From Bordetella sp. FB-8 (GTDB lineage: Bacteria > Pseudomonadota > Gammaproteobacteria > Burkholderiales > Burkholderiaceae_B): DNA of 64,000 nucleotides. Positions 1 through 64,000 of the stretch are shown piece by piece (the stretch's first letter is position 1; each line of letters begins with the position of its first letter). Made by a program: the position numbers and the translations under genes. The notes beneath the pieces are model-generated. The model saw only the letters and a program-made list of their open reading frames with translations, was not told the DNA's origin and ran no database searches. Location of the stretch: the NCBI RefSeq assembly GCF_000382185.1, contig NZ_KB907784.1, positions 434,001 to 498,000 on the forward strand. Direction: 5' to 3'.

Positions 1-879
1 CGCGCCGTGCAGGCGGGCGACGCCGACGTGGTCGCATGCATCGCGGGCGACACGAATCACGTCGACTCCTTCCGCAACACGGTCAGCCAGTTCTCGCGCT
101 TCGCGCAGGACGGCGTGTATCCCTACGGCGCGGGCGGCCCCAACGCCAGCTTCGCGCTGCTCACGGCGCACTACATGCGCGCCTACGGCGCCACGCGCGA
201 GGACTTCGGCAAGCTCTGCGTGGCCCAGCGCGAGAATGCAATGCGCTACCCGCACGCGCTCATGAAAAAGCCGCTGACGCTCGATCAATATCTGCAAGCA
301 CGCGTCATCACCGATCCCATTCACCTGTTCGACTGCGTGATGCCCTGCGCCGGCGCCGAGGGGTTCCTGGTCATGGAAGAAAGGCGCGCCCGGGACCTGG
401 GCCTGCCCTATGCCCGCATCCTGGGCACCATCGAACGCCACAATGCCTGGCACGAAGACCCCATCCAGACGCGCGGCGGCTGGACCATGGATGTGGACGA
501 GCTGTATGCCCAGGCCGGCGCCGCGCCCGCCGACATCGACTTCATGCAGGCCTACGACGACTACCCCGTCATCAACTTCATGCAGATCGAAGATCTCGGT
601 TTATGCGCCAAGGGCGAGGCGCCCGACTACGTGCGCCGCAACACCTTCACCGTGGACGGCACTCTGCCCTTGAACACCAGCGGCGGCCAGCTATCGGTCG
701 GCCAGGCCGGCGCCGCCGGCGGCTACCTGGGCATGGTCGAAGCGCTGCGCCAGCTCAGCAACACGGCGGGTGGAACACAAGTGGCCGGCGCCCGCATCGG
801 CCTGGTGAGCGGCTTCGGCATGATCAACTACGACCGCGGGCTGTGCACCGCGGCGGCTATTCTGGGGATTGCAAAATGA
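1..879 (+). CDS. Thiolase-like (SCP-x/lipid-transfer type) protein, C-terminal part
   Basis: The reading frame is open at the window edge, so only the last ~292 residues are present and the N-terminal region with the usual nucleophilic Cys is not seen. The C-terminal Gly-rich motif (NTSGGQLS then GQAGAAGG) matches the thiolase C-terminal domain, but the usual catalytic GHP is replaced by GQA. Such proteins usually pair with a DUF35/OB-fold subunit, and one is encoded next with a 4-bp ATGA overlap. In steroid side-chain degradation a related pair (Ltp2-ChsH2) acts as an acyl-CoA retro-aldolase rather than a thiolase. A similar C-C cleavage or condensation role here is inference; the substrate is unknown. 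Confidence 0.8.
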   Translation, partial: RAVQAGDADVVACIAGDTNHVDSFRNTVSQFSRFAQDGVYPYGAGGPNASFALLTAHYMRAYGATREDFGKLCVAQRENAMRYPHALMKKPLTLDQYLQARVITDPIHLFDCVMPCAGAEGFLVMEERRARDLGLPYARILGTIERHNAWHEDPIQTRGGWTMDVDELYAQAGAAPADIDFMQAYDDYPVINFMQIEDLGLCAKGEAPDYVRRNTFTVDGTLPLNTSGGQLSVGQAGAAGGYLGMVEALRQLSNTAGGTQVAGARIGLVSGFGMINYDRGLCTAAAILGIAK

Positions 880-2117
880 CGCAGGCCTTGCGCAATCCCC
901 CCAAGAAAGACCCCGTCGCCCGCAGCCGCCAACCCACGCGCCCGCCGGGCGCGCGCAGCCGCAGCGCATTGGGCCTGACGGCCGCCGCGGCCGAGGGCCG
1001 CTTCGAATTGCAGCAATGCGCCGAGTGCGGCACCGTGCAGTATCCGCCGCGCGAAGTCTGCGTGCACTGCCTGTCCGAGCACTTGCCCTGGAAGCCCGTA
1101 TCGCCCCTGGGCAGCCTGCTGGTGAGCACGACCCTGCATCACAGCAACGACCTGTATTTCCGCGAACGCCTGCCCTGGCGCGTCGGCACCGTGCGCATGC
1201 AGGCCGGCCCGTCCGTGGTGGCCCACGTGCACGGCGACCTGGCCGACGGCGACGACGTCCGGCTGGTCTTGAAACTGGACCGCGCCGGCCAGGCCGTCAT
1301 GCTGGCCCTGCCAACCGAGAGCACCCCCAATATGGAAGACGACAAGATCCTGCGCGAAACCGCCTGCGACCCGAAGTTGCGCCGCGCGCTGGTCACCGAC
1401 GGCAAGTCGGCCGTGGGCATGGCCGTGACGCAAGCCCTGCTCGATGCGGGCGCCACCGAAGTCATCCTGGGTGACCCCCAGCTCTGGCGCAAGGTGCCGG
1501 CCTTCGAGAAGCTGGCGGCCGACCCGCGCATCAAAGTGGTCCCGCTGGATGTCACCGACACCGACTCGCTCGAGCGCGCCGCCGGCGAGTACGGCGGCAA
1601 GGTCGAGATCCTGGTCAACACCGCCGACATGGAACGCGAGGGTGGCCTGCTGCACGCCCGGGACGTCAACACCGCGCGCAATCTGTTCGACATCAATGTG
1701 CTGGGCATGATGCGGCTGGCCCATGCCTTCGGCCCGGCCCTGTGCGCCCGCGCCGCCGACGGCACGCGCAACGCCGTGGCCTGGGTCAACGTGTTGTCCA
1801 TCTATGCGCAGATGAACCTGCCGGCGCGCGCCGTCTGGTCGGCCTCCAAGGCGGCCGCGCTGTCGCTGGCGCAGGGGCTGCGCGCCGAGATGCGGCCTTC
1901 GGGCGTGCGCGTGCTCAATGTCTTTCCCGGCCCGCTCGACCACGAGTGGGAGCAACTGACGCCGCCGCCGCGCGTGGCGCCCAAGGCGGTGGCCCAGGCC
2001 ATCGTCGGCGCGCTCAAGGACGGCCTGGAAGAAGTCTACGTGGGCGACGTGGCCAAGGAATTCCGCGAGCGCCTGGCCGAAAACCCCAAGGGACTCGAAC
2101 GCGAACTGGGCGCCTGA
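876..2117 (+). CDS. DUF35/OB-fold zinc-ribbon protein fused to a degenerate SDR domain
   Basis: This 413-residue protein has two parts. Residues ~40-150 form a DUF35-type rubredoxin-like zinc ribbon (C48, C51, C62, C65) followed by an OB fold. Residues ~168-395 look like a short-chain dehydrogenase Rossmann domain. The SDR part is atypical: the TGxxxGxG loop reads TDGKSAVG, and the catalytic YxxxK is WSASK (W321, K325), so the usual catalytic Tyr is missing and dehydrogenase activity is doubtful. The ATG start overlaps the thiolase stop (ATGA), so the two are probably translated together and form a complex. The DUF35 part would bind the thiolase-like partner and acyl-CoA. Confidence 0.82.
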   Translation: MTQALRNPPKKDPVARSRQPTRPPGARSRSALGLTAAAAEGRFELQQCAECGTVQYPPREVCVHCLSEHLPWKPVSPLGSLLVSTTLHHSNDLYFRERLPWRVGTVRMQAGPSVVAHVHGDLADGDDVRLVLKLDRAGQAVMLALPTESTPNMEDDKILRETACDPKLRRALVTDGKSAVGMAVTQALLDAGATEVILGDPQLWRKVPAFEKLAADPRIKVVPLDVTDTDSLERAAGEYGGKVEILVNTADMEREGGLLHARDVNTARNLFDINVLGMMRLAHAFGPALCARAADGTRNAVAWVNVLSIYAQMNLPARAVWSASKAAALSLAQGLRAEMRPSGVRVLNVFPGPLDHEWEQLTPPPRVAPKAVAQAIVGALKDGLEEVYVGDVAKEFRERLAENPKGLERELGA

Positions 2118-2143
2118 GCCCACCCCTCACATAAGGAAGCGAG

Positions 2144-2230
2144 ATGAAACGACCCCCACACTCACTATGCTCGTTGCCCCCCGAAGGGGCGCGTCAACTC
2201 CTTGCGAGCGGCCCGGCGGAGCTGACATGA
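2144..2230 (+). CDS. Possible 28-residue repeat-derived leader peptide
   Basis: An ATG sits 6 bases after a good Shine-Dalgarno sequence (AAGGAAG). The frame runs 28 codons to a TGA that overlaps the next gene's ATG (ATGA at 2227-2230). Almost all of it lies in a GC-rich dispersed repeat, so the peptide itself is unlikely to have a function. It may couple ribosomes into the cyclase gene, which has no clear Shine-Dalgarno of its own. Confidence 0.3.
   Translation: MKRPPHSLCSLPPEGARQLLASGPAELT
2150..2222 (+). repeat. GC-rich short dispersed repeat, copy 1
   Basis: The pattern is CCCCCA, CACT, TCG, then GCCCCCCGAAGGGGCGC and a GAGCGG tail. Near-identical cores occur near 34359-34398 (reverse strand), and related C6-GAGG cores near 7193-7250 and 31223-31275. 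It lies between the DUF35-SDR and cyclase genes. Confidence 0.55.
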
Positions 2231-3015
2231 GCGCACAAATCCTCGCCCAGTTCATGGGCGCGCTGGCCAACGGCGGGATACGCATCGTCGATCTCACCGA
2301 AACGCTGACGCCGGAATTTCCCACCATCGTGCTGCCGCCGGAATTCGGCCAGGCCTGGCCCTTTCGCATCGAAGAGATCTCGCGCTACGACGAGCGCGGG
2401 CCGGCTTGGTACTGGAACAACTTCTCGTGCTCGGAGCACACCGGCACGCACTTCGATGCGCCGGTGCACTGGGTTTCGGGCAAGGACCTGCCCGACAATA
2501 CCGTCGACACCGTCCCGCTCTCGGCCTTCGTCGCCAGCGCCTGCGTGATCGACTGCTCCGGGCCCAGCTCCGGCGATCCCGACTTCCTGCTCACCATCGA
2601 CTACGTCGAGCAATGGGAAGCCCGCCACGGCCGCATCCCGGCCGGCGCATGGGTATTCATGCGCACCGACTGGTCCAAGCGCGACAAGGCGGTGGACTAC
2701 CTGAACATGCAGTCCGACGGCCAGCACACGCCCGGCCCGGACGCCCAGGTCGTGCCCTGGCTCATCAAGGAACGCGACGTGCACGGTTTCGGCACCGAAT
2801 CGGTCGGCACCGACGCCGGCCAGGCCATGCACTTCGATCCGCCCTTTCCCTGCCACTACTTCATGCACGGCAACAGCCGCTACGGCCTGCAGTGCATGAC
2901 CAACCTGGACCAGCTGCCACCCACCGGTGCGGTAATCTTCTCCGCGCCGCTGAAGATCCGGCATGGCTCGGGCAGCCCGCTGCGCGTGCTGGCCATGGTG
3001 CCGGGCAAGTCTTGA
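2227..3015 (+). CDS. Cyclase family protein (kynurenine-formamidase-like metal hydrolase)
   Basis: The 262-residue product carries the cyclase-family metal-binding signature HTGTHFDAPxHW (residues ~79-90 from this start), with further His and Asp residues in the C-terminal half. The family includes bacterial kynurenine formamidase (KynB) and isatin hydrolase, which hydrolyse amide or lactam bonds with Mn or Zn. The start at 2227 is chosen because the family N-terminus begins shortly after it. A start at 2167 would add residues encoded by the dispersed repeat. It lies in the same operon as the thiolase-like pair and precedes the ABC transporter, suggesting hydrolysis of an imported amide, lactone or cyclic acid. 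The substrate is not known. Confidence 0.85.
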   Translation: MSAQILAQFMGALANGGIRIVDLTETLTPEFPTIVLPPEFGQAWPFRIEEISRYDERGPAWYWNNFSCSEHTGTHFDAPVHWVSGKDLPDNTVDTVPLSAFVASACVIDCSGPSSGDPDFLLTIDYVEQWEARHGRIPAGAWVFMRTDWSKRDKAVDYLNMQSDGQHTPGPDAQVVPWLIKERDVHGFGTESVGTDAGQAMHFDPPFPCHYFMHGNSRYGLQCMTNLDQLPPTGAVIFSAPLKIRHGSGSPLRVLAMVPGKS

Positions 3016-3087
3016 ACCCGCTTTTCCTTTTCATCGCAGTATCCATTTCCCGCAGCATCACTTACCGATAAGACTGGAGGATTTGTC

Positions 3088-4236
3088 ATGAAGTCCATGA
3101 AACTGACCCTGGCCGCCACGGCCGTCGCAGCTCTCTTCAGCCTGCCGGCCATGGCCCAGGTCAAGATCGGGGTGGTTACCTCGGCAACCGGCCCCACGGC
3201 GCTGGTCGGCATCCCGCAGAAGAACACCGTGCCGCTGCTGCCGACCAAGATCGGCGACCTGACGGTGCAATACATCTCGCTGGACGACGGCAGCGACACC
3301 ACGGCCTCGGTCACCGACGTCAAGAAGCTGATTTCCGAAGATCATGTCGACGCCATCATCGGACCGTCGGGCTCGCCCAACGCCATGGCCGTGATTCCGT
3401 TCGTGGCCGAGGCCGGCGTGCCCCTGCTGGCCCCGGTGGGCACCGCCGCCGCGGTGCTGCCCATGACGCCGCAGAAGAAGTGGGTCTTCAAGACCACGCA
3501 GAACGACGGCCTCATCGCCCAGGCGCTGATCGACCAGATGAGCAAGAGCGGCATCAAGACGCTGGGCTTTATCGGTCTGTCCGATCCCTTCGGCGAGAAC
3601 TGGTACAAGGTCACGAGCGAACTGGCCGCAAAGGCCGGCATCAAGATCGTCGCCAACGAACGCTTCTCCCGCGTCGACACCTCGGTCACCGGCCAGGCCT
3701 TGCACATCCTGGCCGCCAACCCGCAGGCCGTGCTGGTGGCCGCGCCGGGCGGCGCCAGCGTGCTGCCCGAGAAGACCCTGGTCGACCAGGGCTACAAGGG
3801 CCAGTTCTACCAGACCCATGGCGCCGCGCTCGATGCCTTCCTCAAACTGGGCGGCAAGGAAGTCAACGGCACCATCCTGGCCGCCAGCCTGATGCTGGTG
3901 CTGCCCGAGATTTCCGACAGCAACCCGTCCAAGGCCGTCGCCGAGAAATACGTCGACGCCTACAAGAAGCTCTACGGCCACGAACCGGCCACCTTCGGCG
4001 CCAACGTCTACGATGCCGGTCTGCTGCTCGAACACGCCATTCCCATCGCCGAAAAATCGGGCAAGCCCGGCACCAAGGCATTCCGCAGCGCGCTGCGCGA
4101 CGCCCTGGAGCAGACCAAGGAGCTGGTCGGCACGCAGGGGGTCTACAACATGACGCCCGAAGACCACAGCGGTTTCGACAAGCGCGGGCGCGAACTGATC
4201 ACGGTCAAGAACGGCCACTGGACGCTGCTCAAGTAA
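3088..4236 (+). CDS. Branched-chain amino acid-type ABC transporter, periplasmic binding protein
   Basis: This 382-residue protein has a Sec signal peptide (MKSMKL..., h-region, AMA cleavage near residue 23) and a type-1 periplasmic binding fold (Peripla_BP_6). A good Shine-Dalgarno (GGAGG) precedes the ATG. It is followed by genes for two permeases and two ATPases of the Liv/HAAT family, so it is the ligand receptor of that importer. In Alcaligenaceae such systems often import aromatic or organic acids rather than leucine. The surrounding catabolic genes favour that reading, but the ligand cannot be read from sequence. Confidence 0.93.
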   Translation: MKSMKLTLAATAVAALFSLPAMAQVKIGVVTSATGPTALVGIPQKNTVPLLPTKIGDLTVQYISLDDGSDTTASVTDVKKLISEDHVDAIIGPSGSPNAMAVIPFVAEAGVPLLAPVGTAAAVLPMTPQKKWVFKTTQNDGLIAQALIDQMSKSGIKTLGFIGLSDPFGENWYKVTSELAAKAGIKIVANERFSRVDTSVTGQALHILAANPQAVLVAAPGGASVLPEKTLVDQGYKGQFYQTHGAALDAFLKLGGKEVNGTILAASLMLVLPEISDSNPSKAVAEKYVDAYKKLYGHEPATFGANVYDAGLLLEHAIPIAEKSGKPGTKAFRSALRDALEQTKELVGTQGVYNMTPEDHSGFDKRGRELITVKNGHWTLLK

Positions 4237-4258
4237 GACGACCTCCAGGTTCATACCT

Positions 4259-5308
4259 ATGAATGCACAGATCGTTCTGCTACTCGCACAAGACGGCTTG
4301 ACCAACGGCGCGATCTACGCGCTGTTGGCCTTGTCCATCTTGCTGGTGTTCACTGTCACGCGGGTGCTCTTCATCCCGCAGGGCGAATTCGCGGCCTACA
4401 GCGCGCTGACCATGGCGGCCATCCAGGCCGGCAAGCCGGCGGCGCTGGTGTGGCTGCTGATGGCCTTCGCCCTCTGCGAAGCGCTGGCCGATCTGTGGAC
4501 GATATACAAGCGAGCCGGGCGCGTGCGCGTGTCCGTGCTCTGGCTGTGCAAGCTGGCCTATCCCTTCGCGCTGGCGGCGCTGTTCCATCTATTGCCGCTG
4601 GCCTCGCTGCCCATGGCGGTTCAGGCTCTGCTCACGCTGGCCCTGGTCGTGCCGATGGGGCCGCAGATTTACCGGCTGTTCTACCAGCCCATCGCCACCG
4701 CCTCGCCGCTGGTGCTGCTGATCGTTTCCATCGCCCTGCACCTGGCGCTGCAAGGCCTGGGCCTGCTGGCCTTCGGCGCCGACGGCGGCCGCACCACGCC
4801 CTTCGTCGACGCCACGCTCTCGCTGGGCAGCACCTTGCGCATCAACGGCCAGGCCGCGTGCGTCGTGCTGGTGTCCATCCTGCTGATCGTCGCGCTCTAT
4901 CTGTTCTTCGGCCGCACCATGTACGGCAAGGCCCTGCGCGCCGTGGCCTACAACCGGGTCGGCGCCCGGCTCATGGGCATTTCGCCCACGTTCGCCGGCA
5001 AGATCACCTTCTTCTTCGCGGCCCTGGTCGGGGCCGTCTCGGGGCTGCTCATCGCCCCCATCACCACCTTGTATTTCGACTCGGGCTTCCTGCTGGGCCT
5101 GAAGGGTTTCGTCGGCGCCATCATCGGCGGCCTGGTCAGCTATCCGGCCGCCGCGGCCGGCTCGTTGCTGGTCGGCCTGATCGAATCGTTTTCCTCGTTC
5201 TACGCCAGCGCGTACAAGGGCGTCATCGTCTTCACCCTGATCATCCCCGTGCTGCTCTGGCGCTCGCTCAAGAGCCGGCACGTCGAGGAAGAGGAGGAGC
5301 AAGCATGA
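4259..5308 (+). CDS. livH: LivH-type ABC transporter permease
   Basis: A 349-residue inner-membrane permease of the branched-chain amino acid (HAAT) family with many hydrophobic segments and a typical N-terminus (QDGLTNGAIYALLALS). It is ~50 residues longer than E. coli LivH because of an extra hydrophobic stretch around residues 85-135. Its stop overlaps the start of the LivM-LivG fusion (ATGA). It forms the membrane channel together with the permease half of the next gene. Confidence 0.92.
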   Translation: MNAQIVLLLAQDGLTNGAIYALLALSILLVFTVTRVLFIPQGEFAAYSALTMAAIQAGKPAALVWLLMAFALCEALADLWTIYKRAGRVRVSVLWLCKLAYPFALAALFHLLPLASLPMAVQALLTLALVVPMGPQIYRLFYQPIATASPLVLLIVSIALHLALQGLGLLAFGADGGRTTPFVDATLSLGSTLRINGQAACVVLVSILLIVALYLFFGRTMYGKALRAVAYNRVGARLMGISPTFAGKITFFFAALVGAVSGLLIAPITTLYFDSGFLLGLKGFVGAIIGGLVSYPAAAAGSLLVGLIESFSSFYASAYKGVIVFTLIIPVLLWRSLKSRHVEEEEEQA

Positions 5309-7239
5309 ACGCGCCGCCCCCCCTCAAGCACACGCTCCCCGCCCGGGGAGAAGACGCGCGGCGCCAGGCAGGACACCTGTCCGACACGAGGCTGCGTCCG
5401 CGCCATCTGGTCTCGATCTTCATCGTCCTGCTGGCGCTGGCCCCGCTGTTCCTGCCGCCTTTCTACGTCACCCTGCTCGACTACATCGGGCTGTCCGCGC
5501 TGACCGCCGTCGGCCTGGTTCTGCTCACCGGCGTCGGCGGCCTGACCTCCTTTGGCCAGGCGGCTTTCGTCGGGCTGGGCGCCTACACCAGCGCCGTACT
5601 CTGCCTGAACGCGTCCCGCCTGCCCCATGCCCTGGCCTGGTTGGGCACGCCCTGGATCGGACTGCTGGCCGGACTGCTGATCACGCTGGCCGTGGCCTAT
5701 GTGCTGGGCGCCATCACCCTCAAGCTTTCCGGGCATTTCCTGCCACTGGGCACGCTGGCCTGGGGCCTGAGCCTGTTCTATCTCTTTAGCACGGTCGACG
5801 GGCTGGGCGGCTACACCGGCCTGAGCGACATTCCGCCGATTTCGGTCTTCGGCCTGCAGCTCATGCACGGCAACCAGATCTACTACCTGATCTGGGTCTT
5901 CCTGTTGCTGGGCGTCTGGACCACGCAGAACCTGCTGGACTCGCGCATGGGCCGCGCCATCCGCGCCCTGCGCGGCGGCCGCGTCATGGCCGAGTCCATG
6001 GGCGTGGATACGGCCCAGGCGCGCATGATCATCTTCATCATCGCCGCGCTGCAGGCCTGCGCGGCGGGTTGGCTGTACGCGCATTTCCAGCGCTTCATCA
6101 ACCCCAACCCCTTCAGCGTCGAACAGGGCATCGAGTACCTGTTCATGGCGGTGATCGGCGGCATAGGCTACGTATGGGGCGCGGTGATCGGCGCCGGCAT
6201 TTTCACCGTGCTGAACCAGTGGCTGCAGGACCTGCTGCCGCGCCTCTTGGGCCATACCGGCAATTTCGAGACCATCGTCTTCGGCTTCGGCATGGTGCTG
6301 CTGCTGCACCGCGCGCGCGTCGGCCTGTGGCCCACCCTGTCGCGGCGCGTACCGGTGCGCGCCGCGCAGCGCCGCATCGACGCCACGGCCGAGCCGCTGC
6401 CCCGCCAGCCCATGCCGGCGCGCGGCGAGGTGGTGCTGCAGGCGCGCGAGATCACCCGCCGCTTCGGCGGCCTGGTGGCCAACGACCAGATGTCGCTGGA
6501 CATCCGCGCCGGCGAGATCCTGGCGCTGATCGGCCCGAACGGCGCCGGCAAGAGCACCATGTTCAATCAGATCTCCGGCGTGGATACGCCCACCTCGGGC
6601 CGCGTCACGCTGCGCGGCCGGGACGTCACCGGCCTCGGCGCGCGCGCCGTCGCCAGGCTGGGCCTGTCGCGCACCTTCCAGCACGTGCGCCTGCTGGGCC
6701 GCATGAGCGTGCTGGAAAACGTGGCCATCGGCGCGCACCTGCGCGGCACCAGCGGCATCCTGCGCTCGGCCTGGCGCCGCGACCGCGCCGAGGAAGCGCG
6801 CCTGCTGGCCGAGGCGGCCCGCCAGATCGAACGCGTGGGCCTGGGCCCGCACATGCACACGCCCGCCGGCGCGCTGGCCCTGGGACAGCAACGCATTCTG
6901 GAAGTCGCGCGCGCCCTGGCCGCCGACCCCTTCGTGCTGCTGCTCGACGAACCCGCCGCCGGCCTGCGCCACCAGGAAAAGCAGGAACTGGCCCAGCTGC
7001 TGTCGCGCCTGGGTTCCGAAGGCATGGCCGTGCTGCTGGTCGAACACGATATGGACTTCGTCATGAATCTGGTCGACCGCGTCGTGGTGATGGACTTCGG
7101 CCAGAAGATCGCCGAAGGCCTGCCGGCCGACATCCAGACCAACCCGGCCGTGCTCGAGGCCTATCTGGGCGGGATCGACGATGACGCGTCCGCCGAGCCG
7201 CCTCGAGGACGCATTCCTCCTCGGGGGGACGGCGCGTAG
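5305..7239 (+). CDS. LivM-LivG fusion: ABC permease plus ATPase
   Basis: One 644-residue polypeptide joins a LivM-type permease (residues ~33-345, hydrophobic segments) to a LivG-type ATPase (~372-625). The ATPase shows Walker A GPNGAGKST near residue 409, Walker B LLLLDEP near 545, an H-loop (LVEHDMDF), and the ABC signature as LALGQQR instead of LSYGQQR. The start is the ATG overlapping the livH stop. Both protein ends look repeat-derived: the N-terminal ~30 residues and the C-terminal tail (EPPRGRIPPRGDGA) coincide with GC-rich repeat sequence. Fused LivMG proteins occur in other beta- and alphaproteobacteria and remain functional in principle. Confidence 0.92.
   Translation: MNAPPPLKHTLPARGEDARRQAGHLSDTRLRPRHLVSIFIVLLALAPLFLPPFYVTLLDYIGLSALTAVGLVLLTGVGGLTSFGQAAFVGLGAYTSAVLCLNASRLPHALAWLGTPWIGLLAGLLITLAVAYVLGAITLKLSGHFLPLGTLAWGLSLFYLFSTVDGLGGYTGLSDIPPISVFGLQLMHGNQIYYLIWVFLLLGVWTTQNLLDSRMGRAIRALRGGRVMAESMGVDTAQARMIIFIIAALQACAAGWLYAHFQRFINPNPFSVEQGIEYLFMAVIGGIGYVWGAVIGAGIFTVLNQWLQDLLPRLLGHTGNFETIVFGFGMVLLLHRARVGLWPTLSRRVPVRAAQRRIDATAEPLPRQPMPARGEVVLQAREITRRFGGLVANDQMSLDIRAGEILALIGPNGAGKSTMFNQISGVDTPTSGRVTLRGRDVTGLGARAVARLGLSRTFQHVRLLGRMSVLENVAIGAHLRGTSGILRSAWRRDRAEEARLLAEAARQIERVGLGPHMHTPAGALALGQQRILEVARALAADPFVLLLDEPAAGLRHQEKQELAQLLSRLGSEGMAVLLVEHDMDFVMNLVDRVVVMDFGQKIAEGLPADIQTNPAVLEAYLGGIDDDASAEPPRGRIPPRGDGA
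5313..5366 (+). repeat. Possible dispersed-repeat sequence inside the LivMG N-terminus
   Basis: Sequence of the type CCCCCCCTCAAG...CTCCCCGCCCGGGGAG...GCGCCAGGC encodes the poorly conserved N-terminal tail before the first membrane segment. The resemblance to the other repeats in the window is partial. Confidence 0.35.
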
Positions 7240-7250
7240 CGCCAAGGGGG
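7193..7250 (+). repeat. GC-rich short dispersed repeat at the livMG/livF junction
   Basis: The repeat core CTCCTCGGGGGGACGG followed by GCGCCAAGGGGGC encodes the C-terminal tail of LivMG. It also supplies the purine-rich stretch (AAGGGGG) that acts as Shine-Dalgarno for livF. This is the reverse complement type of the C6-GAGG core. Confidence 0.5.
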
Positions 7251-7254
7251 CAAT

Positions 7255-7980
<726 letters not shown>

Positions 7981-7996
7981 AAATGACGGAGTCGAT

Positions 7997-8971
7997 ATGC
8001 GCATCGGCATAGCCGGCGCCGGCGCCATCGGCGGGGTGCTGGCCGCGCGCCTGGCCCATGCCGGCCAGGATGTCAGCGTGCTGGCGCGCGGCGCCACCCT
8101 GGCCGCGCTGCGCGAGAAGGGCCTGACCTTGCACGACCTCTGCGGTCAGGCGCACGTGCGCGTGCCGGCCAGCGACAAGGCCGAATTCGGCCTGCAGGAC
8201 GTGCTTTTTCTCTGCACCAAGACCCACCAGCTGGCCGAGGTGCTGGCGCTGTGCGCGCCGATGATCGGCCCCGATACCGTCATCGTGCCCACCATCAACG
8301 GCATACCCTGGTGGTACTTCCACGCCGAAGGCGGCCCGCACGCGGGCAAGCACGTCCAGGCCGTGGACCCGGGCGGGGCGCTGCTGGCCGTGACCCCGCT
8401 GGCGCGGCTCGTGGGCTGCGTGGTTTACATGACGGCCGAGACCACCGGGCCGGGCGCGGTCGTCTCGAACAGCCCGCACAAGCTGATCCTGGGCGAACCG
8501 GGCGGCCCGGCGACCGATCGCGTGCGCCGGCTGTGCGACACATTGAGCGCGGCGGGCATCGCCGCCCAAGCCAGCGACCGCATCCGCGACAACGTCTGGT
8601 CCAAGGTCGCCGCCAACCTCAGCTCCAACCCCGTGTCCGTCGCCGCCGGCGGCGCCACGCTGGGTCAGATCTACAGCCCCGGCCCGCTGCGCCCGGTCGC
8701 GGCAAGCATCATCGACGAAACCATCGCCGTGGCCCAGGCCTACGGCGCGCAGCTCACCGAAACCCGGCTCGCCATGCTCGACCGCGCCGCCAAGCTGGGT
8801 TCGTTTCGCACCTCGATGCTGCAGGACTTCCAGGCGGGCCGCCCGCTGGAACTGGCCGCCATCGGCGATGCCGTGCTGGAGCTGGCCGAGCGCTACGCTA
8901 TTTCCATGCCCGTGACCCGCGCGGTGCTGTCGATCACGCGTTTCCGCGACGAGCGCCGCTCCGGCTATTGA
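7997..8971 (+). CDS. Ketopantoate reductase family (ApbA/PanE) NADPH oxidoreductase
   Basis: This 324-residue protein starts with the Rossmann motif GAGAIGG (residues 7-13) and has the PanE-type C-terminal helical domain with the conserved NxxxK (NVWSKVAANLSSNP). PanE reduces 2-dehydropantoate to pantoate, but many paralogues in catabolic operons act on other 2-oxo or hydroxymethyl acids. It sits between livF and the class II aldolase with short gaps, so a catabolic role is more likely than pantothenate synthesis. That is inference from context. Confidence 0.85.
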   Translation: MRIGIAGAGAIGGVLAARLAHAGQDVSVLARGATLAALREKGLTLHDLCGQAHVRVPASDKAEFGLQDVLFLCTKTHQLAEVLALCAPMIGPDTVIVPTINGIPWWYFHAEGGPHAGKHVQAVDPGGALLAVTPLARLVGCVVYMTAETTGPGAVVSNSPHKLILGEPGGPATDRVRRLCDTLSAAGIAAQASDRIRDNVWSKVAANLSSNPVSVAAGGATLGQIYSPGPLRPVAASIIDETIAVAQAYGAQLTETRLAMLDRAAKLGSFRTSMLQDFQAGRPLELAAIGDAVLELAERYAISMPVTRAVLSITRFRDERRSGY

Positions 8972-9039
8972 ACCCAGCCTCCATGACCCACCCTCCAGCG
9001 GCCTCTGCCTCGATCCAGACCCCCACCCAGGAGAACACC

Positions 9040-9816
9040 TTGCACGCCGACAACTCCGCCCATATCAAGCCGGCCCACATCCCTGACGAGGAATGGCGGC
9101 TGCGCGTACAGCTGGCCGACTTCTACCATCTGGTCGACTACCTGGGCTGGACCGAAATGATCTTCAACCACATTTCGGCCCGCCTGCCCGGTCCGGCCAA
9201 CCACTACCTGGTCAACCCCTTCGGCCTGAACTATTACGAAGTCACGCCCGATAACCTGCTCAAAGTCGACCTGGACGGCAATCTGATCGACCCCTCGCCC
9301 TACCCCGCCAACCCGGCCGGCTTCGCCCTGCACAGCGCCATCCACGGCGCGCGGCCCGACGTGCACTGTATCGTCCACACCCACACCAATCCCGTCTCGG
9401 CCATCACCCTCAAGCAGGACGGCTTTCACCACGACGACTTCTACGGCGCGCAGCTGTTCGGCCGCGTGGGCTATCACGACTTCGAAGGCATCACCCTGTT
9501 CGCCGACGAGAAGGCGCGCATGCTCGCCAGCCTGGGCGACAAGCACGTGCTGGCCCTGCGCAACCACGGCATCGCGGTGTGCGAGAAAGACATTCCCAGC
9601 ACCTTCATGCTGCTGTGGACGGTGCAGCGCGCGGCCGAGATCCAGTATCACGCGGGCTGCCTGCCGGGCTCGAACATCGCCCTGGACGACGGCATCAAGA
9701 GCCGCTGCTCGGGACTGGCCGCGGGCCTGATCCAGGACGATGCCTTCGCCATCAAGCTTTTCGATGCGACCGTGCGCAAGATGCGGCGGGCCAAGCAATT
9801 GGGGATCTGCGTCTAA
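9040..9816 (+). CDS. Class II aldolase/adducin family protein
   Basis: The protein has the class II aldolase fold with zinc ligands in IVHTHTNP and a third His in LRNHGI. I chose the TTG at 9040 (258 residues) because a strong AGGAGAA lies 6 bases upstream. An ATG at 8983 would add 19 poorly conserved residues and has no Shine-Dalgarno. The family includes fuculose-phosphate aldolases and decarboxylases of hydroxyaromatic or keto acids. It ends the left operon and probably performs a C-C cleavage or decarboxylation step on the imported substrate. Confidence 0.85.
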   Translation: MHADNSAHIKPAHIPDEEWRLRVQLADFYHLVDYLGWTEMIFNHISARLPGPANHYLVNPFGLNYYEVTPDNLLKVDLDGNLIDPSPYPANPAGFALHSAIHGARPDVHCIVHTHTNPVSAITLKQDGFHHDDFYGAQLFGRVGYHDFEGITLFADEKARMLASLGDKHVLALRNHGIAVCEKDIPSTFMLLWTVQRAAEIQYHAGCLPGSNIALDDGIKSRCSGLAAGLIQDDAFAIKLFDATVRKMRRAKQLGICV

Positions 9817-10179
9817 CTCGGGCGCCGAGGCGGCCACCTGACCGCAGGGCCGGAAATGGATCGCCCGGCCGATGCGATACAAGCACTGATGCGCTGAACA
9901 GCCGCTAGCCAGTTCGCAACCGCGCCTTCGGCCGCCCGCCTGCGACACATGACCCTGCATCCCGACCTCCGCCTCGCCCTTCCCGATCAGGCCGATCCGG
10001 GAAGCGCCTGGCTGCGGGGGAAACTGACGCAAATCGCAGTGGCTTGTCAGGAATAACCATGGCGATCGAACTAAGATAAGTAGTCAGGCAAAAAACAGCG
10101 CCAATAAATTCCCTCCAAATCCGGCTGACCGTGCAGATTTTCCGTCCACCTTGCACCAGAACTTACACGGAGACAAACG
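9817..10179. other. Intergenic stretch without a supportable gene
   Basis: A short plus-strand frame at 9949-10056 encodes 35 residues resembling the C-terminal end of some LysR-type proteins, but this is too weak to call. The rest shows no recognisable gene or clear terminator. The part just before 10180 is AT-richer and may hold the promoter for the next gene. Confidence 0.4.
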
Positions 10180-10641
10180 ATGACACGCGTTCGCGTTCAG
10201 AGCTTGACTATCTCGCTGGACGGATACGGAGCAGGCCCGGATCAAGACCTCGACAATCCGCTCGGCATAGGCGGGACGGAACTGCACCAGTGGCTGTTCC
10301 CGACACGCATGTTTCAGAAAACCTTGTTCGGCAAGGACGGCGGCACGACGTTCCACTTCGTGACAGGAGGCCTGCGCGAAGCGCTCGACCGCACACGCGA
10401 GGCCGCTGCCGGAAAGGACGCGCGGATCGGCGGCGGGCCAGACACAATCCGACAGTATCTTCGCGAGGGCCTGATCGACGAACGGCACTTTGCCATCTCC
10501 CCGATCCTGCTGGGCCAGGGAGAGCCGCTGTTCGCGGGCGTCGACTTGCGGGCGCGGGGATACGGATGCGTTGAATTCGTCGCGTCGGAGAAGGCCACGC
10601 ATGTCGTGCTGCGGCGCCAAGCGCGCGCTGACGCAGCGTGA
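10180..10641 (+). CDS. RibD C-terminal/dihydrofolate-reductase-like protein with an internal deletion
   Basis: The 153-residue product matches the dihydrofolate-reductase-like RibD_C family at both ends: SISLDGYGAGPDQ at the N-terminus, and GGTTFHFVT, RIGGG.TIRQYL and the SPILLGQGEPLF motif in the C-terminal half. Family members I know are ~210-220 residues and have ~65 more between FGKDGGT and GGTTFHFVT. Here the two Gly-Gly-Thr motifs are joined directly, which suggests an in-frame deletion across a short repeat. The missing part includes a core strand and nucleotide-binding residues, so the product may be inactive. A good AT-rich upstream region precedes it. Confidence 0.65.
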   Translation: MTRVRVQSLTISLDGYGAGPDQDLDNPLGIGGTELHQWLFPTRMFQKTLFGKDGGTTFHFVTGGLREALDRTREAAAGKDARIGGGPDTIRQYLREGLIDERHFAISPILLGQGEPLFAGVDLRARGYGCVEFVASEKATHVVLRRQARADAA

Positions 10642-10954
10642 CATCGCGATTTCTGACGCTGGCGCGTCCTTCTGGCTTGACCCGACTCGAGAGAGTTCGG
10701 GAAAGCGTGAGGGATCGGGCCGGAACGCGTGAAACCGGGGCATTCATCTGCGCCCTGGTCACACACTCGAATTTCGCCGATGCTGGGCTGATGAAGGCGA
10801 AGCGTCTGTTCACTGCCGTTGATAGCAAGCTTCGAGCGTGCGATCTTACGCAGTTGCACCTGCAGGATGCCCGCCCAGTAAGCCGCGCGACCTGCAGGGC
10901 TACCCGAGCCATCACGCTACGACGACCTGGAAAGACGGCCCAAGGAACGGACAA
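10642..10954. other. Intergenic stretch without a supportable gene
   Basis: Several short frames occur on both strands but none has family features or a convincing ribosome binding site. I see no terminator or promoter motif that I would defend. Confidence 0.4.
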
Positions 10955-11350
10955 ATGGCCATGCTTGTGCGCGATAGCTCGATAAAATGTCAACGGGCAG
11001 CAATCATCATCCTTGCCTTGTGCGCGAATTTGGCCGCGCCGCACACGTCTGCCGCGAGCGCGCAAGGATGTCAGCGGCTTGCCAAAAATACCGGAGGTCC
11101 AGACGGCAACTTCAGGCCGCCGCTTTCTGCCACGGTCACCGGTTCGGGGCGTGCCTATTTCTATTCGGCTCCCGCCTCCCGATGTATTTCTAAGCATACG
11201 TTTCTCATCCCCGGCGACACGGTCACCGTCTACAAACCCTACAAAAAGTGGTATCAGGTGATGTACGTGAACGGCAAGAGCGGCGAGGATTTTGAAGCCT
11301 GGCTGGAAGAAGGGCGTCTGCGCCTGGGCGGCCCTCTTGGCGGCGACTAG
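10955..11350 (+). CDS. Small exported protein of unknown function, possibly SH3-like
   Basis: The ATG at 10955 is preceded by AAGGAA with ~7-base spacing, giving 131 residues. Residues ~13-33 form a hydrophobic, signal-peptide-like segment after KCQR and end in an Ala-rich stretch. The mature part has a pattern seen in bacterial SH3-like export proteins (GRAYFYSAPASRCISK, then FLIPGDTVTVYK and WYQVMYVNGKSGEDFEAWL). Two Cys residues could form a disulfide. It is followed after 53 bases by a DUF4087 gene. Function unknown. Confidence 0.65.
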   Translation: MAMLVRDSSIKCQRAAIIILALCANLAAPHTSAASAQGCQRLAKNTGGPDGNFRPPLSATVTGSGRAYFYSAPASRCISKHTFLIPGDTVTVYKPYKKWYQVMYVNGKSGEDFEAWLEEGRLRLGGPLGGD

Positions 11351-11403
11351 CGCCTGCCACACCACGAAAGAGAACTCAGTATGTCGTCTCGCACGGGAGG
11401 TTT

Positions 11404-11781
11404 ATGAATACTGCGGGAATGTTGCTGGGCGGGATGTGTGCCGCGCTGCTGGCAGGCGCCGCATACGCGGGCAGTCCAACGCAGAAGGATCAACTCCGCT
11501 GCGGCTGGTGGGACAACCCGACGCCCCAGAATGTCTCGTTATTCGACCGTGACGGCCAGTGGCTTGTCAGCGTCCAGGGCGGTCATCAGGCCGAGGGCGA
11601 CTGGCCCGATTTCAAGGACTCACAATGGGTCAACACCAACGGGCACTACGGATACGGCTGTGCCTGCCTGAACGTGGCGGTCGACCTGCGCAGCCATGAG
11701 GTCGTGCGCATTCGTGCGGCCCATGCTCGCCCGCTCAGCGTGTGCCGCCGGGATCCGGCGCTCAAAGGTGTGAGGCCCTGA
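11404..11781 (+). CDS. DUF4087-type small exported protein
   Basis: A 125-residue protein with a signal peptide (MNTAGMLLGG..., AYA cleavage near residue 22). Its mature part starts with RCGWWDNPTP, the hallmark of the DUF4087 family, and contains four Cys residues consistent with disulfides. GGGAGG lies 6 bases before the ATG. The family is uncharacterised. Its pairing with another small exported Cys-containing protein suggests co-expression in the periplasm. Confidence 0.75.
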   Translation: MNTAGMLLGGMCAALLAGAAYAGSPTQKDQLRCGWWDNPTPQNVSLFDRDGQWLVSVQGGHQAEGDWPDFKDSQWVNTNGHYGYGCACLNVAVDLRSHEVVRIRAAHARPLSVCRRDPALKGVRP

Positions 11782-12035
11782 CGGGCTTGAACTTGGTTTT
11801 CCGCCCCTCAGCTTGAAAACACAGACCCCGCCAGACATTTCCCTATCGGAACTTCAGCCTTTCCCAAATAGCGCCTTGCTCGCATACCGGAATCGCTACA
11901 TTGGCAGCCACCCGATAAGGCACAGGCCGCCACGCAATCCGAAGACGCCCCTGTCCACATCGGCCTACGACGCCGGTATCGGCGCCCCGGACCGAACGCT
12001 CTACAGAAGCGCGGTCATGCGACAAGGAGACAAGC

Positions 12036-13472
12036 ATGCAGCCCCCCATGACAGCGGACAACGCGCCGACTGCCGCAACGCAAACCGTTCAAGACACCCG
12101 CGCCGCCATTGCGCTCTCGGCGCGGATGGACCGCCTGCCCATCACGCGAAATTTGTGGATGCTGGTGTTGCTGATCTCGCTGGGCGGCTTCTTCGAGATC
12201 TACGACCTGATCTTCATGGGCTATATCGCCCCCGGCATGGAAAAGAGCGGCCTGCTCAGGGCCACGACCGATGCGTTCTTCGGCCTGCATGGCATGGCCG
12301 GGTTCATTGCCGCCACGTTCGCGGGGCTTTTCGTCGGCACGTTCGCGCTGGGCTGGTTGCCCGACCGCTATGGGCGCCGCACCGTGTTCACGGTGTCGCT
12401 GCTGTGGTACTCGATCAGTTCCGCCATCATGGCCTGCCAACACAGTCCGGAAGGCTTGCTGGTCTGGCGCTTCATCACCGGCATCGGCGTGGGTATCGAG
12501 ATCGTGACCATCGACAGCTACGTCACCGAACTGGTGCCGCAGCACATGCGCGGCCGCGCCATGGCGTTCAACCAGATGGTGATGTTCGCCGCGGCGCCGG
12601 CCGCCGCCATCCTGTCGTACTGGCTCGTGCCGACGATCTTGCTGGGATTCGAAGGCTGGCGCTGGGTGGTGCTGCTGGGCTCGGCCGGCGCGGTGCTGGT
12701 GTGGTTCATCCGCCTTGCCGGACCGGAAAGTCCGCGCTGGCTGGCCCTGCACGGCCGCACCGAGCAGGCGGACGCCATCGTCGGCCAGATGGAAGCGGCC
12801 GCCGAGCGCGAATCCGGCAAGGCTTTGCCGCCGCCGCAGGCTGTCGCACAGCCGCCGCACCGCCGTGCATCGCTGGCGCAGCTGTGGCAGCCGCCCTACC
12901 GTTCGCGTCTGGTCATGCTGATCGTATTCAACTTCTTCCAGGCCATCGGCTACTACGGATTTGCCAGCTGGGTGCCGACCCTGCTCATCGGCCACGGCAT
13001 CGCCGTTACCAAGAGCCTGCTGTACGCCTTCATCATTGCCATTGCGCTGCCCGTGGGGCCGCTGCTGGCCATGGCCTATGCGGACCGCATTCAGCGCAAG
13101 TGGCTGATCGTCGGCGCGGCGTTTGCGGTCATCGTGTTTGGCGTGGCGTTCGGGCAATTGCAGAGTCCGCTCGCGCTGACCGTGCTGGGCGTGCTGATCA
13201 GCCTGGCGGGGCAAACCATCTCGGTCTGCTATCACGCCTATCAGGCCGAGCTCTTCCCCACCTTCGTGCGCTGTCGCGCCAACGGCATCGTGTATTCGGC
13301 CAGCCGCATCGGCGCCATGTTCTCGGGTTTCCTGATCGCCTTCCTGCTGCGCCACTTCGGCGTACCGGGCGTGTTTGCCGGAATCACCGTGTGCATGCTC
13401 GTGGTGATGCTGGCGATCGGCGGCTTCGGTCCCAGGAGCAACGGCTTGCGGCTGGAAGAACTGTCGCGCTAG
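12036..13472 (+). CDS. MFS transporter (metabolite:H+ symporter type)
   Basis: A 478-residue protein with ~12 hydrophobic segments and the MFS loop motif GWLPDRYGRR between TM2 and TM3. A short cytoplasmic N-terminus precedes TM1 (WMLVLLISLGGFFEIYDL). AAGGAGA lies upstream of the ATG. The sequence fits the sugar/aromatic-acid transporter branch (MFS_1/Sugar_tr). It is convergent with the LysR gene that controls the HMG-CoA-lyase pair, so it may import a related carboxylic acid. That link is inference. Confidence 0.88.
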   Translation: MQPPMTADNAPTAATQTVQDTRAAIALSARMDRLPITRNLWMLVLLISLGGFFEIYDLIFMGYIAPGMEKSGLLRATTDAFFGLHGMAGFIAATFAGLFVGTFALGWLPDRYGRRTVFTVSLLWYSISSAIMACQHSPEGLLVWRFITGIGVGIEIVTIDSYVTELVPQHMRGRAMAFNQMVMFAAAPAAAILSYWLVPTILLGFEGWRWVVLLGSAGAVLVWFIRLAGPESPRWLALHGRTEQADAIVGQMEAAAERESGKALPPPQAVAQPPHRRASLAQLWQPPYRSRLVMLIVFNFFQAIGYYGFASWVPTLLIGHGIAVTKSLLYAFIIAIALPVGPLLAMAYADRIQRKWLIVGAAFAVIVFGVAFGQLQSPLALTVLGVLISLAGQTISVCYHAYQAELFPTFVRCRANGIVYSASRIGAMFSGFLIAFLLRHFGVPGVFAGITVCMLVVMLAIGGFGPRSNGLRLEELSR

Positions 13473-13494
13473 CCGCGCCCCGGGCCCTACCGCA

Positions 13495-14466
13495 TTAGCG
13501 GCGCGCAAGAGGACTGCGCGCCGCCTTCTTTCTCTTGGCCGGGCTTGCCTGCCTGGCGGCGGCGGCCTTGGTTTCGCACGCAGCCAGGTGCTCGACAAAC
13601 AGCCGCGCGGCCGGCGACAGCGATCCCGGGTCGCGAAAGCACACCGCAAAGCGGCGCCGCGCCCATTCGTCGCTCAAGGGCACCACCCGTAGACCGAAGG
13701 CCGGGACGAAGGGCTCGGCAACCTCGCCCGGCACGATAGCCAGGCCCAGTCCGGCCCGCACGCAGCGCAAGGACGCATCGAAGGTCGATACCACGGCGCG
13801 GTATTTGATCGCCCGGCCGAGGATCGCGGCATGGCGCGCGAGCATGGTGTGCACGGCCGTCTGCGCCGGCAGGCCGACATGGTCGAACTCAAGCGTGTCG
13901 TCGAAGCGGCAATGCCTGCGCGCCGCCAGGGGATGCGCCGCGTGCACGGCCACGGCCAGGTGGTCGGTGCGGTAGGACCGGGTTTCGAACCCCTCCAGGT
14001 CGGCCGCGTCCCAGCACACGCCCAGCGGCGCGGACCCTTCGCGCAGCGCGCGCACGATATCGCTGCTCAGGCTCTCCTCCACCGTCACGCGGATGTCGCG
14101 GCTTTGCGGGCGGCTCAGAAACGACGCGATATCGTCGGGCAGGAACTCGGCCATCGACGATACGGTTGCCAGCACTCGGACCTGGCCACGGATGCCGTCG
14201 CCGTAATCGGCCATGTCGCGCGCCACGCGGTCGGCCGCGGCCAGCATGGCGCGGGCGTGGGCCAGCACGATTTCGCCGGCCGGCGTGGGAATGGCGCCGC
14301 GGCGCCCGCGTTCGAGCAGGACCGCCCCGACGGTGTCTTCCAGCTGTGCCAGCCGCTTGCTGATGGCCGAGGCGACGATGTTTTCCTGCTCGCCGGCGCG
14401 CGCCATATTGCGCGTTTCGCAGACGGCGGCGAATAGACGCAAGGTAGTGAGGTCCAGGTCGCGCAT
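13495..14466 (-). CDS. LysR-type transcriptional regulator
   Basis: The start is set at 14466 (MRDLDLTTLRLF), where LysR proteins normally begin, giving 323 residues. The winged HTH occupies residues ~1-65 (RNMARAGEQENIVASAISKRLAQLED), followed by a LysR substrate-binding domain and a Lys/Arg/Ala-rich tail of ~25 residues. It is divergent from the HMG-CoA-lyase/CoA-transferase operon, with 209 bases between starts, so it probably regulates that operon. Confidence 0.9.
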   Translation of the reverse strand: MRDLDLTTLRLFAAVCETRNMARAGEQENIVASAISKRLAQLEDTVGAVLLERGRRGAIPTPAGEIVLAHARAMLAAADRVARDMADYGDGIRGQVRVLATVSSMAEFLPDDIASFLSRPQSRDIRVTVEESLSSDIVRALREGSAPLGVCWDAADLEGFETRSYRTDHLAVAVHAAHPLAARRHCRFDDTLEFDHVGLPAQTAVHTMLARHAAILGRAIKYRAVVSTFDASLRCVRAGLGLAIVPGEVAEPFVPAFGLRVVPLSDEWARRRFAVCFRDPGSLSPAARLFVEHLAACETKAAAARQASPAKRKKAARSPLARR

Positions 14467-14675
14467 GGGAAAGGCTCCACAAGACGTTCCCATTTGGAAC
14501 GAATAGGAGGAAATTCTAGCTTTCCCAGATATATCCGGAAATTCTGGAATGCCCGCGCACCGCCCGCCAGGCTTTCCCATCCGGAACCAAACCGTGCGCA
14601 TTTGATCGCTGTTGCCTCAACCGAGAACGGCATACAGTCAGGGCATCGCATGCCCCCTTCGACGCCGTATCCCTT

Positions 14676-15629
14676 ATGAACGCCCCCTTTCCCAGCGCCG
14701 CCGTGATCCGCGAAGTCGGATTGCGCGACGGGCTGCAGAGCATTCAGACGATTCTTTCCACCGCGCGCAAGCGTGAATGGGTGCAGGCCGCGCACGCGGC
14801 CGGCCTGCGCGAGATCGAAGTCGGCTCGTTCGTGCCCGCGCGCCTGCTGCCGCAACTGGCGGACACCGCCGAGATCGCCGCTTACGCGCGCACGCTGCCC
14901 GGCCTGTTCGTGTCGGCGCTGGTGCCGAATCTGCGCGGTGCGCAGGACGCCATCGCCTGCGGCGTGGACCTGATGATCGTGCCCCTGTCGGCCAGCCGCG
15001 CCCACAGCCTGGCCAACCTGCGCAAGGCGCCCGACGACGTGGTCGTCGAAGTGGCGCGCATCCGTGCAGCGCGCGACGCCGCCGGCGCGAAGACCTTGAT
15101 CGAGGGCGGCGTCGGCACCGCGTTCGGATGCACGCTGCAGGGCGAGGTCGACCCGGACGAGGTACTGCGCCTGATGCAGGCCCTGCTCGATGCGGGCGCC
15201 GACCGCGTGAGCCTGGCCGACACGGTGGGCTATGCCGATCCGGCCGCCGTATCGCGCCTGTTCGAGCGCGCCGTCGACCTGGCCGGCGAGCGGTTCTGGT
15301 GCGGGCACTTTCACGACACGCGCGGCCTGGGGCTGGCCAATGTCCATGCCGCCCTGCAGGCCGGCGTGACGCGCTTTGACGCCTGCCTGGGCGGTATCGG
15401 CGGCTGCCCGCACGCGCCCGGCGCAAGCGGCAACCTCACCACGGAGGACCTGGCCTTCATGCTCGATCGCATGGGCATGGCCACGGGGCTGGACATCGGC
15501 GGCCTGCTCGCCCTGCGCGAACGCCTGGCCGGCTGGCTGAGCGGCGAGACGCTGCGCGGCACGCTGTGGCGCGCCGGCCTGCCCCGGACCTTGCACCCGG
15601 CTCCTCACCGAACCACTTCCACGATCTGA
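14676..15629 (+). CDS. Hydroxymethylglutaryl-CoA lyase family protein
   Basis: A 317-residue TIM-barrel of the HMGL-like family. It has the N-terminal VGLRDGLQ motif (catalytic Arg, metal Asp), a metal-binding HFHDTRG and the signature GGCPHAPGASGN with the active-site Cys. It would cleave a 3-hydroxy-3-methylglutaryl-CoA-like substrate to acetyl-CoA and a keto acid. Five bases downstream starts a CaiB/BaiF CoA-transferase, which would activate the free acid. Together they form a two-step catabolic module under the divergent LysR regulator. The exact substrate could also be a citramalyl- or itaconyl-type CoA ester. Confidence 0.88.
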   Translation: MNAPFPSAAVIREVGLRDGLQSIQTILSTARKREWVQAAHAAGLREIEVGSFVPARLLPQLADTAEIAAYARTLPGLFVSALVPNLRGAQDAIACGVDLMIVPLSASRAHSLANLRKAPDDVVVEVARIRAARDAAGAKTLIEGGVGTAFGCTLQGEVDPDEVLRLMQALLDAGADRVSLADTVGYADPAAVSRLFERAVDLAGERFWCGHFHDTRGLGLANVHAALQAGVTRFDACLGGIGGCPHAPGASGNLTTEDLAFMLDRMGMATGLDIGGLLALRERLAGWLSGETLRGTLWRAGLPRTLHPAPHRTTSTI

Positions 15630-15634
15630 GCACT

Positions 15635-16786
15635 ATGCATCACGACAATTCACCGCTGCCGCTGGATGGCATCCGCGTACTCGAATTCACGCACATGGTC
15701 ATGGGCCCGACCTGCGGAATGATCCTGGCCGACCTGGGCGCGGAGGTCATCAAGATCGAGCCGCCCGGCGGAGACAAGACGCGCAACCTGCCCGGACTGG
15801 GCATCGGCTTCTTTCGCGCCTTCAACCGCAACAAGAAAAGCGTGGTGCTGGACATCACGACCGACGAGGGGCGCGCCACCGCGCGCGAACTTGCCGGCCA
15901 GTGCGACGTGGTAGTGGAGAACTTCCGCCCGGGGCTGATGCAAACGCTCGGGCTCGATTACGCGTCGCTGTCGGCCCATTATCCGCACCTGGTCTACGTG
16001 TCGCACAAGGGCTTCCTGCCAGGGCCCTATGCGCATCGCCTGGCGCTGGACGAAGTCGTGCAGATGATGGGTGGGCTGTCGTATATGACCGGACCCGCCG
16101 GGCGCCCGCTGCGCGCCGGCACCTCCGTCAACGACATCATGGGCGGCATGTTCGGCGCCCTCGGCGTGCTGGCTGCGCTGCGCGAACGCGACCGCACCGG
16201 CAAGGGCCAGGAGATACAGAGCGGATTGTTCGAGAATTGCGTGTTCCTGGCATCCCAGCATATGCAGCAGTACGCCATGACCGGCGTGGCACCGCCGCCC
16301 ATGCCCTCGCGCGTATCGGCATGGAGCGTCTACGATGTCTTCACATTGGCCCATGGCGAGCAACTGTTCATCGGCGCGGTGAGCGACAAGCAGTTCACCA
16401 CCCTGTGCCAGCTGCTGGATCACCCGGAACTACTCGACAATCCGCAATACGCCAGCAACGCGCTGCGCGTGGCGGTGCGGCCGCAGCTGCTGCGGGACCT
16501 GGGCGGCATCCTGGCCGGGCAGGAGGCCGCAACGCTCGCGCCCAGGCTGGAAGCGGCCGGCATACCCTACGCGCCCATCGTCCGCCCGGACCAATTGCTC
16601 GACGATCCGCACCTCAAGGCAAGCGGCGGCCTGGTGCCGATGCAGATGGACGACGGCTCCACGGGCCACACCGTGCTGCTGCCGCTGATGATGAGCGGCC
16701 AGCGGCCGGGCGTGCGCCGCCCGCTGCCCAAGGTCGGCGAGCACAACGACGAAATCCTCGCCGGGCTGGGCGCGCGAACCGCCTGA
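15635..16786 (+). CDS. CaiB/BaiF family (class III) CoA-transferase
   Basis: A 383-residue family III CoA-transferase with the N-terminal GIRVLEFTHMVMGPTCG and ADLGAEVIKIE motifs. The catalytic Asp candidate is in SVNDIMGG, and C-terminal RRPLPKVGEHNDEIL is present. The ATG at 15635 follows the lyase stop by 5 bases. The enzyme moves CoA between carboxylic acids, probably to make the substrate of the preceding lyase. Confidence 0.9.
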   Translation: MHHDNSPLPLDGIRVLEFTHMVMGPTCGMILADLGAEVIKIEPPGGDKTRNLPGLGIGFFRAFNRNKKSVVLDITTDEGRATARELAGQCDVVVENFRPGLMQTLGLDYASLSAHYPHLVYVSHKGFLPGPYAHRLALDEVVQMMGGLSYMTGPAGRPLRAGTSVNDIMGGMFGALGVLAALRERDRTGKGQEIQSGLFENCVFLASQHMQQYAMTGVAPPPMPSRVSAWSVYDVFTLAHGEQLFIGAVSDKQFTTLCQLLDHPELLDNPQYASNALRVAVRPQLLRDLGGILAGQEAATLAPRLEAAGIPYAPIVRPDQLLDDPHLKASGGLVPMQMDDGSTGHTVLLPLMMSGQRPGVRRPLPKVGEHNDEILAGLGARTA

Positions 16787-17127
16787 GGCATCGGGCGCAG
16801 GCGACAGGACCGGCCCCGGGCCGGCCAACAGCGCCCGAGGGCAGGACTGCCGGCGCGCGCCATGCTACCCTTGCCGGCAGGCGCGCTGGTGTTCTGCCCC
16901 ATAATTTCACGGCCAAGTTGAAATTGACGGATTGGCCCGCAAGGCTGGGCGCGAACCACAGCGATAGCCCGAGCTATCGCGAGGATTCGCAACAACGCCT
17001 TGCGTGCGAAGACGCGATTTCATGGGCGCGAACTTATGGGACAGGACACTAGCCATCCGGCGGCAACTCGCCGCCCCGCGATACACGCAGGCCCGCCCTT
17101 CATCCGATGCCACAGATAGAGAACGCC
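16787..17127. other. Intergenic region with a perfect 8-bp inverted repeat
   Basis: No gene is supportable here. A perfect hairpin lies at 16961-16980 (GCGATAGC, loop CCGA, GCTATCGC), and a GC-rich self-complementary stretch (GGCCCCGGGCCGGCC) near 16815 could act as a terminator for the CoA-transferase gene, although no T-run follows. Confidence 0.45.
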
Positions 17128-17700
17128 ATGGCAAAAAGCCCCGCCACCCGATACGGCTCGGTTGCCCAACTCTTGCATTGGTGCACGGCCATCCTCGTCC
17201 TCGTGGCGTTCATTTATGGGCCGGGAGGCCCCGAGCAGCGCGTCTACTCGTCCGCGCACGAGTTCGACCGCCGGCTGCACGAGACACTTGGCCTGTGCGT
17301 CTTCACGCTGACTCTGCTGCGCCTGCTGTGGCGGGCAATGACCCCGCGCCCCCAGGCGCCGCAGATCGCCCGCTGGATGGAGTTCATGGCAAAAGCCGTC
17401 CAATGGCTGCTCTATCTGCTGTTGCTCGCTCTTCCGCTGACCGCCATCACCGGAGCCTGGCTCGAAGGGCATCCTCTGACGCTGCTTGCCGGGACCGACG
17501 TCCAACCCTTGATCGGCGCTTCGCACGGCGCCGGTGCGGCGTTCGCCTCGATCCACACATTGCTGGGCGACACGATCCTGTGGATTGCGGGACTGCACGC
17601 GCTGGCCGCGCTTTTCCATCACTTCGTTCTCAAGGACGACGTGCTCACCACCATGCTGCCGCGCTGGTTTCCAACCGGACGCTCCAAAGCCGGCCGCTAG
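17128..17700 (+). CDS. Cytochrome b561 family protein
   Basis: A 190-residue integral membrane protein with four hydrophobic segments and the b561 pattern of heme-ligand His residues: LLHW near the N-terminus, LHETLG, and two His in the last helices (LHALAALFHHF). The family transfers electrons from quinol to periplasmic acceptors or superoxide. The ATG at 17128 follows GAGAAC. An ATG at 17107 is also possible. No functional partner lies next to it. Confidence 0.88.
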   Translation: MAKSPATRYGSVAQLLHWCTAILVLVAFIYGPGGPEQRVYSSAHEFDRRLHETLGLCVFTLTLLRLLWRAMTPRPQAPQIARWMEFMAKAVQWLLYLLLLALPLTAITGAWLEGHPLTLLAGTDVQPLIGASHGAGAAFASIHTLLGDTILWIAGLHALAALFHHFVLKDDVLTTMLPRWFPTGRSKAGR

Positions 17701-17766
17701 GGCAGCGCCCACCCGCCCGCGGCGCGCATCAGCGCCGAAGGCCGCGATCAAGCCGGTTTCCCCTAG

Positions 17767-17961
17767 CTCCTTAACATTTACCTGACATGGCGCGAGAAAG
17801 CCATCGACGAACTGCTTGCCAATCCTGCCGCTTTCGACGCATAGATAGAGTCGCTGCCCAAGAAGATGCAGGAATGGATGCAAGAAAGGCCCATCGATTT
17901 GGGTTCCCGCACGCAGCGCGAACCGCTGGAGCATTTGCTCCTTGAGCATTTCGATGCATGA
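17767..17961 (+). pseudogene. Remnant of an unrecognised gene with an in-frame amber stop
   Basis: One frame reads LLNIYLTWREKAIDELL..., is interrupted by TAG at 17842-17844, and continues (IESLPKKMQEWMQERPID...) to TGA at 17959-17961. The composition on both sides of the stop is protein-like and continuous, so this looks like a decayed or truncated gene with no start left. I do not recognise the family. Confidence 0.4.
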
Positions 17962-18015
17962 AAAATTTGCGCTGCGCTCCCTGAATGAGCGCCATCCGCA
18001 GCCCTTCGGATTATC

Positions 18016-19404
18016 GTGATCGACACTTCCTTCTCCTGCCTGCCCCTGCTGCCCGCCTTGCTGGACAACCTGCAAAGCCTGGGCTTCGAACAGATGACGC
18101 CCATCCAGGCGCAAAGCCTGCCGCTCATCCTGGAGGGCCGCGACCTGATCGCGCAGGCCAAGACCGGCAGCGGCAAGACGGCGGCCTTCGGCCTGGGCGT
18201 GCTGCAAAAGCTGGACCTGGATCGCTTGTCCCCGCAAGCGCTGCTGCTCTGCCCCACCCGCGAACTGGCCGACCAGGTGGCCCAGGAACTGCGCCGGCTG
18301 GCCCGCCTGATTCCCAATGTCAAGGTGCTGACGCTATGCGGCGGCGCCGCCGCGCGCCCGCAGGCCGAATCGCTCGCCCGCGGCGCCCACCTGGTGGTGG
18401 GCACGCCCGGCCGCATCCAGGATCACCTGGCGCGCGGCAGCCTGGATCTGTCCGGCCTGAACACGCTGGTGCTGGACGAGGCCGACCGCATGGTGGACAT
18501 GGGTTTCTACGACGACATCGCCGCCATCGCCTCGCATTGCCCGGCCAAGCGCCAGACCTTGCTGTTCTCGGCCACCTATCCCGACAACATCCGCAAGCTC
18601 AGCGCCCGCTTCCTGCGCAACCCGGCCGAGGTCAAGGTCCAGGCCCAGCACGAGGCCAGCCGCATCGAGCAGATCTTCTACGAAATCGGCGAAGACCAGC
18701 GACTGGACGCCGTGGTCGCGCTGCTGGCCCATTTCCGTCCGGCCTCCACGCTGGCGTTCTGCAATACCAAGATCCGCAGTCACGACCTGGTCGAGCGCCT
18801 GCAGGCCCAGGGTATCAGCGCCCAGGCGCTCAACGGCGACCTGGAGCAGCGCGAGCGCGACGAGATCCTGATCCAGTTCGCCAACCAGAGCTGCGCGGTG
18901 CTGGTGGCCACCGACGTGGCCGCCCGCGGACTGGACATTCAGAACCTGGGCGCCGTGATCAATGTGGACGTGACCCGCGACACCGAGGTCCACGTGCACC
19001 GCATCGGCCGCAGCGGCCGCGGCGAGCAGAAGGGGCTGGCGCTGAGCCTGTGTTCACCCGAGGAAATGCGCTGGGCCACCCTGATCGAGCAATACCAGGG
19101 CGCCCCGCTGAAATGGGCCGATCTCAAAGCGCTGCGGCCCACGTCCGACCGCCCGCTGCGCGCGCCCATGATCACCTTGTGCATCCAGGGCGGCAAGAAA
19201 GACAAGCTGCGTCCCGGCGATCTGCTGGGCGCGCTGACCGGCGATGGCGGCCTGGCTTTCGAGCAGGTCGGCAAGATCAACATCACCGAATTCAACGCTT
19301 ATGTGGCGCTGGACCGCCAGATCGCCAAGCAGGCCTTTTCACGCCTGTCCAACAGCAATATCAAGGGGCGCCGCTTCCGCATGCGCTTTCTGGAAGAGTT
19401 CTGA
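18016..19404 (+). CDS. dbpA: ATP-dependent RNA helicase DbpA
   Basis: A 462-residue DEAD-box helicase. It shows the Q motif, Walker A AKTGSGKT, PTREL, TPGR, DEAD (LVLDEADRM), SAT and the C-terminal HRIGRSGR. The last ~75 residues form the DbpA RNA-binding domain (KKDKLRPGDLLGAL... GRRFRMR), which in E. coli recognises hairpin 92 of 23S rRNA during large-subunit assembly. The GTG start at 18016 places the Q motif at the usual distance. No partner genes are adjacent. Confidence 0.93.
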   Translation: MIDTSFSCLPLLPALLDNLQSLGFEQMTPIQAQSLPLILEGRDLIAQAKTGSGKTAAFGLGVLQKLDLDRLSPQALLLCPTRELADQVAQELRRLARLIPNVKVLTLCGGAAARPQAESLARGAHLVVGTPGRIQDHLARGSLDLSGLNTLVLDEADRMVDMGFYDDIAAIASHCPAKRQTLLFSATYPDNIRKLSARFLRNPAEVKVQAQHEASRIEQIFYEIGEDQRLDAVVALLAHFRPASTLAFCNTKIRSHDLVERLQAQGISAQALNGDLEQRERDEILIQFANQSCAVLVATDVAARGLDIQNLGAVINVDVTRDTEVHVHRIGRSGRGEQKGLALSLCSPEEMRWATLIEQYQGAPLKWADLKALRPTSDRPLRAPMITLCIQGGKKDKLRPGDLLGALTGDGGLAFEQVGKINITEFNAYVALDRQIAKQAFSRLSNSNIKGRRFRMRFLEEF

Positions 19405-19539
19405 GCGGCCCGCGTACCCGCGCGCGATACGTGCTGCCCAAACAGGGCGATCGCGATGATGTCGCCCCCTATCATCACGATCCCCAGAGCGCGCGAGGGT
19501 CCCGATCGCCTCATGCGCGATTAGAAAACCCATCCATAA

Positions 19540-19760
19540 ATGAAACGGCTATTGCCCTGGCTCAATGCCCTGCGGGCCTTCGAGGCTGCCGGCCGGCACG
19601 GCAGTTTCAAGGACGCTGCGGCGGCGTTGCGCGTGACCAACAACGTGGTGAGTCCGCACGCGCGCCGGCTCGAAGCGTGGCAGGGCGCACCGTTGCTCTT
19701 AAGGCACAACCGCAGCGTGCTGCTGCCGCCGGCCGCGAGGGCCTGCGCGCAGGATAGGCG
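19540..19760 (+). pseudogene. Truncated LysR (GcvA-type) regulator, HTH part only
   Basis: A frame from the ATG at 19540 encodes a LysR N-terminus (PWLNALRAFEAAGRHGSFKDAA, then VTNNVVSPHARRLE). The match ends near residue 70. After that the frame is Arg-rich nonsense running into the M20 peptidase gene. The effector-binding domain is absent, so this is a gene remnant. The original probably controlled a neighbour now lost. Confidence 0.7.
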
Positions 19761-19846
19761 CCGCCGGGCCGCGGCCGCCTTGCGGCGCGGCCACCCTGCC
19801 GCGCATAATCGGATCAACTCCCCATCAACTACCCACCGGAGAAATC

Positions 19847-21262
19847 GTGAAGGAATCCCCGAGCACGCGCGAACACGCCATTGCGGCCGCATTCAATGCC
19901 TTTGATTCGGGCGGTTTCTACGCGGACCTGCGGCGGCGCGTCGCATTTCGCACCGAGAGCCAGAACGGGACGAATCCCGCGCTCGGCGCCTACCTGACCG
20001 ACGAAGTCAGCGACACGCTCAAACATCTGGGCTTTACCGCGCGCGTGGTCGAAAACCCCGTGGCGGGCGGACCTCCGTTCCTGATCGCCGAGCGCCACGA
20101 AGCCGACGGACTGCCTACGGTGCTCACTTACGGCCACGGCGACGTGGTGCGCGGCTACGACGAGCAGTGGCGCGCGGGACTCAAGCCCTGGGAGATCGTG
20201 GTCGACCAGGACCGCTGGTACGGCCGCGGCACGGCGGACAACAAGGGCCAGCACTCGGTCAACTTCGCGGCGCTGGCGGCAGTGCTGCAGGCGCGCGCGG
20301 GCAAGCTCGGCTACAACGTGAAAGTAATCTTCGAGACCGGCGAGGAGATCGGCTCGCCCGGGCTGGACGAGGTCTGCGCCGCGCACAAGGATGTGCTCGC
20401 GGCCGACGTGTTCATCGCCTCGGACGGACCGCGCGTGTCGGCGGAACGCCCCACGCTGTTTCTCGGATCGCGCGGCGCGGTGCCGTTCGAGTTGACGGTG
20501 AACCTGCGCGAAGGCGGGCATCACTCGGGCAACTGGGGCGGCGTGCTGCGCAATCCGGCGGTCGTGCTCTCGCATGCCATCGCCAGTCTCCTCGATCGCA
20601 ACGGACGCATCGAGGTCGAAGGCCTGCGCCCGCCGCCCATCAGCGCCGCCGTGCGCGAGGCGCTGGCCGACATCGAGCTCGGCCGCGACGAGAGCTCGCC
20701 CGACATCGACCCGACCTGGGGCGAACCGGGCCTCACGCCGACCGAGCGCGTGATCGGCTGGAACGCGCTCGAAGTGCTCGCGATGAAATCCGGCAACCCC
20801 GATGCCCCCGTCAACGCCATCCCGCCCTCAGCCAAGGCAAGCTGCCAACTGCGCTTTGTCGTCGGCACGGACTGGGAGAACATGCAGGCGCACCTGGAGC
20901 GCCACTTCGCGCGGCACGGCTTTGACGACGTGGCGGTCAAGGTCACGCGCGGCACGCCCGCCACGCGCCTGGACCTGGACGATCCCTGGGTGCAATGGGT
21001 GCTCGACTCGATGCGCGCCACGACGGGCAAGAAGCCCGCGCTGCTGCCCAACCTGGGCGGCACCGTGCCCAACGACGTCTTCGCCAAGACGCTGGGCCTG
21101 CCCACGCTCTGGCTGCCGCACTCCTACCCCGCCTGCAACCAGCATGCGCCCAACGAGCACGTACTCGCGCCGGTCATGCGCGAGGCGCTAGGCATCATGG
21201 CCGGCCTGTGGTGGGACCTGGGCGATCAAGGCGCGCTCATCGCCAACCGCCGCCGCCACTGA
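19847..21262 (+). CDS. M20 family metallopeptidase/amidohydrolase
   Basis: A 471-residue M20 (ArgE/DapE/CPG2-like) enzyme with zinc ligands in order: H and D in YGHGD and GRGTADNKG, E-E in ETGEEIGSPG, D in ASDGPR, and a C-terminal His in QHAPNEH. A dimerisation-domain insert lies between them. The GTG start at 19847 follows GGAGAAA. M20 enzymes hydrolyse N-acyl amino acids or dipeptides. The substrate is not inferable. Confidence 0.88.
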   Translation: MKESPSTREHAIAAAFNAFDSGGFYADLRRRVAFRTESQNGTNPALGAYLTDEVSDTLKHLGFTARVVENPVAGGPPFLIAERHEADGLPTVLTYGHGDVVRGYDEQWRAGLKPWEIVVDQDRWYGRGTADNKGQHSVNFAALAAVLQARAGKLGYNVKVIFETGEEIGSPGLDEVCAAHKDVLAADVFIASDGPRVSAERPTLFLGSRGAVPFELTVNLREGGHHSGNWGGVLRNPAVVLSHAIASLLDRNGRIEVEGLRPPPISAAVREALADIELGRDESSPDIDPTWGEPGLTPTERVIGWNALEVLAMKSGNPDAPVNAIPPSAKASCQLRFVVGTDWENMQAHLERHFARHGFDDVAVKVTRGTPATRLDLDDPWVQWVLDSMRATTGKKPALLPNLGGTVPNDVFAKTLGLPTLWLPHSYPACNQHAPNEHVLAPVMREALGIMAGLWWDLGDQGALIANRRRH

Positions 21263-21348
21263 ATCGGACATGCCCATGGCAAGCCGCTCGACACAAAGCC
21301 GTCGATCGTCCTTGCCACCATTGTGGCGGCCCGGCGCCTCACACCCGC

Positions 21349-21504
21349 ATGACCAGTAATGTGTTCAAGACGCGCATCGCCTCCAGGTTCCGCGCGCTCC
21401 TGATCTGGCTGCACGACGGCATCCTGGTCGTCGTTTGCGGCGGAAAAGTCGAATATGCCAACCAGCAGCTATGCGCGCTGAATGCGATCGGCCACCCGGG
21501 AACA
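21349..21504 (+). pseudogene. N-terminal fragment of a PAS-domain protein
   Basis: A 52-codon segment from the ATG at 21349 reads as the start of a PAS-type sensor (LIWLHDGILVVVCGGKVEYANQQ, cf. the usual dGilvvd..G.i.yaN..). Beyond it the frame runs into the 3' end of the convergent photolyase gene and loses similarity. It is probably a truncated sensor kinase or cyclase gene. Confidence 0.5.
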
Positions 21505-21525
21505 GTCGCAGTAGCTGTTCGGCGG

Positions 21526-23055
<1,530 letters not shown>

Positions 23056-23163
23056 GGGGGGAACACAGCCAGAGCGTGACAGTTTACCTATATGCCCAAG
23101 GCGGCAACGGCGCCCGCATGGCTAAGCCATCTTCCAGGAGTAGGGCCGGACCCGTGCAAAAAC

Positions 23164-23197
23164 AAAAAGCCCCGCTATGCGATGAGCGGGGCTTTTT
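23164..23197. terminator. Bidirectional rho-independent terminator
   Basis: A perfect 13-bp stem (AAAAAGCCCCGCT / AGCGGGGCTTTTT) with an 8-base loop, A-tract on one side and T-tract on the other. It can end the small minus-strand gene at 23219 and any plus-strand transcription. Confidence 0.93.
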
Positions 23198-23218
23198 GTC
23201 GGAGTGATCGAACCGCGA

Positions 23219-23347
23219 TTACACGCGCTTGACCTTCTCCAGCATCTTGAAAACGCCCTTGGGCGATTTCACGAAAAGACGCTTGAACGCCTTGCCAAGG
23301 CAACGGCGCTCCAGGGTGTTGCGGCGTACGCGCTTACGTTCGGCCAT
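23219..23347 (-). CDS. Small very basic conserved-type protein of unknown function
   Basis: A 42-residue protein rich in Arg and Lys (MAERKRVRRNTLERR..., ending FKMLEKVKRV). The start has a strong AGGAG 7 bases upstream, and a strong terminator lies 21 bases beyond the stop, so this is a well-defined single-gene unit. The basic composition suggests RNA or ribosome association, but I cannot assign a family. Confidence 0.7.
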   Translation of the reverse strand: MAERKRVRRNTLERRCLGKAFKRLFVKSPKGVFKMLEKVKRV

Positions 23348-23497
23348 GGCTGACTCCTGAAACTTGGGGTTTGGGGGTGTGGGATTACTGGCTTTGGGAC
23401 AAACCGCGGGCAAAAAAGCCGCCAACGGCAAAATGGGGCAATCAAACATTCTAGCCCAAAACGCCCCTGGCCGGCAAATTAACCCTGGGCAACGGCT

Positions 23498-24451
23498 TTA
23501 CCCGGCCGCCAGCGCCGCCTTCACCTGTTCCGGCGTAGGCAGGGGCGCGACCGCGCCATATCCCAGAGTGGACAGGCCCGCGGCCACGTTGGCGTAGCGC
23601 ACGGCCGCCAGCCAGTCATCGCCCAGGCAGCGGCGCGCCAGCAGGCTGCCCGCGAAGCAGTCGCCCGCGCCGGTGGCGTCCACGGCCTGCACGGCCCGGC
23701 CCGGAACGAGGGTGCGCGAGACGCCGTCGTCCAGCACGGCGCCCTCCTTGCCCAGCTTGAGCGCCACCACGCCCCGCGCGCCGGCCCGGCGTATCCAGTC
23801 CAGCGTCTGGTACGGATCTTCGTGGCCGGTGACGTGGCGCATGTCGTCCATGCTGGGCAGGAACAGATCGGCCAGGCACAGCGCCTCGCGCAGGATGGCG
23901 CGGGCGCGGTCCAGGGGCCAGAGCCGCAGGCGCAGGTTGGAATCCAGGCTGACCTGGGTGCCGGCGGACCGGGCGCGCGCGATGGCGGCGAACACCGTGT
24001 CGCAGGCGCCGGCACTGATGGCCAGGCTGATGCCCGAGACATGCAGGAAGCGCGACTGCTCTACCAGGCCGTGCGCCAGCATGACCGGCTTCATGCGGGC
24101 CGCCGCCGAGTCGCCGCGCATATAGCTGAACACATGGCCCTCGGGGCCGTGCTGCACGAAATACAGACCGGTATAGGTATCGGGATCGACCACCACGCCG
24201 GAGGTATCGACGTTCTCGGCGCGCAACAGATCCACGATCTGCCGGCCGAAGGCATCGTCCCCCACGCGCGTCAGGTAGGCGCCGCGCGCGCCTTGGCGCA
24301 CCGCCGCGATGACCGCGTTGCAGGTGTCGCCGCCAAAGCCTTGCAGGTACTGGGGCTGCCCCGGCAGAGTCTGGTTGAATTCGATCAGGGCCTCGCCCAG
24401 GCCTGCCACATCGAAGCGGGTGGCGGAATCAGCTGGTTTCATGGATTGCAT
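23498..24451 (-). CDS. PfkB family sugar kinase, probably 2-dehydro-3-deoxygluconokinase
   Basis: A 317-residue ribokinase-family enzyme. The N-terminal motif GEALIEFNQ and GGDTCNAVIAA match KDG kinases. The PfkB signature 2 DATGAGDCFAGSLL carries the catalytic Asp. KdgK phosphorylates 2-keto-3-deoxygluconate. The start at 24451 has no obvious Shine-Dalgarno, and the ATG at 24442 is an alternative. No Entner-Doudoroff aldolase lies nearby, so the sugar specificity is inferred from similarity only. Confidence 0.82.
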   Translation of the reverse strand: MQSMKPADSATRFDVAGLGEALIEFNQTLPGQPQYLQGFGGDTCNAVIAAVRQGARGAYLTRVGDDAFGRQIVDLLRAENVDTSGVVVDPDTYTGLYFVQHGPEGHVFSYMRGDSAAARMKPVMLAHGLVEQSRFLHVSGISLAISAGACDTVFAAIARARSAGTQVSLDSNLRLRLWPLDRARAILREALCLADLFLPSMDDMRHVTGHEDPYQTLDWIRRAGARGVVALKLGKEGAVLDDGVSRTLVPGRAVQAVDATGAGDCFAGSLLARRCLGDDWLAAVRYANVAAGLSTLGYGAVAPLPTPEQVKAALAAG

Positions 24452-24534
24452 GCGGTTCGTGGAAATCCGGAGCGTGCCGATCCGCCCCGGGACAGCCCGA
24501 CATGATAAGCGCTGAGCCCCTGGCGGGGCATCCG

Positions 24535-26160
24535 CTATGCGGCGCCATCGGCCTCGATCAGGCGGCGGAGGGTCTTTTTCGAGAGCTTTCCGGTCGCCGT
24601 GTGCGGCAGTTCGTCCACGATCACCAGATCGTCCGGCACGCACCACTTCGAAGTCCTGCTCTCGTAATGGGCGCGCATGTCCTCGGGCGTGAAGCGCGCA
24701 TTGGGCTTGAGAACCGCGACCAGCACCGGGCGCTCGCCCCAGCGCGCGTCGGCGCGGGCCACGATCGCCGCTTCCATGATGGCCGGATGGGCCATGGCGA
24801 TATTCTCGAGCTCGATCGAGGAAATCCATTCGCCGCCGGATTTCACCATGTCCTTGGTACGGTCGACGATGCGGACAAAGCCGTCCGGGTCCATCGTGAC
24901 CACGTCATCGGTGCTGAACCAGCCGGGATAGTCCGCGTGGGCGGCGCTTTGCGGCGCGTTGAAGTAGCCTTGCGCCACCCAGGGTCCGCGCACGAGCATG
25001 GCGCCAAAGCGCTTGCCGTCATGCGGCACTTCCCGGCCGTCCTGATCGACGATGCGAAACTCCATGCCGAACACCGGACGCCCCTGCTTGCACTGCAGCG
25101 CAAGGCGTTCTTCCGGCGGCAGCGCCAGGTGCTTGGACTTGAGCGCCGCAGCCAGGCCCACCGGACTCGTCTCCGTCATGCCCCAGGCATGCCGCACCTG
25201 GACGCCCTTGTCGTGAAAGCGGCGGAACATGACGGGCGCAGCCGCCGAACCGCCGATGGCCACGCGCTTGAGCGCCGAGAATCCGCACGCGTGGGCGTCC
25301 ATCCAGTCGAGCAGCCCCAGCCATACGGTGGGAACCCCGGCGGTGAACGTCACGCCTTCGCTCTCGAACAGGGCATGCAGGCTGGCGCCGTCCAGGTGCG
25401 GGCCGGGCAGCACCAGCTTGGCGCCCACCATCGGAACGCTGAACGGCAGGCCCCAGGCATTGACGTGGAACATCGGCACGATGGGGCAGACGACGTCCTC
25501 GGCGGAAAGATCGAACACATCGGGCAGGGCGATGGACATGGCATGCAGCACGCTGGAGCGGTGGCTGTAGAGCACGCCCTTGGGTTCGCCCGTCGTGCCG
25601 GAGGTATAGCAAAGACCCGAGGCCGCGTTCTCGTCCAGGTGCGGCCAGTCGAAGGTGTCCGACTCGCCGGCGATCAGCGTTTCATAGCACAGCAGGCCGG
25701 GCAAGGCCTCGGACCTGGGCATATGCGCCGCGTCGGTCAGGGCCACCAGCGCCTTCAGGTCTTTGAGCTGCGCGGCCATCTCCTGCACGATGGGCAGAAA
25801 GGTCAGGTCAAAGCACAGCACGCTGTCGCCGGCATGCTTGACGATGTAGGCGATCTGCTCGCGGAACAGACGGGGATTGATGGTGTGGCAGACCAGGCCG
25901 CAGCCCGCCACGCCGAAATAGAGTTCGAGGTGCCGATAGCCGTTCCAGGCCAGCGTGCCGACCCGGTCGCCGCTTTTCAGGCCGAGCCGGGACAGCGCAT
26001 TGGCGAGCTTGCGGCTGCGCGAGGCCATCTCGCCGTAGGTGTAGCGGTGCAGCCCCCCTTCCACGGTCGCGGACACGATTTCGCCGTCGCCGTGGCAGCC
26101 TGCGGCATGCCGCAGTATCGAGGACAGCAGCAGCGGCACATTCATCATGGTTGCGAGCAT
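24535..26160 (-). CDS. Acyl-CoA synthetase (AMP-forming, long/medium-chain type)
   Basis: A 541-residue ANL-superfamily ligase with the phosphate-binding loop YTSGTTGEPKG, the A5 motif (WGMTETSP), the GWFSTDD motif and the C-terminal catalytic Lys (ATGKLSKKTLR). It would activate a fatty or other carboxylic acid to acyl-CoA with ATP. The start at 26160 is preceded by AAGGAGA. It is transcribed divergently from uvrA, so the LexA box in between could affect both promoters. Confidence 0.9.
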   Translation of the reverse strand: MLATMMNVPLLLSSILRHAAGCHGDGEIVSATVEGGLHRYTYGEMASRSRKLANALSRLGLKSGDRVGTLAWNGYRHLELYFGVAGCGLVCHTINPRLFREQIAYIVKHAGDSVLCFDLTFLPIVQEMAAQLKDLKALVALTDAAHMPRSEALPGLLCYETLIAGESDTFDWPHLDENAASGLCYTSGTTGEPKGVLYSHRSSVLHAMSIALPDVFDLSAEDVVCPIVPMFHVNAWGLPFSVPMVGAKLVLPGPHLDGASLHALFESEGVTFTAGVPTVWLGLLDWMDAHACGFSALKRVAIGGSAAAPVMFRRFHDKGVQVRHAWGMTETSPVGLAAALKSKHLALPPEERLALQCKQGRPVFGMEFRIVDQDGREVPHDGKRFGAMLVRGPWVAQGYFNAPQSAAHADYPGWFSTDDVVTMDPDGFVRIVDRTKDMVKSGGEWISSIELENIAMAHPAIMEAAIVARADARWGERPVLVAVLKPNARFTPEDMRAHYESRTSKWCVPDDLVIVDELPHTATGKLSKKTLRRLIEADGAA

Positions 26161-26278
26161 TGCTTGTCTCCTTCCTGGCTTTTTTGCCGTTATCAAATTA
26201 TTTAAAAGCTTTTCCCCGATTTCTAAGCACGATACCCGACCCGGCGGACTGTCTGGCATCCGTCACAAATCTGGGATA

Positions 26279-26294
26279 CTGTTTATATATACAG
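26279..26294. promoter_or_regulatory. LexA-binding SOS box upstream of uvrA
   Basis: The 16-bp sequence CTGTTTATATATACAG fits the SOS consensus CTGT-N8-ACAG exactly and is close to the E. coli uvrA-type boxes. It lies 38 bases upstream of the uvrA ATG in an AT-rich segment. It predicts LexA repression and DNA-damage induction of this uvrA. Confidence 0.88.
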
Positions 26295-26332
26295 ATATCC
26301 GACCGCCGAACCGCACCCGTTACGACCTGCCC

Positions 26333-32155
<5,823 letters not shown>

Positions 32156-32166
32156 GGAACCGACGC

Positions 32167-32373
32167 ATGCGCGGCATCGAAGCGGTCCAGGCCGATACGG
32201 CCTTCGCCTTCGGCCGACATACGCACGCGCAGTTCGGCGTGGGCCTGATCCATCGCGGCGCACAGAAATCGGCCAGCGCCCGGGTGCTGTCGCGGCCTGC
32301 CGTCCTGACGTGGATGCGCCGCAGCTCGCATGAAGGAGCTGGCCCAACCGGGCCGACCCCCTCGCGGGCGTAG
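32167..32373 (+). pseudogene. N-terminal fragment of an AraC-family regulator
   Basis: The frame from the ATG at 32167 (GAGGAACC upstream) starts like AraC-family effector domains (FGRHTHAQFGVGLIHRGAQKSAS). Similarity ends near residue 42, and the remainder runs through repeat-like sequence to a stop at 32373. Neither the cupin core nor the HTH domain is present. It lies directly after uvrA. Confidence 0.6.
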
Positions 32374-32374
32374 C

Positions 32375-33343
32375 TCAGTCGGGTTGCATCTTGGCGGCCT
32401 TGACCACCTTGCTCAGGCGGGTGCGCTCGTCCTGCGTGAACTTGACGAACACGGGACGGGTCATCGTGCCCGGCGTGACGCTGTAGGGCTTGAGTGCGTC
32501 CAGGATCGCCGGCGACTGCGAGGCCTTGCGCACAGCGGCGTTCATCTTGTCCATGATCGCGGCCGGCGTGCCGGTGCGCGCGTACAGGCCTTCCCAGTGG
32601 CCGATGCGGATATTGGGAAAACCCAGCTCGGCCGTGGTCTTGATGTCGGGCGCGGCGTCCAGGTGATCCCAGGTCGTGGCCAGCGCCTTGAGCTTGCCCG
32701 CCTTGATCAGGGGCAGCGTGACCATGCTGGCCTCGGAGGTCATATCGGTCTGTCCGCCCACCACCGCCGCCACGTTCTCGGCGCCGCTCTTGTACGGGAT
32801 CATCTGCATCTTCATGCCGGTTTCGATCTTGACCATGGCGCCCACGAAGTCGGGCGTGCTGCCCATGCCCGCGGTCGAGAAGTTGATCGAGCGGCCCGAC
32901 TTCTTGGCGTTTTCGACGACTTCCTTGAGATTGTTGGCCGGGTTGGACGGGTTGGTGACGATGATCGACGGCACGATGCCCAGCATGGCGACCGGTTCGA
33001 TCTGGTCGTCCTTGTAGGGCTGGTCGGAGCGGATCAGGGAATTGGTCACCGTGCCATTGGAAGCGGCCAGGAAGACGTAGCCGTCGGGCCTGGAGCGGGC
33101 CACGTAGGCCGCGCCAACGATACCTCCGGCGCCGGGCCGGTTCTCGACGATGACATTGGCCTTGAGGTCCTGGCCGATTTCCTTGGCGTACAGGCGCGCG
33201 ATCAGATCATTGGCGCCGCCCGGCGCGAAGGGCACGACGATGGTGATGGGCTTGTCGATGGGCCAGCCCTCGGCGGCCTGGGCGGCGGCCGAGAACGCCG
33301 TGGCGGCGGAAAGCGCGAGCGCGAGCATGAGTTTTCTTTGCAT
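32375..33343 (-). CDS. Bug-family periplasmic receptor (tripartite tricarboxylate transporter type)
   Basis: A 322-residue exported protein: signal peptide to ~AAQA (residue 23), then WPIDKPITIVVPFAPGGANDLIARL, the Bug/TctC signature, and ENRPGAGGIVGA. AAGGAGAG lies upstream of the ATG. Bug receptors bind carboxylates or aromatic acids. No TctA/TctB membrane genes are nearby, so it is an orphan receptor, which is common in Alcaligenaceae. It lies next to a LysR gene and a Rieske dioxygenase and may bind their substrate. Confidence 0.92.
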   Translation of the reverse strand: MQRKLMLALALSAATAFSAAAQAAEGWPIDKPITIVVPFAPGGANDLIARLYAKEIGQDLKANVIVENRPGAGGIVGAAYVARSRPDGYVFLAASNGTVTNSLIRSDQPYKDDQIEPVAMLGIVPSIIVTNPSNPANNLKEVVENAKKSGRSINFSTAGMGSTPDFVGAMVKIETGMKMQMIPYKSGAENVAAVVGGQTDMTSEASMVTLPLIKAGKLKALATTWDHLDAAPDIKTTAELGFPNIRIGHWEGLYARTGTPAAIMDKMNAAVRKASQSPAILDALKPYSVTPGTMTRPVFVKFTQDERTRLSKVVKAAKMQPD

Positions 33344-33420
33344 GGATGTCTCTCCTTGTCAGTTCAAGCGTGCCGCGCATTGTTGCAGCGGCTGCGCTAG
33401 TGTAGCGGCCCCGCCGCGGG

Positions 33421-34323
33421 CTAATCGGCGAAGGCCTGGACCACGCGCTGGCGCAGCCACTGGTTGGCCGCCTCGCGATGGTTGCGGGCATGCCAGAACA
33501 CATTGATGACCGACTCCGGAATCTTCACCGGACAAGCCGCGGTCGCCAGCCCGAACGGCTCGCAGGCCAGGTCGGCGAAGCGGCGCGGCACGACGGCGAT
33601 CATGCGGGTGGCCTGCAGCAGCGGACCGAGCGCCATGAAGTGCGGCACGGTGATCTTGACGCGGCGGCGCAGGCCCTGGCGGTTGATGATTTCGTCGACG
33701 ATGCCGTGACCCGTGCCCACCGACACCACGGCCGCGTGCTCGGCCGCCTGGAACTGCTTGAGCGAGACGCCCGTGCGCGCCAGGGGATGGTCGCGGCGGA
33801 ACAGACAGACGTAGGGCTGGCGGAACAGCCTGCGCTGAAAAAAGCCGCTTTTGAGTTCCGGCAGAAAGCCCAGCGCCAGATCCATGCGGCCGCGCTCCAT
33901 GTCCGCCTTCACATCCAGGCTGCCCATCAGCTCGGCGCGCACCGTCACGCCCGGCGCGTCGCCGCTGAGCAGGCGCATCAGGCGCGGCAGGAAATACAGC
34001 TGGCCCACGTCGTTCACGCCGACGACGAAATTGCGCTCGCTGCGTTGCGGATCGAAGGAGGCGTGGGCGTTGAGGGTGGCGTGCAGGACGGCGAGCGCAT
34101 CGGAGATGGGCTGGGCCAGCGACTGCGCGTAGGGCGTGGGCACCATGCCGCCCGACGTGCGCAGGAACAATTCGTCGCCCATCAGCGTGCGCAGGCGCCG
34201 CAGGGCATTGCTCACGCCCGGCTGGGAGATGCCCAGGTTCTGCGCCGCCAGCGATACGCGGCCGTGCCGGTGCAAGGCGTCGAAGACGACCAGCAGGTTC
34301 AGATCCAAGTCCTGGAGATTCAT
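33421..34323 (-). CDS. LysR-type regulator (NodD/LinR-like)
   Basis: A 300-residue LysR protein that starts directly with the typical MNLQDLDLNLLVVFDAL and HTH (RVSLAAQNLGISQPGVSNALRRLR). The effector domain follows. It is divergent from the Rieske dioxygenase genes (243 bases between starts, AT-rich and with a dyad), so it probably controls them in response to an aromatic acid. Confidence 0.9.
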   Translation of the reverse strand: MNLQDLDLNLLVVFDALHRHGRVSLAAQNLGISQPGVSNALRRLRTLMGDELFLRTSGGMVPTPYAQSLAQPISDALAVLHATLNAHASFDPQRSERNFVVGVNDVGQLYFLPRLMRLLSGDAPGVTVRAELMGSLDVKADMERGRMDLALGFLPELKSGFFQRRLFRQPYVCLFRRDHPLARTGVSLKQFQAAEHAAVVSVGTGHGIVDEIINRQGLRRRVKITVPHFMALGPLLQATRMIAVVPRRFADLACEPFGLATAACPVKIPESVINVFWHARNHREAANQWLRQRVVQAFAD

Positions 34324-34358
34324 GTCAGCCTCCGCAAGGCCGTCCGAAGCAGGTCCAA

Positions 34359-34398
34359 GCTCCCTCGGGGGGCGGCGAACGCAGTGCGCATGGGGTTT
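34359..34398 (-). repeat. GC-rich short dispersed repeat, copy near the LysR start
   Basis: On the minus strand it reads CCCCATGCGCACTGCGTTCG then CCGCCCCCCGAGGGAG, closely matching the 2150-2222 copy. It lies in the leader between the dioxygenase promoter region and the LysR gene. Confidence 0.55.
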
Positions 34399-34418
34399 GC
34401 TTCATTCTTGCTCCAGCA

Positions 34419-34437
34419 ATATTCACGTTGGTGATAT
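34419..34437. promoter_or_regulatory. Candidate LysR-regulator operator dyad
   Basis: ATATTCACGTTGGTGATAT is a near-perfect dyad (ATAT-CAC / GTG-ATAT with one bulged T). It sits at the edge of the strongly AT-rich intergenic stretch between the LysR gene and the dioxygenase operon. Position and symmetry fit a LysR-type site. Unproven. Confidence 0.4.
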
Positions 34438-34565
34438 TTTTTATTTATTGAATTCTATTTATTTAATTTATCGCTTGTTCCATGATGCCGCCATCGCCCT
34501 TGCCCACGCAGGCAGGCGGCCCAGCCCCGAAGGCCCGGCCTATCCACAAAAAGATGGAGACAAGC

Positions 34566-35810
34566 ATGTCCGACACGATCCTGCCAGTCTGGCCGGAAAG
34601 CGGTACGAACCGCATCCCCTTCGCCGCCTACACCGGCGCGGCGCTGCACCAGCGCGAACTCGAACGCATCTTCTACGGCCCTCACTGGTGCTACGTCGGC
34701 CTGACCGCCGAGATTCCCAACTCGGGCGACTTCAAGCGCACGGTGGTGGGCGAGCGCTCGGTCATCCTGACGCGCGACAGCGATGGCGGCATCAATGTCC
34801 TCGAGAACGTCTGCGCGCACCGCGGCATGCAGTTCTGCCGCGAACCCCATGGCAACCGCGCCGAACTGGTCTGCCCCTACCACCAGTGGAACTACGACCT
34901 GAAGGGCAACCTGATGGGCGTGCCCTTTCGCCGCGGCGTCAAGCAGGACGGCAAGGTCAACGGCGGCATGCCGCCCGACTTCAAGACCGAGGCGCACGGC
35001 CTGACCCAACTCAAGGTGGCGGTGCGCAACGGCGTCGTGTTCGCCAGCTTCGACCACGGCGTCGAACCGCTGGAAGACTACCTGGGCCCGGACATCCTGC
35101 ATTACTTCGACCGCGTCTTCGACGGCCGCGAACTGGTCATCCACGGCTACAGCCGCCAGCGCATCCCCGGCAACTGGAAGCTGATGCAGGAGAACATCAA
35201 GGACCCCTACCACCCGGGCCTGCTGCACACCTGGTTCGTCACCTTCGGGCTCTGGCGCGCCGACAACAAGTCCGAGCTCAAGATGGACGCCCATCACCGC
35301 CACGCCGCCATGATCTCGACGCGCGGCCAGGGCGGCAAGGGCGATGTCACCCGCGGCGTGACCAGCTTCAAGGACCAGATGCAGCTGCACGACCCGCGCT
35401 TTCTGGACATCGTCACCGAGCCCTGGTGGAACGGGCCGACCGCGGTGCTGATGACGCTCTTTCCCAGCGTCATCATCCAGCAGCAGGTCAACTCGCTGTC
35501 CACCCGGCACATCCAGCCGGTCAGCCACGACGCCTTCGACTTCGTCTGGACGCACTTCGGCTTCGCCCAGGACACGCCCGAGATGACCCAGCGGCGCCTG
35601 CGCCAGGCCAATCTCTTCGGCCCGGCCGGCTTCGTGTCCGCCGACGACGGCGAAGTCATCGAGTTCTCGCAGCGCGGCTTCGAGCAGAAACCCTGGCACC
35701 GCGCCGTCGCCGAGCTGGGCGGCAAGACGGTCGAAAACACTGACCACATGGTCACCGAGACTCTGATCCGCGGCATGTACGAATACTGGCGCAAAGTGAT
35801 GGAGGCCTGA
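34566..35810 (+). CDS. Rieske ring-hydroxylating dioxygenase, large subunit (anthranilate/salicylate type)
   Basis: A 414-residue oxygenase alpha subunit. The Rieske motif is C83-x-H85...C103-x2-H106. The mononuclear iron ligands include H216 and H221 in DPYHPGLLH. The sequence resembles AndAc, the large subunit of the three-component anthranilate 1,2-dioxygenase of Burkholderia, more than two-component BenA/AntA types. This is from memory of the family. The ATG at 34566 follows GGAGACAAGC. Next are the small subunit (2 bases later) and a Rieske ferredoxin. Expected product: catechol from anthranilate, or a hydroxylated benzoate. Confidence 0.87.
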   Translation: MSDTILPVWPESGTNRIPFAAYTGAALHQRELERIFYGPHWCYVGLTAEIPNSGDFKRTVVGERSVILTRDSDGGINVLENVCAHRGMQFCREPHGNRAELVCPYHQWNYDLKGNLMGVPFRRGVKQDGKVNGGMPPDFKTEAHGLTQLKVAVRNGVVFASFDHGVEPLEDYLGPDILHYFDRVFDGRELVIHGYSRQRIPGNWKLMQENIKDPYHPGLLHTWFVTFGLWRADNKSELKMDAHHRHAAMISTRGQGGKGDVTRGVTSFKDQMQLHDPRFLDIVTEPWWNGPTAVLMTLFPSVIIQQQVNSLSTRHIQPVSHDAFDFVWTHFGFAQDTPEMTQRRLRQANLFGPAGFVSADDGEVIEFSQRGFEQKPWHRAVAELGGKTVENTDHMVTETLIRGMYEYWRKVMEA

Positions 35811-35812
35811 AC

Positions 35813-36283
35813 ATGGATTTCGACCTGTACCTGCGCGTAGCCCGCCTGCATGCCGACTACGCCGCCGCCCTGGACTCGGCCCAGTGGGACAAGTGGCCCG
35901 GCTTCTTCCTGGAAGATTGCACCTACAAGATCATCCCGCGCGAAAACCATGAGCGCGGCTATCCACTGGCCACGCTCGCATTCGAATCGCAGGGCATGCT
36001 CCGCGACCGCATCTACGGCACCACGCAGACCATCTTCCACGACCCCTACTACCAGCGCCACGTGGTGGGCGCGCCGCGCATCCTGTCGGCGCAAGACGGC
36101 CGCATCGAGGCCGAGGCGAATTACGCCGTGTTTCGCACCAAGCCGGGCCAGCCCACGTCGGTGTTCAACGTCGGCCGCTACCTCGACGTGATCCGCGACA
36201 CCGACCAAGGCCTGAAATTCGAGTCCCGGCTATGCATCTTCGACAGCGAGCTCATTCCCAATTCGCTCATCTACCCCCTTTGA
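35813..36283 (+). CDS. Ring-hydroxylating dioxygenase, small subunit
   Basis: A 156-residue protein of the SnoaL/NTF2-like fold used by dioxygenase beta subunits (RVARLHADYAAALDSAQWDKWP). It begins 2 bases after the alpha-subunit stop, so the two are co-translated and form the hexameric oxygenase. No catalytic metal is expected in it. The family match includes the conserved R/H-rich strand RDRIYGTTQTIFHDPYYQRH. Confidence 0.88.
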   Translation: MDFDLYLRVARLHADYAAALDSAQWDKWPGFFLEDCTYKIIPRENHERGYPLATLAFESQGMLRDRIYGTTQTIFHDPYYQRHVVGAPRILSAQDGRIEAEANYAVFRTKPGQPTSVFNVGRYLDVIRDTDQGLKFESRLCIFDSELIPNSLIYPL

Positions 36284-36295
36284 GGAAACGGCATC

Positions 36296-36607
36296 ATGCA
36301 ATGGATCAAGACCCTGGCGCAGGACGAGGTGGTGGACGAGGACGCCACGCCGGCCGAGGCCGGCCAGCGCGCCATCGCGCTCTACAAAGTGGAAGGCGAG
36401 ATCTACGCCACCGACCGCGTGTGCACGCACGGCGCGGCCAGCCTGTGCAACGGTTTCCTCATGGGCTACGAGATCGAGTGCCCGCTGCACCAGGGCCGCT
36501 TCGACATACGCACCGGCAAGGGCCTGTGCCTGCCCATCACCCAGGACATCGCGACCTATCCCGTCAAGATCGAGGACGGCCACGTGTTCGTGGGCGTGCA
36601 GGACTGA
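36296..36607 (+). CDS. Rieske-type [2Fe-2S] ferredoxin of the dioxygenase
   Basis: A 103-residue Rieske ferredoxin with the cluster motif C-T-H ... C-P-L-H ([12 protein letters not shown] and [11 protein letters not shown]). It passes electrons from a reductase to the oxygenase. It lies 12 bases after the beta subunit in the same operon. The ferredoxin reductase that should accompany it is found only as a downstream fragment. Confidence 0.9.
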
Positions 36608-36610
36608 CCC

Positions 36611-36829
36611 TTCGTCCGCCTGCACTGGGGCGATGAAAGCGCCGATCCGGATGCCCGGCCGCTGGAAGCCGTCCTGGCGGCGCTCGCGCCGGAGGTTCAC
36701 GTCTATGCCTGCGGCCCTTCGGGGTTCCTGGGTTTTATCAGCGAAACATGGCGGCTGCAGGATCGGCCCGCTGATCATTTTCATTTCGAGGCGTTCGCAG
36801 GCTTCTCGCCCGAATTAGCCCCGACATGA
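36611..36829 (+). pseudogene. C-terminal remnant of a ferredoxin/oxygenase reductase
   Basis: A frame with no start codon reads RLHWGDESADPDARPLEAVL, then VHVYACGPSGFLGFI and FHFEAFAGF to the stop TGA at 36827-36829. VYACGPxGF is the NAD(P)-binding C-terminal motif of FNR/VanB-type oxygenase reductases. The flavin-binding part and any N-terminus are gone. It begins 3 bases after the ferredoxin stop, where the operon's reductase gene would be expected. Confidence 0.7.
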
Positions 36830-36908
36830 CGCAGGTCAAAAATATTCCGGCGGCTGGATTTACCGTTTGTTCAGGATAGTCATTCGCCTTTCAGGCAAAG
36901 GAGAGATC

Positions 36909-37478
36909 ATGAACAAACGATTCTTGCTGGCCCTGGCAATTGCCCCCATGCTCGCGCTCGCGTCGGCCCCGTCGCCGGCACAACCGGCCAACGACACGGG
37001 CACGCCGTCCGCGAAGGCCTATGGACCGGGTTACCGAATGGGTTCCGGAATGATGGGCGGCCGGGGCGGCGGCTACGGCATGGGTCCCGGAATGATGGAC
37101 GATGGCGATGGCGCCTACGGCGGCTCGGGAATGGGGCCGTGGATGATGGGCGGGCACTTGGGCTCCGGGAACCGGGCGCTCGCATCGCTCGACCTGAACG
37201 CAACCCAGATCCAGAAGATCGAGGCGATCCAGGACGCGGGCGAGAAGAAACAATGGACGCTGATGACCGCGATGCACAACGCAATGCTCGCGGCGCACCG
37301 GCACGACTTCGATCGGCAAGCCCTCGATGTGGAAGCGCAGATGACGACCGCCAAGGCGATTTCCGATATCCGGCTGCAGATGCTGCGCAACCGGCTGGAG
37401 ACGCAAAAGCAGATCTCGGATGCCCTGACGCCCCAGCAACAGGAACAATTGCGCCGATACGGCCCCCGGGGCTGGTAA
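36909..37478 (+). CDS. CpxP/Spy/ZraP-like periplasmic protein
   Basis: A 189-residue exported protein. A signal peptide covers residues ~1-25, then a Met/Gly-rich low-complexity segment (~38-85, several GMM and MMGG units that could bind Cu or other soft metals). The C-terminal half is helical with two LTxxQ-type motifs (LNATQIQKIEAIQ and LTPQQQEQLRR). Spy/ZraP proteins act as envelope-stress chaperones or metal sensors. AAAGGAGAGA precedes the ATG. The gene is monocistronic and convergent with tcdA. Confidence 0.8.
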   Translation: MNKRFLLALAIAPMLALASAPSPAQPANDTGTPSAKAYGPGYRMGSGMMGGRGGGYGMGPGMMDDGDGAYGGSGMGPWMMGGHLGSGNRALASLDLNATQIQKIEAIQDAGEKKQWTLMTAMHNAMLAAHRHDFDRQALDVEAQMTTAKAISDIRLQMLRNRLETQKQISDALTPQQQEQLRRYGPRGW

Positions 37479-37483
37479 CCGGC

Positions 37484-38320
37484 CTAGGCCGTGGGCTTAG
37501 CGTCCAATATCCGGCGCAAGGCCTCGTTGGCCGCGGCCATGCCCATGGCCGCGGTCACCGTCACCACCGACCCATAGCCCGCGCAGGACAAGCCCTGCGG
37601 TGCGCCTTGGCGCGCGGCGGCGTCCGCCTGCGCCCAGGCGTCCGGCAATATGGCCTGCTGGTCGAACCACAGCGCCCGAACGCCCATCTTCGGCACGCGC
37701 TTGAGCGCCTTGCCGTTGCTATCCGCGCCGCGCGCAAAGCCATGCTCACGCCGCAGGGTGTTGCGCAGCTTGGCCAGCAAGGCGTCGTTCACCGCTTCGG
37801 ACAGGTCGCCCGCGCGCAGGGCCAGCGGATCAGTCTTGCCGCCCGCGCCGCCGCACAGCACCAGGGGCAGCCCGCGCTCGCGGGCATGCAGGATCATGGC
37901 GATCTTGGCCGCGGCCTGGTCGGTGCAGTCGACGATGACATCCAGATCGCCCGAAAACACCTCGGCCACGTTGCCCGGCTCGACGAAGTCGTCCACCCGG
38001 GTCACGACGCAGTCGGGATTGATATCGCGGACGCGCCGGGCCATGGCCTCGATCTTGGACTGGCCCAGGGTGGGCGTCAGGGCGTGGATCTGGCGGTTGA
38101 CGTTGGATTCGGCGATATGGTCCAGGTCGACCAGCGTCAGGGCACCGACGCCGCAGCGCGCCAGCGCCTCGGCCGTCCAGGACCCCACCCCGCCCAGGCC
38201 GGCCACGGCCACCCGCGCGGCCCGCAGCCGCTCCGGGGCCTGAGGCCCATACAGGCGGGCCAGGCCGCCGAAGCGCCGGTCGGCGTCGATCTCGCAGGAA
38301 GCAGGCAATTCTTGATTCAT
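37484..38320 (-). CDS. tcdA: tRNA threonylcarbamoyladenosine dehydratase TcdA
   Basis: A 278-residue E1-like (ThiF/MoeB superfamily) enzyme with the nucleotide-binding GLGGVGSWTAEALARCG, the LVDLDHIAESNVNRQ motif and a C-terminal CAGYGS. TcdA (CsdL) uses ATP to cyclise t6A to ct6A in tRNA. The start at 38320 (MNQELPASC) matches family length. A start at 38359 would add 13 residues. Confidence 0.9.
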   Translation of the reverse strand: MNQELPASCEIDADRRFGGLARLYGPQAPERLRAARVAVAGLGGVGSWTAEALARCGVGALTLVDLDHIAESNVNRQIHALTPTLGQSKIEAMARRVRDINPDCVVTRVDDFVEPGNVAEVFSGDLDVIVDCTDQAAAKIAMILHARERGLPLVLCGGAGGKTDPLALRAGDLSEAVNDALLAKLRNTLRREHGFARGADSNGKALKRVPKMGVRALWFDQQAILPDAWAQADAAARQGAPQGLSCAGYGSVVTVTAAMGMAAANEALRRILDAKPTA

Positions 38321-38465
38321 GGTGGCGCTATTTTCCCACGTCCGTTGCGGGCATGACACATTCGAGCTGCCCGGCTACCGCAGCGCATCGACAGACGTCC
38401 AGGATAGGCACAGAATTCAAAAGCGTCGTCTCCATTCGCCATTACGTTGATTCGCCCGGTCCGCC

Positions 38466-39116
38466 GTGAGTTCGCCTCTGCCCTCGTCCGTTTCGCCCTG
38501 TCTCCCCCCTTTCAAGCGCTGGACCCCGGAAGAACGCCAGGCATCCATGAATGCCGCCCTCAGCCACTGGCAGCCCGGAGAAGACGTCTGGATCTACGGC
38601 TATGGCTCGCTCATCTGGCGGCCCGAGTTCTCCTACATCGAGCGGCGGCTGGCCACACTGCGCGGCCATCACCGCGCGCTATGCCTGTGGTCGCGGGTGA
38701 ACCGCGGCACGCCGGAATGCCCAGGCCTGGTATTCGGCCTGGACCGGGGGGGGTCCTGCCGCGGCGTGGTGCTGCGGCTGTCCGGACCCGAGGTGCCGGA
38801 CTATTTTCCCAAGCTCTGGGAACGCGAAATGTCCGCCGGCGCCTATCTGCCGCGCTGGCTCAAGTGCGAAACCGAGGCAGGCCCGGTCAAGGCGCTGGTC
38901 TTCGTCATGAACCGCGCAAGCCCGGCCTACATCAGCTCCCTGCCCGAAGATGAACTAGTCACCATCGTGCGCCGCGCGGCCGGCTGCTACGGCCCCTGCA
39001 CCGACTACGTCCTGGAAACCGTGCGCGCCCTGCGCGCCTCGGGCATCCACGATGCGCGCCTGGAAGCCATCGCCTGCCATCTGGAACGCGTGAGCGAGAC
39101 CCTGGCCGAGGAATAG
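38466..39116 (+). CDS. ChaC-like gamma-glutamylcyclotransferase
   Basis: A 216-residue protein of the ChaC family with the substrate-binding motif IYGYGSLIWRPEF and the RVNRGTPECPGLVFGL strand. ChaC enzymes split glutathione to 5-oxoproline and Cys-Gly. The GTG at 38466 gives the full frame, and an ATG at 38547 is an alternative start that keeps the domain. It is followed by pdxH in the same direction. Confidence 0.86.
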   Translation: MSSPLPSSVSPCLPPFKRWTPEERQASMNAALSHWQPGEDVWIYGYGSLIWRPEFSYIERRLATLRGHHRALCLWSRVNRGTPECPGLVFGLDRGGSCRGVVLRLSGPEVPDYFPKLWEREMSAGAYLPRWLKCETEAGPVKALVFVMNRASPAYISSLPEDELVTIVRRAAGCYGPCTDYVLETVRALRASGIHDARLEAIACHLERVSETLAEE

Positions 39117-39201
39117 GCCTGCCCGGCGGGAGGGCTGCCGCAAGCGGTAAACTGGCTTACCTGACACATCAGGGCGCCGACGCCCGCCGCAAGTTTCCCC
39201 T

Positions 39202-39831
39202 ATGCCTCTTTCCGATCTTCGACAAAGCTACGAGAAAAGCGTCCTGCTCGAGGCAGAGGCCTGCGCCTCGCCCTTCGAGCAGTTCCAGCGCTGGTTCGAC
39301 CAGGCCCTGGCCGCCAAAGTGCCCGAGCCCAATGCCATGACCCTAGCCACGGTCGGCCCGAACGGCCAACCGTCGGCCCGCATCGTGCTCATCAAGGGCG
39401 CCGACGCGCACGGCTTCACGTTTTTCACCAATTACGAATCGCGCAAGGGCGAGGAACTGGCCGGCAACCCGCGCGCGACGCTGCTGTTCTTCTGGCAGCC
39501 GCTGGAGCGCCAGGTGCGCATCGAAGGCCGGGTCGAACAGGTGCCGGCGCACGAGTCCGACCTCTACTTCAACAGCCGGCCGGCCGGTTCGCGCATCGGC
39601 GCCTGGGCCTCGCAGCAAAGCCGGCCCACCACGCGCGAGGCGCTGGAGGCCCGCGAACGCGAGTTCCGCGCACGCTATGGCGACCAGCCGCCCCGCCCCG
39701 CGCACTGGGGCGGCTATCGCCTGGTGCCCGACTGCTTTGAATTCTGGCAGGGCCGCCCTTCGCGCCTGCACGACCGGCTGCGCTACCAGCCCGAGGGCCA
39801 GGGCTGGAAGATCGACCGACTCGCGCCCTGA
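39202..39831 (+). CDS. pdxH: Pyridoxamine 5'-phosphate oxidase
   Basis: A 209-residue FMN enzyme with the PdxH N-terminal substrate region, FMN-binding [24 protein letters not shown], and the C-terminal signature W...[10 protein letters not shown] with a W-x-I-x-RLAP end. It oxidises pyridoxamine/pyridoxine phosphate to pyridoxal phosphate. The next gene is a flavin reductase 7 bases later, and then purU. Confidence 0.95.
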
Positions 39832-39838
39832 CCGCCTC

Positions 39839-40339
39839 ATGTCCGCCCCCTCCCGTTTCGACGCGACGCATTTCCGCGCCACTCTAGGCCGTTTCGCCAC
39901 CGGCGTCACGGTCGTCACGGCCCAGGCGGCCGACGGCTCGCCGGTGGGGCTGACCGTCAGCTCCTTCAACTCGGTCTCGCTGAACCCGCCGCTGGTGCTG
40001 TGGAGTCTGTCCCAGTCCGCCTCGTCGCTGCCCGCCCTGCTGCAGTGCGAGCGCTATGTAATCCACGTGCTGTCGGCCAGGCAGATCGCGCTGGCGCGCC
40101 ACTTCGCCACCGGCAAGCCGGCGCAGCGCTTCGCCGGCATCGCGCTGGCCCGCGCGCCCGGCGGCACGGTCATGCTGGCCGACGAAAGCGCCGCCTGGTT
40201 CGAGTGCCGCAACCGCAGCCGCTATCCGGAAGGCGACCACCTCATCATGGTGGGCGAGGTCGAGCACTGCGGCCACAGCAAGGCCCCGCCGCTGGTCTTT
40301 CATGCCGGCGGCTTTGACCTCACCCCCAAGCAATCCTGA
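39839..40339 (+). CDS. Flavin reductase-like (HpaC-type) FMN-binding protein
   Basis: A 166-residue flavin_reduct-domain protein: FRATLGRFATGVTVVTA at the N-terminus, GLTVSSFNSVSLNPPLVLWSLS, and C-terminal RYPEGDHLIMVGEVEH. Such proteins reduce FMN/FAD with NAD(P)H for a monooxygenase. It lies in a pdxH-purU row with no oxygenase gene beside it, so its partner is unknown. Confidence 0.87.
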   Translation: MSAPSRFDATHFRATLGRFATGVTVVTAQAADGSPVGLTVSSFNSVSLNPPLVLWSLSQSASSLPALLQCERYVIHVLSARQIALARHFATGKPAQRFAGIALARAPGGTVMLADESAAWFECRNRSRYPEGDHLIMVGEVEHCGHSKAPPLVFHAGGFDLTPKQS

Positions 40340-40344
40340 CCGCC

Positions 40345-41199
40345 ATGCAGCACAACGACTTCATCCTGACCCTCTCCTGCCCCGACCGCACGGGCATCGT
40401 CTACCGCGTGAGCGGCCTGCTGTTCGACCTGGGCTGCAACATCCTGGACTCGCAGCAGTTCGGCGACGAGGAGACAGGCCGCTTCTTTCTGCGCGTGCAC
40501 TTCGACCTGCCCGCAGCAATAGCCCAGCAGGAGCTGCGCGACCAGTTCGGCGCGCTGGCCGCGGACTACGGCATGGCCTGGCACATTCACGATGCGCGCA
40601 TCAAGCCGCGCCTGCTCATCATGGCGAGCAAGCAGGGGCATTGCCTGAACGATCTGCTGTTTCGCGTGAGCAGCGGTCAGTTGCATGCCGAGATCGCCGG
40701 CATCGTGTCCAACCACGAAGACTACGCCGGCCTGGCCGCGTCCTACGGCATCCCCTTTCACTACCTGCCCGTCACCGCCGACACCAAGGACGAACAGGAA
40801 AGGCGGATGCTGGCGCTGGTCGAGCGCGAACGCATCGACCTGGTGGTGCTGGCCCGCTATATGCAGATCCTGTCGGACACCCTGTGCCGCGCGCTCGAAG
40901 GCCGCGCCATCAACATCCACCACAGTTTCCTGCCCAGCTTCAAGGGCGCCCGCCCCTACCACCAGGCGCATACGCGCGGCGTGAAAATCATCGGCGCCAC
41001 CGCCCACTATGTCACGGCCGACCTGGACGAAGGCCCGATCATCGAGCAGGACATCGAGCGGGTCGACCACAGCATGACGGCACAGGCGCTTGCGCAGGTG
41101 GGCAGCGATGTGGAATCGCTGGTGCTGTCGCGCGCCGTGCGCTGGCATGTGGAGCACCGCATCCTGATCAATGGAAGCAAGACGGTAGTGTTTCGCTAA
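40345..41199 (+). CDS. purU: Formyltetrahydrofolate deformylase
   Basis: A 284-residue protein with an N-terminal ACT domain (residues ~5-80, LSCPDRTGIVYRVSGLLF) and a C-terminal formyltransferase-fold hydrolase. The catalytic residues are in INIHHSFLPSFKGARPYHQA and YVTADLDEGPII. PurU hydrolyses 10-formyl-THF to formate and THF. It begins 5 bases after the flavin reductase. It is the last chromosomal-type gene before the accessory region. Confidence 0.95.
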   Translation: MQHNDFILTLSCPDRTGIVYRVSGLLFDLGCNILDSQQFGDEETGRFFLRVHFDLPAAIAQQELRDQFGALAADYGMAWHIHDARIKPRLLIMASKQGHCLNDLLFRVSSGQLHAEIAGIVSNHEDYAGLAASYGIPFHYLPVTADTKDEQERRMLALVERERIDLVVLARYMQILSDTLCRALEGRAINIHHSFLPSFKGARPYHQAHTRGVKIIGATAHYVTADLDEGPIIEQDIERVDHSMTAQALAQVGSDVESLVLSRAVRWHVEHRILINGSKTVVFR

Positions 41200-41215
41200 C
41201 CCGTCTGCGCAATAA

Positions 41216-41237
41216 GCCGCCCGCAATCGCGGGCGGC
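41216..41237. terminator. Strong GC hairpin after purU
   Basis: A perfect 9-bp stem GCCGCCCGC / GCGGGCGGC with the AATC tetraloop, 17 bases after the purU stop. No T-run follows, so intrinsic termination is uncertain. It marks the end of the purU operon. Confidence 0.55.
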
Positions 41238-41239
41238 CC

Positions 41240-41542
41240 GAAGCCTCCCTCAGTTGCCCTAGTTGCGCAGCCGTTCAATTGACGCATGAGAAATCCGTTG
41301 ATGGAGACGCTGTTTTCCACCCGCCACATGAACGTCGAGCGTTGCATGAACGCCATGCGCGTACTGTGCAGCACGACGATGTCGTATCGGCGCGCTTCGT
41401 TCTTGAGCACGGCTCCCTCACCGAACCACCCGCCCGCCGGTACGCCTGTGAAGGTCGCACTGCGCTTTTGGCGCAAGACGGTGCCGACCGTGATGAGTCC
41501 CGCTCACAAGGCCGGTATCGGCCAGAAAGAGACACTCGACAT
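41240..41542 (-). pseudogene. Broken Crp/Fnr-family regulator
   Basis: On the minus strand a frame from an ATG at 41542 reads through a TGA (codon 13) into TFTGVPAGGWFGEGAVLK, EARRYDIVVL and FMRQL-like (FLMRQLNG) motifs. These are the cyclic-nucleotide-binding domain of Crp/Fnr regulators common in Alcaligenaceae. The HTH domain is missing at the purU side. The internal stop and loss of both ends show a decayed gene. It marks the left border of the lower-GC accessory segment. Confidence 0.65.
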
Positions 41543-41594
41543 GACCGCCTGAATTGCTAACAATTCAATCATCGAACAAGCATAGGGACCACCC

Positions 41595-42440
41595 ATGACA
41601 GCGATGAAGTCGATTCAGGAGATATTCCAAGGGGAATTCGTCGACGCCTCGTCGGCGTTAGTGCAGAAGATGCACCGCAACGAGCACAATATGACCGCGC
41701 TGCAGCGCAATTACACGGAACATTGGCCGGCGCTGACGGAACCGCATGATCTCGTCGTTGTGGCGATCGAAGAGGTATCGGGCAACAAGAAGCGCCGCGA
41801 AATCTGGTGTGGTTTTTTCGACGACGTGCAGTGGACGGGAATGCGCGAGAAGGGGCCGGCCTATCGTTTCCTTGTCGACCGATTTCAGCTTGTTGGCGTT
41901 CATGATCGGGACCATGTTTCGGACAGCGAGTTTTACGGGAACGGGGGCGGTGGTGGTTCACGTGTGAAGGTTTGCAAGGCAAGTCACAAGAAGGGATCGA
42001 CCGCGCGCAAGCGCACCGCGATACCCACGCCGGAAGGCATAATGGTGCAGCGCCTTATCTGGGTGCGGAAGAACCACAGAAAGTTCCGTGACCCTGTGCA
42101 GCAACACTGGGAAGGTAAATGCGCCGTTGCGGATCACAATTGTGACGGCCACCCCGGCCTGTTGATTGCTTCGCACATCTACCCGTGGGCGCGGTCCGAG
42201 CCGAAGGAAAAGACTGACGTTGACAATGGCCTGCTGCTGTCATCCCCTCTCGACCGACTCTTCGACCAGGGCCTGATATCGTTCGCTCGCGACGGCATGA
42301 TGCTCATAAGCCCCGATCTGGCGCCGAGCACGAGGCATGTGTTCGGACTTAAGGCTGGTATGAAGATCGCGGACCCAAGGAAGATCACAAGGGGGATGCG
42401 GAAATATTTGGCTAAGCACCGCAAACTTCATGGGTTCTAG
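41595..42440 (+). CDS. HNH endonuclease family protein
   Basis: A 281-residue protein. The C-terminal part carries an HNH_2-type nuclease core: ASHIYPWA (H194), NGLLLSSPLDRLFDQGLISF (N211, D220-D224). It lacks the usual second His of CTHH but keeps the LDRLFD pattern seen in restriction-associated HNH proteins. The N-terminal ~150 residues have no family I know and could recognise DNA. Codon and base composition are lower in GC than in the flanking chromosome. It lies next to other nuclease-like genes and may be a solitary restriction or defence endonuclease. Confidence 0.78.
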   Translation: MTAMKSIQEIFQGEFVDASSALVQKMHRNEHNMTALQRNYTEHWPALTEPHDLVVVAIEEVSGNKKRREIWCGFFDDVQWTGMREKGPAYRFLVDRFQLVGVHDRDHVSDSEFYGNGGGGGSRVKVCKASHKKGSTARKRTAIPTPEGIMVQRLIWVRKNHRKFRDPVQQHWEGKCAVADHNCDGHPGLLIASHIYPWARSEPKEKTDVDNGLLLSSPLDRLFDQGLISFARDGMMLISPDLAPSTRHVFGLKAGMKIADPRKITRGMRKYLAKHRKLHGF

Positions 42441-42623
42441 AGACAGGCTGCTGGTCGCCTCTTACATTAGACGCCATTCACGCCCATTGTCGCGTAGCGT
42501 CATGGGGCGCTATTCGCGGCCGTCTGCTAATGACCATGCTGAATGTTGATTCAGGGTCGAAAATGGTCCTTTGCGAAAGACCGCCAAATCCGGACATTCG
42601 AAATGTGTCTGCCCGGGTTTCAC

Positions 42624-43577
42624 TCAGGGCTCGTTATTGTCTTCTTCGTAGCCGGCATAGTCGTCGTTCGGAGCATAATATTCGGCAGCATCATAGACTT
42701 GGGTCTTCTTGTAGCGGTCGCCGAGGCCGACAACCGTCAGGCGAGAAAGGCCGAGAATCTTCAGGCCGCAAGCGATGCATTCGAACCGGTTGGGCAGATA
42801 TTCCTGCGTTTCGGTGATCTCGCCGTCGCTTAGCCTTTGGACTGGCGCTGAGACTGGCCCGCCGACAACCAGAGCTTGCGAAGCGCAGGCGGGGCAGTAC
42901 ACACGGTGGCCGGCTTGTCGAGTTGCCCAGACCGAAGCCTGCGCGCTCAGCTTCAAACGCTCCTGTTCTCCCTTGGCTAGCCAGACTTTCTTATGAGCTT
43001 CGACCTCGCCTTTCACCGCCTTGGCGCTTTCGTCGGCTGCGGCGTCAATGAGTTCCCTAGCGACTTTCGCCTCATCCTCACCGAAAAAATCCTCAAGTGT
43101 CGTCCCAATAGAGGAGAGAAGAATCTCGCACGTCTGGTAGAAGCGCGGCTGCCAAACCGAGGCCTTGATTCCGTCGAAGGCGAGTTCGCCTGTATGTAGC
43201 TCGGCGTTGCGTCGGCCGGTGTGGAGGATGCCGAAGCCCTCATGTTCCTTCGTGAAATCCGGCAAGATCGCCGTGAGGCGTTTGAAGACCTCACTGACCG
43301 CAATGGACTTCGGAGCGAACTTCTCCTCGGTAGGGGTAAAACCTAGTGCATGGTAGAGACTGGTCCAATTCTTATCGGTCTCGGCCAGCAGCGCGGGACT
43401 GACATTAGCGAGCGCTGCTCGCGCTAGGAATTCGAGGGAAAAACCCGACCAAAGGGCATATTCCCAATCATCACTATCTAGGGCGCTCATATGCTGCACA
43501 TAGCGCTGAGCCTTCAGATAAAGAGCTTCCGGGTCCCAGGACAGTGGGGTTGCCTTAGGTGTGACGGTCCTCTTCAA
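42624..43577 (-). CDS. HEPN-like protein with C-terminal zinc ribbon
   Basis: A 317-residue protein, mostly alpha-helical in residues 15-210. R123-NAEL-H128 inside GRRNAELHTGE matches the R-x4-6-H motif of HEPN ribonucleases. The C-terminus has a four-Cys zinc ribbon (C228-x2-C231 and C267-x2-C270) and an acidic Asp/Glu/Tyr tail. The start is a TTG overlapping the stop of the upstream dioxygenase gene (TTGA), with GGAGA 7 bases before it, so the two are translationally coupled. HEPN proteins are usually RNA-targeting effectors in toxin-antitoxin, abortive infection and restriction systems. No ATPase or MNT partner is present. Assignment to HEPN rests on the motif and helical context only. Confidence 0.6.
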   Translation of the reverse strand: MKRTVTPKATPLSWDPEALYLKAQRYVQHMSALDSDDWEYALWSGFSLEFLARAALANVSPALLAETDKNWTSLYHALGFTPTEEKFAPKSIAVSEVFKRLTAILPDFTKEHEGFGILHTGRRNAELHTGELAFDGIKASVWQPRFYQTCEILLSSIGTTLEDFFGEDEAKVARELIDAAADESAKAVKGEVEAHKKVWLAKGEQERLKLSAQASVWATRQAGHRVYCPACASQALVVGGPVSAPVQRLSDGEITETQEYLPNRFECIACGLKILGLSRLTVVGLGDRYKKTQVYDAAEYYAPNDDYAGYEEDNNEP

Positions 43578-44230
43578 CGCAGATTCTCCAAATAAATCCT
43601 CTGAATCTTCCGATCCACACGCTCGGCGGGAATCGGCGAGCGTGCGTGCAACATGCGCCAGTTGTCGATCAAGAGTGTGTCGCTAGCTTGTGCGAGGGCG
43701 ATCGATAAGGGTTGGCACTTGGGGAACTGCTCCCTGATGCGTTGGCTGGCGATGTCCCCAATCCTGCTTGCTGGCTTGAGGAACACGTCATCCCATCGGA
43801 AGCAATAACCGTCATCGGTGGGTTCGCACAAGCGCAACAGTGTGATCCCCCCGATCCGAGGTCGGCGCGGCTTGAAGATGGCGCGCGTCAGAATGTCCAG
43901 CGTCACGGCGTCGAAGATGGCTTGTCCATCTAGCAACAGCGTTGAGACATCCGCATATCCGATCACGCATCGTAGTAGAAGATAACGAGGTGGTAGGCGC
44001 CAATGCGCGAGATCAGTGTGAAACGGAAAGCGATCGAGGCCGTAGATGCCGCTATAGGTATTGGGTGTCGCGGTGGCACGAGGGACCAAATCTTGGACAA
44101 GTCTACCCTCCCACTGCGTCAGTGGTTGGCCGAGCGCGTTGGCGAGCGCAACTATATCCATCTTCGGACAATACTCTTGGACAAAGGCATATCCATGCCT
44201 CGTAACCTCTTGCTTGAGGGAGCGTGTCAT
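43574..44230 (-). CDS. TauD/clavaminate-synthase-like 2-oxoglutarate/Fe(II) dioxygenase
   Basis: From the ATG at 44230 (AGG upstream) the protein has 218 residues. A longer frame to a TTG at 44281 has no Shine-Dalgarno. The iron facial triad is visible: H71-x-D73 in PFHTDLAHW and H195 in NWRMLHARSP, followed by Arg residues (R207/R211) suited to bind 2-oxoglutarate. It hydroxylates or demethylates an unknown target. Its stop overlaps the start of the HEPN/zinc-ribbon gene by 4 bases, so the two products are made together. The gene lies in a low-GC accessory segment with nucleases, unlike metabolic TauD genes. Confidence 0.75.
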   Translation of the reverse strand: MTRSLKQEVTRHGYAFVQEYCPKMDIVALANALGQPLTQWEGRLVQDLVPRATATPNTYSGIYGLDRFPFHTDLAHWRLPPRYLLLRCVIGYADVSTLLLDGQAIFDAVTLDILTRAIFKPRRPRIGGITLLRLCEPTDDGYCFRWDDVFLKPASRIGDIASQRIREQFPKCQPLSIALAQASDTLLIDNWRMLHARSPIPAERVDRKIQRIYLENLR

Positions 44231-44281
44231 TTGCCTGGTTACACCGATCTTGGATGTTTCCGATGCTGCCGAGTTCGGCAA

Positions 44282-44526
44282 GCTTGCACGGCTTTCCGAA
44301 TAGCGTGGCGAAATCCCGAGTCAAAACTCTGGTGAGCATACGCCGCCGAATGATTGCGTTGGGTCGGTTACGTCCGGCTGCGTCGGACAGTAGTCGGCCA
44401 GGAGCAACTGGTGACGGCTAGTAAAAGCGGGCGCTCAACATTGAGTTAAGCCGCGCCGCTCACCGAGAGGTGGCCTCGTTTGTTTGGACAGTATTGTGAG
44501 ATTTATAAGTGGAACGCCCGAGGCAG
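44282..44526. other. Non-coding leader and IS3-end region
   Basis: No gene is visible between the dioxygenase gene and the IS3 remnant. The segment TGGCCTCGTTTGTTTGGACAGT near 44471-44492 lies outside the IS3 transposase stop and may be the terminal repeat of that lost element. Promoter elements for the minus-strand pair should lie around 44240-44340. Confidence 0.35.
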
Positions 44527-44599
44527 TCATGCTGCCGATTTAATCGCTGGCAGCGTGGCGAAGTATGCCTCATCCGGAGTCTGATCGGCCAGACTGGAG
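44527..44599 (-). pseudogene. IS3-family transposase OrfB, C-terminal remnant
   Basis: On the minus strand the last 23 codons read SSLADQTPDEAYFATLP then AIKSAA and stop, the typical C-terminus of IS3-family transposases. The upstream part is missing because the IS256-type element starts exactly here. The rest of the IS3 element is not found on the other side. Confidence 0.8.
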
Positions 44600-45942
44600 G
44601 GGTCTATCAGTAATTTCGTGTTCAGGGCATAACATGTCTCCAAGGAGAGGATATGCCCCGCAAGCCGAAGACCCCGTTGGCAGAACTGCCGACCCTACCT
44701 GCCGAATTGCTTGAGTTGCTCGGCGACGGTCCGAAGACGGCCGCCGAGATCAACGCCACAGTCATGGCGCTGAAGAAGGCGCTGATTGAAAGGGCGCTGT
44801 CAGGCGAGATGAGTCACCACCTGGGCTACAAGCCTGGCATGGCCAAACCGGAATCGGTGACTAACCAGCGCAATGGCAAAGGCGCCAAGACGGTGCTGAC
44901 CGAAGACGGCCCGCTGCGCATCGAGGTGCCGCGAGACCGTGACGGCAGCTTTGATCCTATTCTGATCGCTAAGCACGAACGGCGGTTTACCGGGTTCGAT
45001 GACAAGATTATCGCCATGTATGCCCGAGGCATGACGGTGCGAGAAATCCAGGGTTTTTTGCTCGAGCAATACGGCACGGAAGTTTCGCCGGACTTCATCA
45101 GCACGGTCACCGATGAAGTCATGGTCGAAGTCACGGCGTGGCAGGCCCGGCCGCTCGAACCGATGTATCCGGTCGTGTTCTTCGACGCTCTGCGCGTGAA
45201 GATCCGTGAAGATGCCGTGGTGCGCAACAAAGCGGTGTACCTGGCGCTAGGCGTTCTGGCCGACGGCACCCGGGACATTCTGGGTCTATGGATTGAAAAT
45301 ACCGAAGGTGCCAGGTTCTGGATGAAGGTCTTCAACGATCTGAAAACCCGAGGCGTTAACGATATCCTGATTGCCGTCACTGACGGCCTGAAGGGGCTGC
45401 CCGATGCGCTGGCGGCGGTGTTCCCGGCAACCACCCCGCAGACCTGCATCGTTCACCTGATCCGTAACAGCCTGGCTTACGCTAACTGGAAAGAGCGCAA
45501 GGCGCTGGCGGCGGCGATCAGGCCCATCTACACCGCGCCCAGCGCCGAGGCGGCCGCCGCCGAGCTGGATGCATTTGAAGCGGGTCCATGGGGCCAGAAA
45601 TTCCCGACGGTCACCGCAGCCTGGCGTAATGCCTGGGATCGGGTGATTCCCTTCTTTGCCTTCCCACCGGCTATCAGAAAGACGATCTACACGACCAATG
45701 CAATCGAGAGCGTCAACGCGCAACTGCGCAAGATCATCAAGACCCGCGGTCACTTCCCCAGTGATGAGGCCGCCACCAAACTCATCTGGCTGGCCTTGCG
45801 CAACATCACGGCCAAATGGAGCCGGTCGGCCCACGATTGGAAGCAAGCCATGAACCAGTTTGCTATCCTCTTCGCTGACCGCTTCGTTCAGATCGCCGCG
45901 TGATTACTCCCCCGCTCTGAACACGAAATTTATGACAGGCCC
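44600..45942 (+). mobile_element. IS256-family insertion sequence
   Basis: A 1343-bp element bounded by 29-bp imperfect inverted repeats. The left end is 44600-44628 (GGGTCTATCAGTAATTTCGT...) and the right end 45914-45942 (read inverted, GGGCCTGTCATAAATTTCGT...), 24 of 29 matching. It contains one transposase gene. The flanks (GACTGGAG left, ACCTCTCG right) do not form a target duplication, so one side has probably been deleted or rearranged after insertion. Confidence 0.9.
44653..45903 (+). CDS. IS256-family (mutator-type) transposase
   Basis: A 416-residue transposase with intact DDE positions: D in VFFDALRVKIRED, D in VTDGLKGLPDAL, and E in TTNAIESVNAQLRK, plus the family signature C-x2-H (CIVHLIRNS). 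AAGGAGA lies upstream of the ATG. Full length and both terminal repeats are present, so it may be active. Confidence 0.95.
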   Translation: MPRKPKTPLAELPTLPAELLELLGDGPKTAAEINATVMALKKALIERALSGEMSHHLGYKPGMAKPESVTNQRNGKGAKTVLTEDGPLRIEVPRDRDGSFDPILIAKHERRFTGFDDKIIAMYARGMTVREIQGFLLEQYGTEVSPDFISTVTDEVMVEVTAWQARPLEPMYPVVFFDALRVKIREDAVVRNKAVYLALGVLADGTRDILGLWIENTEGARFWMKVFNDLKTRGVNDILIAVTDGLKGLPDALAAVFPATTPQTCIVHLIRNSLAYANWKERKALAAAIRPIYTAPSAEAAAAELDAFEAGPWGQKFPTVTAAWRNAWDRVIPFFAFPPAIRKTIYTTNAIESVNAQLRKIIKTRGHFPSDEAATKLIWLALRNITAKWSRSAHDWKQAMNQFAILFADRFVQIAA

Positions 45943-46171
45943 ACCTCTCGCGACGACGAGCTTCGAGTCGGTCTCATCGGGCGCAGTGCGGCCAGGAACC
46001 GCCGTTCGGCGCACTCGGAATCGGACGCTTGTGCGACCGCTTTTGAGAACTGGCCGCTCGCATTTGACTGTGGGTGACACGCGCAGTCCCGCAGAGGTGT
46101 GCCTTAGCCAAGCGCTTTTGATCAATTCCGCGTCCGATCAATCTTGTGGACAACCGGACGCTGAACTTGCT

Positions 46172-47473
46172 TCAGACCGGGTCGTCAACCACCGGTCCAA
46201 GCGCGCTTCTTAGACGTGCATAGACTGTTTGAGCCTTCATCGGCAACTCGGACTCACTCAGATTGGCTACTTTGCCAAGCATTCTGAACGAGGCCGATCT
46301 TCGCCCCTTCTTGAGTTCGGGGAATTCCTCCTCAAGTGCGACCTGGACTTTTGCCCTGTAACCATCTTCAAGGTTGAGCGGTCGATACTGAATGCCTACC
46401 GCATAATTGTCTGGCCCGTGAACCGATTCACGCATTTCCCATGCGACAACGCAGACAGGCCATGACGCTGCTTCAGCACCCATAACTGGGTTCCATGCTT
46501 CATCAAATAACCAAAAGATCCGCTTCCCATAGTCTGTCAAGAGCTTGCGATTTGGAAGCTTGGCCTTGATGCGCCTTTCGATAAACGAAAGCTTTGCCTT
46601 TGAACCAAGGCGTTCAATCAACTCCGGATAGTGATGGGCGAAAATCCACTTTTCACCCAGGTCGCCGTCCAATGTCGTCGGGGTGAGCGCACTGACGTCA
46701 AGAGTTACTGCTTTCTCGAGATCTTCAATGACCGTCCTATATTCCATCGCAACGTCCGCGAGAACATCGTCAAGTTCCTTCTGCTCCGGCGGAACGTAGT
46801 CAGTTTGCTTCTGGCAGTAAGCAATCACGAGCGCAGCAGATTGGTTTCCTCGCTTGATCTGGAGCTCCGCGCGATCAGCGCCAGCCTCGAGCCATTGGTA
46901 ATCGAGAAATGCCCACCGGTTACGTGGTGCAGATCGATTATCGTCCTCGTCCCGAGCTCCGCCATAATTCCGATCCAAGACAATATGCGCTGTCTTGTAA
47001 CCTTTGAATGCCGGCCGGGCACGTAACACTGCCACCTCGTTGTAGTAGGTCTCAAGCTGCTCCGGCCCGAGCTTGGCGCCGTGCTTGTTCTCAATCACAA
47101 CGAGGAGTTGATTCACAGGGTCGATCATCAGCAGGTCCAACCGGGCCTTCTTGCTCGGGAGCACATACTCTCGAATTGCGATCATCGAGTGGAAGCCGGT
47201 TCGGGCAATCCTGCCCGGCGTCCAAACAGCAAAGAATTCTTTGTTGCAAAGGACGTTTTCATACGAATTTCCATAAGCAGCGGTCAGGAAATCTTTCAAC
47301 ATTCCGTCACCTTGACTGTGTCCTTCGCGAGGATCAAACAACCATTTCAGTATTTCAGAATGTTGGTTTTCATTTGGTTCGATGATGTTGAAAATATCGT
47401 TCGACCGCTTTAATCCCTCCATGGCCTTTCGCAGCCTGGGATCTGCTACAAACTCGTGAAATGCCTCGTCCAT
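46172..47473 (-). CDS. PD-(D/E)XK nuclease-superfamily protein
   Basis: A 433-residue protein. Residues 30-145 carry a PD-(D/E)XK core: E40 in NENQHSEILKWLFDP, D113 in RLDLLMID, E128-x-K130 in VVIENKHGAKLG, and a Q-x-ETYY helix. This order (helix-E, D, ExK, Q) is that of PDDEXK_4-like proteins often found in defence islands. The remaining ~290 residues are of unknown function. The composition is less GC-rich than the chromosome. It stands alone on the minus strand, facing the IS256 element. It probably cleaves DNA in a defence context, but no partner is obvious. Confidence 0.78.
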   Translation of the reverse strand: MDEAFHEFVADPRLRKAMEGLKRSNDIFNIIEPNENQHSEILKWLFDPREGHSQGDGMLKDFLTAAYGNSYENVLCNKEFFAVWTPGRIARTGFHSMIAIREYVLPSKKARLDLLMIDPVNQLLVVIENKHGAKLGPEQLETYYNEVAVLRARPAFKGYKTAHIVLDRNYGGARDEDDNRSAPRNRWAFLDYQWLEAGADRAELQIKRGNQSAALVIAYCQKQTDYVPPEQKELDDVLADVAMEYRTVIEDLEKAVTLDVSALTPTTLDGDLGEKWIFAHHYPELIERLGSKAKLSFIERRIKAKLPNRKLLTDYGKRIFWLFDEAWNPVMGAEAASWPVCVVAWEMRESVHGPDNYAVGIQYRPLNLEDGYRAKVQVALEEEFPELKKGRRSASFRMLGKVANLSESELPMKAQTVYARLRSALGPVVDDPV

Positions 47474-47781
47474 CAGAATTTTCCGTCGATCATTGGTTTT
47501 TTTTGCAACTCAACTATTGTATCGGTCGAAGCTACGAAATCATTGTGCACTGCTGGAAGCGGCCATCTGATTTGCGTAGTGCGAGCGGCCGTTGTGGGTA
47601 GATACCCGCCGATCATCGGCACCTATATTCGATTCAAGACAGGCCTTCCGATTCACTTTTCAAAACGCAAGCCCGCGCATCAAGCCCAGCCTGCCGCATA
47701 CACGACGCAAACCGGTGCTGGTAGCATTGAATGCCGACTCGGACATTGCACCATCCGACGGCACCTCAAAAGCGGACCGAC
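47474..47781. other. AT-rich to GC-rich transition without a supportable gene
   Basis: The left half holds the promoter region of the PD-(D/E)XK gene (T/A-rich, with a run of eight T near 47500). The right half shifts to chromosome-like base composition before the DOPA-dioxygenase-family gene, so the right border of the low-GC segment lies here. A short frame at 47592-47795 has no family features. Confidence 0.45.
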
Positions 47782-48135
47782 ATGACCATTCTTGATACCC
47801 ACCGCATCGAAAGCTGGCATGCCCATGTCTATTTCGATGCGGCAAGCCGCGATGCTGCCTGGGCGTTCCGGCAGGAGATCGATCGGCATTTCGGCGCCTG
47901 CGTGCAAATCGGACGGTTTCATGAGCGTCCGGTCGGCCCTCATACACAGTGGTCGTATCAGATTGCGTGTGCCACGGACCATTTCTCCGCACTGATTGGC
48001 TGGTTGACGCTGAACCACGGCGCCCTGGACATCTTCGTGCACCCCAACACGGGTGACACCCTGCGCGATCATCGCGATTGCGCGGTGTGGATCGGCCGCT
48101 CCTACGACCTGGTTCTGTCCGCGTTAAGCAAATGA
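47782..48135 (+). CDS. DOPA 4,5-dioxygenase family protein
   Basis: A 117-residue single-domain protein of the DOPA dioxygenase family. The His pattern is present: SWHAHVYFD at the start, GRFHERPVGPHTQW in the middle and LDIFVHPNTGD near the end, which bind the iron. Family members cleave catechols extradiol or have unknown roles in bacteria. The stop overlaps the start of arfB (ATGA), so the two are co-translated, although no functional link is known. Confidence 0.87.
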   Translation: MTILDTHRIESWHAHVYFDAASRDAAWAFRQEIDRHFGACVQIGRFHERPVGPHTQWSYQIACATDHFSALIGWLTLNHGALDIFVHPNTGDTLRDHRDCAVWIGRSYDLVLSALSK

Positions 48136-48536
48136 CCGCCCGCTACACCGTCGCCCCTCACGAAGTCGAACTTGTCGCCGTACGCGCGCAGGGTGCGGGC
48201 GGGCAGAATGTGAACAAAGTGTCGAGCGCCATCCATTTGCGCTTTGACGTGCGCGCATCCGCACTGCCGCAAGTGCTGAAGATGCGCCTGCTGGCGCTGC
48301 ACGACCGGCGCGTGACGCGCGATGGCGTGATCATCATCAAGGCGCAGGAATACCGCACCCAGGAACAGAATCGGGCCGCGGCGATGGCGCGTCTCGAAGA
48401 ATTGATCGCAAGCGTTCGCACAACCCGCAAAGTCCGTGTGGCAACGCGCCCGACCCGTTCGTCGCAGCGGCGTCGCCTCGATAACAAGGCGCAGCGCAGC
48501 GAGGTAAAAACGGGACGAGGGCGCGTGTCCGAATAG
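48132..48536 (+). CDS. arfB: Alternative ribosome-rescue factor ArfB (YaeJ)
   Basis: A 134-residue peptidyl-tRNA hydrolase of the release-factor family with the catalytic GGQ (G23-G24-Q25 in QGAGGQNVNKVSSA). A Lys/Arg-rich C-terminal tail (~100-134) enters the mRNA channel of stalled ribosomes. ArfB rescues non-stop ribosomes as a backup for tmRNA. The start overlaps the stop of the upstream gene. The IS66 element inserted 15 bases after its stop. Confidence 0.93.
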   Translation: MTARYTVAPHEVELVAVRAQGAGGQNVNKVSSAIHLRFDVRASALPQVLKMRLLALHDRRVTRDGVIIIKAQEYRTQEQNRAAAMARLEELIASVRTTRKVRVATRPTRSSQRRRLDNKAQRSEVKTGRGRVSE

Positions 48537-48551
48537 GGTGTTGCGTGAGCG

Positions 48552-48559
48552 ACTTGAAG
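48552..48559 (+). repeat. Left target-site duplication of the IS66 element
   Basis: ACTTGAAG directly precedes the element's GTAAG end and is repeated exactly at 51419-51426. Confidence 0.95.
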
Positions 48560-48614
48560 GTAAGCCTCCGGTGAGCACCGTCTTGTAAATCACTCTGGTC
48601 GGCGGTATAGCTGG

Positions 48615-48923
48615 TCAGGTGCTGGATTTTTTCAAGAAGACCGGATCGACCTTCCAGAGATGACCGTCGTCGGTGTGCACGCTGGCGGTTTTCTTGTTCA
48701 ATCGCATGATCAAGCCGTTTCGCACTTGGCCATCGTTATCGGTGAAGCAGACGCGGTCGCCCTGGGCGAACTGGGCCAGTTGCATCGTGCTCTTGGCCTG
48801 GGCCAGCAAACGCAGGCGCTCGACCACCATGTGGTTGAGGTACATGAGGTCTTGCTCGCTCATGTGGCGCAGAGCTTGAACAAACAGGTCTCGGTCCAGG
48901 ATGGTGTGCTTGTTGGCGCTCAT
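48615..48923 (-). CDS. IS66 passenger protein with KOW-like C-terminus
   Basis: A 102-residue protein inside the IS66 element, downstream of tnpC. Residues ~1-50 are helical (DRDLFVQALRHMSEQDLMYL). Residues ~52-98 form a small beta domain resembling KOW/SH3 (FAQGDRVCFTDNDGQ, then LNKKTASVHTDDGHLWKVDPVF). It lies within the inverted repeats, so it moves with the element. Role unknown: a nucleic-acid-binding accessory or regulatory protein is plausible. Confidence 0.72.
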   Translation of the reverse strand: MSANKHTILDRDLFVQALRHMSEQDLMYLNHMVVERLRLLAQAKSTMQLAQFAQGDRVCFTDNDGQVRNGLIMRLNKKTASVHTDDGHLWKVDPVFLKKSST

Positions 48924-48946
48924 GGCGCCATTTTTACATGACCTGG

Positions 48947-50548
48947 TTATGCCTGGGCGGCCAGGTTCCAGGGCAAGAGATCAGCCACCCGGTTGACCGG
49001 GTACTCAGCGATAACGGCCAGCACGCGGCGCAGGTAGGCTTCTGGGTCGATGCCGTTCAACTTGGCCGTCTCCATCAGGCTGTACATCGTGGCGGCGCGT
49101 TCGCCACCCCGGTCCGAGCCCAAGAAGAGATAGTTCTTACGCCCGCACGCGATGCCACGCACCGAACGCTCGGCGGCCGAGTTGTCGATCTCGACCTCGC
49201 CGTCATCCAGGTAGCGCGTGAGCGCCTGCCACTGGTTCAGGGCATAGCCGATGGCCTCAGCGGTAACCGACTTGCGCGACACGGTGGGCAGTTGTTCTGT
49301 GAGCCAGGCCCGCAGCGCCGTCACGATGGGCACGGACTCGACTTGGCGAACTTGCTTGCGATGTTCTGGTGGACTGCCGCGGATGCCTGCTTCGATCCGG
49401 TAGAGCTCGGCGATTCTCTCCAGGGCATGCGTGGTGATGGGCGTGGGCCGATCCACATGGATCTCGTGGAACTTGCGCCGGGCATGCGCCCAGCACGCAG
49501 CCTCGATCACGCGTCCCCTGGCGTAGATCGCGTCGTAGCCCGCATAGGCATCGGCTTGCAGCGTGCCGCTGAAGTCCTTCAAGTGCGTCTGCGGATGGAT
49601 GCCCTTGCGGTCGGGCGAGTAGCGGAACCACGCTGCCGGCGCGGCGGCGCCGGCATGGGGCCGGTCATCGCGCACGTAGGTCCACAAGCGGGCCTGGCGC
49701 GTCTTGCCTGAACCTGGCATGAGCACCGGCACAGGCGTGTCATCGGTATGCAGCTTGCGGGCCGAGAACACGTGATCGCGCAGGGCGGCTACAAGCGGGG
49801 CAAGAAGTTGGTGCACCCCACCCACCCAGTCGGCTAGGGTGCTGTCGGCCAGCTCCACGCCTTCGCGCTCGTAGATGCGGGCTTGCCGATGCAAGGGGAT
49901 ATGGTCAGCGTATTTGCTCACGCAAACGTGCGCAAGCAATCCCGGGCCGGCCCAGCCGCGTGCAATCGGGCGGCTGGGCGCAGGCGCCTGCATCATGCGC
50001 TCGCAGCACGTGCAGGTCAGGCGCGGGCGCACGTGGCGGATGATCCGCAGGCTGGCCGGAACGTATTCCAGCATGTCGCTCACGTCCTGGCCGAGCCGCT
50101 TCCAGGCGCCGCCGCAGTCCGGGCAGGCTGTCGCTTCGGGAAGGTGTTCCATGACTTCGCGCGGCAGGTGCTCAGGCAACGCACGACGCACCGGGGCCTG
50201 GCGCTCGGCGCGAGGCTGCGCAGAACGCGCCGGTTCAACCCGTTGGGCTTGATTGAGGTAAAGCTCTTCGAGCTCCAGCTGCAATTGATCGACCTGGTGT
50301 TGCAGCTTCTCGGAGCGCTGGCCGAACAGCAGGCGTTGCAGCTTGGCCAGCAAGAGCTTCAAGCGGGCGATCTCGTCGCTGTCGTCGCGCTTGCCTTGCT
50401 TGAACGCTTCACGCTCGGCATGGAACGCCTCGCGTTCCGCGCGCAGCGCCTGGTTCTCTTGCTGATGCGCTTGCAACTGGGCCTGGTGCGCCAATACCAA
50501 TGCCCGCAGGGCATCGATATCGTTGGGCAGACAAGCAGGTGCGCGCAT
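48947..50548 (-). CDS. tnpC: IS66 transposase TnpC
   Basis: A 533-residue IS66 transposase. A coiled-coil-like Gln/Glu-rich N-terminus (residues ~10-105) precedes a zinc-binding segment (ACPDCGG, CTCC), then the DDE domain: D in KLHTDDTPVPV, D in LQADAYAGYD, E in DNSAAERSVRGI, and a C-terminal IS66_C region. It is full length and apparently intact. Confidence 0.95.
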   Translation of the reverse strand: MRAPACLPNDIDALRALVLAHQAQLQAHQQENQALRAEREAFHAEREAFKQGKRDDSDEIARLKLLLAKLQRLLFGQRSEKLQHQVDQLQLELEELYLNQAQRVEPARSAQPRAERQAPVRRALPEHLPREVMEHLPEATACPDCGGAWKRLGQDVSDMLEYVPASLRIIRHVRPRLTCTCCERMMQAPAPSRPIARGWAGPGLLAHVCVSKYADHIPLHRQARIYEREGVELADSTLADWVGGVHQLLAPLVAALRDHVFSARKLHTDDTPVPVLMPGSGKTRQARLWTYVRDDRPHAGAAAPAAWFRYSPDRKGIHPQTHLKDFSGTLQADAYAGYDAIYARGRVIEAACWAHARRKFHEIHVDRPTPITTHALERIAELYRIEAGIRGSPPEHRKQVRQVESVPIVTALRAWLTEQLPTVSRKSVTAEAIGYALNQWQALTRYLDDGEVEIDNSAAERSVRGIACGRKNYLFLGSDRGGERAATMYSLMETAKLNGIDPEAYLRRVLAVIAEYPVNRVADLLPWNLAAQA

Positions 50549-50607
50549 GCCGTTATTTTATCGGCGTGCGGCACGGTTGAGAAGGTGTCGATACGTAGAT
50601 CGGCGCA

Positions 50608-50949
50608 CTACACCTGCGTGGGCCTGGCCGTGCGCACGGGGCTGCGCCAATCAATGCCTTCGAGCAGCATCGATAACTGGGCCTTGGTCAGCGCGATACG
50701 ACCCGCCTCGGCCTGTGGCCACACGAAGCGGCCTGCCTCCAGACGCTTGCAGAACAGGCACATGCCATCGCCATCGAACCACAGCACCTTGATCCGATCC
50801 CCACGTCGACCACGGAACACGAACACGTGGCCGCAGAATGGGTCGGCTTGCAACTGGATCTGCACCAACGCGGCCAGGCCATCGAAGCCACGCCGCATGT
50901 CGGTCACGCCCGCCACGATCCAGACTCGCGTGTTGCCGGGCGGCAGCAT
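50608..50949 (-). CDS. tnpB: IS66 accessory protein TnpB
   Basis: A 113-residue IS66_Orf2 protein starting [25 protein letters not shown], the standard N-terminus. Its ATG shares an A with the tnpA stop (TGATG), so translation is coupled. It is required with TnpA for transposition of known IS66 elements. Confidence 0.93.
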
Positions 50950-51299
50950 CAGGCACGCAACGCGGCAATGGCTGTCCTGAGCAGCAGCGGATCGACGCTG
51001 CCCGTCACGCACAAGCGCGACGGGCCTATCGTAATCTCCAAACTGCCAGATGCAGCAGGCGCGACTGGCTCGGGATCGGGCATGGCTACGACATCAACTG
51101 CCACCACCGCAGAGACGCTCGCCGCAGTATCCAAACGGCCTTCGCTATACAGCTTGCGCCAGGCCCAGACCTGGTTGGCATTGATGCCGTAGTCACGCGC
51201 CAGCGCCGCGACCGATGCACCCGGACGCATCGATGCCTCGACGACCTCGCGCTTGCGGGCCACAGAGTGCTGTTGATACCTGCGCTGCGTCTCGCTCAT
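50949..51299 (-). CDS. tnpA: IS66 accessory protein TnpA
   Basis: A 116-residue HTH_8-type protein ([36 protein letters not shown]), the first gene of the IS66 operon. The promoter should lie at 51300-51394, where an inverted repeat (ATGTCCA...TGGACA) is visible next to the right end of the element. Confidence 0.93.
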
Positions 51300-51418
51300 G
51301 AATGCCCCGAAATTTATGTCCAGAAATTTTTATGGACACAAATTTGAGAGTGCCCGAGAACCAGAATTCTCGGCTTGGTAGGCGCCAGGCGTCTAGACGG
51401 TACTCACCGGAGCCTTAC

Positions 51419-51426
51419 ACTTGAAG
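51419..51426 (+). repeat. Right target-site duplication of the IS66 element
   Basis: ACTTGAAG, identical to 48552-48559, directly adjoins the element's right terminal repeat. Confidence 0.95.
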
Positions 51427-51534
51427 CGCAATTGGGTCGCCTGTACCGAGGACTCAAGGAGTCCCAGGAAGTGGCTGCCGGCGAGACCGCCCGGCATTCG
51501 ACAGGCGCCTGGGGCGCAGTAAAATCCGCGATCT

Positions 51535-52590
51535 ATGCGCTACGCCGACTTCGATCAACGCCTCGCCTGCCTTGGCGCCCTGCCCGTCCATCGCGGCCGG
51601 GTGGTGCGCGTCTGGCTGGACGGTCAAGCACTCGACAGCGGCACGCGGCGGCGGCTGTCCGAGCACTTTCTGCCGCGGGCGCTGCGCGAGGCCGTGCCCG
51701 CCCTGACGATGGAACTGGACGGCCTGGCCCGCATCCGCTCCGAACACGCCGGCAGCGACGGTTCACGGCTGCTCGTCGAACTGGCCGACGGACAGATGGT
51801 GGAAAGCGTGCTGCTGCCGCGCGACGGGCTCTGCGTCTCTACCCAGGTCGGCTGCGCGGTCGGCTGCCGTTTCTGCATGACCGGCAAGAGCGGCCTGATC
51901 CGCCAGGTCACGAGCATGGAGATCCTCGCTCAGGTCGTACTGGCACGGCGCCTGCGCGCGGTGAGGAAAGTCGTTTTCATGGGTATGGGCGAACCGGCGC
52001 ACAACCTGGACAACGTGCTCGAAGCCATAGACCTGCTCGGCACCGAAGGCAATATCGGCCACAAGAATCTGGTGTTCTCCACCGTGGGCGACTTGCGCGT
52101 GTTCGACGCCCTGCCGCGCCAGCGCGTCAAGCCCGCGCTGGCGCTGTCGCTGCACACGACCAAGGCCGCGCTGCGCGAACACCTGTTGCCGCGCGCGCCG
52201 AAAATCGCGCCGGAGGAACTGATCGCGCTCGGCGAAAAATACGCCCGCGATACTGACTATCCAATTCAATACCAGTGGACGCTGCTCAAGGGCGTCAACG
52301 ACGGCGACGACGAGCTCGACGCCGTCGTGCGCTTGCTCAAGGGCAAGTATGGCGTGCTCAACATGATTCCCTTCAATAGTCTGGAAGGGGACGACTACCA
52401 GCGTCCCGATTCCGAGCGCATCCGTGAAATCGTCCGCAAGCTGCACAGTCGCGGTGTGCTGACGAAAGTGAGAAACAGCGCCGGCCAGGACGTGGAGGGC
52501 GGCTGCGGCCAACTGCGCGCCCGCGCTGTCGCAGCTGCGCAGGGGGTCGAACTTCGCCGCAGGCCCCTGGCAAAGCCGGAAGTCGCTTAA
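51535..52590 (+). CDS. RlmN/Cfr-family radical SAM RNA methyltransferase
   Basis: A 351-residue protein. The [4Fe-4S] motif is C107-AVG-C111-RF-C114. The methyl-carrying or resolving Cys pair corresponds to C100 (in LCVSTQVGC) and the C-terminal Cys in EGGCGQL. SAM-binding MGMGEPAHNLDNV is present. RlmN methylates A2503 of 23S rRNA and A37 of some tRNAs. Its N-terminal domain is shorter than that of canonical RlmN and lacks its usual motifs, so this is probably a second paralogue with an unknown target base. A deleted copy of its 5' part lies at 54869. Confidence 0.85.
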   Translation: MRYADFDQRLACLGALPVHRGRVVRVWLDGQALDSGTRRRLSEHFLPRALREAVPALTMELDGLARIRSEHAGSDGSRLLVELADGQMVESVLLPRDGLCVSTQVGCAVGCRFCMTGKSGLIRQVTSMEILAQVVLARRLRAVRKVVFMGMGEPAHNLDNVLEAIDLLGTEGNIGHKNLVFSTVGDLRVFDALPRQRVKPALALSLHTTKAALREHLLPRAPKIAPEELIALGEKYARDTDYPIQYQWTLLKGVNDGDDELDAVVRLLKGKYGVLNMIPFNSLEGDDYQRPDSERIREIVRKLHSRGVLTKVRNSAGQDVEGGCGQLRARAVAAAQGVELRRRPLAKPEVA

Positions 52591-52662
52591 GGAACTTCCG
52601 AACACATCGGCCTGTGCTGAGAGAATACGGCCTCAGGCCGATCGCAGGGACACCTGATACGT

Positions 52663-53637
52663 TTAGATCAGACCTTCCTGAAGGCGCTCGCTCTCGGGCA
52701 ACTGCACATGTTCAATGCGGTGCCGTCCGTTTTTCTTGGCCGCATAGAGTTGCTGATCTACAGCTTTGATAAAGCCGGCACGCTCCGCCTGCTCATCTGG
52801 CACCACCGTCCCCGCTCCGATGCTTACCGTGACGCATCTGCCATGCGGCGACAATGCATGCACGATAGACTTTTTCTTGAGCAATCGCTGGCAGCGTTCA
52901 GCGATTTTCCGGGCCGCCCCGGCATCGGCTTCGGGCAGCAGCACGACAAACTCCTCGCCTCCGTAGCGCGCAAGAAGATCGCGAGGGCCCTCCAGAGCCA
53001 GACTCAGCGTCTGGGCGATATCTATCAAGCATTTGTCCCCCTGAGCGTGGCCATACAAATCGTTGTACTGCTTGAAAAAATCCACGTCGAACAACAATAA
53101 AGACAGGGGTTTGCTTTCGCTGCGCGCACGCTCCCATTCCAATTCGAAACTGCTATCAAAGCGACGTCGGTTGGCAATATTCGTCAGGCCGTCCTTGAAA
53201 GACAGCACCTCCAACTCTTTTTGCAAGCTCAGCAGCTTTTCCTCGGTTTTCTTGCGTTCGGTGATGTCAAACATGAAGCCGACCAGCGCTTGGACTTCGC
53301 CTCTGTCATCGCGCACTACGTGCACAACGTCCCGAATCCAGACATAGCCGTTGTCCTTGGTCAGCGCCCGGTAGTCCGCCTCATGGTCCACGCCGCTCTG
53401 GGATTGGGTGACGCAGAAATTCACCACATATTCGCGATCCTCCGGATGCATGCGCATGGCCCAGTCTTCCACGCTCACCCAACTCTCAGGACTCCAGCCC
53501 AGCAACGCCTCGATCTGCGGGCCAATATAGGCGAACTTCATCGTGGCCCAATCGATCTTCCAAGGAATCGCCTTGGTCGACTCCAGCAGGGTTTTGTACA
53601 CCGCATTGTCATCAAAAAGCCGGTTTACGTCAGACAT
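52663..53637 (-). CDS. PAS-GGEEF diguanylate cyclase
   Basis: A 324-residue cytoplasmic signalling protein. A PAS domain with PAC motif (residues ~12-128, ending FMFDITERKKTEEKL) and a short coiled linker precede a GGDEF domain (~145-315) with the active-site GGEEF at 226-230. The RxxD inhibitory site is absent (GPRD at 217-220), so product inhibition is not expected. It makes cyclic di-GMP under PAS control. The ATG at 53637 has AAGGAGAG upstream. No membrane segment is present. Confidence 0.93.
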   Translation of the reverse strand: MSDVNRLFDDNAVYKTLLESTKAIPWKIDWATMKFAYIGPQIEALLGWSPESWVSVEDWAMRMHPEDREYVVNFCVTQSQSGVDHEADYRALTKDNGYVWIRDVVHVVRDDRGEVQALVGFMFDITERKKTEEKLLSLQKELEVLSFKDGLTNIANRRRFDSSFELEWERARSESKPLSLLLFDVDFFKQYNDLYGHAQGDKCLIDIAQTLSLALEGPRDLLARYGGEEFVVLLPEADAGAARKIAERCQRLLKKKSIVHALSPHGRCVTVSIGAGTVVPDEQAERAGFIKAVDQQLYAAKKNGRHRIEHVQLPESERLQEGLI

Positions 53638-53891
53638 ACCCAGCCTCTCCTTGTTCCGTCTCAATAAGTCACTTTAGCCTGAGGCGGTCAAGACAGTTCA
53701 AACCTTGGCCGTCCGCTATACTCGGCCACTACGCAAGGTCGTCTCAGCAACCTGATGGTCATACAGAGTCTGTATGGTTCACGGTTGATATCTCAAGCGC
53801 AAACATATCGGCGAAGCATCGACGAGCCGAAGGTCGCCTACCTGGCATTTGACTGCGCTTTCCGCCACTCCACTACACGTAGGAAACAACC

Positions 53892-54767
53892 TTGCAACGC
53901 ATCAGCCTTGCGCTCGTCGTGGCGTTGCTTCGCGCGCTTTCCGTACTTCCTTACAAGCTTGTCGCTCGCATCGGAATGGTTGTCGGCACGGCGCTGTATA
54001 CGCTTCCAAGCCGCCGCAAGCACATTGTCCTGGTGAACTTGCGCCTGTGCTTTCCCGAGAAGACGCACCACGACCTTCAAAAACTCGCAAGAGATCATTT
54101 TCGCCATGTTGTCCGCAGCTATCTCGAGCGCGGCATCCAGTGGTTCGGCAGTGCGGAGTCGATTCGCAATATCGTGCAAGTCGAGAGCAAAATCGATCTG
54201 GACACCGATAAAAATCTGCCGACCATCTTTATGGGCTTTCATTTTGTGGCCATTGAGATTGGCTGCATCCTTTACTCCACACACGCTCCCATCGCCTCTT
54301 TGTTCACACGCATGTCAAGCAAGGGGCTATGCGACCTGGCCAAGCGGCAGCGCGGCAGATTCGGCACACAGATGATCGAGCGGGCGGCAAGTGCCAGAAA
54401 GGTCGTGGAGTTGCTGCGCTCCGGCACACCGGTCATGCTGGCGGCGGATATGGACCAAGGCGCCGACAACTCGGTGTTTGTCCCGTTTTTCGGCGTTCCC
54501 GCCTGCACGCTCACGGCTGTCTCACGTCTGGCCAGGCTGGGGCGCGCAAGGGTCGTTCCATTCGTGACCGAGGTGCTTCCGAATTACGAGGGATATAAGT
54601 TGACGATTTTCGAACCCCTTGCGGACTTCCCATCGGGGAGCGATGAAGACGACGCGCGTCGCATGAATGCGTTTCTTGAGGAACAGATCGTTAAATTTCC
54701 CGAGCAGTATTACTGGGTGCACCGGCGGTTCAAGCATCGGCCACCGGGCATGGCGCCGGTCTATTGA
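53892..54767 (+). CDS. LpxL/HtrB-type lipid A acyltransferase family protein
   Basis: A 291-residue inner-membrane-associated acyltransferase. An N-terminal hydrophobic segment is followed by the LPLAT motif H-x4-E (HFVAIE, near residue 117), RxxxxxG-type MSSKGLCDLA and the AADMDQG motif. The start is a TTG with AGGAAA upstream. It may add a secondary acyl chain to lipid A or to another lipid such as an ornithine lipid. It has no lpx neighbours. Confidence 0.83.
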   Translation: MQRISLALVVALLRALSVLPYKLVARIGMVVGTALYTLPSRRKHIVLVNLRLCFPEKTHHDLQKLARDHFRHVVRSYLERGIQWFGSAESIRNIVQVESKIDLDTDKNLPTIFMGFHFVAIEIGCILYSTHAPIASLFTRMSSKGLCDLAKRQRGRFGTQMIERAASARKVVELLRSGTPVMLAADMDQGADNSVFVPFFGVPACTLTAVSRLARLGRARVVPFVTEVLPNYEGYKLTIFEPLADFPSGSDEDDARRMNAFLEEQIVKFPEQYYWVHRRFKHRPPGMAPVY

Positions 54768-54868
54768 GCGGGTCGTTCGGCAAATTCTCCAAGAAAGATG
54801 CTTCATGGTCGACAGGAGTCCCTGTTGGCTATCCAACCCGTCCCGGGGCACAGTAAAACGCGCCCCCC

Positions 54869-54991
54869 ATGCGCTACGCCGACTTCGATCAACGCCTCGC
54901 CTGCCTTGGCGCCCTGACCGGCAAGAGCGGCCTGGTCCGCCGGGTCACGAGCATGGAGATCCTCGCTCAGGTCGTACTGGCACGGCGCCTC
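54869..54991 (+). pseudogene. Partial, internally deleted copy of the rlmN-like gene
   Basis: It starts with the same codons as the gene at 51535 (MRYADFDQRLACLGAL), then jumps to the segment after the second cluster Cys (TGKSGLVRRVTSMEILAQVV), and ends at ARRL. Compared with the intact gene, bases equivalent to 51583-51879 (99 codons) are missing, and the match stops near 54991. About 25 bases of leader (CAGTAAAA...) are also shared. The fragment cannot be active. Confidence 0.88.
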
Positions 54992-55174
54992 CTGCATGGG
55001 GTTCAGCAAACCGACCGCTTCGTCGCGACGCCTTTGCGCAAGTCGTATGACAGCATCAGGATCGAAGATGCGAATCCGCTCGGCGAACACCGCGGCGCGC
55101 GCCGCATAGACATCGGCAAGGTCGGGATAAGCGGCCACGCATTGCAGACTCCCTCTGCCTGCATCCCGCGACGC

Positions 55175-55690
55175 TTATGCCTCAATGACGTATCGGCGGT
55201 CTGTGACTGGCGTCTCACCAATGCGGCTGGATTCAAGGCCCGCGAATTTCCAGCCGTTGCTTTCGTAAAATCGGATCGCTTTGTGATTTCCTTCCAAAGC
55301 GTAGAGATGCACTTTCGTTTCGCCCTGCTCTCGCGCCCATGCGCGCACAGCCTCAATCATGAGCCTTCCCAGTCCGCGCCCCTGGAAAGCATCCATGACG
55401 TGAAGGCTGCTGAGCAGCGCGCCATACGCCGGATTGGCGGCTTTTTCGGCACTTACGAACCCGGCGGGCTTTTGATCGATCTCGGCGATGAGAACAAGAC
55501 CGCGCTCTTTCGGCGGCCGGGACAGGAGCGCGTCCCAGTGCGTTCTGTGGTCCAGAGAAACCCGCTCGCCCAGGTATTGGGCGGGCAAGAGCGCGCGATA
55601 AGCGTCGCGCCAACTCGACGTGTGCAAGGCGGCGACGACGGCGCTGTCGTCTGCCGAGGCAGCACGTAGCAAAACCTCTGGAACTTTCAT
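55175..55690 (-). CDS. GNAT family N-acetyltransferase
   Basis: A 171-residue GNAT. The start at 55690 (MKVPEVLLRAAS) is chosen because the acetyltransferase fold starts there. The acetyl-CoA loop is FQGRGLGRLMI (R/Q-x2-G-x-G/A), followed by a C-terminal NHKAIRFYESNGWK motif, typical of RimI-like small-molecule or protein acetyltransferases. The substrate is unknown. It is divergent from mntH. Confidence 0.88.
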   Translation of the reverse strand: MKVPEVLLRAASADDSAVVAALHTSSWRDAYRALLPAQYLGERVSLDHRTHWDALLSRPPKERGLVLIAEIDQKPAGFVSAEKAANPAYGALLSSLHVMDAFQGRGLGRLMIEAVRAWAREQGETKVHLYALEGNHKAIRFYESNGWKFAGLESSRIGETPVTDRRYVIEA

Positions 55691-55832
55691 TTTGTGTTCC
55701 GAAAATCCGGATGGAATGCAAGTGTAGCAAGCTGCTTGCTGTTGCTCCTTAACAGTCCGATCCTCGATGATTACAGGCAATGAAGTCTCGGCGCGAAGGC
55801 CAAGATTAGAATTCACTATTTGCGCACCTTTC

Positions 55833-57149
55833 ATGTCTTGGCTTCCCACCACCGCCACTGCCCCCTTCTGCCCCGCCGAGGTCAAGGGCAGCATCCGGAT
55901 CGACGCCGCGTCCTCGCGCTGGACCAAGCTCAGGCGCTTCCTGGGACCGGGCCTGCTGATCGCCATCGGCTATATGGACCCGGGCAACTGGGCGACCGAT
56001 ATCCAGGCGGGGTCGCAGTTCGGCTACGCGCTGCTGTGGGTCGTGGCGCTGTCGAGCCTGGCGGCCATCTTTCTGCAGATGCTGGCCGCGCGCCTGGGCC
56101 TGGCCTGCGGCAAGGACCTCGCGCAGGTCAGCTGCGAGCGCTACGGCCGGTTCGGGCGGATGGTGCAATGGATCACGGCCGAGCTGTCCATCGTTGCTTG
56201 CGATATTGCCGAGGTGTTGGGCTGCGCGCTGGCCTTCAAGCTGCTGTTCGGCCTGACGCTGCCTTGGGGCATCGTGCTGACGGCGCTGGACACGCTGATC
56301 GTGCTCGGGCTGCAGGGACGCGGCTTTCGCCAGATCGAGGCGATCGTGCTGGTGCTGATCGGCACCATGGCCGCCTGCTTTGTGGCGCAGTGCGCGATGA
56401 TGTCGCCCGACTGGCATGCCGTGTTCAAGGGGCTGCTGCCCAACGACCCAGGCCACGACCGCAAGGATGCGGTGGTGCTCGCGCTGGGCATCGTCGGGGC
56501 GACCATCATGCCGCACAACCTCTACCTGCACTCGTCGGTGGTGCAGACCCGCAACGTGGTCGGCGGAGCGCGCGGCGTGATCCGCGATACGCTCGCGATG
56601 GTCCGCCTCGACACCGTGGTGTCGCTCCTGCTGGCCACCTTCGTCAATGCGGCGATTCTCGTGCTGGCCGGCTCGGTCTTTCATGTGTCCGGCCACACCG
56701 GCGTGGCCGACATCGAGCAGGCCTACCAGCTGATCGCGCCGATCGCGGGCGGCGCGGCGGCCCTGCTGTTCGGCATCGCGCTGCTGGCCTCGGGCCAGAG
56801 CTCCACGCTGACCGGCACGATCGCGGGGCAGGTGATCATGGACGGCTTTCTGCAACGCAAGATTCCCTGCTATCAGCGCCGCCTGATCACGCGCGGACTC
56901 GCGCTGGTTCCGGCGCTCCTAGGCGTGCTCTGGCTGGGCGATCATTCGGTGGGCAAGCTGCTGGTCTGGAGCCAAGTGCTGCTCAGCCTGCAGCTGCCGT
57001 TCGCGATGTGGCCGCTGATCCGCTCGGTCAGCGACCGCAAGGTGATGGGCGAGCATGCGATCGGAATGCGCACGCAAGTGCTTGCCTGGGGACTGTTCAC
57101 CGTGATTACCGGCATCAATCTAGTGTTGATTGCCAGCGTCGGCGGCTGA
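55833..57149 (+). CDS. mntH: NRAMP-family Mn(II)/divalent metal transporter MntH
   Basis: A 438-residue membrane protein with the NRAMP signatures GYMDPGNWATD (TM1, metal ligands D and N) and GATIMPHNLYLHS (TM6, metal ligand M and His). About 11 hydrophobic segments follow. It imports Mn2+ or Fe2+ with protons. The ATG at 55833 gives the normal N-terminus. The open frame reaches back to 55767. Five tandem TTCCGG units follow directly after the stop. Confidence 0.92.
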   Translation: MSWLPTTATAPFCPAEVKGSIRIDAASSRWTKLRRFLGPGLLIAIGYMDPGNWATDIQAGSQFGYALLWVVALSSLAAIFLQMLAARLGLACGKDLAQVSCERYGRFGRMVQWITAELSIVACDIAEVLGCALAFKLLFGLTLPWGIVLTALDTLIVLGLQGRGFRQIEAIVLVLIGTMAACFVAQCAMMSPDWHAVFKGLLPNDPGHDRKDAVVLALGIVGATIMPHNLYLHSSVVQTRNVVGGARGVIRDTLAMVRLDTVVSLLLATFVNAAILVLAGSVFHVSGHTGVADIEQAYQLIAPIAGGAAALLFGIALLASGQSSTLTGTIAGQVIMDGFLQRKIPCYQRRLITRGLALVPALLGVLWLGDHSVGKLLVWSQVLLSLQLPFAMWPLIRSVSDRKVMGEHAIGMRTQVLAWGLFTVITGINLVLIASVGG

Positions 57150-57150
57150 G

Positions 57151-57180
57151 TTCCGGTTCCGGTTCCGGTTCCGGTTCCGG
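57151..57180 (+). repeat. Hexanucleotide tandem repeat (TTCCGG)x5
   Basis: Five exact copies of TTCCGG begin one base after the mntH TGA and lie in the 63-base gap to the convergent hydratase gene. Slipped-strand length changes are likely but would not alter a coding frame here. Confidence 0.95.
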
Positions 57181-57212
57181 CAAATGCACGACACGCGCCA
57201 GCGGCCACTTCA

Positions 57213-57995
57213 TCATGAAAAATGGACGGAGATGCAGCCCAGCCTGCCGTAGTCGGCATGCAGCGTGTCGCCCGGGCCCACCGCCACCGTCCGGGTGAAC
57301 GAGCCGGCCAGGACGGTGTGCCCGGCCGCCAGGCCGGTATCGTGCAGCGCCAGCTTGTTGGCCAGCCAGGCGACGCCCAGTGCCGGATGTCCCAGCACCG
57401 CCGCGGACACACCGGATTCTTCGATGACGCCGTTCTTGAACAGGACGGCACCCACCCAGCGCAAATCGATGTCCATCGGCCGCACCGGCCGGCCTCCCAG
57501 CACGATGCCGGCGCAGGCCGCATTGTCTGCAATGTTGTCGACCAGGGTGCGGGGATATTTGCTGCGGCCGTCGATGATCTCCAACGCCGGTACGACATAG
57601 TCCGTGGCATCCAGAACATCGAACAGCGTGACGTCCGGTCCGCGCAGCGCCTTGCCCAGCACGAAGGCCAGTTCGACTTCCACGCGCGGCACGATGAGCT
57701 TTTCAGTGGAAATGGTCTGGCCGTCCTGAAAGAACATGGAATCGAGTAGATGCCCATAGTCTGGCTCGTCGATTCCGACGGTGCTCTGCATGGCCTTGGA
57801 CGTCAGGCCTATCTTATGCCCACGCAACCGGGCGCCCTGGGCGATCTTGCGCTCGATGACGAGCTTCTGCACGGCATAGGAATCGGCGATCTCCATTCCC
57901 GGAAAAACCTGGGCCAACTGCGTGGTCGGCACACCCGTCAATTCGGCCTCCAGCATCAGCCCGGCGGCGCGGGCACGGTCCTGATCATTGAGCAT
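57213..57995 (-). CDS. 2-oxopent-4-enoate/2-oxohept-ene-dioate hydratase family protein
   Basis: A 260-residue FAH-superfamily hydratase of the HpcG/MhpD type: RLRGHKIGLTSKAMQ near the N-terminus, EVELAFVLG (metal-binding E-x-E) and ADNAACAGIVLG. It would add water to a 2-hydroxymuconate-type dienoate from extradiol ring cleavage. The start at 57995 (AGAGGAA upstream) overlaps the end of the FAH gene by 11 bases. It is the last gene of a five-gene minus-strand operon. Confidence 0.88.
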   Translation of the reverse strand: MLNDQDRARAAGLMLEAELTGVPTTQLAQVFPGMEIADSYAVQKLVIERKIAQGARLRGHKIGLTSKAMQSTVGIDEPDYGHLLDSMFFQDGQTISTEKLIVPRVEVELAFVLGKALRGPDVTLFDVLDATDYVVPALEIIDGRSKYPRTLVDNIADNAACAGIVLGGRPVRPMDIDLRWVGAVLFKNGVIEESGVSAAVLGHPALGVAWLANKLALHDTGLAAGHTVLAGSFTRTVAVGPGDTLHADYGRLGCISVHFS

Positions 57996-58872
57996 GGGGC
58001 GTTCCTCTGACAGTAGCAACCGGTTCATCGGCCACGGGATTGGACAACGTGCCGATGCCGGACACGTCCACCTCCACGAGGTCGCCAGGTTCGAGAAAGC
58101 GTGGCGGGGTGAAGCGCACGCCGGCGCCCACCGGCGTGCCGGTGAGGATGACGTCGCCCGGCTCCAGCGCAGTCCAGATCGAGATGTAGCGGATCAGTTC
58201 GTCGAACGCAAACATGAGATGGGCGGTCGTATCGTGCTGCCGCTGTTCGCCGTTGACGCGGGTAGTGATCGTCATGGGCGCGGCAGGATCGAAAGCGTCG
58301 GCGGTCACCATCCATGGCCCCATCGAACCGCTCGACTCGAAATTCTTGCCCTGGGTCACGTTGAATTTTCCATGGCGCACCCAGTCGCGCACCGTACCCT
58401 CGTTGGCGCAAGTCAAGCCGGCGATGTGGGACCAGGCATCGGCCGCCGCGATACGACGGCCGCGCCGGCCGATGACAAGTGCGATCTCGCCTTCATAGTC
58501 CAGTTGCGCGGATTCGGGCGGACGCAGCACAGCTTGTCCATGACCGACGAAGGAGGCCGGAAAACGCGGGAAGACACTCGGGTAGGAAGGCGCGACGCTG
58601 CCGTCCTTGTATTCTTCATTGCGGTTGCCGTAGTTCACGCCGACACAGATGATTTTCCCGGGCACGGGAATAGGCGGCCGCAGTTTCACGTCTGCCAGGC
58701 GCAAGGCCGCGGGCAGGTTTTCGGCACGGCGCGCGAGCTCATGCAGCGCTTGAGCCGCGATCGCGGCGCGCAGACTGTCATATCCCAGTCCGGTCAGATC
58801 GACGATATCGGTGGCGCCGCGCAGCAGGCCGAAGCATTCGCGGCCCTGATGTTCGAAGGAAAGCAGTTTCAT
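57985..58872 (-). CDS. Fumarylacetoacetate hydrolase family protein
   Basis: A 295-residue FAH-family enzyme: KIICVGVNYGNRNEEY, metal ligands in LDYEGEIALVIGRRG, the loop DVILTGTPVGAGV and the C-terminal PGDLVEVDVSGIGTL. The family hydrolyses or decarboxylates acylpyruvates and related ring-cleavage products. The gene overlaps the upstream amidohydrolase gene by 4 bases (ATGA) and the downstream hydratase gene by 11, so all are translated from one message. Confidence 0.9.
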   Translation of the reverse strand: MKLLSFEHQGRECFGLLRGATDIVDLTGLGYDSLRAAIAAQALHELARRAENLPAALRLADVKLRPPIPVPGKIICVGVNYGNRNEEYKDGSVAPSYPSVFPRFPASFVGHGQAVLRPPESAQLDYEGEIALVIGRRGRRIAAADAWSHIAGLTCANEGTVRDWVRHGKFNVTQGKNFESSGSMGPWMVTADAFDPAAPMTITTRVNGEQRQHDTTAHLMFAFDELIRYISIWTALEPGDVILTGTPVGAGVRFTPPRFLEPGDLVEVDVSGIGTLSNPVADEPVATVRGTPHAQ

Positions 58873-59741
58873 CGGTCGAATCCAAAAAGGCAGGCGGGGT
58901 TGTCGACCAGGATTTTCTTCAATGTGCCGGCATCGCCCGCATAGCGCGCCAACTGATCCACCAAGCGGCCTTCATCGGGCGTGGCCTTGACCGAAACAGG
59001 GTGCGGCCAGTCGCTGCCCCAAATCACCCGGTCGGGGTTGGCTGCGATCATCGCCTGCGCCAGCGGCACGACATCGTCCCAGCCGGCGCCGGTTCTGGAC
59101 AGCTTTTCCGTCAGGGACAGCATCACCCAGACATTGCCGCGCTTGAGCAGCTCCACCAGCTTGCGCCGGCTGGGATCTTTCTCGCCAGCGGCCGGATCGG
59201 CACGGCCCATATGGTCGATCACCACAGGAATGTCCAGGTCTTCGAACTGCGGCGCCTGCGCCAGGATGCCGTCCGGTTCCGGCTGGAATTTGGCATACCA
59301 GCCGAGTTCGCGCAGACGTGCGATCGATCGCCGGAAAACGGCCGGCTCCATACTGATTCCAAGGCCTTGGCGGGTATAGCGGGCGCCGCGCACGCCGGCA
59401 TCGTGCAGCTTGGCAATGTAGGCGTCGTCGCGCTCGGCCAGGACGGCCGCGTTGGCGCAGCCGCGATAGCTCGGGCCGGCGGCGGCCAGGCCGTCCAGCA
59501 CCACCTGGTGATCGGCGCCGTACGTTGTGGCCTGCACGATGACGCCGCGCTCGATGCCCAGCAGGCGATGCAGCCTCAAGGCGACCTCGATGGTGGCGCT
59601 GGGCATTTCGTATGCCGCGCCCGGACGCACCGGATAGCGATCGACGGGGCCGAAGACGTGGAACTGGCTGTCGCAGGCGCCCGCGGGCAGCCGCGTGCGC
59701 GGCACGCTGGGATGGGGCTGAAAGGATTGATATTGGGTCAC
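58869..59741 (-). CDS. Amidohydrolase-2 family hydrolase (LigI-like lactonase)
   Basis: A 290-residue TIM-barrel hydrolase. The start is a GTG at 59741 overlapping the RidA stop (GTGA). The N-terminal ACDSQFHVFGPVDRYP, central VIDHMGR and C-terminal WGSDWPHP motifs match 2-pyrone-4,6-dicarboxylate hydrolase (LigI) and related dicarboxylic lactonases. The first His pair is Q-x-H rather than H-x-H (DSQFHVF). It would open a lactone or pyrone intermediate, feeding the FAH enzyme and hydratase encoded downstream. Confidence 0.86.
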   Translation of the reverse strand: MTQYQSFQPHPSVPRTRLPAGACDSQFHVFGPVDRYPVRPGAAYEMPSATIEVALRLHRLLGIERGVIVQATTYGADHQVVLDGLAAAGPSYRGCANAAVLAERDDAYIAKLHDAGVRGARYTRQGLGISMEPAVFRRSIARLRELGWYAKFQPEPDGILAQAPQFEDLDIPVVIDHMGRADPAAGEKDPSRRKLVELLKRGNVWVMLSLTEKLSRTGAGWDDVVPLAQAMIAANPDRVIWGSDWPHPVSVKATPDEGRLVDQLARYAGDAGTLKKILVDNPACLFGFDR

Positions 59742-60133
59742 GCGGCGCTCCCGGCCTGCAGCACGGCGATGAAATCGCATTCGATCAGTTTGTCGCCGTC
59801 CAGGTCCGCCTTCATGGTGTGGCGCGCCGGACGATCCTCGGGGTCGGGGAAGGCGCGCAGCCATGCGGCGTTGAGCGCGGCGCGCTGTTCGCGGTCGCGC
59901 ATCCAGACCGTCATCTTGACGATGTCGGCCAGCGATCCGCCACCGGCTGCGACGATGCGGCGCACATGATCGAACATCAGTTCGCATTGGCGCTCTATCG
60001 ATGCGCCATAGACGCCCGTGGCCGGATCGGTGCCCTGGATGCTGCCCGAATACAGCATGCTGCCGATACGGCAGGCGGCAGGAATTGGGTTCTTGTGGCC
60101 GAAGCCTTCGGCGTAAATGCTGCGTCTACTCAT
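59738..60133 (-). CDS. RidA (YjgF/YER057c/UK114) family protein
   Basis: A 131-residue RidA-family protein with the trimer-fold core (MLYSGSIQGTDP, ADIVKMTVWMRD and the C-terminal ECDFIAVLQ). RidA-type proteins hydrolyse enamine/imine intermediates. A copy inside a catabolic operon suggests deamination of an aminated intermediate, such as an aminomuconate. That is inference from context and fits the hydratase and FAH neighbours. Confidence 0.87.
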   Translation of the reverse strand: MSRRSIYAEGFGHKNPIPAACRIGSMLYSGSIQGTDPATGVYGASIERQCELMFDHVRRIVAAGGGSLADIVKMTVWMRDREQRAALNAAWLRAFPDPEDRPARHTMKADLDGDKLIECDFIAVLQAGSAA

Positions 60134-60171
60134 GTGTGGATTCCGGAAAATGCGTGGCGTGCAGTGAAAAC

Positions 60172-61146
60172 TCAGTTTGCGGTGATGTGCGCGCTCTTGA
60201 TGATGGGCGTCCAGCGAGCGTCCTCGGAGGCTAGGTAGCGGGTAAACGCCTGTGGCGTGCTGCCGCGCGCCTCGGTGCCCAGCGCATCGAAGCGCTTGAC
60301 GATGTCGGGCTGATTCAGAATTCCGATGAGCGCCTTGCTCAACTTGTCCACGACCTCCTGCGGCGTACCCTTGGGCGCCAGCAGACCGGTGAAAGTCGAC
60401 GCCTCCATGCCTTGTATGCCGGCCTGGGCGAACGTGGGCACGTCGGGCAATTGCGGCACGCGGTGGGCCGTGGTCACGGCCAGTGCGCGCAGCTTGCCGG
60501 CCTTGATGAAAGGCGCCGCCACCGAAACCTGGTCGAACTGAAAATCCACCTGCCCGCCCAGCAGGTCGTTGGTGGCGGGGGCATTGCCCTTGTATTGCGC
60601 GGTGATCCAGCGCGCGCCGGTGATGTGCTGCAGCAGTTCGCTGAGCAGATGATTGCTCGTTCCCGCCCCTGGCGAGGCCATGGTCAGTTTGCCCGGTTCT
60701 TTCTTGGCCAGTGCGATCAGATCGGCCACGGACTTTACCGGTAGGGAAAGCTTGGTTTCCAGCACCATCGGCGTAAAAGAGACCGAACTGATCGGTTCGA
60801 AATCCCGCTTCCATTTGTACGCGTCGGGGCGATTGAAGATCAACGGACTGAACAGCAGCGGTCCGTTGGCGGCCATGAACAGCGTGTAGCCGTCGGGGTT
60901 GGCGTGCGCGACGAATTCGGCCGCGATCATGCCGCCCGCGCCGGCCCTGTTCTCGATGATGACCGGTTGCCCCAAGGCGGCTTGCAGGCCGGGGCTGATG
61001 AGGCGGGCGGCCACGTCCACATTGCCGCCCGGCGGATAGGGCACGATGATGTCGATCGGTCTGTCCGGCCAGGCGGCATGGGCCAGCGTAGTCAGGCTGA
61101 CAAGCGCGGCGGCGGCGCACGTTTTAATCAGAAAGCGGCTGAACAT
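60172..61146 (-). CDS. Bug-family periplasmic receptor
   Basis: A 324-residue exported protein: signal peptide to ~AHA (residue 24), then AWPDRPIDIIVPYPPGGNVDVAARL and ENRAGAGGMIAAEF, the Bug/TctC signature. It leads the minus-strand catabolic operon, so it probably binds the operon's substrate, an aromatic or heterocyclic acid. No membrane partners are encoded nearby. Confidence 0.92.
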   Translation of the reverse strand: MFSRFLIKTCAAAALVSLTTLAHAAWPDRPIDIIVPYPPGGNVDVAARLISPGLQAALGQPVIIENRAGAGGMIAAEFVAHANPDGYTLFMAANGPLLFSPLIFNRPDAYKWKRDFEPISSVSFTPMVLETKLSLPVKSVADLIALAKKEPGKLTMASPGAGTSNHLLSELLQHITGARWITAQYKGNAPATNDLLGGQVDFQFDQVSVAAPFIKAGKLRALAVTTAHRVPQLPDVPTFAQAGIQGMEASTFTGLLAPKGTPQEVVDKLSKALIGILNQPDIVKRFDALGTEARGSTPQAFTRYLASEDARWTPIIKSAHITAN

Positions 61147-61229
61147 GATGGTCTCGTCTCCAATGTGTCGGTCTTGTGCAGAGAACTCTAGGAATTCGCG
61201 CCGGCGGCGACAACGCAAAAATCATGAAA

Positions 61230-61248
61230 AAGTCCGGAATATGGACTT
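61230..61248. promoter_or_regulatory. Candidate IclR operator dyad between divergent catabolic units
   Basis: AAGTCCGGAATATGGACTT has perfect 6-bp arms (AAGTCC / GGACTT) around a 7-base AT-rich centre. It lies in the AT-rich gap between the Bug receptor and flavin reductase genes. A second direct pair (TCTGGACGTCTGGA) lies near 61360. Both fit sites for the IclR protein encoded downstream, but binding is unproven. Confidence 0.45.
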
Positions 61249-61388
61249 AAATTGGGATTAGTCGCCAGGCACTCTTTCGATTCAACTCGACAAGCGCCGA
61301 AAATAGGCTCGGGGATTTGTTGACCTCGCCTGCCATCGGTTTCTCTCAAAAGTTCAATATCTGGACGTCTGGATAAGACCTATTCCCT

Positions 61389-62027
61389 ATGCGTATCGCC
61401 GCGCCCGAGCTCACTCCGGAACAGACCTACAAACTCTTGAGCGGCATCGTCGTGCCGCGTCCCGTCGCCTGGATTAGCAGCCTGGGTCCGGGCGGCAAGG
61501 TCAATCTGGCGCCCTTCAGCTGCTTTACTTTTGTCTCGAATACGCCGCCCATGTTGGGCGTCAATATCGGCCGCAAGGCGGGCGTGCGCAAGGACACCGC
61601 CCGCAATATCCTGGAGCGTCGGCATTTCGTGGTGAACCTGGGCGACGAGACCCTGCTCGATGCCATTCATGCGAGCGCGCAGGAGTATCCGCCCGAGGTC
61701 AGCGAGGCGGAGCTGCTGGGCCTTGACGTCGTCCGCAGCGAAGCAATCGGCACGCCGCGCCTGGCCGCCACGCCCATCGGCATGGAATGCCGCCTTCACA
61801 GCGTTACGCCCTACGGCGACACCGGCGCGGAATTTTTCGTCGGCGAAGTGCTGGTTTTCCATATACGCGACGGCCTGGCCCAGGATGGCAAGATCGATAC
61901 CGAAAAATTGCGCCCGGTCTGCCGCATCGGCGGCCCCAACTACGCGACCCTGGGGCGCATCATCACCCAGCGGGCGGTCAGGCAAACGCCCAAATCGGTG
62001 ATGCCCGGCAGCCGCACAGACCAATGA
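61389..62027 (+). CDS. Flavin reductase-like domain protein (DIM6/NTAB type)
   Basis: A 212-residue FMN-binding split-barrel protein: VVPRPVAWISSLGPGGKVNLAPFSCFTFVSNTPP at the N-terminal half and FFVGEVLVFHI later. Such proteins deliver reduced flavin to monooxygenases or act as FMN-dependent enzymes. It starts the plus-strand unit with the IclR gene, divergent from the ring-cleavage operon, and probably belongs to the same pathway. The oxygenase partner is not in the window. Confidence 0.86.
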   Translation: MRIAAPELTPEQTYKLLSGIVVPRPVAWISSLGPGGKVNLAPFSCFTFVSNTPPMLGVNIGRKAGVRKDTARNILERRHFVVNLGDETLLDAIHASAQEYPPEVSEAELLGLDVVRSEAIGTPRLAATPIGMECRLHSVTPYGDTGAEFFVGEVLVFHIRDGLAQDGKIDTEKLRPVCRIGGPNYATLGRIITQRAVRQTPKSVMPGSRTDQ

Positions 62028-62052
62028 TGCGGCGCGTTACGGGAATTCCTTC

Positions 62053-62850
62053 ATGACCGATTCCATCGGCGACGATGCTCCCGGCGGCGCCCAGACCGTA
62101 CGCCGCGCCATGGCCGTCCTGCGCCTGGTCGCCTGCAGCCAGGAACGTGGCGCGCGCCTGATTGACCTGGTGCGCATGTCCGGCCTGAACCGGCCGACAG
62201 TGCACCGGCTGCTCAGGACGCTGATCCTGGAAGGCGCCATCGAACAGGACCCGCATACTCGGCGCTATCTCATCGGCCCGGAAATCAGTTTGCTGGGTCT
62301 GGCGCGCACCCGTCGTTTTCCGCTGCTCACATTGGCGGACCCCTATCTCACCGAACTTGCGGACCAGGTCGGCGATACAGTGTTTCTGAGCATACGCCAC
62401 GGCCACGATTCGATCTGCATAGGCCGGCGTACTGGAAATCACTCTATTCAAGTCCTATCGATCGAGGTCGGTGTGCGCCGACCGCTGGGCATCGGCGTTT
62501 CCGGTGTGGCCTTGCTTGCCAGCCTGCCCGAGAAGGAAAGCGCGGCACGGGTGGCCGCCAATGCCGCGCGCCTGGCGGTCCTGGGCGAAAATCCGGCGGA
62601 AATATCCGCACGCGTTGCCAAGGCGCGTTCCGCGGGCTTCTCACATGCTCCCATCGGACTGATGCCAGGCACCAGCGCAGTGGCCGTTCTCGTCCCAGGT
62701 CTGCGTGGCTCGGCGCTTGGCGCAGTGACAGTCACCGCCATGGCCGAACGGCTGGCGCCGGACAAGCTCGGCCGCGTGGTGGCGCTCATGCGGGCCGCCG
62801 CCCAGGCCATTTCGCGGCGTCATGAAGAAATCGAGCTGCGGCGGCCGTGA
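62053..62850 (+). CDS. IclR-family transcriptional regulator
   Basis: A 265-residue IclR protein. The winged HTH is at residues ~15-75 (GARLIDLVRMSGLNRPTVHRLLRTL), the effector domain at ~85-260 (SIRHGHDSICIGRRTGNHSIQVL...RRPLGIGVSGVALLAS). It is encoded 25 bases after the flavin reductase gene and probably controls both divergent units of this cluster. Confidence 0.92.
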   Translation: MTDSIGDDAPGGAQTVRRAMAVLRLVACSQERGARLIDLVRMSGLNRPTVHRLLRTLILEGAIEQDPHTRRYLIGPEISLLGLARTRRFPLLTLADPYLTELADQVGDTVFLSIRHGHDSICIGRRTGNHSIQVLSIEVGVRRPLGIGVSGVALLASLPEKESAARVAANAARLAVLGENPAEISARVAKARSAGFSHAPIGLMPGTSAVAVLVPGLRGSALGAVTVTAMAERLAPDKLGRVVALMRAAAQAISRRHEEIELRRP

Positions 62851-62949
62851 TGCAATTCAATGCCGGGATTTCGATCCCGCCCGGCGCGGCGCATAGTGCC
62901 TCTGCATGCTGCGCAATACCGTACTCACCCGCGGCGCCGTATCCGTCTG

Positions 62950-63099
62950 CCGCCTGATCACCTGGCTGACCGATCGCGCCGCGTGCGCGAAGGCGAATGC
63001 GTGGGCCTGGGCACGCCCATCAAGCTGTCGCGCACGCCGGGGGGACTGCGCAGCCTGCCGCCGGAACTGGGCGCGAGCAACGACGAGTACGGATGGTGA
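62950..63099 (+). pseudogene. C-terminal remnant of a CaiB/BaiF CoA-transferase
   Basis: The frame contains VGLGTPIKLSRTPGGLRSLP then PELGASNDEYGW and a stop at 63097-63099. GxPIKLSxTPG...PPxLGxxxDE is the usual C-terminus of family III CoA-transferases. Upstream the frame loses similarity and has no start with a ribosome binding site. Confidence 0.6.
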
Positions 63100-63124
63100 T
63101 GCGGCGCCAGATATTCGACGTGCT

Positions 63125-63418
63125 TTACTCGAACGGATTGCCAGGCTTGTTCGCGGCGCTTGCCAGGTCGGACGCTGCATCCGCAAGGTTGTATTCGCGC
63201 TGCACGGCCTGCAGCACCGCCGCGATGTCGCGCTCGAAACCGGCCGCGTTGCCCAAATGCGTCATGGCCCAATTGCAGCCGGTCTTGTCCGGCTCGGCCA
63301 GGAGCGCGGGCCGCGGCACGCTGATTTTCACGCCCTCTTCGACGACCGCGGGCAGACGATCCAGGCGCTTGCGGACTTCTTCCTGAAGTCTCGATGCGTT
63401 GGCCGTTTTGCGGATCAT
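63125..63418 (-). CDS. Small conserved-type protein of unknown function
   Basis: A 97-residue protein starting at the ATG at 63418, with a very strong GAGGAGG upstream (MIRKTANASRLQEEVRKRL). It contains one Cys-Asn-Trp motif (TGCNWAMTHLG) and is otherwise helical. I do not recognise the family. It lies between the CoA-transferase remnant and a divergent LysR gene. Longer in-frame starts are possible but lack this ribosome binding site. Confidence 0.6.
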   Translation of the reverse strand: MIRKTANASRLQEEVRKRLDRLPAVVEEGVKISVPRPALLAEPDKTGCNWAMTHLGNAAGFERDIAAVLQAVQREYNLADAASDLASAANKPGNPFE

Positions 63419-63666
63419 GGGCGCCTCCTCGGGCTTGACGATTCTGTCTTTATTGAGACTTACGAGGCGGTAGGCGGCGCCGGCCGTCTCGAACGCGCAG
63501 TATCGCATCCCGAAAAATTGTCGAAACAGCCGTGGGCTTGCTGCATCAAGATCACACAGCGCTTCACCTTGGCAGTAAAGATCGCCTCCCGGTCGATATC
63601 GACCACCCAACATCATCCGGGCTCCAGCATAGAATCGAGGCTTACCCCGGTCCGCCCTGCACGCTC

Positions 63667-64000
63667 ATGCGCCTGCGTCATATCGAAATCTTCGAAGCCA
63701 TCCGCCGCACCGGCTCCCTGACCGAAGCCGCAGCCACGCTGCACATCACGCAGCCTGCGGCCAGCAAGCTGCTGGCCAATGCCGAGGCGCATCTGGGCTT
63801 CAAGCTGTTCGAGCGCGTCAAGGGCCGGCTGGTGGCCACCCGCGAGGCCGAGATCCTCACGCCCGAGATCGCCCGCCTGAGCCAGGACCTGAACGGCGTG
63901 CGCAAGTTGGCCGCGAGCCTGCGCGAGCGCCCGCACGGCCACCTGCGGCTGGGCTGCGCACCCGCGCTGGGCCTGGGGCTGCTGCCGGGGGTCATCCGTG
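63667..64000 (+). CDS. LysR-type regulator, N-terminal part (runs off the window)
   Basis: The ATG at 63667 opens a frame that continues to the window end (111 codons). It begins MRLRHIEIFEAIRRTGSLTEAAATL, then ITQPAASKLLANAEAHLG, a clear LysR winged HTH, and reaches the start of the effector domain. It is divergent from the small minus-strand gene at 63418. Its target cannot be seen. Confidence 0.9.
   Translation, partial: MRLRHIEIFEAIRRTGSLTEAAATLHITQPAASKLLANAEAHLGFKLFERVKGRLVATREAEILTPEIARLSQDLNGVRKLAASLRERPHGHLRLGCAPALGLGLLPGVIR

Follow-up and report, generated by a model that had tools for sequence, protein, structure and literature searches.

A predicted Fe(II)/2-oxoglutarate oxygenase encoded with a HEPN zinc-ribbon protein may hydroxylate an asparagine in the tail of its partner

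We describe a pair of overlapping genes that encode a predicted Fe(II)/2-oxoglutarate (2OG) oxygenase and a predicted HEPN ribonuclease with a zinc ribbon. We propose, with a probability of roughly 0.43, that they form a mobile module of the toxin or defense type in which the oxygenase hydroxylates asparagine 315 (N315) of the HEPN protein and so restrains it. Because this asparagine, which lies in a short acidic tail, is retained almost exclusively in members that have the oxygenase, we favor control of the HEPN protein by hydroxylation at that position.

Results

The two genes overlap and occur together

The window, by which we mean the whole 64,000-nucleotide stretch of DNA analyzed, contains two minus-strand open reading frames (ORFs), at 43574–44281 (235 amino acids) and 42624–43577 (317 amino acids). 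The first, which encodes the oxygenase, starts at a TTG in its long form, at 44281; among the matches listed, 84 of 120 homologues are 217 to 218 amino acids long, a length in keeping with translation from the ATG at 44230, and the true oxygenase gene is probably 43574–44230 (minus strand, 218 amino acids). The second (42624–43577, minus strand) encodes the HEPN zinc-ribbon protein. As the original prediction had it, the two ORFs overlap by 4 bases: the TTGA at 43574–43577 (minus strand) holds both the oxygenase stop and the TTG start of the HEPN gene. An in-frame HEPN start at −4 was found in 48 of 57 pairs, 26 of these 48 using TTG, a count biased toward −4 because the script picks the start codon nearest to that position. 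The recurrence of this overlap and a near-obligate co-occurrence bear out the earlier view of the genes as a coupled two-gene module.

In a protein database, the HEPN protein had 977 relatives and the oxygenase 676, of which 120 apiece were listed. The oxygenase lay directly upstream of the HEPN gene in 47 of 55 loci, the other eight being contig edges or truncated or fused remnants, and all 23 oxygenase-positive plasmid records were among the HEPN-positive ones listed. The adjacency that had been suggested as a check on the pairing was conserved: starting from the oxygenase, we found the HEPN gene adjoining in six of six viral contigs, and in 398 Pseudomonadota genomes it adjoined seven of eight strong oxygenase matches, the eighth ending at a contig edge. 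We therefore rejected the idea that a generic metabolic TauD gene happens to lie beside a HEPN gene. Five weaker oxygenase matches (E 1e-18 to 3e-11; 335–365 amino acids) had no HEPN gene within a short flanking stretch. Distances among the oxygenases correlated with those among their HEPN partners (r 0.95 over 57 pairs). The co-occurrence is not fully reciprocal: the oxygenase is near-obligately accompanied by the HEPN gene, and HEPN-ribbon relatives without an oxygenase exist on actinobacterial plasmids (n = 19 in our set, which draws on L064–L066 and 15 further records chosen from 35). Gene decay was seen in both directions, with the HEPN gene broken and the oxygenase kept in two records (L067 and Rhizobium sp. 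007) and the oxygenase frame disrupted beside an intact HEPN gene in one (L068), numbers too small to point to a direction of neutralization.

The upstream gene encodes a TauD-family protein

The oxygenase matched the Pfam TauD family (PF02668) with an E value of 8.9e-10 and 39.3 bits, above the gathering cut-off of 27, and thus belongs to it. The Fe(II)/2OG triad read at the outset (HTD...H) is present. Its first two metal ligands lie in H71-T72-D73 (44012–44020, minus strand) and the third is H195, within DNWRMLHAR (43646–43648, minus strand). Across 61 nonredundant members, our own included, H71 was kept in all 61, position 73 was D in 58 and E in three, and H195 was kept in 60. R211 (43598–43600, minus strand), also kept in 60 of 61, is a candidate for the distal 2OG-binding arginine, a role that we assume for it from the TauD family. 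The triad and this arginine were intact together in all members except a deletion chimera, L045, whose 248-amino acid ORF (L045:9893-10636) fuses the N-terminal part of the oxygenase with the HEPN zinc ribbon and tail and is a remnant of an internal deletion.

The structural model of the oxygenase (pLDDT 91.8) has a predicted jelly-roll fold of the TauD type. Foldseek placed an asparagine oxygenase (2og7) first (E 1.8e-10), followed by KDO1, clavaminate synthase, and VioC-type enzymes, while VIA-align scored TmpA 18.9, BBOX1 18.7, KDO1 18.1, clavaminate synthase 17.9, and AsnO 17.6. On these models the fold is closest to small-molecule hydroxylases, asparagine oxygenase among them, and the ranking of that particular enzyme is non-specific.

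The downstream gene encodes a predicted HEPN protein with a zinc ribbon

Both motifs that had been read from the 317-amino acid protein, an R-x4-H and a Cys4 ribbon (C228-x2-C231...C267-x2-C270), are there. R123-N-A-E-L-H128 (43194–43211, minus strand) retained R in 56 of 57 paired members (L054, with R123 replaced by Q, is the single exception) and N and H in all 57; in members without an oxygenase the corresponding counts were 19/19, 18/19, and 19/19. The ribbon halves, C228-P-A-C231 (42885–42896, minus strand) and C267-I-A-C270 (42768–42779, minus strand), were present in all 57 paired and all 19 unpaired members. HEPN domains are defined in PMC3710099 by Rx4-6H with a polar residue after the R, and R123-N124-x3-H128 has this arrangement. 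HEPN chains, HepT toxins among them, headed the list of solved structures nearest to the model (pLDDT 87.9). The protein is thus predicted to be a four-helix HEPN bundle and a member of the superfamily; model and motif agree with the fold expected in the original prediction, and neither of the outcomes named as refuting that prediction was found.

No Pfam family (and so no Pfam HEPN family) and no PADLOC family matched the protein even at an E value of 10, NCBIfam returned noise only (E 0.18), and we ruled out a named defense or toxin family on this basis. Nor did a search of its sequence against solved structures yield anything significant, so that HEPN membership rests on fold and motif. Neither protein of the pair matched a PADLOC 2.0.0 defense model at E values up to 10.

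A tail asparagine accompanies the oxygenase

Residues 306–317 of the HEPN protein (..GYEEDNNEP; 42627–42662, minus strand) form a conserved acidic tail that is predicted to be disordered (pLDDT below 50). It contains N315 (42633–42635, minus strand), our proposed oxygenase substrate. Asparagine occupied this aligned column in 55 of 57 paired members and in none of 19 unpaired ones, and an asparagine fell within the last five residues in 56 of 57 versus one of 19. Paired tails ended in NNE (37), GND (13), or HNE, SND, FND, GNE, FNE, and DNM (one each), some carrying 0–2 further residues after the Asn-[Glu/Asp]-type end; the only paired member to lack the asparagine was L052 (GYQDE). Unpaired tails (n = 19) are still acidic, and the sole one with an asparagine in its last five residues, L101 (PFHNF), has it outside the aligned column. 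At positions −30 to −7 of paired tails, asparagine made up 1.4% of residues. L063, a Streptomyces member that has an oxygenase, carries YGND at its C terminus, and Streptomyces members lacking the oxygenase do not. The tail asparagine is encoded by AAC in 42 cases and AAT in 14, and the neighboring codons vary synonymously, which indicates that selection acts on the protein.

In the HEPN tree, paired and unpaired members formed two clades separated by one split (support 100/98), and the association of tail and oxygenase may therefore be a single evolutionary event; L052 and L063 are long branches whose placement is unsure. We conclude that the link is a single contrast, in which one of the two clades has kept its state for a long time, rather than many independent events. 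A Fisher test of tail against oxygenase (p 1.5e-13) was set aside, both for this single split and because two records had been miscounted as unpaired: L009, which has an oxygenase below the script's cut, and L042, which ends at a contig edge.

The tail could instead be a docking peptide, with the oxygenase blocking or modifying the HEPN protein elsewhere (near R123–H128, for example) or mainly binding it as an antitoxin. An acidic, predicted disordered segment would suit such a role, as would the correlated distances of the two proteins and two further residues specific to paired members, E126 (55/57 paired, 0/19 unpaired) and L127 (57/57 paired, 1/19 unpaired), both of which lie between the catalytic R and H. 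We consider docking unlikely, however, since the full catalytic set retained in 60 of 61 oxygenases would be needless in a pure binder, and selection on one asparagine within an acidic stretch seems to fit a substrate better.

The original prediction had allowed the oxygenase to modify RNA, a tRNA, or the HEPN protein, and the C-terminal asparagine tail favors the last of these over the other two. Modify-and-cut pairs are a familiar logic in DNA restriction, and by that precedent the oxygenase might act on RNA, either a tRNA or the site that the HEPN protein targets, and so protect or mark it for that protein, as an RNA-level restriction-modification system. An arginine-rich stretch of the oxygenase (R122 in 51/61 members, R123 in 41/61) and the zinc ribbon of its partner, which could bind RNA, are consistent with this. 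Such a system would leave the oxygenase-associated tail unexplained, and the oxygenase has amino-acid and carnitine-type hydroxylases as its nearest folds; we therefore regard RNA as a rather unlikely substrate and prefer hydroxylation of N315.

The pair is rare, mobile, and found among defense genes

The pair has a GC content of 0.566 compared with 0.669 for window positions 1–40000, in keeping with the lower-GC accessory DNA described at first, and the same low-GC stretch holds a Mutator-family transposase gene (44653–45903). Two island neighbors lie outside the pair: an HNH_2 endonuclease gene (41595–42440, plus strand; Pfam PF13391 E 1.9e-11; PADLOC HNH E 5.7e-18) and a gene for a PDDEXK_4 protein of the candidate defense family PDC-S26 (46172–47473, minus strand; Pfam PF14281 E 8.7e-30; PADLOC PDC-S26 E 7.8e-20). 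These matches, together with those near the pair at other loci read against an own-genome control, uphold the HNH and PD-(D/E)XK neighbors and the defense-type setting claimed earlier. The HNH_2 protein also shows weak NCBIfam similarity to phosphorothioate-DNA restriction proteins (E 1.3e-8, below the cut-off). No RNA families were found in 41200–48200. Farther along the window, an ORF at 51535–52590 is RlmN-like, as named from its translation. The beginning of this ORF and a short internal segment recur 2.3 kb beyond it in another (54869–55669), which otherwise departs from it, a pattern like that of a partial duplication.

Within our set of the 4.08-Mb source genome and 60 relatives, the HEPN gene occurred in one of 61 genomes and in none of 14 genus-mates; the pair occurred in seven of the 398 genomes. 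In G009, the relative whose flanking gene is most similar (on a contig of 5190 bases), resemblance to the window breaks off at 41502, immediately ahead of the HNH gene. Elsewhere the pair is located on plasmids, conjugative ones included, on predicted viral contigs, and in islands, in records labeled Pseudomonadota, Planctomycetota, and Actinomycetota. The HEPN tree crosses taxonomy, with a metagenome-assembled genome labeled Planctomycetota nested within a betaproteobacterial group, and the copies from Brucella, Paracoccus, and Roseinatronobacter are near-identical. The HEPN protein had no match among 50,697 phage genome records, although predicted viral contigs carry the pair; the viral-contig copies L070 and L071 adjoin phage-type genes, as read from translations, PADLOC being the only family search there.

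In Ketogulonicigenium, Gabija lies directly upstream of the pair (GajA E 1.5e-286, GajB E 1.7e-266). Other neighbors included PDC-M01A/B, a type IV-A DinG-like helicase, and matches to the Ppl, MkoA (which we take to be Mokosh), and RT-protease models. At 1e-10, PADLOC models numbered 238 for 100 neighbor ORFs and 126 for another 65, versus seven for 79 ORFs taken as controls from five regions of the source genome; the neighbor counts are inflated by many redundant models per protein, and the 165 neighbor ORFs were picked by hand (163 of 260 listed, plus two from annotation, at L052 and L055). We conclude that the pair is rare, patchy, and horizontally mobile, and that it sits among defense genes.

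Some loci carry further genes. In seven, a gene for an HATPase_c_3 (Hsp90/MORC-like ATPase) protein follows the pair and is 91–95% identical among them (L002:11014-13050, L004:11016-13052, L005:10979-13060, L007:11015-13051, L008:11015-13033, L010:11016-13010, and L012:11015-13051); it is possibly a clade-specific third gene, and the L002 copy had no PADLOC match at 1e-20. A gene for a TrlF-family AAA-like ATPase flanks the pair on Agrobacterium, Paracoccus, and Pseudomonas plasmids (L050:2334-7478, L055:2316-7442, L051:5295-9979), and in L050 and L055 a GIY-YIG gene lies just downstream. Near HEPN-ribbon genes that lack an oxygenase on actinobacterial plasmids (L104:4486-5160 and L112:5312-5754), AbiEii/AbiGii-type nucleotidyltransferase genes occur within a few kilobases, and one Streptomyces plasmid (L065) has two different oxygenase-less HEPN-ribbon genes, at 1262–2383 and 5824–6888, about 3.4 kb apart.

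The neighborhood bears on two further explanations, both of which we consider improbable. One is that the oxygenase produces or consumes a small molecule, such as a hydroxylated amino acid, that signals to the HEPN protein. Its closest solved relatives, whose substrates are free amino acids or small molecules, would fit this. However, the 10 Pfam families with matches in at least two of the 100 neighbor ORFs include no biosynthetic one, and the tight overlap of the two genes, together with the matching tail, suggests that their products make contact directly. The other is that the genes are an ordinary accessory or regulatory unit and play no part in toxicity or defense. This would accord with the lack of a known phenotype and with the intact HEPN gene beside a disrupted oxygenase frame in L068, but poorly with a rare, patchy distribution (1/61 and 7/398 genomes) on conjugative plasmids and viral contigs and beside defense genes.

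Discussion

In the mechanism that we favor, hydroxylation of N315, the oxygenase would be made first and would act on the HEPN protein during its synthesis, neutralizing it in a type VII-like manner, much as MntA AMPylates HepT. Unmodified HEPN protein would cut RNA, possibly tRNA, perhaps with its zinc ribbon assisting in RNA binding, and would arrest the cell. The modification might be lost when infection or plasmid loss stops oxygenase synthesis, or when oxygen, iron, or 2OG falls, and either event would free the ribonuclease and lead to arrest. The sign may also be the opposite, with hydroxylation activating the HEPN protein. Four observations stand against the N315 reading: L052 lacks the asparagine, L068 keeps its HEPN gene with a disrupted oxygenase, L054 carries R123Q, and the rank of asparagine oxygenase is non-specific. 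We hold more tentatively the broader formulation, in which hydroxylation of the tail asparagine places a ribonuclease toxin under the influence of oxygen, iron, and 2OG, paralleling in prokaryotes the asparaginyl hydroxylation of HIF and serving in phage or plasmid conflict.

If the proposal holds, oxygenase chemistry would join the partner-enzyme controls of HEPN toxins, a ribonuclease switch would be tied to oxygen, iron, and 2OG, and a conflict-system protein would be added to the substrates of TauD-fold enzymes. It is a narrow proposal that names a single residue (N315), a single mass shift of +16 Da, and one partner enzyme. Even with the substrate wrong, a near-obligate, mobile, unannotated pair (977 and 676 homologues, no PADLOC model) is a good candidate for defense assays.

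Several known systems share parts of this arrangement. FIH, also a 2OG oxygenase, switches its protein substrate by hydroxylating an asparagine within a C-terminal segment; it is a JmjC-type eukaryotic enzyme that acts on a transcription factor and, beyond the superfamily fold, is not known to be related to the oxygenase here, to which it compares in the proposed chemistry and location. Hha/TomB is an oxygen-dependent type VII toxin-antitoxin system whose antitoxin acts through oxidation of the toxin, and is thus alike in its oxygen-dependent control; TomB is not known to be a 2OG oxygenase, however, nor Hha to be a HEPN ribonuclease. Enzymes of the TauD-fold clade of AsnO, KDO1, VioC, and clavaminate synthase are about 320 amino acids long, whereas the oxygenase here has 218 and is paired with a HEPN gene.

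The joining of HEPN and zinc ribbon is itself known, and DUF4145-like proteins of this kind lie in operons with restriction genes (PMC3710099), whereas no Pfam HEPN family matches the protein described here. A word search of the main text of that superfamily survey returned no 'dioxygenase', 'oxygenase', or '2-oxoglutarate'. In searches across 5.39 million open-access papers, as far as the matches listed extend, we found no description of an oxygenase–HEPN pair, and PADLOC has no model of one, in agreement with the initial statement that no named system is known to pair these families.

The closest likeness is to HEPN/MNT (HepT/MntA, type VII), likewise a two-gene unit of an Rx4H HEPN ribonuclease, here a predicted one, and an enzyme partner, with HepT chains among the nearest folds to our HEPN protein. 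MntA AMPylates HepT on the tyrosine of RX4HXY, a residue whose conservation goes together with the presence of MntA (PMC7641770), as that of N315 does with the oxygenase. The two systems differ in that MntA is an MNT nucleotidyltransferase (GSX10DXD), a class to which the TauD-fold Fe(II)/2OG oxygenase does not belong; that the HepT site is a tyrosine beside the active site, whereas our candidate is an asparagine in the C-terminal tail, the local sequence RNAELHTG having no tyrosine at +2 from H128; and that the protein here has an extra zinc ribbon. We propose that the pair works in the manner of a HEPN toxin controlled by a modifying enzyme, and that what is new is the chemistry of that enzyme and the proposed site.
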